NCBI GenBank assembly: GCA_016647705.1
Contig: CM028334.1
Location: 11,193,546 to 11,257,545 of the forward strand
DNA from: Eucommia ulmoides
Lineage: Eukaryota; Streptophyta; Magnoliopsida; Garryales; Eucommiaceae
Direction: 5' to 3'
Length of the DNA stretch: 64,000 nucleotides
Under the pieces are notes generated by a model. That model made no database searches, was not told the origin of the DNA, and was given only the letters and a program-made list of their open reading frames with translations. Of the stretch, positions 1 to 64,000 are shown one piece after another; position 1 is the first letter of the stretch; every line of letters begins with the position of its first letter. The position numbers and the translations under genes are program-made.

Positions 1-826
1 ACCAAATTTTGGTTACTAGAGCTCACGTTATAAATTGAACAAAATTGACTCCTCATCAAGTTAATATGTATGTACTATGAAAAGAATGATATATATGATA
101 CCAATTACTACAACTCATCGAGCAAAAATAGAAAAAAGAAAAATTAAGGGGAAAAACATTGCAAACTTTAGTTTTGCGCTTCAGGAAGCATCAATTATTA
201 AAATCCTAATCTACATGGTGCTAACAATTAAAAAGCTATAATATCTTGTAATTCTTCAAGGTTTAACAATCAACTACCTCACTGTCATTCATGTGGCGTC
301 TAAGCATTTCATTTTATGTTTCAACATTATAATATTGAATGTAGAAGTGGTTAGCATTGCGACCAAACTCTGTACAGTAAAAGTTTCCAATTTTTCATCA
401 AAACGCATCATTTTTGCCTTGTCAAGGGCTCAGGCAGCGTCCGTGACAAGTGGTCTTTTATTTAAACCCAAAGAAGGATCTGCAATAACCTTGGGAAAAA
501 AAAAAAAAAAATATACTCTAGTATATCTTAAGTGGGACAAAGGCTTATGTAGCCGATCTTACAAAAGTGGGACAAAGGCTCAGTTGTTGTCGTTGTTGTA
601 TACTCGAGTGAATGAGAAATAAACAATACAAACTCAAGTAAATGGACTCCATGGTTTGAAGTAAAATAAAGCATAGATCAAAGCAATTTCGGAATAGCCT
701 AGTTAAACGACCAGTTTTAAAAACACCCATTTTGGGAAGAGATATGAATATATGAAGTGAAATTTGCCAACGAGAATGGGGGCCAGGAATAAACAGTATG
801 AAGACAACACTAAGAATTGTAGAAAA
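1..826. other. Intergenic, no gene seen
   Basis: AT-rich sequence with a short poly-A run near 495-510. The open frames here have no recognisable domain and no plausible splice structure, so I do not call a gene. Confidence 0.5.
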
Positions 827-1243
827 ATCCAATGGGCCTAAATCACTCTCAAAAGATGCCTTGTAAGAGGAGGATTGCCATTGGCTTTATATATAGCTCA
901 GGATCAGGTAACACAAGCGATGTGGGATTCAACACGCCCCCTCATGCGCAAGGTGGACTTTGACAAACCATTGCGAATGGATATCAGGGGGCCCAACATA
1001 AATATGGGATTCAACACACTCTTTTACGCGCTGGGTGGACTTTGACAAACCAGTGCGAACGGATATCGGGGGGCAACATTGATGTGAGATTCAACACGCC
1101 TAACATCAGACAAAAGCATGATTTTGATACCATATAGGAAAATTCAATGGGCCTAACTCATTCTCAAAAGACGCTTTGTAAGAGGAAGATTACCCTTGAC
1201 TTTATATATAGCTCAGGATCAGGTAACACAAGCGATGTGGGAT
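827..1243 (-). repeat. TRIM-like / short LTR repeat, about 1.3 tandem units
   Basis: Two head-to-tail units begin with AATGGGCCTAA (about 835 and 1148) and share blocks such as GCTCAGGATCAGGTAACAC. The same family recurs near 13640-13830 and 46190-46795. At 1128-1138 the junction reads TTTTGATACCATATAGG. On the minus strand this is TATATGGTATCAAAA, resembling the initiator-Met primer binding site TGGTATCAGAGC that follows many plant LTRs. I infer a short LTR element on the minus strand. It has no coding capacity. Confidence 0.5.
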
Positions 1244-1279
1244 TCAGCAAGAATGAACATACTTGTACAGCTTAGCAAT

Positions 1280-1599
1280 CTAACTAATTAAATTAAGTTT
1301 TCTTTCAGCCATCTCCTCGGCGGCTTTGAGCTGGTTTTCCTTGTACTCAAGGATGCTTCTCACCCTAACAGATTCACTGAATTCCTTGAAAAGTTGGTCA
1401 ATAATTTCATTTATCTTTGACTCAATAGATAATATCTTTGAAGCCATTTTAGTGATTGAGTTTTTCAACTGAAATAAAAAATAAAAAATAAAAAAAATGC
1501 TATCAGACGCACCTGGTGAAGTTCAGGATTTGCACTTGCATTCAATTTTGAATGTTTGCCCTCTATGTTTTTTTGCAAAATAGCAAGTCGAAGAAACAA
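1280..1599 (-). pseudogene. Possible exon fragment of an unknown coiled-coil protein
   Basis: The minus-strand frame 1468-1280 encodes 62 residues rich in Lys, Glu and Ile/Leu (motifs SKINEIIDQLFKEF and KAAEEMAERKLNL) and ends at a TAG. The composition suggests a coiled coil. A second in-frame stretch, 1599-1513, could be joined to it by removing 1512-1469, which has GT and AG ends, but 44 bp is too short for a normal plant intron. No upstream exon is visible. I do not recognise the family. It may be a captured or retroposed gene fragment, or chance. Confidence 0.27.
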
Positions 1600-2340
1600 C
1601 TATACTGTAAATTGCATTAAGAGCGAAAGAAAAGATGAAGTCTAAGTGTCTCAAAGTAAAATAATAGGTGATTTTACTGATAGAGTTACAAGGAAGGCAG
1701 GGAGAAATAATTTATTTAACCATGAAAAACAGTAAGCACCAAACAAATTTAAATTAGCATGACATTTATTATTAAGACTTGATATATATAAACACACCCC
1801 AATTACCTATGCTCAAAGCGAATACTTGCCAATAACTTATAAGACCTCCAATTTGGGCACAATCATCGCTCGCCATTCCTCTATTGCGCACATCATATGT
1901 CATGCATTTAAGCAGTTAACATACACAACCCATCAAAGAATAGAAGTGACCGACATGACTTGTCATAGAAGAATCGTTTGACCAACAATTCTACCATCCA
2001 GGTCTTGGTGGAACCAAGACACGGAATATAAGATGAGAGAAGGTGCCACAAGGGCCTATCATGAAAGTGTTTGATCACGCCACATTTTATGTGATCTAAT
2101 ATTACTAATCTACATTTTGTTATTCTTTTAAATAAAGTAAATTTGTATAATTGATTTATTTTATTTGTTTTTATAGATTTCTGGAAGTGTTGTTAAAACT
2201 TATTAATTTAGAGAAAATTGAACAAGGAATGAACGAACCATCGAATACCGAAGCAACTGAAGCATCATGCGCCCGGACATTCTGCCCGCAATTACAAGCT
2301 TGGTGCAGCTTGGAAAAAAAAAAGGGTTGTGACCCTTGTT
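1600..2340. other. Intergenic, no gene seen
   Basis: AT-rich sequence with no frame, RNA gene or delimited repeat that I can support. Confidence 0.45.
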
Positions 2341-2343
2341 TTA

Positions 2344-3574
2344 GGGCCCGTTCGGTAACCATTTATATTTCCATCCCATGCAACGGGATGAGAATGGAAT
2401 GAGATGGGATGGGAATTTTATTTCCTTCTTTGGAAGAGAATCGCGTTTGGTAACGACATTTTTTTTTTTTTTGTTCAGGGAACATAATTATGTTTGGTAA
2501 TGATTTTATCCTAAAAATCAAGAACGAACCCTAAAGTACAAATTTAAGAACAAATCCTAAAATAAATTTAATAACAAATCCAAGAACAACTTCAAGAACA
2601 ACAATCACAAATCCAAGAAGATATTTGCATAACACCAAGTACAATTTCGATTTCAAAATCAGAAACCCGAAATAGAACACCACAAATCTAAACCGAATTT
2701 CGATTTCGAACAAATTCAAGAACAATCACAACCACAATCAAGAAACCCTATCACAACCAAGAAATCAAGAATGAACCCAACCACAATCAACAAATCAAGA
2801 ACGAACCCTACCACAATCAAGAAGCCATATCTAGAAATGGAAATTTAAACCAAAGAATTGAAATCGATCAGGAAAATCGAAATTGAAATATGTTTCGATT
2901 TCGATTTTGAAATCGAAATTGATTTCGAAACCCTATTTCATTTTCAAAATCGAAATCGAAACAGGAAATCGAAATCGATTGCGATTTCGAAATCCTATTT
3001 CAATTTCGAACCTTAAGGCTTCGATTTTGAAATCGAAATCGAAATAGGGTTTCGATTTCAAAATCGAAACAAGAAATCTAAATCGAAACCAACAAGAAGC
3101 AGACGACGCCTTTGATGCATACGAATGAACAAAAAGCATACGAATGAACACGAAGACGACGTGGACGACGCATACGAACGAACATGAAGCAGACGAAGAA
3201 GACACCATTGATGCAAACGAAGAAGAGGATGCTGGATGAGGACGACGACGAACCAGGCGAACGAACAAAGAACAAAGAAGAAGAAAAAAGAAGAAAAAAA
3301 AAAAAAAGTTTGCTACAAAGTTTGAAGGCTAGTCTCACTAACAAATCTAAAAAAGATCTCCATGTCCTTTTTAAAGAATGGGAATCGGATGGGAAAAAAT
3401 GGGCACCATTTTTTTTTTGTTTCTCAATGCTTAAGAAATGGGAATGGTTTCTAGTTTTGAAAATGGAATGGGAAAGGAAATGAGATTTACCAAACACTAT
3501 TTTCAAACAGAAATTTCAAAAATTTGAGATGAGAATGGAATGTGATGGGATGGAAACTGTTACTAAACGGGTCC
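2344..3574. mobile_element. PIF/Harbinger-type non-autonomous element, TSD TTA
   Basis: The left end GGGCCCGTTCGGTAACC and the right end GTTACTAAACGGGTCC form imperfect terminal inverted repeats. TTA lies on both sides (2341-2343 and 3575-3577), the usual target duplication of PIF/Harbinger and Tourist-like elements. The element is 1231 bp with no transposase. Its interior holds an array of GAAATCGA-type words (about 2860-3080) and a purine-rich stretch that creates meaningless open frames. Related ends occur at 27807-29061 and 31645-32239. Confidence 0.75.
2860..3090. repeat. GAAATCGA / TCGATTTC low-complexity array
   Basis: The words AAATCGAAATCGAAA and TTTCGATTTCG alternate on both strands, so the array can fold on itself. 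Similar arrays lie at 28320-28580 and 54310-54960. Confidence 0.7.
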
Positions 3575-4249
3575 TTAGTTTTTTTAACCATGTGGGCCAC
3601 TGAAAGTTGGTTTTAAAGAAAAACCCATTTTCTTTGGGCCTTTTGGCCATGTGGGGGTTTCAAGAAGCCCATTAAAGTGGGTTCCTTTGGAAACCCACCT
3701 TTTTTTTCCATTTTTTTTGGGGGGTTCGGCACTCGGCAGTAACCGGCTGGGAGGAGGCAGTAGGGTTTTAGGATATTTTTTCTCTTTCGAGTTTCTTCCT
3801 TTATATAGTTCAGTAATTTTTAGGATTATTCATTTTTTTTTTCTTTGGATAGTAATAGTAATCAGTTTCCCTTTTCTTTCATTTTTTGGATTGCCGAATT
3901 GTTTTTTGGAGCTTCAGAATATCTTGGTGGCAATGAAGAATAATATTGTGCTGGGAATTCATTTGAATTTTTATTTAAATTGATTTTCTATTTAATCTGT
4001 AATAGTTGTGTTTATTATTACTGTTGAAAAATTGACTCGATAAATCGATAATTATAATTATCGCCGTAATTTGTAAAATTTTGAGATTTGTAATAATAAA
4101 CTATTTGTTATTTAATGGGCGGTTTGCTCAATCGGATTTTTTTTAACAGATTTAATTAATGACTATTATTAATGACTTAAGTTTATTAATAATAGGGGTA
4201 TGCACCATTCAGTTCCAAAATACAATTTTTTTTATCAATTACTCCAATC

Positions 4250-4289
<40 letters not shown>
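4250..4289. repeat. Poly-T tract
   Basis: Nearly 40 consecutive T bases inside the MULE-type element. Confidence 0.9.
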
Positions 4290-4291
<2 letters not shown>

Positions 4292-4315
4292 ACCAATAAG
4301 TTTTTTTGTCTTTTT

Positions 4316-4663
4316 CTGACCAAAATACCTCTCTTATGGATGTTGAATGTAACATTCAATAACTGTGAGTGTTGAATGTAACATCAACTGTTTATTTATT
4401 TTTTATTTTATTTATTTATTTTTTATTTTATTTATTTATTTTTTACTTATGTTATATTTTTCTGACCAATATACTCCTCATGTGAATGTTGAATATAACA
4501 TTCAACACTTGTGGGTGTTGAATGTAACATCACATTTTTTTTATTTTTATGATGCTATATTTTTCTGATCAAAATACCTCTCATGTAGATGTTGAATGTA
4601 ACATTCAAAACATGTGGGTGTTAAATGTAACATCAATTTTTTTTATTTATTTATTTATTTTTA

Positions 4664-4717
<54 letters not shown>

Positions 4718-4990
4718 GTTATATTTTTTCTAACCAATATACCCCTCATGTGGATGTTGAATGTAACATCAATTGTTTTTTTTTTTTTTTTTTTTTTTTA
4801 AGGATATTATCTTTTTCTGACCAAAATACAACTCATGTAAATGTTGAATATAACATTCAACACCTGTGGATGTTGAATGTAATATCAATTGTTCTCTTAT
4901 TTTTGTATGCAAAGTAAAATCCATATAATATTACATCGAACACCTGTGGATGTTACATTCAACACCTGTAAATATTGAATATAATATCAA
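4316..4990. repeat. Tandem units with palindrome GTTGAATGTAACATTCAAC
   Basis: Four to five units of roughly 110-230 bp repeat the pattern CTGACCAAAATAC, CTCATGT, then GTTGAATGTAACATTCAAC and a GGTGTTGAATGTAACATCA block. The 19-mer is a 9-bp inverted repeat around one central base. Spacing varies with poly-T and (ATT)n tracts between units. Confidence 0.75.
4671..4717. repeat. (ATT)n microsatellite
   Basis: About 15 uninterrupted ATT units between two palindromic units. Confidence 0.9.
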
Positions 4991-5888
4991 TTGTTCTCTT
5001 ATTTTACGTCACGTTTGGTAACGATTTTATCCTCAAATCAAGATTTATTGATTTAATTTTTTTTTTGGGGGGGGAACATATAGAAAGTGACAAAAGTCAT
5101 AAAGTTTGGGGTGAAAACTGTAATTTATGGCAGCGCTGCGGCAGTGGTGCACCAGTTTGACAATGTTCCTTATCGATGTAAAGCTCACAGGAGGGCATTT
5201 CGTTAAACTCATTCCGCACCATTTTTTAAAATGGGACTAATTGGTGCAAGAATGACCGACGATGGAAGTAAACGATGCAAGAAAAAGGTGTTGATGGGAC
5301 TAATCAGTGCAAAGAAAAATTGATGGGAGTAGGTGGTAAATAATTTTTTTTTTGGGGATTAATCGGTAATTTTTCCTTAATAATATTAGAAATGAAAAAT
5401 GGTGTCAAGTATTTGGAGTGAAAACCCAGATTTTTAATGGTATCAATTAAAACGATTTTATTAATTGAAAAGCCGTTGTTTCATATATATATATATATAT
5501 AACTATCTTTTCAATTATATTTGTATTTCAATATGATTGTTGCCGTCGCATTGTAAAATTTTTTAGATTTATGAAATGAAATAATAGTCGTTCGATTTTA
5601 GTATTAATTCTCATTTTGTAACGACCCGATTTCTCAGGACCACCACTTAGTTTTTCCTATAGAAAATTCAACTCCAAATATTTCACCATCTATAAATAAA
5701 TTAATATTACTGTTAATTCAGCTCTGATATCACTTTGTAACGACCCGATTTCTCAGGGCTACTACGCGATTTCTCCCCTTGGATAATTAATACTAAAACC
5801 GAACGATCAATATTTCATTTCATAAATTTGAAAATTTTTACAATCCGACGGCTACAATTATAATTGCAATACAACGATAATTGAAAAG

Positions 5889-5925
<37 letters not shown>

Positions 5926-6604
5926 CAGTGGCTTTTCAATTAATAATTAATTAATTCGTTTTAATTGATACCACTAAAAATGTGGCTTTTGACTCCAAAT
6001 ACTTGATACCATTTTTCATTTCAAATATTATTAATGAACTTAAGTCATTAATAATAACCATTAATAAAAAAAAAATAAAAATTGATTGAGCAATATAACC
6101 GCCCATTAAATAACAAATAGTTTATTATTTATAAATCTAAAATTTTACAAACTACGACGATAATTATAATTATCGATTCATCGAACCAATTTTTCAACGG
6201 TAAATAATAAACACAACTATTACAAATTAAATAGGAAGTCAATTTAAATAGAAATTCAAATAAATTCCCGGCGCAATTTCAGTCTCATTGGCCTTGCAAT
6301 TAAAGCTGTGGAATTATGAGTCAACGCTCAGTAGAATTTCAACCCCTCTGATACATGCATTTAATCAATTCCCGAATAAAACACATAGACGTATATCTCA
6401 CATAATTTTCACATAATACTTACTCTTAAATATTTCATGAAAAACAACAATTGTAATAGTAATTGCATAAACCACACAATACACGATGAGATATTAAATA
6501 CATATATTAAAAAAATTAAAAATTCTACCTAAAATCCGAAACCGAAATCCGAACCAAAATATTAATTATTGCTCAAAAACATCCCAAATCCATAATACAT
6601 TAAC

Positions 6605-6614
6605 TTTTTTCCTA

Positions 6615-6649
<35 letters not shown>

Positions 6650-6650
6650 T
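6605..6650. repeat. (TA)n(CA)n microsatellite
   Basis: TA repeats run directly into CA repeats; part of the LTR. Confidence 0.85.
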
Positions 6651-6682
6651 AATTGTACGTGATCATCACCTTAATGTATATA

Positions 6683-9600
6683 TCTATATAATAAATCAGC
6701 TCACTTATAAAGAGGACCGTCGGATCAAGAGACAAACATCAAGCATATTCGTAGCCGTTGGATTACTTTTTTATTATCTATATAATAAATCAGCTCATTT
6801 ATATTGGTAGCCGTTGGATGTCTCTGGATATTGGTAGCCGTTAGATCAAAAATCATTTCAGAAGTGAATTTGAAAATGTCCTACAGTGGCTACAGTAACT
6901 TTTTGGCAGGAAACATTTAAGACCCTTAGATCTAACTTTCAAGGGCTGAGATACATTGTTCACAAAGAGATATTTGATTCCTTTGTTCTTTCAAGATCAG
7001 TGCCCTCTCATTCTTTCTTTCACTGCCATGTTCTCGCTTCTCTCTATCGCTCATTTCTCTCATTCACACTTCGTTACCGTTACCGCTATAGCTCGAGCAA
7101 TACGGTGCCCTCACCGTCTCTCTAGCCCTCAACGTTCCCAACCGACATCGATCGATCGGTTATCTTCGCTCAACCTTCGATGGATCACCACCACCGTCAT
7201 TGCCATCACCAACGCTTTCACCATCGTCGTCGCCAACTACCAGCGCGGTAGCCGTCATCGTTGATTCGACCAGATCTGAGTTTGATTTGGCTAGATCAAA
7301 CTTCAACTGGTGACGATGCGATAGCGATGGCTGTCGGTGGTCAAATCTAGATGGCTTCTTTCCTCTCTCTCACTTCCACTTAAGTTCAACCACCCATTCT
7401 TTCCTCCATGGATGTGTTGCATTTGCAGCGGGTGGATCAGGGTCGCCTTGGATGGGAATCAGTGTGCATTTGGGGCTTCCCATTCATAGGTAATTTTTAA
7501 TGCTTTGACGTTCTTCGTAGCATTGTTTGTTACAAATATTTTGTGTGTGATTGTTTGTTTTTCGGTATAATCAGAAAATGGAGAAAAAGACTAGATGTTT
7601 ATCCATGGCCATCGCCATCGCTGCGAGTCCATCCATAACCCTTCTGATTGTTGTTCACTACTCTAGATTCGATTTTGCAGCAGTTCAAACTAAAAATCTT
7701 TGTTTTGAAATTCATTAGGTTTGAATTTGGTTTTTTTCTCTCTCTTGATTTTGGGTTTCCAAAGCCTTAAAAGTAAAGCCCTTTCTCTGTTTTTCAATTT
7801 CTATTTCAAAACCCTTCTCCCCTCCATCCCTTAACAGAAATTTCTTAGAATTTCTCTGTGATTTTTTCGATTTCAGATCTTAAACGGGTTACACAGTGTT
7901 AAGGCCAAACTAAAGTCTCCCGTTGGTAGGATTGGCCAAATGCTCCAGATTACTTGGTCTATATTCTCCAATATTTAGCTACTGAGTAATTACCTCAATC
8001 TCCATAGTCTCAATTTCTTTTTTCTATCTTCAATTTACTGTATTTGCATTCTGGTTAGATCTAAGTTGAGTTCATATCACTACAGGCGTTTCTATTGAAA
8101 ATCTCTAATTAATTTAGGTTTCTGTTTTCCCTATAATAGGAGGTTGGTTTTCACTATTTCTGTTTTCAAGATATGCCGTAAGTATATGTTCTGGTTGTTT
8201 ATGTTCCCTGTGATTTCTGTTTTAGTTAGTAAGGCCCGATTTGTTAGTGTTCTTTTGCGAACAAAAACAAAAATTTGGAAACAAAAAAAGTTGTTTCTAT
8301 TCTGCTCCATTTGTTAGTAAGGCTCATTTTGTTAGTGTTTTTGTTGTTCAGAGTTTTGTTTCAAGTTTTATAGGAACGGAAACAACAATTCTGAAATACT
8401 GATTTCTAATGGTGTTCGGTGTTATAACAGTATCTATTCATTGTTCAATTACTAATTTATCGGCGTGAGAATTATTGTTATTTTTCTGTTACCTATTGAA
8501 GCTTTTGTTTTGAAATTCAATTGAACAACACATTTCAGCAATTTTTTTTTTTTTTTTGTAGTCACCTTATTAGTGTCGTGTATTTTGTTTCATTGAGCTA
8601 ACAATTGCTTTAAATGAGTGTGATCTCTTTTCTTTAATTGGTTCTAGGCATTCAATGACAGTGGAGCTCAATCAACAATGATATCCAAAATCTGTACTAG
8701 GCGTTGTTGGTGTGAACTACTGGTAATAGTTGTTCTATTCATTTTCACATATTTAGTTAGAAAATACAATGTACAGTACAAATTTATATAATTTAGTTGT
8801 AAGTACACGCATACTACTAATGGCATATTTTTTCCCCCTATAATCATATGGAACAAGCCAAAGTGGTCTTACAGCCCTGTCATCCAAAATTTGCATGCTC
8901 ATCCAACTAATGAATATCATTGTATTTATTTCTCAGTTGTCTTTGTAAGTTTTTATAACTAATATGTTGGTTATTTGGTAGTGATGTGTTCATTTCAACA
9001 ATTTTTTTAGTCATTGTCTTTAGGCACGAGTTATAATCAAACAATTGTTAGTATTTTTCTGGATTGTTAATATTTTCAAACAATTGTTAATATTTTTCAA
9101 ATCAATTTGTTTTTTATTTATTTATTTATTTATCTATTTAACATCTAATTTTTTGAGATTTGGAATGACCTAATCTAGATTTGTTTATTTTTTTCTTTTA
9201 GCCTTTTCACGTCTAATGCTGTGAAGCAGAATGCAAAAATGAGATTGGGGAACCTAATAAGAAAATGAGGTACTTTATTTTCTCCTGTTTTTAGAATGCA
9301 CATTGATGACTATGACGATTTAATGTTTGAGGACAAATTCTCATATAATGAGGTACTTTGCAGACTGTTTGCTCAGCTCTTTGATTATACGTATACATAA
9401 AGAGCGCTTTATACACAAATTCTCCCAGATGGAATGTCCTATTTGTTTGGGTAGTGTATATCGTGTTCCTTTTCTTTTGATTTTTCTATTACTCTCCCGT
9501 CACTAGATTTTATAGTGGGTTTTCAAAACAGGATGGATAATTGGAGGAGACACAAAGAACAAGATCAAAGAACTGAAAGCCATCTCTGGGTATGCACTAC

Positions 9601-11170
9601 TTCCATGGATTTTATTTTTCATTTCTTACTTTACATTCTATTTGTTCAATGGCATTTTTCTAATTCCTTTGCCACCTGAACTATTCCATTGGAATTTATG
9701 CTTTAAATTTGAGCACAATTGCACTTGATAATTACAATTTTAGTTTGCTATGGTTGAAGGATTTTAGGCCAGGGTTCAAAATTGATAAATTAAAATTGAA
9801 TTTGATATCATATCGCGTAGTAGCTTTATAAAAAAAATTATTTAAAAAAATATTTTAGCAATGGACAACCTGTGCATAGTGATTTTGTAGAAGAAGACTG
9901 AGGAATTTTAACCCAAAAAATGCTGAAAATTCACAATTGGTTACATGTAAATCTTATAATTTTGTTTTGTTTTATTCTTTCCCGCTTTATCTCCTAAATA
10001 GTCCAATCATTTTCTGTGTATTTTGGAGTTTAGAATTTCATCTATCGCGTATGAACAGTCTACTAGAACAAGTGGTCATTTTGTTTCTTTCTTTTCTGCG
10101 GGAACACTACATTTGAATTTTAACATAAGGGTTCTCTGAATTTTGATTGAGGAGAGCATAAATTGCACTTTTCTCAACACCGAGGTAATTTTTCCCCTTA
10201 ATCCATTTTAATTCTTAATTGTATTCAATCATTCTATGTGTAATATGTAATTTAATCGTAGTAGTTCTAATCCATTTCAGGGTTTATTTTTTATGGCAGG
10301 CATCATCGATTTTAACGTGTGAATGAAATTTTTTGGGTTTTTGAGATTATTGATGTTTTAGGGTTGAAAATGTTTCAAAAACTTTTCTTTATAGAATATT
10401 TGGATGAGAATATTTTTAAGACAAAGCGTTCGTACATTCAGTGAATAGATCTGAGAGTCGTGAGCAAAATTGTTTTACAATTTGTCTTTTCGTCTGCGGT
10501 CGTTTATTTTGATATTTTTGTTCATTGTAAGCATTATAAGTGATGCTGGATATACAGTAAAAATTAGTTTCATTGTTCGTCACTGATGGTTGATGGCTGG
10601 AGTTGCACTATGTATCATTTACATAAATACCCCCATAGATAGTAAGATAGTTACATTGACGCACTTGGGGGAAGTCAGTTGAAGATTTGCTTTTACTTCT
10701 GCATGTGGACTCGCTATGAAAATTTGGGACAAAATGCTAATTTTTTGGAAAAATTGAACAAGTAGATTTAAGAACCTCCCTAATTCTACTGGCACTGGTA
10801 GTCTGGTAGTAGCCATCGCTGGAGAAATGGATTTATACGAATGAGATAACAAAGATTAATAGCAATATGATGACTATGCATGGCGATGGCGATCGAAGAG
10901 AATCGCTGAAGGAATGGAATTACACAAATGAGACAAAGGGTGAATAGAGAGGCTGATGAAGAGAGAAGGATATAGGATGTTATGAGCAATTTTATTTTGG
11001 GTTGTCTATTAAAAGTTAGATTATATTTTTGTGGTTTTTTATTTATTACATGAGCAATTAGAGAGAGTATATTATATTTTTGGGTTGTATTAATTTCAGT
11101 ATTAAATTATATATTAACTTAACAATGAAAATATTAAAACTCGTGCCTTTAGGCACGGGGTATACGCTAG
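6683..11170 (+). mobile_element. Non-autonomous Helitron, about 4.4-4.5 kb
   Basis: The 5' end TCTATATAATAAATCAGC lies at 6683 and again at 6777, so there are either two nested insertions or a duplicated terminus. The 3' end has the hairpin CGTGCC-TTTA-GGCACG followed by GGGGTATACGCTAG, ending CTAG at 11170. The insertion falls between A (6682) and T (11171), the Helitron target preference. No Rep/helicase frame is visible. The interior (about 6886-7500) is more GC-rich than its surroundings and may be captured gene sequence, but I recognise no protein. The insertion lies inside an LTR whose second copy at 42.5-43.7 kb lacks it. Confidence 0.75.
11143..11160 (+). terminator. Helitron 3' hairpin
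   Basis: CGTGCC and GGCACG pair around a TTTA loop about 10 nt before CTAG. This structure marks the 3' terminus in Helitron rolling-circle transposition. Confidence 0.75.
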
Positions 11171-11213
11171 TATACATATATGTGACATATGCTCATAATT
11201 TCTTAACTAGTAA

Positions 11214-11260
11214 TTATTATTATTATTATTATTATTGTTGTTGTTGTTGTTGTTGTTGCT
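11214..11260. repeat. (ATT)n(GTT)n microsatellite
   Basis: ATT units followed by TTG units; they create a spurious Tyr/Cys-rich open frame. Confidence 0.85.
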
Positions 11261-11575
11261 TCACAACACACAGACATGTAGGTATATATGGTTTGTGGCG
11301 TTTTCATATAATGAAGACACATGCCATTATTTCTATTATTTATATAAATACTCTCTTAAAATAAAGAAAATATTAATTATATTTCAAAACTTTTAAAAGT
11401 ATGTTTTAAATAACATAATATTTCCAAGCTTTTAAGAGTCCAATTAAAATTAACATTTTAACTCAAAAAATTATTAAATATTATTTATATCATAAATTTA
11501 CAAAATAATCTCAAAAATATTAAACTTATATAAAATAATATTTTTCAAAATATAAATTTTTGGAGTACTACAGGT

Positions 11576-11867
11576 CACATATTCAGATCTAGAATATATA
11601 CACTCAATTTTGTTTGTATAATATTTTTTTACATATTTATACGGGAACATTCATGCAATATGATTTGCGTCAATATTTAAAACAAAATAATGACATGCAT
11701 ATAAGTATATAATTTTTTAATCTATATTTTAGTGTAACTTTAATTATATTCACATAATTTACATGCAATCAGCAACCGAAAAATTAATTGAATGTAACTA
11801 AAAATTGTAGTTAAAATTTATATTAAAAAAATATTACTAAAAAAATACTTGAATGTAACTAAAAATA
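11576..11867. other. AT-rich intergenic, no gene seen
   Basis: About 20-25% GC, with no supported feature. Confidence 0.45.
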
Positions 11868-12240
11868 AACCCGGTAACTTGAGCCCAGTACTCTGATCGC
11901 GTGTCTGTTGAAGAATGGGCCGCCACTGTCTTTCCTTTTTCTAGCCCCTTACTCAACATAGGTTTGGAACCCAGAATTCGAGAAAGCGCAAAAAGTGAGA
12001 GTTGGTAGGAAAGAAAGATAAAGGCCCTAAAGCGATAGCTGGCTCGACCGGCAAGGAGAGGAAGAGAAGGATTCATTTTATAGAGAGAGTTCTACTTGAC
12101 TTGAAAGTCCGTCCTGCTTCAGAGCAGAGGGAAGGGATTTAGCCCACTCTCTGAAAGTACTCTTGGGCGTTGGGCTAATCAAAAGAGTCTCAAGCAAGAA
12201 AGCCAGGATCTTGCAATACTGATGGTTGAACGACAGTGAT
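11868..12240. other. GC-richer insert, possibly organellar (mitochondrial)
   Basis: This stretch has sharply higher GC than the AT-rich DNA on both sides, with abrupt edges near 11868 and 12240. Its composition and words such as CCCACTCTCTGAAAGTACTC resemble plant mitochondrial intergenic DNA. I cannot name a mitochondrial gene in it. The call rests on composition only. Confidence 0.3.
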
Positions 12241-13640
12241 GATGCAACCCTAACTGAAAAATTAGTGTATTCTTATACTCTAATATATGAAACTAAAATT
12301 AAAATAGTTATTTGTTCTCTCTCTCTATATATTTTTTATTAATTTGATGTCATTATTAAGATCGCCAATTAATTTTTCCTTAAATACTTCAACCTCGAAT
12401 CGAACATTTTAGAAGTACCCTTCAATGGATGTGAATTATTTGAACTAAATTTGTAGATTTTTATTGTTCAGAAGTTGAATTTCTCAAAAATTAGGCACCC
12501 AACAAGAAAAGTAAAAAACACTCGTCAATCGGATAGCAATGAAAATTGCAAAGCTTAAATTAATTGAATGAAGAGAATGAAGCAATTTTTCAATTTTCTT
12601 AATTTTTTTTTATTTTATTTTTTTAAGTCGAATTCCACTTACCATAAAATTAAAATTTTAAAATTGGAAATTAAAAATACATTCCCGCAACTCGTCTGTT
12701 CTAAAATATTTCTAAAACAGAAACATGCTTGGTAACAATAATTATCCTAAAATCGTTTCTTTTAATATATGAAAACAGAAACAAGAAATAAGTTTGGATT
12801 CAATATTTGTTCTTTTTTTTATTTAAATATATGGTGACCGGTGGAAATAGTTTTGTGGGAGTACAAAAGAATCAACATTTTATTAGTTTTCAAATTCTTA
12901 TGAAATTCAAGAAATAGTTCTAAGTGACACGCAAAGTTTGGGGAAAAAATATAGAAATGTGTTTACCAAATGTATTTCTGTATATTAATTCCAAAATTTT
13001 GAGCAGGAACAAGATTCAGCCTTGAGTAATATGTATAGCAAAAAAGTGTATTCAAGCCACTGTGTGTTTGGAGCGCACCCTAAATCTTCTCTATTTTTCT
13101 TTCCCTTGAACTAAAATCTTGAATTCATTACTAAAATTATTTTCGTAAAAATCAAACCAAACGGTCTCCACCCCACATAAGCGGTAAAATCAAAGGCCAA
13201 GAACACAACAAATGACCCTGTGATCAAGCCCTACCAACATCTAACAATCACATAATGGGTAGGCGACAAATCTTAACTTTTAAAACATTAGACAAGTACA
13301 CGATGGTACCCGGGATCATACAAATTAATACCAAAAAGTCACTTAAATTACGCCACTACAACCTTTTGCAAAGCCTGTCAAATCTACATTTCAAAGGAAG
13401 TACAAAAAATGAAAGAGAGATAGGGTCCATCGAGTCATAAAAGACAAGACGAACCTAATGCCAATGACAATGCTCCAGCGTTTGAGGTGGTCTGTTGCGC
13501 CTCATCCCCGTTATTAGGCAGGTCAGATCCGATTCAGTCTACAAACCCAAAATTTTACTTTGACTTGCTTATTTTGAACAACATTTTGATTGACCAAATT
13601 GGCACGGGTTTGATTAACGCCGGTTTTTATGGATTCCTTT
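12241..13640. other. Intergenic with decayed MITE fragments
   Basis: Short motifs such as CTTGGTAACAATAATTATCC (about 12729) and GTTTACCAAATGTATTTC (about 12961) resemble degraded PIF/Harbinger-type ends. No gene is visible. Confidence 0.35.
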
Positions 13641-13830
13641 CTAAAAGCACTGTCAAAAGACGTCTTGTAAGATGAGAATTGCCCCTAAACTTATATATAA
13701 CTCATGATCAGGTAACACAAGCGATATGGAATTCAACACACCGCCTCACGCACATGATGGACTTTGACAAACCACTACAAATGGATATCGAGGGATCCAA
13801 CATCAACGTGAGATTCAACAATGCTAATCC
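13640..13830 (-). repeat. TRIM-like repeat, partial copy
   Basis: Shares AGGTAACACAAGCGATATGG and GGACTTTGACAAACCAC with the family at 827-1243 and 46191-46795. Confidence 0.6.
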
Positions 13831-14401
13831 ATTATCCATGACCACTTTTCTCACTGTATCAGACCACGGGAACTCTCTCAGCTCGATAAAGTATATTTTT
13901 ATGGCTATCCATGCAAGGAACAAGAATGCTATCACCTGCAGAAACAAAAACACTTACAAGAATAGATTTTAGGAGCTCAGACGTGCTATTATGTTATTTC
14001 AAATCCTTCAACTTGAACTTTTAATGTATGTTTTACGTTTGTGGATATCCACCTCTCGTATAAATTCTACAGTTAAATTATTATTTTCCAATTATAAATC
14101 CGTTCACATCTCAAATCCTTCAATCCAAACGCAACCTAAAAGTATTCAAGCTAAAACTTGAGAGTTCACATACCAAAGCCAAGGTTCTGAGTTCCCATTG
14201 TGGTAGCCTTTGAAATCAGGATCGCTTTCGGTTCCCCAGTTACTGTAATTAGTGTTTTCACAATTGCCCGTGATGAGAAATTATGAGAAGCAATAAAATT
14301 TTGAAGAAACAAGTCCAAGCAGTACGCTCAGTCGGATCGGTTGGAGATGAAGATGGATCCTAAACCAATGAGAGAGAAAAACTTTAAGAATGCGTCTTAA
14401 G

Positions 14402-14577
14402 AAGGGGTGAAATGCCACTCGAACCTAGAACTAGCTAGTTCTCCCGGAAATGCGTCGAGACACAACTGTTGACTGGACATCTAGGGGTAATGCACTGTTT
14501 GGGTGCAAGCCGCTTGAGTGTTACTAAATCATGGCAAATTCTAAATACTATATATGACCTCAAAATAACATGGGGGC
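14402..14577 (+). pseudogene. Plastid 23S rRNA fragment in the nucleus (NUPT)
   Basis: Several blocks in order match what I know of the chloroplast 23S rRNA: GGGGTGAAATGCCACTCGAA, then GTTGACTGGACATCTAGGGG, then GCACTGTTTGGGTGC, then ATATGACCTCAAAATAACA. Scattered substitutions are present (for example GTTCTCCCGGAAATGCGTCG where the plastid gene has an extra C and a T), so this is an old nuclear copy of about 175 bp and not a functional rRNA. Flanks are ordinary AT-rich DNA. It is an isolated internal segment of the 23S gene, with no plastid neighbours visible. Confidence 0.85.
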
Positions 14578-15300
14578 ACCGTACCATAATGCAATCATAT
14601 CAAAATTTGATATCCACCAGATTGCTCAAATCAGCCTATTAGCGGCGGATCGGGCATTGGGGAGAGGGGGAAGGGCTCAAACACATTCACCCCCCTCCCC
14701 CTAACTTTTAAAAATTCACACTTTTACCCATGTGTTTTTAGAGAAATTCAAATAAAAACTTGAATTTTCAATAGGCCCCATCCAATATGCATAAATTTCA
14801 GGTTAACACTAAATAATTTTTCAGTCCCCTCTATCAAATGTCTGCTTCGCAGTTGATCCTACAGCAATAAATAAGCATAAAATTCCATTAATCATGTCAC
14901 TTCAATTTCTAATTTTTTAAGAGATTTTTAACCAATATTCTGTTTTCAAAAATTTTCAGAAAAACAAAACAAGCAAGCTTTCGAGTTTCCAAATTCCAAA
15001 CCAAACTGGCCCCTTAGTGTTTCTGTTCTCTGATTTCTGTTATTTCCCAGAATTTTACGCTATAAATCTGGGAGCAAAACAGGAACACATTCTTTGTTGC
15101 CATATTTCTTTTTCTGTTCCCAGTTTTTCGGTAACTGAAACAGAAACCCGAAAATAGAAACACTGAACCAACATGACCTAAAATAACAATTAAAGCACGC
15201 AGACAAAGAAGGCATGCATACCTCATTGGATTTCAACGAAGTCCATCTTTAATCTATAGCTTCATGAAAAAAGCTCAATAAGGACTGAAGTCAGACCTCT
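14578..15300. other. Intergenic with a degraded MITE-like stretch
   Basis: CTGGCCCCTTAGTGTTTCTG (about 15008) and GAAACACTGAACCAACATGA (about 15157) look like worn inverted ends of a small TTA/TAA-type element. No gene is visible. Confidence 0.35.
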
Positions 15301-16199
15301 TCCGATCTTTAGACCAAATTTACCCTCTTAACCTCTTGTGTGTATTTTCCTCTGAGGGGAACAATCTTGACACTTGCACATTTTCCACTACTACCTTCTT
15401 GACAGGTGAAGTCTGAGGGAGAGCCAGTGAGCAGTCTAGGGCGTTGAACATCTGAATCTCTTTTCGGCGCATTTCCCAAGGGTCATCTCTTTAAGGCTGT
15501 TGGCCAGAGGCAAAACGGTAGTACAGAGGTCGCATTCAATTTTTTAAACTCGTCTTTCCCTCCTGACAATCTGATGGATAAAGCTAGTTCCTGGACAGAA
15601 GATTTCACAATGTTATACATTTTCTCAAAAAAAATTAAACATTTGTCCTTTCTTGTTTCCTCCCACGGACATGACCTTTTTGCCTCTCAGCCCAAGACAC
15701 TGATTGACAAAGTTGGATTCATGTTGTGGGTTTGAGGCAATGGGTTCTCCACAGCACATGATCTTCTCGGTCCCCAGGGGTGCAACTCTCTGGTCGGACC
15801 CCTATAGTCGGTCATCAGTTAGTTCTCCATAGTCCAGCTCATCCCTGAGCCTTTTCAAGTTATCCCAATTTGGTTCATGTAGGAGCATCTTTCCCTTTAT
15901 GTAGCCTGATTTGTGGTCGGCTGTAAGGGGATAAATACTCAACTACAGGCTCTCAAACCCGATAGATACCCCGCCGTTGGTGGATGACCTTGGTATATCC
16001 CCGGTTACGGACTATCGATTTGTGTAGGGGGTTCGATTATCACCCTCGACGCAGTGTGCTGGGATGCCACTTCTTCTTGTAGGTCACCCTCGATGCTTTG
16101 TGCTAGGATGCCGCTTCTTGTAGATGATTCTTTCGAAGATTGATCATAGCACAATGATTGGTCCTTCATTAAGATTTAAGAGTCACTTAGCTTTATTCG

Positions 16200-16640
16200 T
16201 GGTGGGACGGAAGGTTGCACAGCTCCACCACTAAGTTGTGCTTGTAGATCGGCTAGAGGGCCACTTGACCCTGTCTATGGTAGGACGGAGTGTTATTCAT
16301 CTCCATATTTGAGATGTGCTTGCTGATAGGTTGGAGGGTTGCTTGTCCCCGTCTGTGGTAGGACGGATGACTACTATACTCCGCCTATAAGTTGTGCTTG
16401 TAGATCAGCTGGAGGGCTGCTCATCTCTGCCTTTGAGTTGCACTTATTGATAGGCTAGAGGGCTACTCGTCCTTGTCTGTCATGGGATGGAGGACTACTC
16501 GTCCCCGTCTATGGTGGGAAAGATGACTTTTCATCTCCATCTTTGAGCTGTACTTATTGATAGACTAGAGGGTTGCTCGTTCCCGTCAATGGTAGGACAG
16601 AGGGCTGCTCGTCTTCGCATCGCTCTTTGACTCGAAGCAC
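16200..16640. repeat. Minisatellite with CTCGTCCCCGTCTATGGT units
   Basis: Degenerate units of roughly 60-90 bp contain GAGGGCTGCTCGTC, CCGTCTATGGTAGGACGG and a TGAGTTGTGCTTGTAGAT-like spacer. At least five units can be followed within the gypsy remnant. Confidence 0.65.
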
Positions 16641-16879
16641 CCTTATGCGACATGTCCTCAATTGTAGTAGAACTCAATACTTAGTCATTTCCAAAGAAGT
16701 CCCAATAAGTCTTTGTAGAGCTGGGGCACCGTGATGAAGAGCTCTTCAGCCTGGAGAGTTGGGAAGAAACGGAGCGCTAAGCTCACGTAAGTGTCTTATC
16801 CTTGATGTTTTACGAGCAAGGGCAGAGCAAAGGAGGGGATCTCGGATAGAGCCTTTCAAGCCTCTTGCCTTGCTCGGGC

Positions 16880-17720
16880 TTTTATGCTCTCATTCTTTTT
16901 TTCTTTTTCGTAACCTCTTCTCGTTCTCTTTTGTCCACAGTCCTCAGGTCAACATTATAGAATCGAATTTTGCAGGCTAGAGCTTGGTTGAGGTCAGTGG
17001 CAGGGTTCGAGTAGAGTTTGTAGAATAACCTCCGATGTTTAAGCCCATTAAGAAAGACGAACAACGCGACACTCTCCAAGGGCTCGTCACAAGTGTTGGC
17101 TTGTTAGATGAATATCTCGACATAATCCCCAAGGGGTTCACCATACTCCTATCGCAAAGCAAAGATGTGATCCATGGTCTTTGATCTCCGACGTGAGCAG
17201 CTGAACCAGGTTAATAAAAGTTGTTTAAGCTCGTGGAAGATGCAGTTGGATGCCAGTCTCAAGCCTTGAAACTAGGACCTCGCCCCTTGAAAGAGTGAGC
17301 AAGAAAAATTTGCATCTTAACGCCACTGAGGCCATGTAAATATCCATATAGGACTTGAAGATTGATAAGTGGTCCACAAGATTTGAAGTTTCGTTGTAGG
17401 GGGCTTATCTGGTGGTTTGCAAAGTGTCTAGGCACTATCTTTACTCAAGATGTCATCCACAAAAGGAGACCAAACCTTAGTTGAGAGTCCAACTACTCCT
17501 TGAAATTGGTGAATGACTGCTTCCACATCAGCGAGACGATGTTCTATGATGGCTAAGTTCTTGGGAGCTGCCCGAATATGGTTGGTTACTTCTTAGACAC
17601 TGTGGGGGCATGACGGCGGCGAATAGAAGCCTACCTCTCGCTCACGATGAGCCCTCAATTCTGGGAGCTCAGCCCACTGGTAACCTTGGTTGGTCCCTGG
17701 CACCGTGTCTTCGTAGATGA
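16880..17720 (-). pseudogene. Ty3/gypsy gag fragment, disrupted
   Basis: Three minus-strand pieces in different frames fit a gypsy capsid/retrotrans_gag domain. They are an N-terminal part with PFVDDILSK (near 17460), a middle part with DHLSIFKSYMDIYMASVALR (about 17370-17310), and a C-terminal part with GEPLGDYVEIF and ESVALFVFLNGLKHRRLFY (17150-17020). Stop codons interrupt the last piece (within the LR-stop-EYGEP and FI-stop-QAN junctions), and frameshifts separate the others. The order and spacing match a gag polyprotein. It would encode the structural capsid protein of the element, but it is non-functional here. Confidence 0.7.
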
Positions 17721-17974
17721 TGGGATCTTAATGTTGCCAAGGAAGCCTTGATCATTCTTAATTTTATACTAAATGTTCACCTTTAATTTATACTTTTAAT
17801 AGTTTTTTTATTAAATTTTTACTAGTAATAGCATAATTTATTAATTTTGCAAGTACAAGTTAGAGAATAAAAAAATGTCGAAAAAATAACGAAGAAAGTA
17901 GCCGAAAATGCGCCCATTTGCACCCGAATGATTTTGGCCCAGTTAAACGTTACAAAGCACAAAAGGAAAAGAAA

Positions 17975-20900
17975 ATGTTGAGTGGTTTTTAGGGAATGAT
18001 TACACTGGAGAATTAATGTCATTGAAGACCACTAATGAGAATCAATGGAATATTGAGAAAGAAACCACGAAAGGAAAATCTGGCAGTGGGGTTTCTTAGG
18101 AAACTTCTTAGGGAACATTCATATATTATTCTCTTTGTTTGGCCAAGGGCGAGGATTCATCATTCCATTCATTTTTATTTTTCTTGTTTTCATTTTTTGG
18201 CTACTGTTTTCGGTGGTGGTGGAGTTCTTCACTGTGGGTTTGTTGAATATCTTCTAGAAAGAAGAACAGCCGCCATGAACGGCTAATGATTCATGTCAGG
18301 TTAGACTGTATTCGTTCTAAGATTTCTTCATGTAATTTTATTTTCTTATTCTATTTTATCTGTGCATAAGGTTGTATAACAAGGTTTTATGCTCATACAT
18401 TATTTATGAAATCAATTATTGTTTTTAGATGAATGTTAAAAATATTTTATTGGTACTTTTGGGGTTAGATTTAATACCTGTTATTTAAATCTAACTGTTA
18501 TACAATCAGTTTTATTAGAATTGATACTGTTTAATATGACGAGTTATGTTTAGAGATTGATTCACCATAAATTAGCAAGAATCGAATTCCAAAGATAATT
18601 CATACCGATTAGGATGAAATATGCTTAGGAATTGGTTCACCGTAGATTAGGAACCGAATCTCGAAGATGGTTCATGCTGATTAAATAGTCGTGCTTTCGT
18701 TCTAATTTTTCTTGTAGTTAAATATTTCACTATACACAGAATCAAAATAAGTGAAGGATTAAAACACATTAGGATAATCAAAAGACGAATGCATGCCCTT
18801 AACCCAATTATTTATCATTTAATATTTTAATTTAATTATTTTTTTGTATTAAAAAATTCCAAAATCAATCTTGTTAAATTCAATCGAAGAATAAGATAAA
18901 AATTAATAGTTACAATCTAATCTATGTAGCTCAACTCAATACTTAAGTTGCTATACTACGATAGGAAAATAAAATATTGAGTGGTTTTTAGGGAATGATT
19001 ACACTGGAGAATTAATGTCGTTGAAGGCCATTAATGAGAATCAATGGAATATTGGGAAAGAAACCACGAAAGGAAAATCTGGCAGTGGGATTTCTTAGGA
19101 GACTTCTTAGGGAACATTCATATATTATTCTCTTCGTTTGGCCAAGGGGAGGATTCATCATTCCGTTCATTTTTATTTTCTTTGGCTACTGTTTTCGGTG
19201 GTGGTAGAGTTCTTCATTGTGGGTTTGTTGAATATCTTCTAGAAAGAAGAACAACTATCATGAACGGCTAAGGCTTCATGCCGGGTTAGGTTGTATTCGT
19301 TCTAAGATTTCTTTATGTAATTTTATTTTTTTATTCTATTTTATCTACGCATAAGGTTGTATAACAAGGATTTATGCTCATACATTATTTATGAAATCAA
19401 TTATTGTTTTTATATGAATGTTAAAAATAATTTATTGGTACTTTTGGGGTTAAATTTAATACACGTGGTTTAAATTTAACCGTTATACAATCAGTTTTAT
19501 TAGAATTGATAAAGTTTAATAAGATGAGTTACGCTTAGGGATTGATTCACCATAAATTAGTAGGAATCGAATTCTAAAGATAATTCATACGGATTAAACG
19601 GTCGGTTAATTGACATATTTGATAGGATGGAATATGCTTAGGGATTGGTTTATCGTAGATTAGGAACCAAATCCCGAAGATGGTCCATGCCGATTAAATA
19701 GTCGTACTTTCATTATAATTTTTCTTGTAGTTAAATATTTCATTATACACAAAATCAAAATAGATAAAGAATTAAAACACATTAGGATAATCAAAAGACA
19801 AATGCATGCCCTTAACCCACTTATTTATCATTTAGTATTTTAATTTAATTTTTTTTTTTTTTTGTATTAAAAAAGTCCAAAATCAATCTTATTAAATTCA
19901 ACCGAAGAATAAGATAAGGCTTAATAATTATAATCTAATCCATGTGGCTTAACCCAATACTTAAGTCGCCATACTACAATAGTTAGCGCTTAGATCGGCA
20001 ATTGAATTTGTGTAATCCAGCCTTCTCTTGCCTCCCTTGGGAAAGAAACCACGAAAAGAAAATTTGGCAATGAGGAGACTTTTTAGGGAACATTCATATA
20101 TTATTCTCTTTGTTTGGCCAAGGGGAGGATTCATCATTCTATTCATTTTTTTTTATTTTTTTTTTTCATTTTTTGGCTATTGTTTTCGATGGTGGTGGAG
20201 TTCTTTATGGTGGATTCGTTGAATATCTTCTACAAAGAAGAACAGCCGCCATGAACGGTGAAGTCTTTTTACTGGGTTAGGCCGTATTCATTCTAAGATT
20301 TCTTCATATAATTTTATTTTCTTATTATATTTTATCTACGCATAAGGTTGTATAATAATGATTTATGCTCATACATTATTTATGAAATCAACTATTATTT
20401 TTATATGAATGTTAAAAATAATTTATTGGTACTTTTGGTGTTAGATTTAATACATGTGATTTAAATCTAACCGTTATATAATCAGTTTTATTAGAATTGA
20501 TACGGTTTAATAAGATGAGTTATGCTTAGGGATTGATTCACCATAAATTAGTAGGAATCGAATTCTAAAGATAATTCATACCGATTAAACGGTCGGTTAA
20601 TTGACATATTTGATAGGATGAAATATGCTTAGGGATTGGTTCACCGTAGATTAGGAACCGAATCCCGAAGATGGTTCATGCCGATTAAATAGTCGTATTT
20701 TTGTTGTAATTTTTTTTATAGTTAAATTATTTCATTATACACATAATCAAAATAGATAAAGAATTAAAACACATTATGATAATCAAAAGAAGAATGCATG
20801 CCCTCAGCACGATTATTTATCATTTAGTATTTTAATATATATTTTTTATTAAAAAATTCCTAAATCAATCTTGTTAAATTCAACCGAAGAGTAAGATAAA

Positions 20901-20990
20901 AATTAATAGTTACAATTCAATCCATGTGGATCGACCCAGTACTTAAGTCGCTATACTATGATAGTTAGCGCTTAGATTAGGAATTAAAAT
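17975..20990. repeat. Three tandem ~1 kb repeats in the gypsy leader region
   Basis: Copies start near 17975, 18975 and 20035 (the last is 5'-truncated) and share GAAAGAAACCACGAAA, ATATTATTCTCTT, TTTGTTGAATATCTTCTA, CGCATAAGGTTGTATAA and GATTGATTCACCATAAATTA. Copies 2 and 3 share an extra GATTAAACGGTCGGTTAATT block missing from copy 1. The array lies between LTR and gag, so it was probably amplified within the element. A tiny ATGAACGG frame is retained in all copies. Confidence 0.8.
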
Positions 20991-21809
20991 TGAGCGATCA
21001 AGCCGTCTCTTGCCTTCCTTGACTTATGGTCGCAGGGCTGGGGGTCGTCCCCGGGCACATGTCTGTTGGATAAGATTACCCTATCCCTGTAATTCTGAGG
21101 TCACTCCTCTCGCCCTGTGATTTGGAGAGTTGGTCCCCCTCAGGCAAGGGTCAGTGGCAGGCAAGAGAGAAGGGATTGAGAGTAGTTCAGGAACTCGCCT
21201 AACCGACGTTCCAAGTTGTCGATCCATAAAGCTTCTACAGCTCCAGATGTTTACCCCATAAAGGGTCCATAGGGCAAGGTCAACGGACCCGTCTTGCCCG
21301 TGGGAGGTAGGTTGTCTTCGTTTGTGGGAACCCGATGGTCTGACCTCGGGACTTTCGACATATCTTTGGAGGAAAGATTGCTTGGGTTGTTATTCACCGC
21401 AGGTGTTTGGTCTCTTCGTCGAATTACTTGATCAGACCTTGTGATAATCAAATCTTAGCCAAGCAGGGAGTTGATGGCCAGAGGAAGATTTGTGTGCTTC
21501 CCATAGAGAGTGTCGAGAATTGGTAAACACTAGCAAAATGGTCTGATCAGATTATACGTGTAAATTGATGCTGAGTTGGAGTGTTGAAGTGGAGTTCTGA
21601 GTCCTGAAGAACTAGCTAGATGTCCGAAAATAATTAAGTGATCTTCAAACGCCTAGTTGAGGTTCATAGAGCCGACGTCTAGAAAATACGTAACTATGCA
21701 AGGACTCAGCGAAGCCCCTCTGATGTAAGAGTAAGAGCTCAGGGAGAAAAGGCTAAACAAATACTTCAATCGAAATAATGTGCATTACCTTGAGAATTGA
21801 ATGCACTTT

Positions 21810-21821
21810 GGTATTTATAGG
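21810..21821 (-). promoter_or_regulatory. TATA box of gypsy LTR
   Basis: On the minus strand CCTATAAATACC lies mid-LTR. The homologous LTR copy has CGTATAAATACC at 56747-56736. This fits the U3/R core promoter of an LTR element. Confidence 0.6.
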
Positions 21822-22559
21822 AGTGGAGGGCGATTAACATCACTTAATCAGAGCCTTGACTGCGGTTAATTAGTCAAAATCATGGACTTAGTTCATATGG
21901 AGTGGTTGAGGAGATAACTCTATGGGGTCGGGCTTTTTGGCCCATTATGAGTGCCCATGGGGTTAACCAGTTGCCTTTGAGGAGATTTATCCAGTAAAAG
22001 TGATCCGTGGAGGCCTGATGATGATGAGAGGTGCGAAATAGTGAACAGATAGAGAAAAATGACTAAGTTGATGGCCACCCAAAGACTAGAGTGAAGAGCT
22101 ATGGTCGTCAAATCTCAAGACATTGATATTTGGACGTCAGATCTTTGTTTGTCAGTTCTCTAGATGTCGAATCTCCAAATGTCGATAATCAAAAAAGTTT
22201 TCCAAGTGGAGGGTGCCCTCCCAGAGGAAACTCGATAGGGCGTTGGTCGTTGATAACGCTGATGTCGACCAGAGGAGACATGATGGAGCTTCTGGGTAGC
22301 GTACTTTCAAAGGAGAGCTCATATAGCAGAGAGTATAGAGGCCTTCTGAGGATCTCTAATGAAAGAGCTCTAGTTTTCGGCCATAGAGCAGAGATCTTAG
22401 AGGTCTTTTGAGGAGCTCTGGACATCGTTTTTCCATTGGGTTCGACCCTTGATGGATGCTTCTGAAGAGCTCTGGTCATCGCTTTTCTATTGGGTTCTAC
22501 CCTTGATGGATGCCGACAAGAACTAGCACAGCGGGGTAGTAGTTGACGCTTTCCAAATG

Positions 22560-22870
22560 GCTGCCTAGAAACCAGAAAGAAGAGTTCTAATCATCGGTTC
22601 TTTGGACATTGACTCTATGGGCATCGGTTCTCTATCCATCGACTCTGTAGACGTCGAATTTCAGTCCTCTAGTTTTCGGATCTCTACCCATTGACTCTCT
22701 AGGCTTCGACTCTCTGGACGTCGGATCTCTGTCCTCTATCCTCTAGTCATCAGATCTTTACCCATCGACTTTCTGGACTTCGACTCTCTGGACGTCAAAT
22801 CTCTGTCATATGTCCTCTGGTCATCGAATCTCTGCCCGTTAACTCTCTGGACGTCGACTTTCTGTCCTTT
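22560..22870. repeat. Minisatellite CATCGACTCTCTGGACGTC
   Basis: Units of about 20-45 bp combine GACTCTCTGGACGTCG, ATCTCTGTCCTCT and GGTCATCGAATCTCT. They lie at the U3 edge of the gypsy LTR. Confidence 0.7.
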
Positions 22871-22901
22871 GTTATCTGGTTGGTGGATTTTTCCCACAAC
22901 A

Positions 22902-24524
22902 AATATTATTCACTCTAATCCCATTATTGGTTACTCAAAATTAAAATTAAAAAACTAACAACTAACTCATTTGGCTAACATGGTTGGAATACAATTCTAA
23001 ATATCTACTAGTCAAAACACTATTCATGAGGTGAAATAATATTTTAGCTAATTTAAATGCCTATTTGGGTTGGAGGTGCTTTTACACACTACGTTTGGAT
23101 TGAATGGAAAGAGAGAAAATGGGAGGGGAAGGAAAACAAAAAAGAGGATTTTCTTTAGAAAATTAATACAAAATAGTTTTTAATAAAATAAATTAAATAT
23201 AATTAAAATGGTAAAAGTATGAAAAGATTAGAAATAAAAGAGTATGGCCACCAATTTAAAAGATAATTTATGAAAAGAAATAAAGAGAAACTCGTGAATA
23301 CGTGGAGAACATAGTGGAGATACAAACAAAGCAAGATGCGCAGATAAAGATCCATGGAAGTTGATTATCCCAAAAATTCTAAACCTGTGCAACTACCTTC
23401 TCACGTGCGAAAAACCTCTTCAACTTCACCTTTCAACCTGAAAAACCGATTAGTTCTTGGAAGGGAGAGGGACACCGGTGTAGTTTTGGTTAAAGAACCT
23501 TCGGTGTGAGAATAAGTTAATCTAATTATGGAGAAGGCTAAACTACTCAAATCAGTCATAAAAAATAAACCATGATATCTTCCCCTTTTACAGGCTTAGT
23601 TAATCTTTGTCATTTAATTGGTGAAGTCGTCCGTTATGTAATCTCCTCCTAACGGCATAGGATATGACCATGATCTTTTTCATTAAACCAGGAGAATATC
23701 TCTATAACGTTCCCCCACAAAGTATGGGCCATTACAGTCAGATGGTTGTAATGTTCCTCATGCATAGAAGACGTGGTCATCATGGACTGACCTGTTCGTT
23801 CTTGGCCTTATTATTTTGGGTTTGGGTTGCCCATTAATGGGCCTTCTTGTGAGGCCTGATCTATCTGTATGCCGGACCACCAAGGTCTCCTTCCCGATGG
23901 GCCTGATGTACTCGGCCAACTTACATATCAGGTTTATATTTTTCAGGTCAGATCATTGACCCGATCCGACCCATTTAGGTCCTCAAACATTTAACAATTA
24001 TGAGTGAGAGTTTTCTCTTATCTGAAGTACATAGATATTGAGAGATCGTGCGAGATTAAACCTAATCCACTCAAATCGAATGAATTAGCATAGAGGAGGT
24101 GCAATATGAAGTGGTTTCAGCAAGAAGGATTTGAGGGGAGAATACAAAAAATTAAAGAAAATCAGACTTAGGGAACAATTAAAATATAGAGGAAAATAAA
24201 ATCGGCATACCAGATAAGCCTCAGGAGGTCGAGATAGTATTCTAGGAAGGCTAATGAAAATTTCCATGCTTGTTACTATAGCACTTTTTGGTTGATCGAT
24301 AGAACATGTTAGGAACTTAATAAATTATAATTCGATGTTTTTCGGTCGACTGGTAGGATACAATTGGTTGACCGAATTCATCACAAATCTTAACTTGAGT
24401 CACTTATTTCTTGGTTTGAATGGGATCTTAATGTTGGTGATCGACCGACATGCTTAAAAACACTACGTGAATGGTTTTTGGTAATTTTTCCTTGGTCAAT
24501 TGGTTGGTTCACAATAAATTTGGG
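22902..24524. other. Intergenic, no gene seen
   Basis: Mixed-composition DNA without a supported coding frame or a delimited element. The edge near 24525 is where similarity to the copy at 53.1 kb begins. Confidence 0.4.
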
Positions 24525-24829
24525 AGATTTTTAGTGGAATTTTGATCTTGGGATGAAATGATTAAGTCCATATAAATTGACTCAATCAAAATTCATGATT
24601 TTTTAGCAGTATAATCGGAGAGTGATAAATTTTGTAAAGGGGATTTTATTATTTAGTCCTCTCTTGATAGCCTATTGAGGATTCAGACCTCCTGACAACC
24701 ATAATTAAGTTTTCAGACCCCAAGATTCTTTTAGGAAAAAGTTCCTGCATTTTGCCCACTTTGTTCACAAATATTTACGAATCTGCTATTTTATCCTATG
24801 CAATAAAACAAAGTTTGACAATAAGGGTA

Positions 24830-25935
24830 TTAACGTTAACGTAAAACACTTCAAACAATATCCATTGCCTATATTACAAAATTATATTTTGAATTCACAT
24901 TAACGTTATTTGCATTCATGTTTTTTTTTCTTATCTGTTTTGTGTGTGTTACGTTAACATTAATTTATTTTTGTGTGAGTTAACGTTTATTCATTTTTAG
25001 TAATACAATTTTTCTTTTCTTTTTTTTTTTTTTTTTGGTCAAATCTTGACTATGTTACAAAACTACGATTTGAAATTCACGTTAACTTTAACGCATTTTT
25101 TATATTTTTTTTTATGTGTTTTACGTTACCGCATATTTCCTCATCTGTTTGAGTGCATTAAAATGTTAACGCATTTTTTTACCATCAGACTGTGGGTTTT
25201 AACGTTTACGTATTTTATTTTTTGAGGATTCTGTGTGTTAACATATTTTACTTGAATATTTACGTTAACGTCTTACCACATACTTTTGTTTTGTGCGCAT
25301 TAACGTTAACTACCATATGTGGTATTTTGTTCTTTTGAGCTGAATATGTGATTGGGTTGAGTTTGCGTTAACATTAATACACATTTTTTCTAGGGGTCTC
25401 CTATGTTAACGTTAACATATTCATGTTGTTTGAAAATCCATATGTGAGAAAATAAAAAGCAAACACTGACGTTAATGTAAATGCATATTTTTATGGATCT
25501 CTTTCTATGTTAACATTAACACATTCATGTTGTCCAAAACAAACATGTGAAAAAATCACACAAAACATTAACGTTAACGTAAAATACACATTTTTCTTAA
25601 TTTGCATTAACGTTAATACACATTTTTCTTAATTTGTGTTAACGTTAATACACATTTTTCTGTGGGGCTCCTATGTTTATGTTAACGTTAACGCATTCAT
25701 ATTGTTTGGAATCCCATATGTGAGAAATCAAAAAACACACACTGATATTAACATTAATGAACATTTTCACCTATATGTTAACGTTAACGCGTCCATGTTA
25801 TCTGGACACCCATATGTGAAAAATTAAAAAGCGACGTTAACGTTAAATCAATATTTTTATCCTAAATATTAACGTTAACGCATCCATGTTGTCTAGACAC
25901 TTATACGTGAAAAAATCAAGCAAACACTGACATTA
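24830..25935. repeat. GTTAACGTTAACG-rich degenerate tandem array
   Basis: The palindromic word GTTAAC and the longer TTAACGTTAACG occur dozens of times over 1.1 kb. Later units (about 25380-25930) carry a recognisable spacer, CATTCATGTTGT then CCATATGTGA. Units are roughly 100-140 bp. Confidence 0.75.
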
Positions 25936-26129
25936 GTGTAAAAAATGAACACCCCCTACCTTCACCACCATTCATATGGCCACTATCATCACCGCCGACA
26001 CCATTCCCAAAAATATTTTGTTTACAGATCTAAATGAATAAACAAAACTCAAATTCACATATCTGAATAACACAAAACAACAAATGGCAGGCTCAGATCT
26101 AAAAATTCATATCTGAATTTCTAGATCTG

Positions 26130-26131
<2 letters not shown>

Positions 26132-26180
<49 letters not shown>
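26132..26180. repeat. (CA)n(TA)n(GATA) microsatellite
   Basis: About 18 CA units then TA and GATA/GA repeats. Confidence 0.9.
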
Positions 26181-26188
<8 letters not shown>

Positions 26189-26641
26189 GAGAGAGAGATA
26201 GAAAGAAAGAAAAGTTTCTTCACGATACAGGCAGAACAATAAACAAAAACAAGCCAATTCCAACACTAATGTCTGAATGAGTGTGTGTGAAAATAAGAGA
26301 GAGAGAGAGACCAAACGAAGATTTATGAATTGCAAATGGTTTGATCGAAGCCATTGAAGATATTCCCTTAAAAGGACCCTCTATTCCCCTTTAATTTTTG
26401 AGCCTAGAAAAAGAAAATGCTTTTTTTTCTTTTTTTTCAAGAGAGAGAAAGAAGAAAGAAGAAAAACTGGTAGGAAGAAAAAGGGTGTTTGCGAATGACG
26501 AAATGAGATTACAGTTTCTCCGTTTTTGTCTGCAGCCGCCGCCGCAAGCCCACCACCAAATCTGAGATTAGGAGTCTCCATACACATCGCACACGACTCT
26601 GCCATTAATTTCGCAAGTCCAAGCTCTCATGCCATACGCTG

Positions 26642-27085
26642 TCAAGAGCATGACGAGAGCATAACCATGGCATGAAGGGTTATAGCTAGCATTGTGGATC
26701 CTATGTATATTATCAAATTTGGTTTTTCGACGATCCGAACATTACCCATCTGAGCAAAAACCAAATTACTTGAAACAAACCTCGATGTCTCTCAATGCTT
26801 TGTTTCTGGTGTGCCGGAATCCATATGAATCAGGTAGTAGTTTCCGAGATGGTAGAGGGCGAGGGGTAGCCTCTTGAGCTTCGAAATGTCGCCTTTAGAT
26901 GCTGAAATCAAGTATGTGAAGGTCATCGGATATGGGTTGTTGTCGGACTTGGGTATGATTAAGGTGTTTGTAGTAGTAATTGGATTGAAAATGGCGAAGG
27001 GTGGTGTTAGTTTCGGTTGGATGTAAAGGATAGAGAACAGAATTGAAGTCAACATGAAACAAATGGCCAAAAACTTGATACCCAT
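26642..27085 (-). pseudogene. GT14-family glucuronosyltransferase gene fragment
   Basis: The minus-strand frame opens at 27085 with MGIKFLAICFMLTSILFSIL, a type II Golgi membrane anchor. It continues through PYPMTFTYLISASKGD and LALYHLGNYYLIHMDSGTPE, which matches the start of the core-2/I-branching (GT14, GlcAT14) catalytic domain. A TGA stops it at 26794. The same frame goes on with FVSSNLVFAQMGNVRIVEKP and GSTMLAITLHAM, conserved in GT14, to a second TGA at 26644. Only about 145 of some 400 residues remain and the catalytic core is missing. Known GT14 enzymes add glucuronic acid to arabinogalactan glycans in the Golgi. It lies inside the Pack-MULE-like element, so it is probably a captured copy. 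Family assignment is strong; function is lost. Confidence 0.82.
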
Positions 27086-27181
27086 TTCTGAAAACTTTTA
27101 AAAACTTGTAGAAAGAGAGAGAATAGTGGTGGTGGTGGTTAAATTGTTGTTAATAAAGGGTTTTTCATGGAAAAACAGTAG

Positions 27182-27216
<35 letters not shown>
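27182..27216. repeat. (GT)n(AT)n microsatellite
   Basis: GT units followed by TA units, upstream of the GT14 fragment. Confidence 0.85.
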
Positions 27217-27806
27217 GCGGGGGAGTGGGAGACTAGAGAGAAGATGAGAGAGAAAATCGTCGCCGCTCAACTAGGGTTTTTAGAGAGAGACTCTCTCTCT
27301 CTAAAAATTTCAAATTAATTTGTGAGTGAGTTTGTGGAGTGATTAGGGATAAAATAGTTAATGTTAACGTCAAATAAGAGAGAGAGGGGTATATATGTCT
27401 GTTTACGGACTTTTTTTGTCTACCAAAGGATTAAATACTTGATTAGTTGTAGTGTATGGTCTGAATTATGGATGAACAGTTGGAAATGTCTTTTTTCTAA
27501 ATGATCTTTTAAATAAGGACTATAAAATAAAAAGCTCTTTTGTAAATCATCTTATTCCCTTAAAAACTCTTTTTGACATGTGCAAGATTTTCGCAAACGA
27601 TTTTTAGTAATACACTTTGAATCATTTTGTGAACCATTTATTTTTCAGAACATTGTAAAAGTGTCATTGATTTTGTTATTCCCATGCCGTATGATTTTTT
27701 AGAAATGCTCTTTCGTTTGTAGGTTTCATAATTGTGATATCAAGAGGGTTGCTGAAGTCAAGGATAAAATTACCTATAGACTATGAGGTGATGATGGATT
27801 TGCTAA

Positions 27807-29061
27807 GGCCCGTTTGGTTAGTGTTTCCATTTCAACCCAACCCAATCCAATCCAACCCAAAAATTCTGGAATTTATTTTTGGAAACATGTTTAGCAACAC
27901 AAAACTCAAAACAGCCTAATTCAAAAAATAAGAATTGATTCTCAAAATCCTAAAGAAATGAGAAAAAAAAACTTGTTTTTTTTGTGCCCAAAAAACTGAA
28001 CCTAACTTTAGGGATAAGCTCGGAATTTTTGTAATTGTTAATGAGATCCCCTATTCGACTTTTGTTAAGCTCAAAACAAAGTTTTTATTTTTCCTTTTTC
28101 CCATCTTTCTCTCTGTGTCTTCCTGGTTTGGCTTCTTCTCGTCTTTGTTGTCTACCTTCATCTTCCCTCCATCGCTTTCTGTGTCTTTGCTGCTACCTTC
28201 GTTCTTCAACCCTCAATCGCCATTGCTGTAGTTTTCGTTCTTCAATCCACAATCAATTTCGACTTCAAACAAATCGAAATCGCCTGCAAGAACAATGAAA
28301 ACAGAAAGCTCAAATCGAACAGGTGTCGATTTCGATTTCGATTTAGGGTTTGATTTTTTATTTTGGTTTCGATTTTCAATTTCAATTTCATTATTCTTGA
28401 TTTTGTGTTTTGGGGTGTCAATTTCTAGATAGAAAGCTGGGTTGCTTTCGGTTTCGTCGTTGCTCGTCATCGCCTCGCCAACGACGAACAACGATTTCGT
28501 CGTTCAGGAGGCCAATGATTTCAATTTCGTTGTTCATGAAATCGATTTTCGATTTCGATTTCGTTTTTCAGGAGGCCAACGGACCCAAGCAAAATCGTTG
28601 CTCGTTTACAAACCCAATCAATTACCGAAATCTGATTTCATGGCTCGTTCAATGAACTTCTGTTGGTTTTCGATTTCTATTTTGTTGTTCAAGAAATTGA
28701 TTTCGTTTCGTCAACGTTTTTTGCAGATTTTCATTTAGGTATCGTTTTTTTTTTCTTGGTTTTTTTGCAAGTTCGTTTTTTTTTTTTTTCTTTGGCAGTT
28801 TCAACAATTGATTTCTTGCAGGTCTTTTTTTTTTTTATGTGTGTAATATCTCACTTTGATTTTTTGATTTGGGTATGGAAATAATTTTAGGATTATATCG
28901 TTATCAAACGCGATTATGTTCTCAGAACACAAAAAAATTGTTGTTACCAAAGGCAATTCTATTTCGAGTAGGAAACATAATTCTCAACTCAACTCAACTC
29001 AATTCAACCTAACCTATCCCAGTTAGGTTGAGAAAAGTGGGAACACTAACCAAACGCCACC
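27807..29061. mobile_element. PIF/Harbinger-type non-autonomous element, TSD TAA
   Basis: The left end GGCCCGTTTGGTTAGTGTTT and the right end AACACTAACCAAACGCCACC are inverted repeats. TAA flanks both (27804-27806 and 29062-29064). It is 1255 bp without transposase. It contains a GAAATCGA-type array (28320-28580) and T-rich tracts that create false frames. Confidence 0.75.
28320..28580. repeat. TCGATTTCGATTTC array
   Basis: Same word family as at 2860-3090 and 54310-54960, inside the TAA-flanked element. Confidence 0.65.
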
Positions 29062-29091
29062 TAAGTAATTTAAACTAATGCTTTAAGTATG

Positions 29092-30700
29092 AGTTAATAC
29101 CACATACACTTCCTCAACTATAGTGATATTCCACATACACCCCCTAACTTTCAAAATTACCACGGAGACCCTTTGACGGAGTTTTTTTTTTTTTAATGAA
29201 TTGACCATTTTACCCTTACTAATTTAAACATTAAAAAAAAAATCAAAATAGTGAATGACCAAACTACCCTTCCCTTCTTCACTCTTCTTCATTGTTTCTC
29301 TGCACCACCCAACCAAAACACCACCGCTAAACAACACCACCACGCCAAACATATCACCACCACTGAACAACACCATTGAACCAAACATCACCAACAAAAA
29401 TGGCTTCTGTTCAACAGTGGTGCAATTCGAACAACACCATTGTCTCCAACAGAAGCTTGCACTGCAAGAGCTGAGAAATCTGTTCGTCGAGATCACCATG
29501 GGTGCTCGAACATCACTGCAAAATCAAGGTAATTGTTATATGAGAACCGTAATTGGAAACATTACTACACATTGAACTCATCAAAAAGCACCGAACAGTG
29601 GTGTTAAAACTGAAAAATTAAGAAAAATAACGTAATATATGAGGTCAAGATGAATCATGACAAGAAAGAAACTTGATTCATGAAACCCTAATTCAAGAAA
29701 TTTTATTGTATTTCACAAGAAACTTCATCGCATTTCACAAGAAGAGAACATCAAACAACATTGATTTTTCCAGTGGCAATTATGAAAACCCTAATTCAAA
29801 GAGGGGATTCAATCATTACAAGAAAAGAAACATGAACAAATGACATTTGTATACAAAAATGAGGCAAACGACAACGAAAATACAACAAAGCTCGAATTTT
29901 CTAATGAAATCGAACGATTAAACTCAAAACCCAGTGAAACGCGCTCGATCGGAATCTCTAAAGACGGAGAAAAACCCGAAACCCAAAAGCGAGTTCTCTC
30001 ACTAGTGAAGAGCAATTGAACGCTACCATTGGCTATCTCTGTTGTGGTGTTCAGCAATGTTGGTGTACGGCGATGGTGTTGACGTGGCGTTCGGCGATCA
30101 TGTTGGCGTTCAACAATAGTGTTCGGCGGTGGTGGTATTGTTTAATTCGATCGATGGTGTTGTTTGGCAATGGTGGTGTTCAATTCGATGATGGTGGTGT
30201 TTGTTTTGGTGGTAGTGTTTGTTTTGGTGGTGTTGTTAGGCGGTGGTGATGTTCAAACAGGGAAGGGAACATGGATGGGTGGGAGAAGATGGCTTAGTGT
30301 CCTACGGTGGTGTTATTCGATTCGGCGATTGTGTCCTACGGTGGTGGTTTTGGTGGTGTTCGACAACGGGATTTGGTGATGGATTTGGGGAGGATGTTGT
30401 GGTGGTGGGGATTTGGGGAAGATGAAGATGAAGAAAAACTCAAAGGGATTTAATTACACTATGTACCCTAAATGTTTTTTGAAATTTTATTTTGAATCAT
30501 TATATTTTTTAATACAAGGCTAATATAGTCTTTTTACTTGGTTAATATGATCAAAAATTAAAGATTGACTTTTCAAACGGCATTTTCGGAATAAAAAATG
30601 ACTTAGGGGTTTAGGTATTCTTTGACCAAATAGTTCAAGGGGTGTCACATGTAATTTTGAAAGTTGAGGGGATTCCCGTGTGTAGAACATCAGGCGCAAC
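29092..30700. mobile_element. TIR element, MULE-like, about 1.6 kb
   Basis: Left CCCCTAACTTTCAAAATTAC (about 29141) and right GTAATTTTGAAAGTTGAGGG (about 30651) are inverted repeats. The outer parts TACCACATACAC and GTGTGTAG also correspond. There is no clear TSD. The interior has a GGTGGTGTTCGGCG minisatellite (30040-30420). The partner segment B carries a different insertion at the matching point. Confidence 0.55.
30040..30420. repeat. GGTGGTGTT / GGCGATGGTG minisatellite
   Basis: G/T-rich units of about 15-24 bp. Complementary CCACCA-rich sequence at 29300-29400 could pair with it within the same element. Confidence 0.55.
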
Positions 30701-30984
30701 CACTTATCCTCAAATCAATTGGTGTTAGGAAATGTATATACCCCAACCTTATAGTGCATTCAGCACACACAAGTGCCCACGACATTCAATTGTAACTTGA
30801 CCCACACCCGGGCTTCCGCCACGGGACAATTACTGCCAAAACCCTGGCTAACACCGTGGTTTTGGTTGAACGTTGAGGGGGTGCAAGTGGTATTAACCTC
30901 ATTAAGTATTTATTAAGTTAAATTCATTTGATAGTAAAATTAAACAATCACTTGAAAAATAAACATTACTTAAAAATAGTTCAA

Positions 30985-31348
30985 GTTTTTAATTGATATG
31001 TGATTCACTTAATTTTTTAGCACTTAGCGCTTAATACCGTAAAATATCTAATCATCACAACTAACATTTTACATTAATATTGTAAAATCTCAAAAAAAAA
31101 AAAATTATATACAAAAATTATAAAAGGAGAAAATATTAAATTGAGAAAAATAAAAAGAGAAAGTTGTAAATAAAGAATATTTTAGAAAAATAAAGTTGTA
31201 AAAATTATTTGAAGAATACAAATTTATACAAAAATAATTTTTTTTTTGAAGTTAAAGTATTGAAAAATTGATTACTTAATCTATTCAACACTTAAAATTT
31301 AATATTAATAAAATTTAATATTTAAAATTTTCAGTATTTAAAATTTAA
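30985..31348 (+). repeat. AT-rich MITE fragment (family of 62.1 kb)
   Basis: CTTAATACCGTAAAATATCTAATCATCACAAC and following A-rich sequence match 55830-56140 in direct orientation and the element at 62094-62540 in reverse. Confidence 0.6.
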
Positions 31349-31644
31349 ATAGTTATTAAACAGGAGAGCTTAACATGATTTACAATTACTCTCACTAATA
31401 AGGCACACAGACTAAAGCCAACAGTTATGTTTCGAGTACCAATCAATTTGTCTAGACCACTGATCGGTTCAGATTTATTCATGTGAGATAGGGAGATGAA
31501 ATTTTCATTTGTTCTAGATTTTAAAGTTACAACCACATTGAAGTATGATGCAATGTACAAATTTCATGATATCTTTATAATGGTGATGACAATTACTACT
31601 AATTACAAACTCGATGTATATTATTGGATTTAATGGAAATTTTA

Positions 31645-32239
31645 GGTGGCGTTTGGTAATCGTTTCTGTTTCCATTTCAGTAGTGGGATGGGATGGGATT
31701 GAAATTTTGTTTTCTTCTTGAGAGTAGAATCGCATTTGATAATGATATTTTTTTTTTGTTTTGGAAAGAGAATTGTGTTTGGTAACGATTTTATCCTAAA
31801 TTTTTTATTTTTTTTTTTTTTTTTCTATTTTGGCCTGACGGCGGTGGTGCCGTTGCCGGCCGGCCAACGGTGGCTCCGGCGCCGGCGACGGCCGGACAGC
31901 GATGGCGGGTGGGTGATAGTGGCCGAAAAATTTCCGGCCGGACGGTGATTGGCAACGGTCGCCAGAGATTGCCGCCGCCGGCGGCGGCAACAGACGGTGG
32001 TGGGCGGTGGTCGGCCAGCGGATGGACAGTGATAATGTGTTTTGGAAATGGAATGGTAATAATGAGAAACAATTTTTTTTTGTTTCTCATTTCTTAAGAA
32101 AAAAGTGGGCACAATTCTCAAATGGGAATGAAATGGAAATGGAAACAAAAATTACCAAACGTTATTCCCAAACAGAATTCCCAAAAATCTGGGAATGGGA
32201 TGAGAATTTTTGGAATGGAAACGGTTACCAAACAGGACT
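31645..32239. mobile_element. PIF/Harbinger-type MITE, 595 bp, empty site known
   Basis: GGTGGCGTTTGGTAATCGTT and, reversed, AGTCCTGTTTGGTAACCGTT form the ends. TTA flanks it (31642-31644 and 32240-32242). The paralogous segment at about 57215 has GGAAATTTTATTTCTCCC with no insertion, which confirms both ends. The interior has a GC-rich GCCGGCGG stretch. Confidence 0.8.
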
Positions 32240-32348
32240 TTAGTTTTCCACTTCTCAAAATTGATTCTAGACATATATAACTTTGAATCAAAATAGGCCT
32301 TTTGGATTCGCTAAGAATGATATCCTAGGTTCGATAAAGTAAGAGTTT

Positions 32349-33197
32349 GTCACATCCCATCTCGGGGTCCAAGTTAGATGTTCAATAAGACGATTTTTTG
32401 TCTTTTCATATATTTATTATGTTGCATATGTACTTAAATGTTATAATATCTATCAAAATGTGTTTACTAAGAGTTAAATGAGTAAAACAATTATTATTAA
32501 TGAGTTTTTCAAGATGACCAGGTGATTTTAAAAAATTCAAAACCATTACAGCCAATTCCCATTACGAACAGATCGATATTTCCAATACCGTTGCTCGGTG
32601 ATAGTTAGCATTACATAACTCGATACCGCGATTTAAAACTTTAATTTAGTCTTCCTTAAAGTCCCTTAAAATAGCCACATGCACAGCGTGTCTTTTATCT
32701 AAAATTACAATAGGAATAACGACGTCTTTTATCTAAAATTACAATAGGAATAACGACTTGAACTGCAATGGGATGATGCTTAGAAAACTTTAAAGTGTTA
32801 TATGTTTAAATTGACCAAAGTGATTTGGTCAACCATTAGATAAGATTGTCAAAACCCCTTTTATTTTTTGTGGTGACGAGCTAAATATTGATCTTTTCTT
32901 TTGGTCAAAACACTTCTTTGGTTAATATCTATTATTAAATGATACTAAATATTAATTAACATCCTATAATATTTGGATTAACGCTCTTCTCTTTCCCATT
33001 TTCTAACGTTCTTCCTTATCTAATCTTCATTTTGTTGTTTCTCTCTCCTCTCTCTCTCTCTCTCTCTACACATTCATATTCTCTCCTCCCCCTCTTTCAT
33101 GTGTTTACAAGCAAATTAAAAATTCTCTGAAATCAGTGCATCTCGGGTTAGTTAATCATAAAACCAACAGATATTTCATATGCATGTATAGGGTAAA
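32349..33197. other. LTR edge and upstream region of the CHX pseudogene
   Basis: TGTCACATCCCATCTCGGGG at 32349 resembles the LTR edges at 57319 and 63297. Further right, a CT repeat at 33035-33066 and T/C-rich sequence lie just upstream of the CHX start, as in many plant 5' leaders. No defined TATA box was chosen. Confidence 0.4.
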
Positions 33198-33413
33198 ATG
33201 AACAACCCTATCGGCCATAAAATCAAAGATAGTATTCTGTGTGTGAGGCTCCCGCCGAAAATCCACTCCAATGGATTTTGGGATTCAAAGAACCCTTTTT
33301 CTTATTCATTACCGGTGCCGCAGTTACAAATTGTTGTATTTTTTGGACTCACCCAAATCTTCTTTCGTGTTATGAGACCCTTCGGAATTCCCAAGTTTGT
33401 TGCAGAGCTACTT
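33198..33413 (+). pseudogene. CHX exon 1 (72 codons)
   Basis: It opens with ATG at 33198, encodes the conserved CVRLPPKIHSNGFWDS segment and the first membrane helix (YSLPVPQLQIVVFFGL), and ends IPKFVAELL. The GT at 33414 is a plausible donor. Splicing to 33648 keeps the frame and gives the continuous CHX motif AELL-VG. Confidence 0.8.
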
Positions 33414-33447
33414 GTATGTGGGTTCATCTTTCTAATTCCCCCCCCTC

Positions 33448-33479
<32 letters not shown>

Positions 33480-33647
33480 AAAAAATTAAACAAAAAATTG
33501 AAATGCTTGACGCCTAGGGTTAGGGTTTCTCTTTTAGGGTCATGTTCTTCTCGTTTCATCATCCGCGAACACCCTTCTTGCTCACTGAAAACCTTCATGC
33601 ATGGATTCTGTTTGAATTAACATTTTTTTTTTTTTTGAATGATGCAG
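33414..33647 (+). other. CHX intron 1, with poly-C/poly-A tract
   Basis: The intron is 234 bp, from GTATGTGGG to TTGAATGATGCAG, with a T-rich tract before the acceptor. It contains about 30 C (33440-33470) followed by 16 A, and a telomere-like AGGGTTAGGG word at 33517. Open frames across it on either strand are artefacts of the homopolymers. Confidence 0.75.
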
Positions 33648-33813
33648 GTCGGCTGAATCCTTGGTTCGACGTTGTTTGGGCGGTACAATCAATATTAGGC
33701 GATCTTGTTCCCTATCGAAAGCCAAGGAATCCTCGGCATACTGTCGTCGTTCAGCTACTTAATGTTCATCTTCCTAGCCGGTGTCAAGATGGACGTCTCG
33801 ATGATAAAGAAGA
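33648..33813 (+). pseudogene. CHX exon 2, part before the copia insertion
   Basis: In frame from 33648 it reads VG-stop-ILGSTLFGRYNQY-stop-AILFPIE, then GILGILSSFSYLMFIFLAG and VKMDVSMIKK. The two stops (TGA 33654-33656, TAG 33696-33698) stand where a Trp codon would fit, so each is a single base change. The part ends at the TSD. Confidence 0.85.
33809..33813 (+). other. Left copy of copia TSD (GAAGA)
   Basis: GAAGA directly before the LTR start TGTTGTCGCAG, repeated at 40255-40259. Five bases is the usual copia target duplication. Confidence 0.92.
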
Positions 33814-34832
33814 TGTTGTCGCAGAAAATAAATAAAGAACGAGTTTACCAAAATTTCTTGGGATGAGTGGCGGACTAGGTCGCTCTCTTTAAGACGTTTC
33901 GCGACTCTGCCCAAGAACGTGCAAGCAGTGTATCAGCCCCGTCGTCCCCAGGATAAAACAGCCCAGAATTCTCCTCTGTCTAGGACGTTCTTTGCACTGT
34001 AGAAGTCCCGAAAACCAAACACCCCCACACACTGTTCGCAAAACGAACAAAACTGCTCGGAAACCAAAATCGGACAGATTAAACAGTACCGGAACAGATC
34101 GGAACAATTCCAGAAGATGAAACCGAAAATGTTTCGGAACAGATACTGTTTCGGAACAGAAACAGAAACAAAATCGGAACAGAAAACAGAAATAAAGCCG
34201 GAACAGAAACAGAAACAGTGCAGAAACTGGAGGGAACAGAACACTGTTTTTTTGTTGTGTGAAATTGAGAAAAAAAAAAAAACCTTGTATTTATAGGGAA
34301 AAAAAAAACAAACCGTTTGAGAATTTTCTTTTAAAACCGAAAATAAAAAAACGTTTTTAAAAAATTTATTAAAACGTTTCAATTAAAACGTTTGAAACAT
34401 AAAACGTTTTTTAATAAATAAAAAACGTTTTGTTTTTTTTTTCAACGGTTCAAGATTCAAAAAAAAAAAACGTTTTGTTTTTTATTTTTTTAATTAAACT
34501 GTAATAAAAAAAATATTTTTTTCTAAAAAGTAAATAAGTGCCACCACATCACACACGCGACTCGACTCGACTCGACTCAGCACGGCCGGACGGACGGCGG
34601 CGGCGGCGCGCGAGCGTGTGTGGTAAACCGGTAGGGATGTAACTCCTCTCCCCTCCACAAAATGTGGGTACCCCTTGGGGCACACTCCAAGTGTCTCACA
34701 TACCTCTAGATATCCACTTTAATTTTACCTCTCCCAACCAATGTGGGACAAAAGGTTTTGAGGGATAAATCAATTTGACACATTTGGCACTTTCTATTCT
34801 AAAAATTAAATTAAAATTCATTTGTTTCAACA
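33814..34832 (-). repeat. Copia 3' LTR (1019 bp)
   Basis: Begins TGTTGTCGCAG on the plus strand and ends TTTGTTTCAACA. It contains a TATA box on the minus strand (34297-34283), runs of AAAACGTTT and AACAGAAAC words, and a CGACT microsatellite (34557-34580). It is about 65 bp longer than the other LTR owing to repeat-length differences. Confidence 0.95.
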
Positions 34833-34844
34833 ATCCCCCACTTG
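34833..34844 (-). promoter_or_regulatory. Polypurine tract of copia element
   Basis: CAAGTGGGGGAT on the minus strand abuts the 3' LTR. Polypurine tracts prime plus-strand DNA synthesis in reverse transcription. Confidence 0.9.
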
Positions 34845-35389
34845 AATTTTTTAAAAAACAATTTTTTTCATCGACCAGTATAATTCAATATAAGATTGTG
34901 CATAAGAAAAGGTGTCTATCGACTTGAATATTTACATAGTGAATATGCTTTAGATTATACTAGAGTAACTCGTAGTTTTGAACTCTATCTCTAACAACAT
35001 CACACACACAACGCTATCAGGGTGTAGTCCAAAAGCCCGTGTTTTACGGCCATGCACGTGTATCCCAATATAGTGAATACTCTAGAGAATTTTGCCCAAA
35101 ATTCCATAGGAAGCGGCCACACTTCCACATTCACATAGGTGAATCTATCAAGAGTACTCTTGTAGCTAGGTACTCCACTCCAAAATAGAGTATAGATCTC
35201 ATTAAGAGTTAATAAAAACTCAACCTTCTATCGCTTCAAGATATCATGCTTCAAACAACGCATTTATGAAATAGAACTCAAATTTATAGCATGATTTTTC
35301 TCATATCACTTCATGAGTTGTTATTACCCTTTGAACTTATTTCTTGGGATCTCCAGTCTATAGGTTAGGTTTCCCTCACAAGTGACTCG

Positions 35390-36545
35390 TCAATCTATGG
35401 GCTTGAGTCCCATTCCTTTCAAGGTTTTGTAAACCTTTTCTCGAGCTAATCCTTTCGTCAAAGGATCGGCTAAGTTATCATCAAACCGTACATGATCCAC
35501 TCTCACAGCCCCTATAGAGATATACTCCCTAATAGTGCTGTGTTTGCGACGTATTTGTCGCTTTTTTTCGTTATAATAACGGTTCTGAATCTTTGCAATA
35601 GTCGCGGTACTATCACAATGGATCAAGACAGCTGGAATCGGTCTCTCCCATAAACGGGTATCAGAAAGCAGGCTCCTTAACCACCCTGCTTCCTCGCTAG
35701 CTGAAGCTAGTGCAATCATCTCAGACTCCATAGTAGATTGAGCCAAAATAGTCTGTTTCTTAGACTTCCAAGAAACAGCTCCACCAGCTATACTAAATAT
35801 ATAGCCGCTAGTTGCCTTGGAGTCATCTGAAAGGGTATTCCAATTAGCATCGCTATATCCTTCCAGAACAACGGGAAACTTCTGATAATGTAATCCAAGG
35901 TTCATAGTTCTCTTTAGATATCTCATAATCCTATCAATAGCATGCCAATGTTCAATACTAGGTCTACTTGTAAACCTGCATAGTAATCCCACAGCATACG
36001 CTATGTCGGGCCAAGTGCAGTCAGTGGCATATCGGAGACTGCCTATGATGCTCGCATACTCAGTTTGTCTAACACCGTCACCGGTGTTCTTGAACAACTT
36101 CACACTAGAGTCATAAGGAGTACATGCTGGTTTACAGTCAAAATAATTGTATTTCTTTAGAATCTTCTCTATATAATGAGATTGGTCCAAAGAAATTCCA
36201 TGTTTAGACCTAGTTATTTTAATACCAAGGATTACACTTGCTTCAGCAAGATCTTTCATATCAAAATTAGCACATAGCATGGATTTCACATTATTCACAA
36301 CATGAATATTGGAACCAACAATTAGCAAGTCATCCACATAAATACATATAATAGTGCAAACATCAATTTCAGATTTATAGTAAATGCATTTGTCACTTTC
36401 ATTTACTTTAAAACCATGTGAAATGACTAGATTATCAAATTTCTCATGCCATTGCTTAGGTGCTTGTTTCAAACCATAAAGAGATTTATCTAATTTGCAT
36501 ACTTTGTTTTCTAGACTAGGAATAACAAATCCTTCAGGTTGGTCT
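35390..36545 (-). pseudogene. Copia reverse transcriptase C-part and RNase H
   Basis: The frame from about 36540 to 35390 encodes [19 protein letters not shown], the catalytic YVDDLLIVG (36345-36320), then [23 protein letters not shown] and [17 protein letters not shown] of RNase H, and ends [20 protein letters not shown]. It is one base out of frame with the upstream RT part; the shift lies near 36540, just after IYME. The acidic residues of the RT and RNase H active sites are present. Confidence 0.92.
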
Positions 36546-36828
36546 CCATATAAATCTCTTCTTCTAATTCACCATTCAAAAAAGCAGTTTTAACATCCAT
36601 TTGGTGCACAATAAGATCATGAATTGCAGCAAGAGATAAAAGCACACGAATAGATGTAATTCTAGAGACAAGTGAGAAAGTATAAAAGAAATCTACATTC
36701 TCTCTTTGTCTAAACCCTTTGGCTACAAGACGAGCCTTATATTTATCAATGGTTCCATCGGGATTCAATTTCTTCTTCAGAATCCATTTACATCCTATTG
36801 TTTTACAACCAGGAGGTAAATCTACCAA
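36511..36828 (-). pseudogene. Copia reverse transcriptase N-part
   Basis: Encodes GCKWILKKKLNPDGTIDKYK, ARLVAKGFRQRENVDFF and [20 protein letters not shown], standard RT blocks. It shares the frame of the integrase ORF, from which it is separated by a TAA at 36918-36916. The last few codons before 36511 are out of frame because of the shift near 36540. Confidence 0.92.
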
Positions 36829-36915
36829 ATGCCAAGTTCTATTTGACTCGAGAGAGTCTAACTCGTCATCTATAGCCTCTTGCCATAAACTAGCATCTAT
36901 AGAGGATAATGCCTC

Positions 36916-38649
36916 TTAGAGGGTAAGTGGATCCTCCTCTAAGGTATATGCATAGAAATCTGAACCAAAGTCTTTAGCTATACGAGGTCGTTTACTCCTT
37001 CTAGGTTCAATATCTAGTTCCTTATTAGATTCATTAATCCTAATGATAGGTTCATTACTAGAAGTCGAGCCCCCACTATTCTTCAATTTGAAAGGAAATT
37101 TATATTCATAAAAATCAGCATCATTTGATTCAATGATAACTCTATCTTTCAAATCGTAAAATCTATAAGCTTTACTATTTACCGCATAGCCAATAAAAAC
37201 ACATTCATAAGCTCTACTGGTAAGTTTTCTTCTTTTGGGGTCAGGAATTCGAACATATGCCAAACAACCCCAAGTTTTAAAATAAGACAAATTTGGTTTC
37301 TTATTTTTGAAAACTTCATAAGGTGAAATTTTACTTTTCGATTTGAGAACTCTATTAAGTACATAGCAAATCGTTAATAAGATTTCACCCCACCAGTGAG
37401 AAGCTGCACCGGAGTTAAGTAAAATAGCAACTACTGATTCAGCAAAAGTTCTATTTTTCCTTTCAGCCTTACCATTCATTTCAGGAGAATATGGTGCAGT
37501 TTTTTCATGAATAATCCCATGAGATTTATAAAAATCAATAAAAATATCGGAATCATATTTTGTTCCTCTATCACTACGTAATCTCTTAATTTTCTTATTG
37601 CATTGATTTTCAATCTCAGTTACAAAATTCGTAAACATATCAAAAGCTTCACTTTTATTTTTCATGAGATAAACATAAGTAAAATCAGAACAATCATCTA
37701 TGAATGTAATAAAATTCCGTTTACCATTCCTAGTCAAGACTCCATCAAATTCACAAATATCAGAATGTATTAAGTCAAGAGATTCAGATTCTCTAATTAC
37801 TGATTTATGAGGGGTTTTAGTAATTTTAGCGTGACTACAAAATTCACATTTTTCAAAATCATTCAAAGATAATTTAGGAATTAGTTCTAAGTTACTTAAG
37901 TTTTTAATAATGCGTTTGTTAACATGACAAAGTCTAGCATGCCAAATATTAAAAGAACACAACATGTAAGCAGAAGAAGAACTTTTATTAATTTCAACAT
38001 TCAGTTTGAACATTCCATCAGTTGCATATCCTTTCCCAACAAAAATATTATTTTTGGTTAGGGTGTACAAATCAGTCCCAATAGTTTGAGTGAAACCCGC
38101 CTTATTTAGAAGATAGCCTGAAACCAAATTCTTTCTCATCTCTGGAGTGTGCAGAACATCTTTAAGGATGACTGTCTTTCCAGAGGTAAACTTTAATTCC
38201 ACTTCACCAGAACCGGCGACAATAGTGGAGTGGGAATCACCCAGCAACACTTTCTTGTCTTCACTTTCAGAATAAGATTTGAACATGGTTCGATCATAGC
38301 AGACATGGCATGAAGCACCAGTGTCTACCCACCACCCTTCGGATCCACCAACTATATTGATTTCAAAAATCATAGCTATAAGTTGGTCCTCGGTAAGATT
38401 CGCCTGTGGAACAGGACGACGTCTTTGCCGGCAGTTCCGAGCCAAATGGCCCGCCTTCCTACAGTTATAACAAGTAAACTGTTCAGAATTATTTCTTGAA
38501 GGGAGTTTGTTTCTATTCTGATTTTGATGCACATTTCTGTTCTGGTTGTTGTGGTTGCGATTCTGATTTTGATTTTTCATATTTTTCCCTTTAGGTTTCA
38601 GAATTGCGTAAGATAATCTTTTGTGAGCGTTGTTAGAAACAACAAGCAC
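36916..38649 (-). pseudogene. Copia gag end, protease and integrase
   Basis: The 577-codon frame has, in order, a CCHC zinc knuckle CYNCRKAGHLARNC (residues 60-73), the protease site WWVDTGASCHV (near residue 109), a pre-integrase HHCC zinc domain with WHARLCHVNKR and CEFCSHAK, and the integrase core with LIHSDICEFDG, FITFIDDCSDF and PYSPEMNGKAERKNRTF. It ends with a basic C-terminal region (EPRRSKRPR). The start shown is only the first ATG after an internal stop (TAA at 38667-38665), not a true start; the frame is shared with gag. Confidence 0.93.
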
Positions 38650-38850
38650 TTCATCTTTCTGATCTTATTTTCGGGCCTCCTCCTCAATCCGAATACGAGT
38701 GATCAAACTTTCTAAAGAAAACTCTTTAGTTTTATGCCTCAAAGTATTCTTAAAATCTTTCCAAGAGGGGGGTAATTTGTCAATTAAAACAGCAACTTGA
38801 AATTGTTTATCAAGGGACATACCTTCAGCAATTATTTCGTGAGCGATTTT

Positions 38851-39273
38851 CTAAAGTTCATGAGACTGAACCTCCACTGATTTGTCGTCGGTCATTTGGT
38901 ATTTCAGATACCGACTAACAGCATATTTTTTACTTCCAGCCTCCTCAGTGTCGTATTTCTTCGAAAGAGCATCCCAAACTTCCTTTGCAGTTTTGTTAGA
39001 GCAGTAATAATCATACAGATCATCAGACATACCATTAAGAATAAAATTCTTACAACGGAAATCATTTTCCTCCCAAGACTTAACTTCTTGAATCTGAGCG
39101 TCTGTAGGAACTTGAGGTAATTGTGATTTTTCTGTTGTACAGACATATGCTACTTTTTCGATAGTAAGAAAAAATAACATTTTCTGTCTCCATCTTTTAA
39201 AATGAAACCCTTCGAAACGAAAGGGTTTGTTGAGATCAACAGTTACTTGTTTAAAATTGTGATCAGCAGACAT
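38851..39273 (-). pseudogene. Copia gag, N-terminal part
   Basis: Starts MSADHNFKQVTVDLNKPFRF only 28 bases after the LTR. FEGFHFKRWRQKMLFFL and GMSDDLYDYYCSNKTAKEVW are typical of copia gag (UBN2/DUF4219-type). A TAG at 38853-38851 ends it. The same frame continues to a TAA at 38667 and then into the zinc knuckle. It would form the virus-like particle shell; here it is interrupted. Confidence 0.9.
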
Positions 39274-39300
39274 CTTAGCAGATATTGAACGTCTTAAAAT

Positions 39301-40254
39301 TGTTGTCGCAGAAAATAAATAAAGAACGAGTTTACCAAAATTTCTGGGGATGAGTCGCGGACTAGGTCGCTCTCTTTAAGACGTTTCGCGGCTCTGCCCA
39401 AGAACGTGCAAGTAGTGTATCAGCCCCGTCGTCCCCAGGATAAAACAGCCCAGAATTCTCCTCTGTCTAGGACGTTCTTTGCACTGTAGAAGTCCCGAAA
39501 ACCAAACACCCCCACACACTGTTCGCAAAACGAACAAAACTGCTCGGAAACCAAAATCGGACAGATTAAACAGTACCGGAACAGATCGGAACAATTCCGG
39601 AAGATGAAACCGAAAATGTTTCGGAACAGAAACAGAAACAAAATCGGAACAGAAAACAGAAATAAAGCCAGAACAGAAACAGAAACAGTGCAGAAACTGG
39701 AGGGAACAGAACACTGTTTTTTTGTTGTGTGAAATTGAGAAAAAAAAAAACCTTGTATTTATAGGAAAAAAAAACAAACCGTTTGAGAATTTTCTTTTAA
39801 AACCGAAAATAAAAAAACGTTTTTAAAAAATTTATTAAAACGTTTCAATTAAAACGTTTGAAACGTAAAACGTTTTTCAACGGTTCAAGATTAAAAAAAA
39901 AACGTTTTGTTTTTTATTTTTTTAATTAAACTGTAATAAAAAAAATATTTTTAAATAATTTTTTTTTCTAAAAAGTAAATAAATGTCACCTCATCACACG
40001 CGCGACTCGACTCGGCACGGCCGGCGGCGGCGCGCGCGCGTGTGGTAAACCGGTAGGGATGTAACTCCTCTCCCCTCCACAAAATGTGGGTACCCCTTGG
40101 GGCACACCCCAAGTGTCTCACATACCCCTAGATATCCATTTTAATTTTACCTCTCTCAACCAATGTGGGACAAAAGGTTTTGAGGGATAAATCAATTTGA
40201 CACATTTGGCACTTTTTATTCTAAAAATTAAATTAAAATTCATTTGTTTCAACA
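39301..40254 (-). repeat. Copia 5' LTR (954 bp)
   Basis: Same ends as the other LTR. Minus-strand TATA box at 39765-39751 (CCTATAAATACAAGG), which should start the genomic transcript. No canonical TGGTATCAGAGC primer binding site follows it. Confidence 0.95.
39751..39765 (-). promoter_or_regulatory. TATA box of copia 5' LTR
   Basis: CCTATAAATACAAGG on the minus strand, identical in both LTRs (other copy 34297-34283). Confidence 0.7.
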
Positions 40255-40259
40255 GAAGA
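40255..40259 (+). other. Right copy of copia TSD (GAAGA)
   Basis: Matches 33809-33813. Confidence 0.92.
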
Positions 40260-41115
40260 AAGAAGGGTCTGAAGGCTTTGGCCATCTGTGTCCTAAATTT
40301 TTTTGGCCCTTTCGTGGTAGGTTTGATCACCGTTTCCTTATTGAAAACCACAATATTACGAGACGAGGACGCTTCGTTTCTCCGTATGTTCCTCCGTCTG
40401 GTCATGGCTCATTGCACCATCCCGTTCCCTGTCATCGCCTGCCTCCTCGAAGACCTCAAGATCCTTAACTCTGACCTCGGGCGGATCGCGTTGTCCTCCG
40501 CCCTCGTCGGCAACTGTCTGAGCGTCGGCGTATTAAGCTTCGACATCGTGTTTAACATCTCACAAACGTACTCGGCGGCGAGGGGACTTGTGGACATCAC
40601 GCTTGCCCTCGTGTTCATGGCCGCCATCGTGTTCAGGGTCAGGCCGGTCTTTAACCGAATGGCCAGGCGAACGTCAAAGGGTGGAAAAGCGAAAGATGGG
40701 TGCGTGTGCTTGATCGTGTTGGGAGCTTTTTTATGTGGCGTCATCACCAAATATTTCGAGCAGGAGGCACTCCTAGGTCCGTGGATTTACGGGCTTGTCG
40801 TGCCGGCGGGACCGCCGTTGGGATCGACGCTTGTGGAAACGCTGGATTCGTTCGTTTCCGGCATGTTTATGCCGTTGTTCGTGAGCTTGAACGTGGTCAC
40901 GATGAATCTTTATAAATTCAATCTCAGCCCTGCGTTTGCGGTGTCAAACATGATTCTCTACGTCGTCATGCTGGCGGCGAAGACGGTGGGAGCCATGGCG
41001 CCGGCGCTGTACTACAAGATGTCATTCAAGGATTCACTGGCGTTGGGTCTCATTATGAGTGCAAAAGGAGTGGAGGACTTGTCTTTTTTTAGCATAATGA
41101 AAGATCTAAAGTTAA
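40260..41115 (+). pseudogene. CHX exon 2, part after the copia insertion
   Basis: Uninterrupted for about 285 codons: KKGLKALAICVLNFFGPFVV, AHCTIPFPVIACLLEDLKIL, LGRIALSSALVGNCLSVGVL, GPWIYGLVVPAGPPLGSTLV and LGLIMSAKGVEDLSFFSIMK. These are the transmembrane helices of the exchanger domain, with the conserved VLNFFGPF and SALVGNC regions. Removing the copia element and one TSD leaves the frame one base out relative to the left part, so a separate small indel exists. Similarity stops at MKDLK. Confidence 0.9.
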
Positions 41116-41149
41116 CACACACACCAAACTCTAAAATAGCACCAAATAA

Positions 41150-41630
41150 AAATCTGGGGTTTTGACACTTTATACCCCTAAAACTTTACCATTATTTTAA
41201 TTTGGTCCCTATAGTTGTAATTTGAAATTCCATAATCATCCCACTTCAGCTCAAATTAATAGCTCCATTACAATTTTGGACAAGAAACAGTCAATTAACA
41301 TACACCTTACTATTTTTAAAGGGACTTTTTGAGCATTCCCAACCTCTTCCTCCCCTTTATAAATTTTATGCAAAAATATTCGGAGTATTTGGGCAAAAAG
41401 AAGAATGGGAGGAAGGGGGAAGAATTGAAATCGTTTGTAAGCCTCTTAAAAACATCAAGTGCATGGCAGATAATTGTTTTTCATTCCAAAATTGTAATGG
41501 GTATATATTATTTAGATTATAGTGGGATGATTAAAAAACTGAGATGCTATATGTTCAAATTAACATTTTGGGGACCAAACTGAAGTTGGTCAAAGTTAAA
41601 AGTAGAAAAATGTCAAAACCCATAAAATCA
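41150..41630. mobile_element. Small MULE-like TIR element
   Basis: Left GGGTTTTGACACTTTATACC and, reversed, right GGGTTTTGACATTTTTCTAC are inverted ends; further in, AATTTGGTCCC and GGGGACCAAACT also pair. No clear TSD. The right two thirds (41288-41628) recur at 43741-44074. Confidence 0.55.
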
Positions 41631-42429
41631 AATGACGTACGAAAATATAATTTGATAATCTATATAGAAGATAGTAAACAACTTTAAATTGATCATTTCA
41701 ATTCGACGACATATCCTATGGTTCATAACTAATACGACACTTACTAAGGCTTATTTAATTTATCAAATGCCACCTAAATTGTTGGTATGTTCAATTTGAA
41801 ACTATAGAGACCAAAGTGAAGTTTTAGTTAAAATTACATGAACATGTCCAAAGTCTTTTGGTTGTTGCAAGTGTACTTCAAAATTGACATCAACGAGAAA
41901 TACATCAAGGAAATCGTAAAAAATAGTCAAAATGATATGCCACAAATCCACTGTTTGTTTTCTGCATGAATCCATGTTCGGTTATACGGTAGTATCAAAT
42001 CAATAGTCAGACAAATAATAAAAGTCAATAAGTTGCCACAGTCGTTAATATGTCATCAAGAATCATATAAAAAAAAACATTTTTTTAACACTTTTATTCA
42101 ACTTGATTAGCTACTTATATTGATAAACAGAACAGTATTTATTAGGAAAGACTAGCTAAATAAAATATGAGGCCTAAAATGCAATTTAGCAAATCAAAAG
42201 GTCCGTAAAAACAATCACCCATAATTTAGAGGCCAAAATAGAATTTTCCGTAATGTGAAGGAAATAGAAACAGTAACATCAACCAAACGTCACCTTTTTT
42301 TTTTTTAATTTTTTTTTTTAATAGTAACAACCAACACCACTTTTTTTTTTTTTTTTTTTTTGGCGATTTCTTCTTTCAGCAAATTTTTTTTTTCACGATT
42401 TTCACTTTTATTTATTTATTTATTTTCAC

Positions 42430-43738
42430 TTTTATTTCACGATTTCTACTAAAATTATGAATAATGGGTACCATAACCCAGTCTCAGGGCGGTCGCAAAC
42501 CCGTTCTGATACCACCTGTGATAGCCCGTTTCCCAGGGCCGCCACACGGTTTCTCCCCTTGGAGAAATTAACACTAAAATCGATTGACCGAATTTTCATT
42601 CTATAAAGTCCGATAAATTTTTCAAACAACGGTGACAATCACAAATATCAAATTGATTGATTCAATTTTTATATCGATAAATAATAAATTCAACTATTAC
42701 AAATTAAAAAGAAATTCAGCTGAAATTCCTATCGCCGCATTATTTTCAAATACATTCAAATAAATTTCTGGTGCCGATCAATTCAATACTAAAGTTTAAA
42801 TTTGTAATTTAATATACAATTACGGCAACAATTATAATTATCATTTAAATTTTAACATATGACGACAATAATTATGTTCAATTTATCGAGTCAATTTTTA
42901 CAATGGTAAATATTAATCACAATTATTACAAACATAATTTCTTATGTAATCACCGTTGCCGTTTTGTTCTCACTGGTCCTGCAATAAAAAATGTGGGGTT
43001 GTGAGCTAACGCTCAATAGAACTTCCCCCTCTAATACGTGTATTTAATTAACGCGACAAAATAAACACATTGACATGATTTTCACATAGTTATAATTATT
43101 TCATGAAATTTAACAGTTACAATTCATCGACAGTAGTAACGTAAATCACCCAATAGACAAATTAAATACAAATATGAAAAGAGTTAAAAATTCTACCTGA
43201 AATCCAAAGCCGAAATCCGAACCGGAATAGTTTTATTGCTAAAAACCACTCCCTATCACTAACAATAGCTTTTTCATTTTTATCTCTAAAAGTGTCTCAT
43301 AACCTTCTTTAAGTATATATATATATATGTAAATATAGAGATCTTCTATTCCTCCCATTTACTATGATATTATTATAAATAGGATTTGTGTCTTGAGATC
43401 AACATGTACGCCTGTCATGCACCTCTAAATTGTGGCCACAAATCAATTCCTTAAGAGTTAAGGATTAAGAATTACACTTATGCCCCAATAATTATAAAAC
43501 AATTCATATTAATCAAATAATTATATTTATCCCCCTAAAATTATCACATACTATTTAAAAAAATTCATAATATACAAAATAACCCACAAATAATATTTTC
43601 CAACATATGAATTTAACATTAAATTCTAAAAATTATAGAGTATATATGTACATTACAAATTCGCAAAATCGTCTGTAAAAATATTAAACTTATATAAAAT
43701 AATATTTTTAAAAAATATAAATTTTCTGGGTATTATAT
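42430..43738 (-). mobile_element. Truncated LTR element with primer binding site
   Basis: The LTR runs from TGTGATAGCCCG (42517) to GGGTATTATA (43738) on the plus strand. Directly left, on the minus strand, GGTGGTATCAGAACGG is an initiator-Met primer binding site. It belongs to the family of the LTR at 5737-11575, without the Helitron. Confidence 0.65.
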
Positions 43739-44077
43739 AAACAGTCAATTAACATACACCTTACTATTTTTAAAGGGACTTTCTGAGCATTCCCAACCTC
43801 TTCCTCCCCTTTATAAATTTTATACAAAAATATTCAGAGTATTTGGGCAAAAAGGAGAATGGGAGGAAGGGGGAAGAATTGAAATCTTCTGTAAGCCTCT
43901 TAAAAATATCAAGTGCATGGTTGTTTTTCATTCCATAATTGTAATGGGTATATATTATTCGGACTATAGTGAGATGATTAAAAAACTGAGATACTATATG
44001 TTCAAAGTTATGTTTTGGGGACCAAACTGAAGTTGGTCAAAGTTAAAAGTAGAAAAATGTCAAAACCCATAAAATAT
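43739..44077. repeat. Second copy of the MULE-like element's right part
   Basis: About 335 bp at roughly 93-95% identity to 41288-41628, in direct orientation, beginning exactly at the LTR end. Confidence 0.75.
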
Positions 44078-44306
44078 TTGAAATGTCTCATGTTAACATG
44101 GATATTTTAAGCTTTTTGTCAATTTTAATTTAATTAAAAAAAATTGAAATATAGTAGAAAAAATACAATATCTATTTCCAAAATATAGAGTTTAGTAATA
44201 AAATAAAATTGAAAATTATATAGTCATAAAATAAAATTGAACCATGAACAAGTTAGCCTAGTCTAATTAGTTTCAAATACACTCGTTGTTTTTTTTTTTT
44301 TTTTTT

Positions 44307-44510
44307 GATGATGATGATAAGGTATGTCTTGGTGTGTTTATATGCATCTTGACTAATTATCTTCTTTAATGATTTTAAGAACGCATTCTCTTACATCGAC
44401 TTTGTGTAATCATGATTAAATTTAATATTTAATTCTTGAAGTATTTTTCATGAGAATCGAATCCTGGTTGACAAATAAATGACATCTCCACTTGTCAAAA
44501 TTTCTAAAAA
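44307..44510 (-). mobile_element. SINE, older copy
   Basis: On the minus strand ACCAGGATTCGATTCTCATG holds a worn B box (GATTCGATTC), followed by the same TTAAATTTAATC block as the neighbouring SINE. A T run at 44289-44306 on the plus strand is the A tail. Confidence 0.6.
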
Positions 44511-44591
44511 CATGAATTTGGCACCATTAAAGTAAAAAAAAAATAAATTTTTTTTGTAGATTTATAGTTTTTTTGGGAGATTTATAGTAAA

Positions 44592-44789
44592 GTGTGTCCG
44601 GACCAGCTTACGCATATATCTACTAATCACCTCACCAAGTGATCTTAAGGTCGCACTCCCCCTCATTAGCCTAGTACATTCAGGATTAAATTCAAGATTT
44701 AATTTTCGGAGTGCTCCTCACGAGAGTCGAACCCTGGTTGAAAAAACGTTGAGGCATCTCCTCTTATTAACCGAACTAACACTTGGGCT
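44592..44789 (-). mobile_element. tRNA-derived SINE
   Basis: On the minus strand it begins AGCCCAAGTGTTAGTTCGGT (A box near TTAGTTCGGT) and has B box GGGTTCGACTCTC about 35 bp on. It continues GTGAGGAGCACTCCG and GTGAGGTGATTAGTAGATAT and ends GTAAGCTGGTCCGGACAC. Layout and length (~200 bp) fit a plant SINE transcribed by RNA polymerase III. Possible TSD AGATTTATA on both sides. Confidence 0.7.
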
Positions 44790-44827
44790 GTAGATTTATA
44801 ACTAATATTTTACTTTTGATACTGCAG

Positions 44828-45901
44828 ATCATCAATAGAGACATATTTACGATCATGATAGTTGCTATTGCAATTTCATCAACACTTGTTCAAATGGTCG
44901 TGGCTATATAATCCCTACACAAAATATGTCGGCTACCAGAGAAAAAACATTATGAACTCCAAACGCAACGACGGGTTACCCATACTCGCTTGTATTCGCC
45001 GGCCGGACAACGTCGCCTCCATCATTGATCTACTCAATGCCTCGTCTTCTTCTGTCGTTTTCGTTCTCCACCTGATTGAGCTGCACGGTCAGGCCTCTCC
45101 GGTGTTCATCTCCCACCATAGCAACGATAAAAACACGAATGTCGACTGTTCTTATTCAGGAGACATTATCGCAGCCTTCGTGCAGTACACGACAAAAAAT
45201 GCTGGTGCGACGACGCTGCAAGCCTATACTGTGATCTCGCCGTGCAACATCATGCACGAGGACATCTGTACTCTGCGCTGAACAAGCTCGCGTCCTTCAT
45301 CATCGTGCTGTTCCACTGGAAATGGGGCACTGACGGATCGATTGAGTCTGAGGACCATAGCTTGAGGACAGTTTATTGCAGTATCCTCCACAAGGCTCCA
45401 TGTTCCATCGGAATCCTCATTTCGCACCGGAATTTGGAAAATTCTGGCCAATCGTCGAGCAAACCTTTTCGTATAGCTATGATTTTCCTAGGAGGAAACA
45501 ACGATCAGGAGGGATTGACGTACGCCTCGCGAATGGCGAAAAACCCTAATGTTTGCCTCACCGTGATTTGACTGATTTCGATGGACGATCAATGCTTTGA
45601 CGATACAAAATTTGTTCGTGATCTGGAGGTGTTGAACGATGCAAAACATGGTAAAGGTGTTCAGTACATAGAAAAAATGGTGACCGACGGGCCAGAGACG
45701 GCAGTGCTTGTTCGACCATTGGTGAGTGAATTTGAACTTATAATAGTAGGGAGACGGAAAAATTTGAGATCACCACAAACAAAAGAGCTCGATGAATGGA
45801 GTGAGTTCCTGGAGTTGGGGGTCATCGGAGACTTGCTCGTGTCGTCGGATCTCCGTGGAGACGCTTCAATCCTTGTGTTACAACAACTCTCTAGTGGGTA
45901 G
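44828..45901 (+). pseudogene. CHX exon 3, C-terminal region
   Basis: Encodes the last membrane helix (IINRDIFTIMIVAIAISSTL) and the cytosolic tail: LYNPYTKYVGYQRKNI, LPILACIRRPDNVASIIDLL, VVFVLHLIELHGQASPVFIS, LNKLASFIIVLFHWKW, FRIAMIFLGGNNDQEGLTYA and FELIIVGRRKN. It ends ELGVIGDLLVSSDLRG...SILVLQQ at TAG 45901. Frame changes occur near 44905 (before LYNPY) and 45280 (between EDICTL and ALNKLA), and TGA at 45569 stands in LTVI-stop-LISMDD. Confidence 0.9.
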
Positions 45902-46190
45902 GCGGATTTTTTGTTCGTAAGGAATTTCCTTCACATGGAAGCTTATATGTAAATCTCATACTGAATTTCCATGTTTTCTCATAAATATATAGAAATATAT
46001 TTTTTCAGTTGTCCAAAAAAGATACTTAAAATGATTTGGATATTACATTCTCAAGAACAAAGAATGTTTTATAACTGCAAAAGTTTTAATTTTCATAGTC
46101 ATCCAATTCTTAGCCCTAAGTTTGTTTTGTTCATTTGTAATAATCTTAGGAAGTAAATTTACTAAACTGCAAATTAAATAATTAATTATT
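45902..46190. other. 3' flank of the CHX pseudogene
   Basis: AT-rich, with no clear polyadenylation signal selected and no other gene. Confidence 0.4.
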
Positions 46191-46795
46191 GTAAAACTCA
46201 ATGGGCCTAACTTACTCTCAAAAATCGCCTTGAAAGAGGAGGATTGCTCTAGACTTTATATAGAGCTCAGGATCAAATAACACAAGTGAGGTGGGATTCC
46301 ACAAGTCCCCTCACATGCAGGGTCGACCTTGCTGAACTACTATGAATGGATATCGGAGGGCCTAACATCAATGTGGGATTCAACATGGCTCCTCACGTGC
46401 AGGGTGGACTTTGCCAAATCACTACGAACAAATATTGGCGGGGGGAGGGGGGGCAACATTGATATAGGATTCAATACGCCCAATATTAGGCAAAGGCCTT
46501 GACTCTGATACCATGTAGAAACTCAATGGCTCTTACTCGCTCTCAAAAGATGCCTTAGGTGGATTACCCCTAAACTTACATATAGCTCAGTATCTAGTAG
46601 CACAGGCAATGTAAGATTCAACACGCCTTATCACGCGCAATGTGGATTTTGACAAACCACAGCGAACGGATATCTGGAGGGCCCAACATCAATGTGACAT
46701 ACAACACGCTCCTTCATGCGCAGAGTGGACTTTGACAAACCATTGTGAACGGATATTAGGGACCCAACATTGATGTGGAAATCAACATGCCTCGC
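46191..46795 (-). repeat. TRIM-like / short LTR repeat, two tandem units
   Basis: Units start ACTCAATGGGCC (46197) and AACTCAATGG (46518). Between them GACTCTGATACCATGTAG is, reversed, CTACATGGTATCAGAGTC, a near-perfect initiator-Met primer binding site after an ACA end. Same family as 827-1243 and 13640-13830. Confidence 0.6.
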
Positions 46796-47046
46796 TTGGA
46801 TTGAGGAAAAGAGGAGGAAGGGGAAAGGAAGTCACCATTTTGTGTGTTTAGATAAAAGGGATGAGGAGAAAAATAATTAAGGCAAGATTTGAAAGGAAAT
46901 TAATTTGTTCCGAATTGGAATGATTTACCTCGGGTCATTTTATATGTACATCTCTTGTTGTTAGCTATATGCCACTTAAAAATAAAAATAAAAATGATGT
47001 GATGTAATTGATACACATTTAGTTAGAACTTTATTTAGTAAATGGG
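46796..47046. other. Intergenic, no gene seen
   Basis: No supported frame. Confidence 0.4.
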
Positions 47047-47846
47047 TTGTGGTCATTAAAGCGTAGTCTCAAAAATGAAATGGGTAAATCAGTGCAACTC
47101 ATTATTGATGAAATCCTAGTGATTAGAATTCATACGGGGATGATGTCATCAGCTAATGTATGTCTTTCTCAAACATTCTTCATGAAAACTTTAGGGGAAA
47201 CATACTATATACTCGGTATAAAAGTCAATATGTAGGATTAACCAACAATACCTAGCAGATCCAAGTTTGGAACACCAAAAGACGATGAAGACTATCTTAA
47301 AGTACCTGGACTAAGGACAAATTTCTGGTTAATGGAGGAGGAGAACTAAGAGTTGACAGTTATACTAACTCGGATTTCAAATTCGATATGGATGACCGAA
47401 AGTCAACTTTTGAATACATATTTATCTTAAGTGATGGAGCCATTAGTTGGAGAAATTGTAAGAAAACTACAACTAGAGATTTCTTTACTGAGGTCGAGTA
47501 CATTGTCGCGTCGGATGTAACAAAGGACAATGTCTGGATTACGAATCTCACTACTAAACTTGGCATTATTTCTGTCATTGAGTCATTAATGCCTTAGTTT
47601 TGTGACAACAATGGGCTATAGTTCACGCCAAAGAACCCAAATCTCATTTGAAATCCAAACACATAGAGCAACTCTTCCATTCGATTCTAAAGATCGACAA
47701 AAGATATGATATTAATATTAAGAGAGTAGAAACAAGTAACAACATTACAAATTCGCTCACTAAGGCATTAATCTTAAAACATTTAGATTGGCATCTAGAT
47801 ATGATGGGTGTTGGATACATTGGATATTGCACAGATTGGCTATAGC
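47047..47846 (+). pseudogene. Degenerate copia reverse transcriptase/RNase H
   Basis: Pieces in order fit the end of a copia polyprotein: IIDEILVIRIHTGMMSS (worn YVDD region), FFMKTLGETYYILGIKV, then DDRKSTFEYIFILSDGAISW, FTEVEYIVASDVTKDNVWI, and lastly NNITNSLTKALILKHLDWHL with GYCTDWL. Frameshifts and stops separate the pieces and part of RNase H is missing. It differs from the 33.8-40.3 kb element and is older. The polypurine-like GAGAGAT and an LTR start (TGTTGAATATAAGCC, 47861) follow. Confidence 0.8.
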
Positions 47847-48277
47847 GCTACTGAGAGATTGTTGAATATAAGCCTTATAGTCAATTCTATTTATTTATTT
47901 AGTTATTTGTTTTTGTAATTACAATCTCAAATATTTATTAATAAAATGTGTTTTTGATATTATTCTTTATTATATCATATTGTTGTTGAACATTTGACAA
48001 TAAGTTTAAAATGCCTTCACTTTAATAATTTATTAAAAGGAATGAAATCATCGACATTTTAATAACTTATATCCTAAGTGTTCCTTCTCATGTAGAATTG
48101 TTGAATTAGGTCTTAACAATTCAATTAAACTAGCTTATGGGCATTTTCTTAACAATTCAATTAAACTAGCTTATGGGTATTTTATCTTTGAGAATGATAA
48201 ATCTTAAGTCCAGTAGTGTGAGACACTAGAAGAACTGTAATGGGACTTACTAAGTTATCGTAAGGATTTGAATGTGA

Positions 48278-48282
48278 TCATT
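48278..48282 (+). other. Left TSD (TCATT) of solo LTR
   Basis: TCATT here and at 51381-51385. Confidence 0.7.
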
Positions 48283-48716
48283 TGTAAGACCTAAATCGTA
48301 GAACGTACGTTATAAATAGTTGCATTTTAGAGTATTGGGAAATTTCAAAGTAAAAATTTTATTGATTAAAACTCAAATCAAAAGTTGGGGGTCAAATTGC
48401 AAATTTAAAAAAATTACTCTCAACTTGGGATGCGAATTGCCAATTAAAAATCTAAAATTGAAAATGTTAGGGATCAAATTACAATTTTAGAAACTCATAA
48501 ATGTTGAATTGAACGCAAAAATAAGACTTTAAGAAATTAGAGGGGGAAAAGAGTAATTTAACAAAAGTTTTTTTTAAACATATATATATATACGCATATG
48601 CTCGTGCGTATGAGACTGCCGGAAGGGAGAGAACTGGAGAGGCAACGTGGCAAGTTAGGACCGATTTCTACCACTTATTTCATGCAATATATACTCACTC
48701 ATGCATGTGTATTGAT

Positions 48717-48740
48717 AAAAAAAAAAAAAAAAAAAAAAAA
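48717..48740. repeat. Poly-A tract
   Basis: 24 A bases. Confidence 0.9.
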
Positions 48741-49029
48741 CTCCATTAAATCTGAAATTTGATAAAATCTAGAGAGAGAGGGGACCGGAACAAGGGAGGT
48801 GTTATCAAACTTCCTTGAATCGGTGTTCCTCTGGCAGGGTAGTCATGGCTGTTACTCGTATGCGTGATTGTATGGGTATCTTCGTCAGTTTCAGGGGAGA
48901 GCGAAGGTGGTTCGGCCGGTGGGGTGGTTTGTCGACAACGTGACAGGTGCGTTCTTAGCATCGCCGGTGAGCGGACGTTGGGTTCAGTTGTTCAATTTTT
49001 CGACGATCTTCAATCTGGTGAGTATTTAT

Positions 49030-49830
49030 GCGTATTTATTTGATCATTCAAGTGGGTGTGTGCATGCATGTGTATGTGATCGGCGGTAGGATCACCGGTG
49101 GGTTTCGATTTCGTCTGACGGTGGCGTTTCGATGGAGTGTATGCGTTTCTGATTCTTGTTTCGTGCAGCGTGTGTATGTGTGTGTTGCTTCAACTGCATG
49201 CGTGTGTGATCATCGCCACGGTGCGGTCGACGGTGTGTGTCACCGCTACGGCAGTGCATGCATGTCTGCATCCTTTGTTTCGGTTCAATACTGTAGAATG
49301 TAGGTATGTGGGAGTGTTGTTCGGATCATTGTCCATCGACCCTCGGCGATCGTGTGTGTGGGCGTTCTGATTCGGTGTTGTGCATGTGTGTGTGTTTTGC
49401 TCTGTTCGGCCGGCAACCGTGCGAGTGGGTGGGTGTGTAAGACAGTGTGTGTGTGCTCTGTTTTCTCTTCTGGGTATATCAGTGTGTGTGTCGGATCCAA
49501 CAATGGAACGTGTGGTTGGCTAGTCGGCAGTGCAATGTTCAGTTGGTTGTGTGTGTTCTGTTTCATTTCATCGTTGTGGGTGTGTGTTGATCAATGTCAT
49601 CGAGGAATGGGTGTATGATTTGACGTCAATTTTTCTGTCGTGCATGTGCGTGTATGTATGTGTGCTATGTTCTGACCAGTGTGTGTATGCGTGTGCTTGT
49701 GTGTGTTGCTGATAATCGTTATGTTGTAGCCGGTGTGTCGTCGGCAGTGTATGCATGCATGTGATCATCGTATATGTGTGTATGTTTGTGTTATGTGAAT
49801 CTTGCGGGAGTGTGTTTGGTTGTGGGATTT
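49030..49830. repeat. GT-rich low-complexity region
   Basis: TGTGTGTG and TGCATGCATG words make up much of 800 bp. The many Cys/Val-rich frames (and Thr/His-rich ones on the other strand) are composition artefacts. Confidence 0.75.
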
Positions 49831-50622
49831 CCATTGGTAGTGATTGATCGGTAGGGTGTGTTGTTCAGGCCGGTGGTGAGTGAGAATTTGTGAGAGGGAG
49901 TGAGTGTCGCCGGCAGGGTGGCTGGTCGGCCGGTGGTGGCGTCGGCGGGCTGAACACAAACGGAAAATAGAAAGAAGGAAAGGAAAAAAAAAAAAAAGGA
50001 AGAAGAAGAAGGGAAAAAGGAAGAATTACACAAACAACCCCAAAATAAGAAAACTAAAAATCTAATTCAACTTCTCGACCTGCGAACGATTCGAAAATAG
50101 GTGAAATTTTAATTGATCTTTATTTCTCGTTAAATTAAATTTTGGGGGCTACAATTTCTGTGATTGTAATAATTTTCGTAACAATAAATTTTAATAACGT
50201 CATACATAAAATATTAATGTAGAAAAAGAGGCAAAAATAACAAAATTTGCATAATTAAATTCGGAGAATGGGAAAATATGAAATTTAGGGTTTGCACTGC
50301 ACGTTAGGTTATTTTAAAATAGATTATTAATTTAGGCCCTATCATTATTAGATCCACAGGCATTGGAGTCTCGGTAGCAGGTAGTCAGAGAAAGTTTACG
50401 GAGCAAATAACCAAGTGAGTGTATTGTCTTCTTGCCAAACTATTTTCTATATATATATATGATGATGACATATGTGTTTACTTACACTGTACGATTTCAT
50501 AAATGATATGGATCAAGCAGATTTTTTAGGTGAGTTGGTAAAATGAATTTCCGGGGAATTGTGTTGGTTTCTAAAAAGAAGGATTAAAAAAAAATAAAAA
50601 ATCGTTAGATATGGGTGGTTTA

Positions 50623-50750
50623 TATTTCTCCCCAAAAGGGGTGTGGTTTCTCTCCGAAAAGGGTGTGGATTATATTTCTCCCCGTAAGGGGTGTGGATTA
50701 TATTTCTCCCCAAAAGGGGTGTAGATATTTCGTAGGAAGGCATTCCTACG
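50623..50750. repeat. Short tandem hairpin array and palindrome
   Basis: Four units of about 33-36 bp (TATATTTCTCCCC then AAAAGGGGTGTGGAT) each hold a CCCC-AAAA-GGGG type inverted repeat. Directly after comes CGTAGGAA-GGCA-TTCCTACG (50731-50750), an 8-bp perfect stem. Confidence 0.8.
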
Positions 50751-51385
50751 GATGTTACGGTACCGTTGCAACTCCCGATCGTGAGGTTAAAATGATCACT
50801 ATGGCTAGCCAGTATGTATTGTGGTGGAGTGGTGGTTTGAGATGTGTGTTTGAGAGGTGGTGTTTTACTTATATTGGGTGATTTATTATTTATTACGGTG
50901 ATTGGTATGATATTTATACTGGATGGTTTTTAAATGGAACGTATATTATGAAGATTTTTACAAGCTATGTGATGTCTATATACTTATACTTGATCCATAT
51001 TTAAATGTTGTATTATTTAGAATGTATTATTATGTAAAAATATTTTTATTAAGAAGGCAATACACTTACAGGTGAAACAGCTAGAAGTCGGTCCCCTACT
51101 GGCATTAGGTAGAGTCCGGCGATGGTATAGCGAGGGAGTATTTTGGGAGATTCTGCCTGAGGCGAACCTAGGAGAGGTTCATTGTTGTTTTATCTTTTGT
51201 TGTTATTATAATTCAGGGACGGGTGTGTCCCTACTTAGAGAAGATGTTTATGGCTTGATTTTGTGGTTGTATAATTATGAATGCATATTGTTGCTTTCTA
51301 ACTTGGTTTGTCACTCAGGTGATGTCGTGTCGATGTCACGCTGGCCCCATGGTGACGGGTGTCCGAGGTAGGGTGTGACATCATT

Positions 51386-52494
51386 CTTAATAGTCCATAT
51401 CATGGTTTTGCTCAAAGTGAAAATAGAATATTGGGGTTGTGATATTGTTTGTGATCTTTAGACTTGAAGTATTGGGTATTCATATAGATGAGTTATTATA
51501 CTTTGATGATACCAAGTGTTGTTTTCTAACCACAAAACTTCAAAGATATTTACTAGATATAATGCAACATATATATGATAGTTCGAGTATTCAAGATAGA
51601 ATCTACCATTCTCAGTAAAAAAAGAAGTCATTTGTGATTAGATAATGATTCAAATAAAGACTCTACTAGGACAATGTGACGATTCGGATGAAATTGCACT
51701 TAGTATTTCAAGTTGAATATTATATTAATCAAATCCATACGATTTAAAGTATGGGTTTTTGACTATTATCCATACGCTAGAGTTTCTTTTGAGATCACAA
51801 AGATATCAAGATTGAATAGCACATAAATTACGACTTAGAAGGCTCTCCAGGTGAAATTCCTACCATCTAGATATAGATATGACATGTTGGTAGACGCAAC
51901 CACAGCTTGTGGGAATATCGTAAAGAAATAGTTTCTTTACAAGTGAAAATTAGAATTCTTTCAATTTAAATTTATTAATTCATTCTATTGTCTAAAATTT
52001 GATATGAACCTAACGGGTCATACATAAATGGAAAATGAAAGTTCGAATACTCTTTTAAAGAATGGGTAGAATTACCAAATAGTTTTAACATAGAAAAAAA
52101 ATATATGTTTTAAACTTGGTATAAAAGCCCGCAAATTAAGGGGCACAATGGCTGCCCCTAGCATCAGATTTGGCTACCCACTATGTCTCCTAAAACCACT
52201 TTTGGTTTTAATTTCAGCTAACTTCGAATTCCTTCTCGATCCAACCCTAGATTAATTGATTTAGAATACGATTCTTAGACAAGCAATAAATACTAATTGG
52301 ATGGAGTTTTTCATGTGGATATCATTAGAAATAGGATACTTGTCGCTCTTTGGAGAGTTAAATCAAATTAGGAATTCGAATCAACCTACTAAGAGATTGG
52401 AGCACACGGTCGAGGTAATAAATTTATTCGTTAGAATAGAATCTATCTATATTTTGTTTTGTTTGTTATTATGGATTGTGAATTGATATGGCGA
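51386..52494. other. Copia LTR continuation and intergenic
   Basis: See the split LTR. No coding frame with a recognisable domain. Confidence 0.35.
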
Positions 52495-52937
52495 GTCGTA
52501 TTAGAGAGATAGGAAGAGAAGTTTTAAGAGTTTGTAAAGGAGGAGGATCACGATATAAAGAAAGTTAGTGGTGTAATGAGAAGGTTCGAAAATCCGTTCG
52601 GGACAAGAAAATAGCTTATAAAGAATGGCAAAAATATCAAAGTCAGGAGAATTTAGAGAAGTATAAACATGCAAAAATGGAGGCGAGAAAAAAAATTAAG
52701 GAATCAAAATTTAGGGCTTATGATAATTTATATCAAAAGTTAGATACAAAAGAGAGAGAGATGAATATATTTAAACTCGCTAGGCGACGTGAACGAAAGA
52801 CTAGAGATATTGGAAGTGTCAGATGTATTAAAAACACTAATGAAAAGGTACTAGTGAAATATGAGGAGATTATGGAACAATGGAGAAATTATTTTTATAA
52901 TTTATTTATGAGAATAACATTGGAGAATCTAGACTAG
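52495..52937 (+). pseudogene. LINE (L1-type) ORF2 fragment
   Basis: The sequence encodes the linker between endonuclease and reverse transcriptase of a plant L1-type LINE: VRDKKIAYKEWQKYQSQENL (about 52590-52650), then MEARKKIKESKFRAYDNLYQ, LDTKEREMNIFKLARRRERK, TRDIGSVRCIKNTNEKVLVK and WRNYFYNLF. The TRD...V.CIK...VLVK and W..YF..LF pattern is characteristic just before the RT domain. It ends at 52937; the RT palm is absent. A stop sits in the upstream part (ES-stop-WCNEKV). Confidence 0.78.
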
Positions 52938-53554
52938 AGTTGTCTAATTTATCTTTAGATAAGTTTTGTAAGTTTTATAAATTCCTCCTAATTAATAAAT
53001 ACCTAAACAAGAGATTTGTCAAAATGAAATTTTGAAATTTTTTGAACAAATCAAATCTCTCTCCCATATTCTTGATGCAAACCTAACCTAGGGGAATTTA
53101 GATCTTCGGATGAAATAATTAAGTCCATATAAATTGATTCAATCAAAATCCATGATTTTTTAACTGTACAACCGGAGAGTGATAAATTTTATAAATCATC
53201 TTATTCCCTTAAAAACACTCTTTTACATGTGCAAGATTTTCACAACTGATTTTTAGTTATACGAAAACACACTTTGAATCATTTTCTGAACCAATTATTT
53301 TTCAAAACATTAGAAAATTGTAATTGATTTTGTTATTCCCATACCATACGATTTTTTATAAATGCCCTTTCGTTTGGAGGTTTCTTGAATGTGACATCAA
53401 GAGGACTCATGAAGTCAAGGATAAAATCACCTATAGACTACGAGGTGATGATGGATCTTAAAGGGCTAATGAAGTCGAGGATAAAATCACCTATAGACTA
53501 TGAAGTGATGATGGATATTAAAATAGTAATAATAATAAATTTGAATGCATTACT

Positions 53555-55828
53555 TACGGGGTAAAGACCTTTTTGGTCCTTGAAAAATGTTTTGAGTGTT
53601 CAATGAGCCCCTAACTTTTATAATTTGACCATTGATATTTCAAAATAGTGTCCAATTGACCCTTGAGTCGGGTTCCGTTAGTAAAATTTGGATATTTTGG
53701 ATAGAAAAAGTCATGTGACAAGCACATGACGTCTGACCAAGGATAAATGCGTCATTTTATGCTTACTAATAGAATGAGATCTATTTACATATTTTGTTAA
53801 ACTTAAGGGGCTAAAAATATTTTTTTTCTTTAATTTTTTTTTAGGTCTTCTTCCTCTCTCATCCTTCTCCACTAACCTCCGATACTTCATTCTCCTTTGC
53901 CACTAACCTCCGATCCCGGCTCCAAGCGTGCAGCGACTATGAAGCCAAGAGCGGCCATAACAGGTTCCTCTGTTTCCTCTCTTTCCTCCCCGACGTCTTC
54001 GTGTGCTGTCGTATGACTCCGTTGACTGCCTTTAGGTAATTGCTAGAGTCATGGTCCCTAAGGATGGTGCCATCGGAGCCGTAGATGGTGGGGTCGCTTA
54101 GGGTTTCGAGCGGGTGAGGGGAGTTGAGAAATGCTCTGACGGCGTTTGCGGCGGAGGTGGAGGCGGTGTTTTCCAAGGCGTAAAGGGAGATTCCGAGAGG
54201 GAGTAGTGGGTGGGGAGGAGCGTCGTCTTCGTCTTCTTCGCCATCACCTGCGTCGTCTTCGTCGTCGTCTTCTCCATCACGTTCGTTGTCTTCATCTTCT
54301 TCTCTATTTTCGTTTCGATTTCGAAACTAAACCTAGTTTGGAAATCAATTTCGAAATTAGGTTTAGTTTTAAAATCGATTTCGAAATCGAAATCGAAACC
54401 CTGTTTCGATTTGGGTTTCAATTTCGAATTCGAAACCCAAATCGAAATAGCATTTCAATTTTGAAATCGAAATCATGGTTCGATTTGGGTTTCGAAATCG
54501 AAATCCAAATCGATTTCGAAACTAGGTTTCGATTTCGAATTCGAAATCAAAACCCCTAGGTTTAATTTCGATGGTGTTCGTCGTTTTAGTGGCGATGTTC
54601 GGCGGTGTTCTTCGATTTCGATTTCGATTTCAAAATAGAAATCGAAACCCTAAGGTTCAATTTCGGCGGTGTTCGTCGTTTTGGTGGTGGTGTTCGGCGG
54701 TGTTCTTCATGCCCTGTTCTTCGGTTTCGATTTCAAAATCGAAATCGGTTTCTTGTTTCGATTTCGAAATCAAAATCGAAATCGAAACCTAGTTTCAAAA
54801 TCGATTTCAAAATCTAAATCGAAACCCTATTTCGATTTTGATGGTGTTCGTCGTTTTGGTGGCGATGTTCGGCGGTGATCTTCGATTTCGATTTCCTGTT
54901 TTGATTTCGAAATCGAAATGGAAATCGAAACCCCAAGGTTCGGCAATGTTCTTCGTTTTCAATTTCAGTATTCGTCGTTAGTGTTGTTCATTTCAGTAGT
55001 GGTGTTCGTTTTAGTATTTTTGTTCATAGATTTGTGTTTTAATATGGGAGCGAAAAAAAAATATGATTATATTCTACTCCCTTATTTTTAGCACAAAATT
55101 CTTAGAACAAGTTTTATGATTGATTTCTATTTTTTTATATGTATTATATTGTTTTTTTAGGATTTCATGTATTGTATTGTTTTTTTAAGACTTGTTATAT
55201 TACTTTGATTGTTTATCATGACCTGATGTATTGTACTATATTTTTAAGAATCTATTGTATTGTTCTAATTGTTTAAGAGAACCTGATGTGTTGTACTTTT
55301 TTTTTAAGGATCTGTTGTATTGTTTTTATTTTTTAGAACATGATGTATTGTTTGTGTTTTCTAAAATATAAAAAAATTGTGGTTATTTTTTTATTTTTTT
55401 GTGAATATATTATTCTGCTTTTTTTATAGTTCAAAAATACAAAAAAAGTTCTTCCGATCAGTGTTAGAATCGATCAATATAGTATTTGATTATACTAAAT
55501 TTTGTAATTATGGTCAATAATTTTTTTTAATTGTTTTGTATTTTTAAAAAAAATATATATATATATAATAAAAAAATATAAAGTGGAAATGAAGAATAAA
55601 CAATTAATATAGGGGTAGAAAGAGTATTTAAAAGTTCAAAGAAATATTGAGTGGGAAGGATAATAACTAATAATAAATAGAGAAAAAATATTTTGACCCT
55701 TTGAAATTTAGATGGTTTTTCAAATTAATCTTAATGAATGAAAAGACCAAAATACCTTTAAACTAACGTTGACCGTTAGCTTGACTTCACAGAATTCGTT
55801 TCAGGGGCCAATTGGACATTATTTTTAA
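53555..55828. mobile_element. MULE-like TIR element, about 2.3 kb
   Basis: GTGTCCAATTGACCC near 53650 and GGGGCCAATTGGACATTATT near 55804 are inverted, as are CCGTTAG and CTAACGG blocks nearby. The left flank GGGGTAAAGACCTTTTTGG resembles MULE termini. There is no transposase. It contains a GAAATCGA-type array and, at 53850-54300, GC-richer sequence that may be captured, though I recognise no protein. Confidence 0.45.
54310..54960. repeat. TCGATTTCGAAATCGA array
   Basis: 650 bp of alternating TTTCGATTTCG and GAAATCGAAATC, interrupted by GGTGTTCGTCGTTTTGGTGG units (three copies). The largest of the three arrays of this type. Confidence 0.75.
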
Positions 55829-55829
55829 C

Positions 55830-56140
55830 ACTTATCACTTAATATCATAAAATATCTAATTATCACAACCAATATTTTATATTAATACTCTAAAATCTCA
55901 AAAAAAAAAAAAAAATTATATACAAAAAATTATAGGAATATTAAATTAAGAAAAAATAGAAAAATAAAATTGTAGATAGAGAATATTTTAAAGAAATAAA
56001 GTTGTAAAAATTATTTTGAAAATAAAAATTTGTTAAAAAAAAGTTTTTTTTTTTTTTTTTTAAATTAAAGTATAAAAAAAAATAATACTTAATATATTTA
56101 ACCCTTAAAATTTCTAACATTTAAAATTTAAGTGATTATA
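55830..56140 (+). repeat. AT-rich MITE fragment (family of 62.1 kb)
   Basis: Matches 30985-31348 in direct orientation and 62094-62540 in reverse. Confidence 0.6.
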
Positions 56141-56413
56141 ATAATTTACAATTGGTCTCAATAATAAGGCACACTGACTGAAGTCAACAATTATGTTTCA
56201 AGTAACAATCAATTTGACTAATTATGTATGTGCCATTAATTAATTAAAGTTCGTAAAACATGTAGTGTCTAACAATTTCTTTTTTAATCAATTAAAGTTC
56301 ACCGACTTAAAAGGAGGAAGAAGAGGAGGCTTGGGTCACTTTCGGAGGAGAGTTGCCTTCAATTTTAAGCAATTTCTATTATTATACGTTAGACCGATTA
56401 TCAATTTTGTTGG

Positions 56414-56990
56414 TGTCGCGAATTGACGAGCACTAATAGTATGGTCTAATCAAATTCCGCATAGAAGTAAGTGTTGAGTTGGCATCAAATTCCGCATAGA
56501 AGTAAGTGTTGAGTTGGAGTGCCAATGGAGAGTTTTGAGTCTTGGAGAGCTAGCTTTGAGTGCCTAGTTGAGATCCTGAGAGTCGACGTCTAGAAAGCGG
56601 GTACCTGCACAAGGACCCGGCGGTGTATGCCCGGCAAAGTCCCTCTGGCGTGAGAGTAAGAGTTTGGGAAAAAAATGCTACACAATTTCTCTAAGATGAA
56701 TAATGAGCGTTACCTTATGGCATTGAATGCCTTTTGGTATTTATACGAGTTGGAGAGCTATTAGCGTCACTAATTGGAGTTGTAAGCGCAGTTAATTAGT
56801 CGAAAACCCTACATTTAGTCCTTGATGAAGTGTTTGAGAACATAATCCATGAGCTTAGGCTTTGTGGCCCATTGTAAACGTCCAATGGCTTGATCTAATC
56901 CAAGATGAGGAAAGTTATCTTGTTGAGGAGAAATAGCCAAGTCTTCGACTGTTGCTGTCTAAAGACCAAGGAAGAACGGGAAGGATATAC
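56414..56990 (-). repeat. Partial gypsy LTR (relative of 21511-22901)
   Basis: TGTCGCGAATTG (56414), GAGTTGGAGTG, GACGTCTAGAAA, GAGAGTAAGAG and GGTATTTATACGAG align in order with 21511-21960. It lacks the U3 minisatellite. It lies within the extra sequence of duplicate B. Confidence 0.65.
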
Positions 56991-57318
56991 ATGTGTCTAG
57001 ATCCTAAATGCTGACGAGGTAGCGCCCAGAAATACTACCATCAAGTATATTAGGGAGATGAAATTTTCATTTGTTATAGATTTTAAAGTTACAACCACAT
57101 TGAAGTATGATGCAACACGACGATGTTCAAATTTCATGATATCTTTATAATGGTGATGACAATTACTACAAATTACAAACTCAATATATATTATTAGATT
57201 GAATGGAAATTTTATTTCTCCCTTTCCGCATTTCCAAATTGATTCCAAATATATAACTTTAAATTAAATAGGCATTTTGGATTCACTCAAAATGGTATCC
57301 TAGATTTGATAAAGACTT

Positions 57319-57440
57319 GTCACACCCTACCCCGGGGCACACACTAAAGGCAAGGCGTGTCCTCAACCTGACATCACCAACCAAACAAGTACAAGCTGAA
57401 AATATATATACACACACACACTTAAATGATAAATAACATA
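57319..57440. repeat. LTR edge TGTCACACCC
   Basis: TGTCACACCCTACCCCGGGG followed by CCTCAACCTGACATCACC; the same layout occurs at 63297. Confidence 0.5.
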
Positions 57441-57499
57441 ATTTTAAATTTTTTACAAAAACTCATGCTACATTAGCAGCAATAGACAATACGCGTGTG

Positions 57500-57845
57500 C
57501 ATAGTAATACGTGACCAGGTCATCAGCGTCGTAGGGCACTTCGGCGAATGTAGTATGTGTAGCCATGTCAATTTCAACCGACCAAACTTGAATGCAACCA
57601 GTGATGATGTCTTGCCCAGGAACTTTTGGCACAATGCCTACCACCCCGTGACTGGTCTCGTGTCCTCAAGGCCAATAACAGCTCGCCTGACCACCGATAT
57701 CCCAAATATTACAGCAACATCCTGTAGTATCACTGTCATATCCCCAGTAGGTAGATACAAATATGCGTCTCTTGTCGTCATCTCTCTACCAATGTTGTGA
57801 TGAAAATGTGATCTAATACCTTCGTGTGGAGTCTAAAAACACCAA
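57500..57845 (-). pseudogene. Plant mobile domain (PMD) fragment
   Basis: On the minus strand LDHIFITTLVER (57818-57784) is followed, after a frameshift, by DAYLYLPTGDMTVILQDVAV and IFGISVV. This matches the plant mobile domain core, in which E/D-rich ALVERWR..THTFHLP is followed by GEMT.TLQDVAVL.GL. More distal residues (LCQKFLG...GRLKLTWL) fit the next PMD block. Stops and frameshifts break it. PMD proteins occur both in gypsy/MULE elements and as host silencing factors (MAIN/MAIL family); which source applies here cannot be decided. Confidence 0.65.
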
Positions 57846-58320
57846 TTGTACCAACTGCACGACTCGATCGGGCGACTTTAGCCTCCAGTGCCCTGGATCT
57901 CCTCGGGTACTATCAAGTGAGTCAATATCCATACACATAACTGTGTAATATCACGAATTATTAACTATGTAGTCCATACTAATGAATATATATGCTTACG
58001 CCAACATGAGTTGGTCCAAGCGGAAGGAATTTGGACTTCTTAAGTAACACCTCTAGGGATCGAATCTGGGAGAATTGTATATGGAAAGTACTCAGTTGGG
58101 AGAGATGTCCTGCTTTTGGCGCCCAACAGTATCGGGATTAGTCTCTGTCGACCGTGGTGCGAGAATACCCTGGGAAACCAAAAAAAAAAATGAATACATA
58201 TGCTTACTCTGCAGATATAACAGTGATGGATAAATAGTACCAAACTTACCCATAACTTAAACATGTCATTAACATTGGACATAATTATAAGAGAAAAATA
58301 AAAGAAAATAGGGGAGTTGG
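57846..58320. other. No gene seen; decayed PMD-element sequence likely
   Basis: Continues the GC content of the PMD region, but no domain can be read. Confidence 0.35.
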
Positions 58321-58330
58321 GAACAATGTT

Positions 58331-58438
58331 TTAAAAACTGGACCGGACATCGAACCGAAAAAGTCACCGGGTCACGGGTTACCGGTTCAACCGGTAGGCG
58401 AATCGTGGTTGAACCGTGATATCATAATTACGTCATTA

Positions 58439-58479
<41 letters not shown>

Positions 58480-59457
58480 TAAAAAATATCAAAAAAATAC
58501 AAGTAAAAATCCTAAACCCTAAACATAGAATTTATAGTAAACAAAACAGCAAAACCCTAAACACAATCAAATTGAAACAATTAAACACAATTTGAACACA
58601 AAGATCAACAATTAAACAATCAAATTGAAACAATTAAACACATAAAATTAATCAAGTATGCATTTTGGTGCCAAAAAAAAAAAAAATGGATCAAACACAA
58701 AGATCAGCCATTAAACACAATTTGAACACCGATCTGTCTCGAATTCAGATCATTTAAGAACAAAATATAACAATACGCATCCAACAAATGATCATCTAAC
58801 AGAAACTAGAGCTACATCGATAGCGAGGTAGCAGAAATGACAAAATGCGATCTAGAAAGAAAAAAATAGAGATTGAGAGAGAGAAGAGATTAGTACCGTT
58901 GAAATTTTCCTCGTCATCGGAGCTGGGTTTTTGCTGTCTGCCTTCGTCATTGGAGCTGTTGCGTCCGTCATCATCGGAGGTTGCACGAGCAAGGAAGAGG
59001 TTCATCATTTCGTCATTGGTCATCTCTGTCGCCGTCGCCCACTGGAATGGCTGAGATCAGACATAAAAACAAAGGAATGGCTGAGATTTGTAGTTGAAAT
59101 GGCTGAGATCGGCAGTCAATGACTGATTTTGGGTGATGTTTGAGAGAGAGACACAAAGACGAGATAATGGACTGTCGGACATGAAGACCGCCGACAATTT
59201 TTTTGGAACGAATTTAGGCCTTTTAGGGTCTTATGAAGGAAGAATTTATATAAAATGGAAAAGTCCAAAACCCGGCCAGTTCACCTCTAACCTAGCAGGT
59301 TCGCCGGTTCACTGTTAGAACCGGTCTGACCCGGCCGGTTCGACGGTTTTTACCCCGAAACGGGTTTAGGCGGTTAACTTGACCGGACACATGATCGGTT
59401 AGCGGTTCAACCAGTTCAATCGGCTGGTTCGGTCTGATTTTTAATGGGAAGCGTGCT
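58331..59457. mobile_element. TIR element rich in GGTTCAACCGG motifs
   Basis: Left TTTTAAAAACTGGACCGG and, reversed, right CATTAAAAATCAGACCG are similar inverted ends. Subterminal regions carry multiple ACCGGTTCAACCGG / GGTTCG words on both strands, a pattern seen in non-autonomous DNA transposons. No transposase. The superfamily is undecided. It contains a TA tract (58438-58480). Confidence 0.5.
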
Positions 59458-59784
59458 TGGTTATTTTAAATTGAGACCATGTTGATCCAGGAAAGGAACG
59501 GCTTCAAGCAATCTTTTCCATCGAGATTCTTGTTAACGACGCCATCTACGATATGCCTGCGTTGAACCAGATCCATCGTCTTGCTGTATTCGCCGTCCTA
59601 GATCTCAGCTGTGTAAAGGTTGCATCGGAGAATGTCAGATCTCTTGTTCATTCATCAAAGAAGCTCAGATCTCCTTCGCCTAGTCTCTCTCTATTATATC
59701 CATCGTTCTTTCTTTCTTAGGCCCTCTCAATCTTATCAGGATAGAAACTATGCAAATGTTTCATTTTTTAAATTGTAGTTATTT

Positions 59785-59885
59785 GTCTGCCGATCCTCTT
59801 TACCATCGGCAATCGGTGGTTGTTGTCCCGCCGATCCTCCTTACCGACGATAATCGGTGATTGTTGTCCTGCCGATCCTGAGCGT
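59785..59885. repeat. ~48-bp tandem duplication
   Basis: CCGATCCTC, TTACC, ATCGG, TTGTTGTC blocks repeat twice at the probable 5' part of the LINE below. Confidence 0.6.
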
Positions 59886-60209
59886 TGCTTGCTTCAACCA
59901 ATTCAGGCATTTTTTGGGGGGCGGAGGGCTACACCTAGATCTGTTTCCACTGATGCTTCATCGGACCATCAAACTCCAAGCGTGGCGTTTGGCTACTGCT
60001 CTGATCAGAGGTGAAACCAGTGTTCCAATTCTAAACATTCATCGGTGAGCTTATCTATCTCCCTGCTTTGGTGAAGTGGATTATTGATTTCTCTGCTTTT
60101 CGCTCAATAATTTAAGTGTTATGTTGAGTTGGTGCATTTGTTGTATTCCTAGAAATATTTCCTCTCTATACAACTTATTATGGGTATTCAAATTGGAAGA
60201 GGAATTATG

Positions 60210-60580
60210 GCGAGTCAAAAGAGCAGTTAGTGTTTATATTTGTGGATTCTATTCCAGAGAAGATGGGTAGTAGAGGCTTAACATTCATGTTTCAGTGGCA
60301 TGGGGTGGTGCGAGAAGTCTATATTCCAAAGTGAAGAAGAGTTAGAACAAACTCAAAGTACGATTTGTTAGATTTTCGTCTTCAACCCTTGGCTGCTATT
60401 AGAATTCTCAATAGGATTAGGGTGAAAAACAACGTGATTGAAGTTTGTTTGGTTGTGAGCAGTAAGCGATCCTATGATTCTAGTGTGAAAAGAAAATGGG
60501 TAAGAAAAGAAAGAAAAAAATTAGGGCTTGCAATTTTTGAACCAGATGTTGTTTCTATCTACACCACAATTCAAGCTTAG
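60210..60580 (+). pseudogene. LINE ORF1-like RRM fragment
   Basis: The frame reads VFIFVDSIPEKMGSRGLTFM, an RNP2-type strand, then FQWHGVVREVYIPK, an in-frame stop, RRVRTNSKYD and, after a one-base shift, the RNP1-type strand, followed by LAAIRILNR. This is the order of a plant RRM of the kind found in LINE ORF1 and SC35-like retroelement proteins. The RRM binds RNA; in LINEs it packages the element transcript. It is broken by a stop near 60335 and a frameshift near 60368. Confidence 0.55.
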
Positions 60581-60872
60581 TCTTGTCATATTGGGTCAAG
60601 GTTCTAGCTCTTTCATATCTGATTCCCATAATCCTTTGCATTTTCTAGTAGTTTGTTCGTCAAGTGTTCTTGATAATAGTAAGAACTCTACCACTAATAA
60701 GGATATGACAAATAGAATCAAGTTAGTGTTGTAGAGAGTAGAAAATGTGATGGAATATGGGAACATTTTAGGTTTGACTATGACTTTGAATAGATTGCAG
60801 TTTAGAGATTCGATTGTTAATCTTATTCTTAGAGAGTGGGATAGTGTGTGATCAAATTGCATTAAAAGTGTA

Positions 60873-61241
60873 TTGTTTTTGGAATCAAATAAGGGATTGG
60901 AGCTAGTGGGTGCAATAAATCCCGCATTAGATGGGGGTGGCTCTTTTCCTAATGTCGATATGGGAGAGAATCTCTCAAACCATGAAGATGTTTGCCATGA
61001 CTTGGAAGAGGGTGAAATCATTGCTGAGGCCTTCTGCCAATGCGATTCGCATGAACCAGGTGCTAAAAAGGTCATTGATTCATCGATACAAGAATGGTCC
61101 TTCACAAGTGATACGTATGGTAGCTATGATTCCAAACCCAATGATGAAATTGATGAGATTTTCTCCAAATTCAAGGGTAGTTGTAGTTTGCTGTTTAAAA
61201 AGAAACTAGTCTCAATACGTAAAAAGAAAAGAAAAAAATAA
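60873..61241 (+). pseudogene. Unrecognised acidic ORF, probably LINE ORF1 tail
   Basis: 122 codons: NPALDGGGSFPNVDMGENLS, then the acidic EDVCHDLEEGEIIAEAF, and a Lys/Arg-rich end KKKLVSIRKKKRKK. No domain recognised. Its position 3' of the RRM fragment and before the LINE tail suggests the hydrophilic C-terminal part of the same ORF1 or a linker. No splice signals considered convincing. Confidence 0.35.
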
Positions 61242-62093
61242 CTCATTGGCAGTTTGGGTGTGTTAAGATAAACTTTTAATTATGGTTGGTTAAGAGAGAC
61301 ACTCTTCTCTTCAGAAAGAAGCCAGATCCTAGGGAAGTAAGATTAGGTGTAATTAGGGGAGGGAGTTGTACTTCTCCTGTTTCTTCTATTAGGAAAAAAC
61401 GGTTTAGTTGGTGGGATGGATTTTTTGATGAGTTCTTAATTGCTTTTGACTTATTTGGATTGAGTTGATCTTTGGGTAGTGAGGTGAGCCATCTTGGGCT
61501 TAAAGTTGTTGTTCAAAGGGTGTTGGGGTGGGCCTCATCATTTGTTTCTAGAAAGTCGTTGTGCTTGGAAGGTTATGGAAGCATCTAGTATGAGTATGTA
61601 ACTAGCGGATGTTCCCAAGGTCGTGTAGTTAAGAGCTTGCATGTTTAATTTCTCCCAACAAAGCTATCTCCGAGCTTGTCGGTTGATGAAGCATTGGCAA
61701 TTCACCCTCCTTTTCGGTCGGGCTAATTGGCAATTGAAAATATTGGTCCTTTTGATTTTTTAAAGTGTATCAGTGATGTATAATATTTGGGTGTTTATTT
61801 TGGCTTTCATGAGGTTGAGCTCCGGGATACCTATTGAACCCGTGTTAGGGGTTAGTAGTCTCATTTGATATTCTTGTGTTGTTTTCGCTGGAATTTTACA
61901 AATTACATGGTATTTTTTACCGTGTAGTGAGGGAGATCCTTCCTTTCAGTAATATATAATCATATGCCTATCGAAAAAAAAATAAAAAAATTAGACCAAA
62001 TTATGATTAAAAATGTTGTTTGCATGTTACTCTTTTCGTCTAATTTAGTTTATAAAATCCAACAAAATTTAGTTATTTGTTTGTTTTACTAAG

Positions 62094-62540
62094 GTCATAT
62101 TTGATAACCATTTAAATTTTAAATACTAAAAATTTTAAGTATTATGTACTGAATATATTAAGTATTTAATTTTTTAATACTTTTAACTTCAAACAAATTT
62201 TTATTTTCCAAAATAATTTTACAACTTTATTTTTTCTAAATTATTCTTTCTACAACTTTCTCTCTCAATTTTATTTCAATTTAATATTTTCTCTATCTAT
62301 AATTTTTTATATATAATTTTTTTTGTGAGATTTTACAGTATTGGTGTAAAATATTGGTTGTGATAATTAGATATTCTATGGTATTAAGTAATAAATTCTA
62401 AAAAATTAATTGAATCAAACATCACTTAAAATTTTGAACAATTTTTTAAGTGATGTTTATTGTTTAATTTTGTAATCAAATACACTTAATTTGATAAGTA
62501 CTTAATGCATTTAATACTTAACTGTGTTAACAAACGGGAC
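62094..62540 (-). mobile_element. AT-rich MITE, TSD TAA
   Basis: GGTCATATTTGATAACCATT and, reversed, GGTCCCGTTTGTTAACACAG form the ends; TAA precedes the left end and follows the right end. Related fragments lie at 30985-31348 and 55830-56140 in the opposite orientation. Confidence 0.65.
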
Positions 62541-62777
62541 CTAAATCTAAATTTACTCAATTTTAAAGTGCAAAGTATGATTAATACTTAAAATAAACAA
62601 AGAAAAAAGAGAATATGGAACAAAATGAAAACGAAGGAAAATTTAACATTAGATAAAATAGCAACTGAGAATTAAATCTTTGAACTAAGTTACAATACCA
62701 TACAACACAAATGTGTTATTTCTACGAACAAAAAAAACTTATTACATTTATTATAATCACACTAACAAATCAATCGA

Positions 62778-63161
62778 ATGTATGTCGGGGTCAAGATAGA
62801 CACTTCCGCCTATCAAGGCCTGTTTGAGAATAGAAACCACATCAATTTTGTCATTGTTTTCTACACATGTGCATCTCGTTTTGAATGCACGTGGATTTTG
62901 GTCGACCGGCCTTCACAACTGAAACTCTACTCCGGTCATGTTAGGCTCCCACTAGTAGTCCTCGTGGGTGATCAATTGAAACGACGATTTCCAAATTTTC
63001 AACTTTTTCTCCATTCTGAACTCAGGGACAATGTAGTGTAATGCATCAGTGCCACAATATTCGGTTTTCGTAAGCATATGGGGACATGGGTATTTGAGAA
63101 TATTATACTTCCTACAAATACAATCAATATTATCCCCTAAATTAACATGTTGGACATGCAC
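62778..63161 (-). pseudogene. MULE transposase fragment with SWIM zinc finger
   Basis: The minus-strand frame 63161-62952 reads VNLGDNIDCICRKYNILKYP then CPHMLTKTEYCGTDALHYIV, with the CxC...CxH pattern of the SWIM finger found at the C-terminus of MuDR/MULE transposases (and related FAR1-like proteins). KSSFQLITHEDY follows, like the usual F.P.P.EDYW tail, then a TAG and further weakly coding sequence. The DDE catalytic region is not present. Residual transposase; non-functional. Confidence 0.7.
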
Positions 63162-63296
63162 CCAGTCAAAGTCTTTGAAGTTTTTACCTAAACTCTATTT
63201 ACTATTATATATGTGTGTGTGTGTACACACCAAGGTTTGTGTTGCAATTCTTATATTTTATATAAAAAAAAGTAAATAATAAATTGCTACATAAAA

Positions 63297-63382
63297 TGTC
63301 ACACCCCCACCATGGGCCCTCACTGCCCAAGGCCGGGCATGACGTCAACCTGACACTACCTAACCAATCAACCAAATAGACG

Positions 63383-63454
<72 letters not shown>

Positions 63455-64000
63455 TTCAAACGCATGCGAACCGCTATCAATATTTTTTTTTCAAAAATAA
63501 TACCTTACACAGTTCTACTCTGACCGGCCTACTCCCAAATGACACTACCTTCGGCCTCTACCTAGTGCAAGTAGTGGACTAACTCCTAGCCGCGATATCT
63601 AAAATACAATATTTTTATCGGTGTACTGTCTTTATAATAAAAACATTTAATGGATCAAGTACAATGGTTAAATACCAACTTTCGAAATATAATATTTTTT
63701 AATCATATACCAGGTTGAAAATCCAGTATCACTGTCACCAATGTAATGAACTAATATATTTAAAATAAGTAGAAGTGTTAAACACCACGTTTCAAAATAT
63801 AATAATATAACCGTATACTATGTTGAAAATTCAGTTCCACTACCACTAATGAAATTAAGAAATATAATTAACCCCCAACTCAAACATTTTAAGTCAACCC
63901 ATCCAAACATTTTAAATCCACCAATCCAAATATTTTAAACCAATCAATCCAAGTGTTTTAAACCAACCAATCTAAATATTTTAAGATCAACCAGACCAAT
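63297..64000. repeat. LTR edge (TGTCACACCC family), runs off the window
   Basis: TGTCACACCCCCACCATGGG with GACGTCAACCTGACACTACC, as at 57319. A long (TA)n tract (63387-63446) lies inside. After 63480 there are two related blocks ending GTTGAAAATCCAGTATCACT and GTTGAAAATTCAGTTCCACT, and a short AACCAATCAATCCAA tandem at the very end. No gene. Confidence 0.45.
63387..63446. repeat. (TA)n microsatellite
   Basis: About 30 TA units. Confidence 0.95.

Follow-up and report, generated by a model that had tools for sequence, protein, structure and literature searches.

Structure of the element

The window analyzed here is a 64,000-nucleotide stretch of Eucommia ulmoides DNA, corresponding to C10:11193546-11257545 of the genome that was searched (946.7 Mb, 391 contigs). 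It harbors an element delimited by a target-site duplication (TSD) and terminal inverted repeats (TIRs), within which a dense array of short motifs, a repeat-rich spacer, and, in antisense orientation, the 5′ portion of a gene for a GT14 glycosyltransferase follow one another (Table 1). A Pack-MULE-like element had been proposed for exactly this span, and the proposal is confirmed by the TSD, the TIRs, and the empty site. The TSD is identical at 9/9 positions on either side, and the TIRs are, as anticipated, imperfect, sharing 17 of 22 bases in an ungapped comparison.

Table 1. Features of the element and of its unfilled paralogous target site (positions within the window)
Feature	Position	Strand	Remarks
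Complete non-autonomous MULE (very probably a Pack-MULE), 2,899 bp	24639..27537	.	TSD, TIRs, empty site, copies elsewhere
Left target-site duplication, TTTTGTAAA	24630..24638	.	
Right target-site duplication, TTTTGTAAA	27538..27546	.	
5′ terminal inverted repeat, begins GGGGATTTTATTATTTAGTCC	24639..24660	+	17/22 bases match the 3′ end
3′ terminal inverted repeat, GAGCTTTTTATTTTATAGTCC on the minus strand	27516..27537	-	
GTTAAC / TTAACGTTAA motif array, ~1.05 kb	24830..25879	.	GTTAAC and TTAACGTTAA site counts
Internal spacer, AC and GA repeats	25980..26655	.	
GT14 (Core-2/I-branching, PF02485) exon-1 fragment, 143 codons from the start codon	26656..27085	-	90.2% over 430 nt to L023
Captured 5′ flank / 5′UTR of the GT14 gene	27086..27224	-	donor DNA match extends to L023:4234
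Sub-segment shared with group B, ~10 codons and 5′UTR	27057..27207	-	31 further genome places, 81-89%
3′ terminal region of the MULE family	27225..27537	.	single outlying GTTAAC at 27363
Paralogous flank sequence around the empty site	53089..53456	.	89.7% left, 85.6% right
Empty paralogous target site, ttttataaa	53187..53195	.	8/9 vs window TSD

The uninterrupted paralogous sequence that had been noticed near 53180 is an unfilled version of the target site. The left flank (24532-24638) aligns with 53089-53195 and the right flank (27538-27799) with 53187-53456, such that the two alignments overlap at the unfilled site by exactly 9 bp. Twenty open reading frames of at least 40 amino acids are listed around the window element, the longest having 97; this 97-residue GT14 frame is the one among the 20 that was scanned against Pfam. 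No transposase was found in the elements read, for which a subset of the reading frames was scanned.

Copies and the wider family

Elements with the same termini occur many times in the genome, so the absence of further copies that had been feared is not borne out. The first 200 bp of the element yield 970 first-look candidates genome-wide and the last 200 bp yield 454 (best 40 of each scored), and same-termini elements are present on many other contigs. A 93% copy of the window element is located at C10:11124341-11127229, along with many partial copies.

Two further copies on contig C10, L009 (92.6% identical to the window element) and L010 (82-85%), have the same TSD as the window copy and flanks homologous to those in the window (96.2%/92.2% for L009 and 93.2%/82.7% for L010). 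Because of this common TSD and these homologous flanks, the three C10 copies would represent a single insertion that was multiplied, together with its surroundings, by local duplication. The element is thus one among many, and the original prediction erred in treating it as a singular instance.

Twenty elements, the window copy included, were delimited from the best DNA hits and constitute a biased sample. With fixed ends, the TSD is 9/9 in five of them and at least 8/9 in 12; across 25 elements, the corresponding numbers are 10 and 17, compared with 0 and 6 among 10,000 displaced site pairs drawn from the examined loci. Allowing a one-base shift per end gives 3 and 51 control pairs per 10,000 at these two thresholds, while four of the 25 elements (L017, L018, L024, and L028) stay below 8/9 even with such shifts. 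A/T-rich targets make some of the 8/9 matches less informative. The 10 elements with exact TSDs amount to eight distinct insertions when the three C10 copies are counted once.

The TIRs of the 25 elements match at 8 to 20 of 22 bases, ungapped, and their core, TTTTATTWTWTAGTCC, has 1,232 occurrences in the genome versus 84 for a reversed control. L066 is an additional family member of 2.3 kb, and at L065 the 5′ terminus was not found within 5.2 kb. In L011, a second 5′ terminus of the family (L011:3527-3580), diverged in sequence, lies 12 bp past the element's own 3′ end, a possible case of tandem insertions.

These data bear on the idea that array and gene piece are unrelated neighbors, i.e., a GT14 pseudogene beside a satellite, joined by duplication without transposition. 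The locus does lie in locally duplicated DNA, with three C10 copies sharing flanks, but the exact TSD, the empty site, the sharp common termini, and the recurrence of the window-like arrangement on C6, C8, and C15 all oppose it, and TSDs that differ between loci already contradict it, leaving a negligible probability.

The GT14 fragment and its donor-like locus

The 5′ part of a GT14 gene with its start codon, as predicted, consists of 430 nt of exon 1 and ~139 bp of 5′ flank in antisense orientation; the upstream part measures 127 bp in the donor. The coding part aligns without indels and has a single stop, at codon 98. From its hydrophobic sequence, the N-terminal stretch of the fragment is predicted to be a membrane anchor.

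The search for an intact GT14 donor leads to a donor-like locus on C16 (L023, C16:377677-378233), at which exon 1 is open (87% identity). Donor exon 1 (L023:3592-4107, minus strand) matches Branch (PF02485) with 7.7e-30, and a downstream exon also matches Branch, with 4.5e-16. The fragment consists wholly of exon 1 and 5′ flank of the donor and so carries no information on intron retention. When donor exon 1 is compared with the whole window by tblastn, the sole significant match is 27085-26657 (83.9% at the amino acid level, E 1.8e-76), the next having E 7.6; the last exon of the donor gives nothing below E 7 anywhere in the window. GT14 similarity is confined to the element, and the extension into flanking DNA that had been raised as a concern is not seen.

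Six of the 20 elements carry the GT14 piece (window, L009, L010, L011, L012, and L014), and in all six of these long copies the match starts at donor query position 87 or 89. The donor shares simple-repeat words at most with the other 14. In the comparison of the 20 elements, full-length alignment of the spacer is restricted to the GT14-bearing long copies. Over the 143 codons, L009 alone shows neither a stop nor a deletion, the other five long copies being interrupted. Nei–Gojobori comparisons of four of the six long copies and the donor (L011 and L014 were omitted for deletions) give dN/dS values per pair of 0.25-0.53 on 23-51 changes (0.25 on 23 changes for the window copy versus L009), which mix donor constraint with decay. 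Most likely, the coding piece is a passenger undergoing decay.

Short GT14 copies

A search with window positions 26600-27360, in which the best 40 of 121 candidates were scored, identifies at least 31 further places that match only ~27057-27207, i.e., the 5′UTR and ~10 codons. These short copies are referred to as group B. Of the 31 loci, 22 were read; all have an abrupt start at a single point, where 21 show a clear terminus of the family type and L045 a degenerate one. Five copies read end to end are 1,963-1,991 bp long and mutually 92.5-95.9% identical; each has an exact 9-bp TSD and 28-31 GTTAAC sites. For a sixth copy, L050, the 5′ end was not found upon extension.

Long and short copies can be aligned across the start codon and 5′UTR and on into the 3′ terminal region. 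Just upstream, the pentanucleotide GATTC, which is absent in the donor, is present in three of six long copies (L010, L012, and L014) and in all five short ones. Because the two forms share this donor-absent GATTC, they likely stem from a single capture, with the short copies arising by subsequent loss of most of the coding sequence. Two separate GT14 captures might instead be envisaged, given that the GATTC spot is an AT repeat and that the motif occurs in altered form in L011 and is lacking in L009 and the window copy; its distribution over both forms argues for the single event.

Could the direction of transfer be the reverse, the element family having donated the 5′UTR and first codons to the C16 GT14 gene? 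The 150-bp GT14 5′ segment does occur at no fewer than 31 further places, as transposon DNA would, but the similarity at C16 stops at L023:4234, and 8 kb of DNA there contains neither a family terminus (beyond short chance-level matches) nor any other part of the element. Moreover, the donor frame is open and is followed by a further Branch exon, and the segment is absent in 14 of 20 elements. Donation by the element is accordingly considered highly improbable.

It is also unlikely, although less so, that the GT14 segment is maintained because of a function, with its 5′UTR/promoter driving transcription of the element or with antisense or small RNAs regulating GT14 genes. Retention of the 5′UTR and start codon without the remainder in group B would suit such a role, as would the 143 codons of L009 that lack a stop, and Pack-MULEs and other gene carriers are siRNA reservoirs in maize according to a review (PMC13317346). 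Against this, five of six long copies have stops or deletions, and group B may represent a single lineage that succeeded, with the segment possibly hitch-hiking. Decay of the GT14 piece is not proof that it lacks a function, as L009 illustrates.

The GTTAAC motif array

The array occupies more than one-third of the length of the window element. GTTAAC is found 21 times in the element, whereas dinucleotide shuffles (n = 500) have a mean of 1.2 and a maximum of 6; 20 of the 21 sites are located at 24835-25879, and all 10 TTAACGTTAA sites fall within the array. Tandem units of 26, 32, and 91 bp are visible in the window array, and one of 88 bp is visible in L037. In the genome as a whole, GTTAACGTTAACG has 8,943 hits on both strands versus 89 for the reversed pattern, an approximately 100-fold difference.

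Each of the 20 elements examined contains GTTAAC 15-24 times, whether or not it bears GT14. Because the array is present in all 20, 14 of which are without GT14, it is a trait of the MULE family and separate from the capture. The GTTAAC array, originally given as ~1.1 kb, does exist at ~1.05 kb, but it does not belong to the capture event.

Other captured gene pieces and the origin of the element

The family has taken up more than one host gene. L019 carries a thaumatin-like 5′ piece (PF00314, 2.7e-9) in antisense orientation that ends 286 bp from the 3′ end, and a donor-like locus on C14 has a 265-residue open frame (PF00314, 5.8e-75). L018, L024, and a copy at C9:1926009 harbor an oppositely oriented ARM-repeat piece of 388 bp. 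Its donor-like loci, C15:16369155 (90%) and C13:21461681 (85%), match that piece only, and the C15 frame matches both Arm (3e-11) and DUF7792 (7.2e-18). The ARM fragment of L018 itself is under the Pfam Arm cut-off, and that of L024 has no Pfam match. Frames from five more family members (L014, L013, L027, L066, and a group B copy) gave no Pfam match. The extra DNA of L014 (element positions ~895-1765) includes a 290-residue stop-to-stop frame without a Pfam match. The gene piece found in the slot between the array and the 3′ end varies from member to member, as it does in Pack-MULEs.

Because of its mobile-element anatomy, the exact TSDs at several unrelated sites, the empty site, the donor-like gene, and the common coding breakpoint, we are highly confident that the window element is a Pack-MULE, i.e., a Mutator-like element that is non-autonomous and has acquired the 5′ portion of a GT14 gene. 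Gap filling or fusion of neighboring insertions would have placed the gene piece in its slot, which is bounded by the GTTAAC array on one side and by the final ~0.3 kb of the element on the other. Fusion of this kind is one described capture route (PMC8903248), and the second 5′ terminus of L011 is compatible with it but no proof. A MULE transposase acting in trans would mobilize the family via its degenerate TIRs, and the window copy would have reached C10 by transposition and later been duplicated locally with its flanks.

Candidate autonomous partner

A possible source of transposase is located on C1, where 33 strand hits of GTTAACGTTAACG are clustered over 9.6 kb (11233108-11242672). A 1.2-kb piece from a gap between motif clusters (L073, C1:11234700-11235900) contains two open frames, one of which matches MULE transposase (PF10551, 3.8e-12; PF00872, 8.3e-5), while the other is without a match. 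To the right of the clusters, an inward TIR core is found on the minus strand (C1:11243489-11243504). The interval C1:11233108-11243504 is a candidate autonomous member of the MULE family, read over this internal piece. The window element and the 1.2-kb C1 piece share no DNA similarity.

Other potential sources were rejected. Among the best 150 of 2,936 candidate PF10551 matches, none was seen by eye within 10 kb of the listed places of the family. A 757-residue MULE frame, which accounts for 18 of the 150 matches and was read at L069 and L070, was set aside since neither the window element nor the TIR cores match L069. Many copies have this frame open, and the domain score is identical in most of them, which suggests a recently active MULE family without the termini of the window element.

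The longest listed frames in the 3.7-kb insert of L010 and the 5.3-kb insert of L012 have 137 and 136 residues, respectively, and neither insert was retained as a transposase source. The L012 insert interrupts a TA microsatellite. The L010 insert (L010:2291-6016) shows the terminal motifs CACTACAACAAAAA...TTTTTGTTGTGGTG together with an AAT duplication of 3 bp and, judging by the end motif, is presumably a CACTA element nested in the Pack-MULE copy.

Relation to known systems

Pack-MULEs were reportedly described in rice by Jiang et al. in 2004, a study cited in PMC8903248. Like the Pack-MULEs of rice and other plants, the window family consists of non-autonomous MULEs with TIRs, host gene fragments from several donors, and TSDs in the 8-11 bp range given for the class (PMC6446971). 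It departs from the usual Pack-MULEs with long TIRs in that its own are short (~22 bp) and degenerate, and in that the window element contains a 1.05-kb motif array. PM-ZIBP of tomato, as described in PMC3310237, is similar in being a dicot case with one fragment amplified to many copies and an identified parental gene; it has mostly tandem long TIRs, in contrast to the degenerate single TIRs and internal motif array of the window family.

The tandem arrays of short motifs in non-coding DNA are reminiscent of the VANDAL elements of Arabidopsis. VANC21 is reported to bind YAGTATTAY, and DUF1985 is the domain shown for VANC proteins (PMC5735166, PMC10398659). The motif in the window family is of the GTTAAC type and thus differs from that reported for VANC21. 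A further difference is that no VANC/DUF1985 gene was linked to the family here, whose fully read elements are non-autonomous. DUF1985 (PF09331) has at least 105 matches in the genome (best 150 of 580 candidates scored), and by eye none of the matches scored lies beside the listed loci of the family. More than 20 pairs of DUF1985 matches ~4-6 kb apart were counted by eye (e.g., C4:21694371 and C4:21699437), as would be expected from elements with two such genes each.

By analogy only, the family appears VANDAL-like in part, with degenerate TIRs, 9-bp TSDs, and a dense array. The array is most likely a family-wide cis element that would serve as a binding platform for a transposase or a VANC-like anti-silencing protein. 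More speculatively, and with rather low confidence, the family might belong to a VANDAL-like MULE lineage outside Arabidopsis in which GTTAACGTTAAC arrays address the anti-silencing protein or transposase, and in which gene-carrying non-autonomous members keep the whole array and borrow anti-silencing in trans. The genome-wide array offers a direct test for VANDAL-type anti-silencing arrays outside Arabidopsis and for their use by non-autonomous gene carriers.

The literature searched, from which most subscription papers were excluded, yielded no description of the family among the papers listed, and those containing GTTAACGTTAAC or TTAACGTTAACG as text do not, by their titles, concern plant transposons. 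Words starting with "mule" or "mutator" are absent from the main text of the paper on the Eucommia genome (PMC7603500). The suggestion that the element is undescribed holds in this sense for the family, but not for gene capture, which is ordinary for Pack-MULEs. Pack-MULEs are already known, and the window family is new within its kind; what deserves further attention is the motif array, together with the candidate partner. The family provides a dicot Pack-MULE system in which three host genes can be traced, an empty site serves as an internal control, and a candidate source of transposase is available; one of its gene pieces is preserved in both long and short forms.

Other repeats in the window

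Direct repeats of ~1 kb at 33814-34832 and 39301-40254 are 89.5% identical and ~4.5 kb apart, and they possibly delimit an LTR element. Tandem units of ~1 kb with ~85% identity occupy 17964-21021, and 344-bp direct repeats of 93% identity, ~2.1 kb apart, are located at 41285-41628 and 43739-44075.
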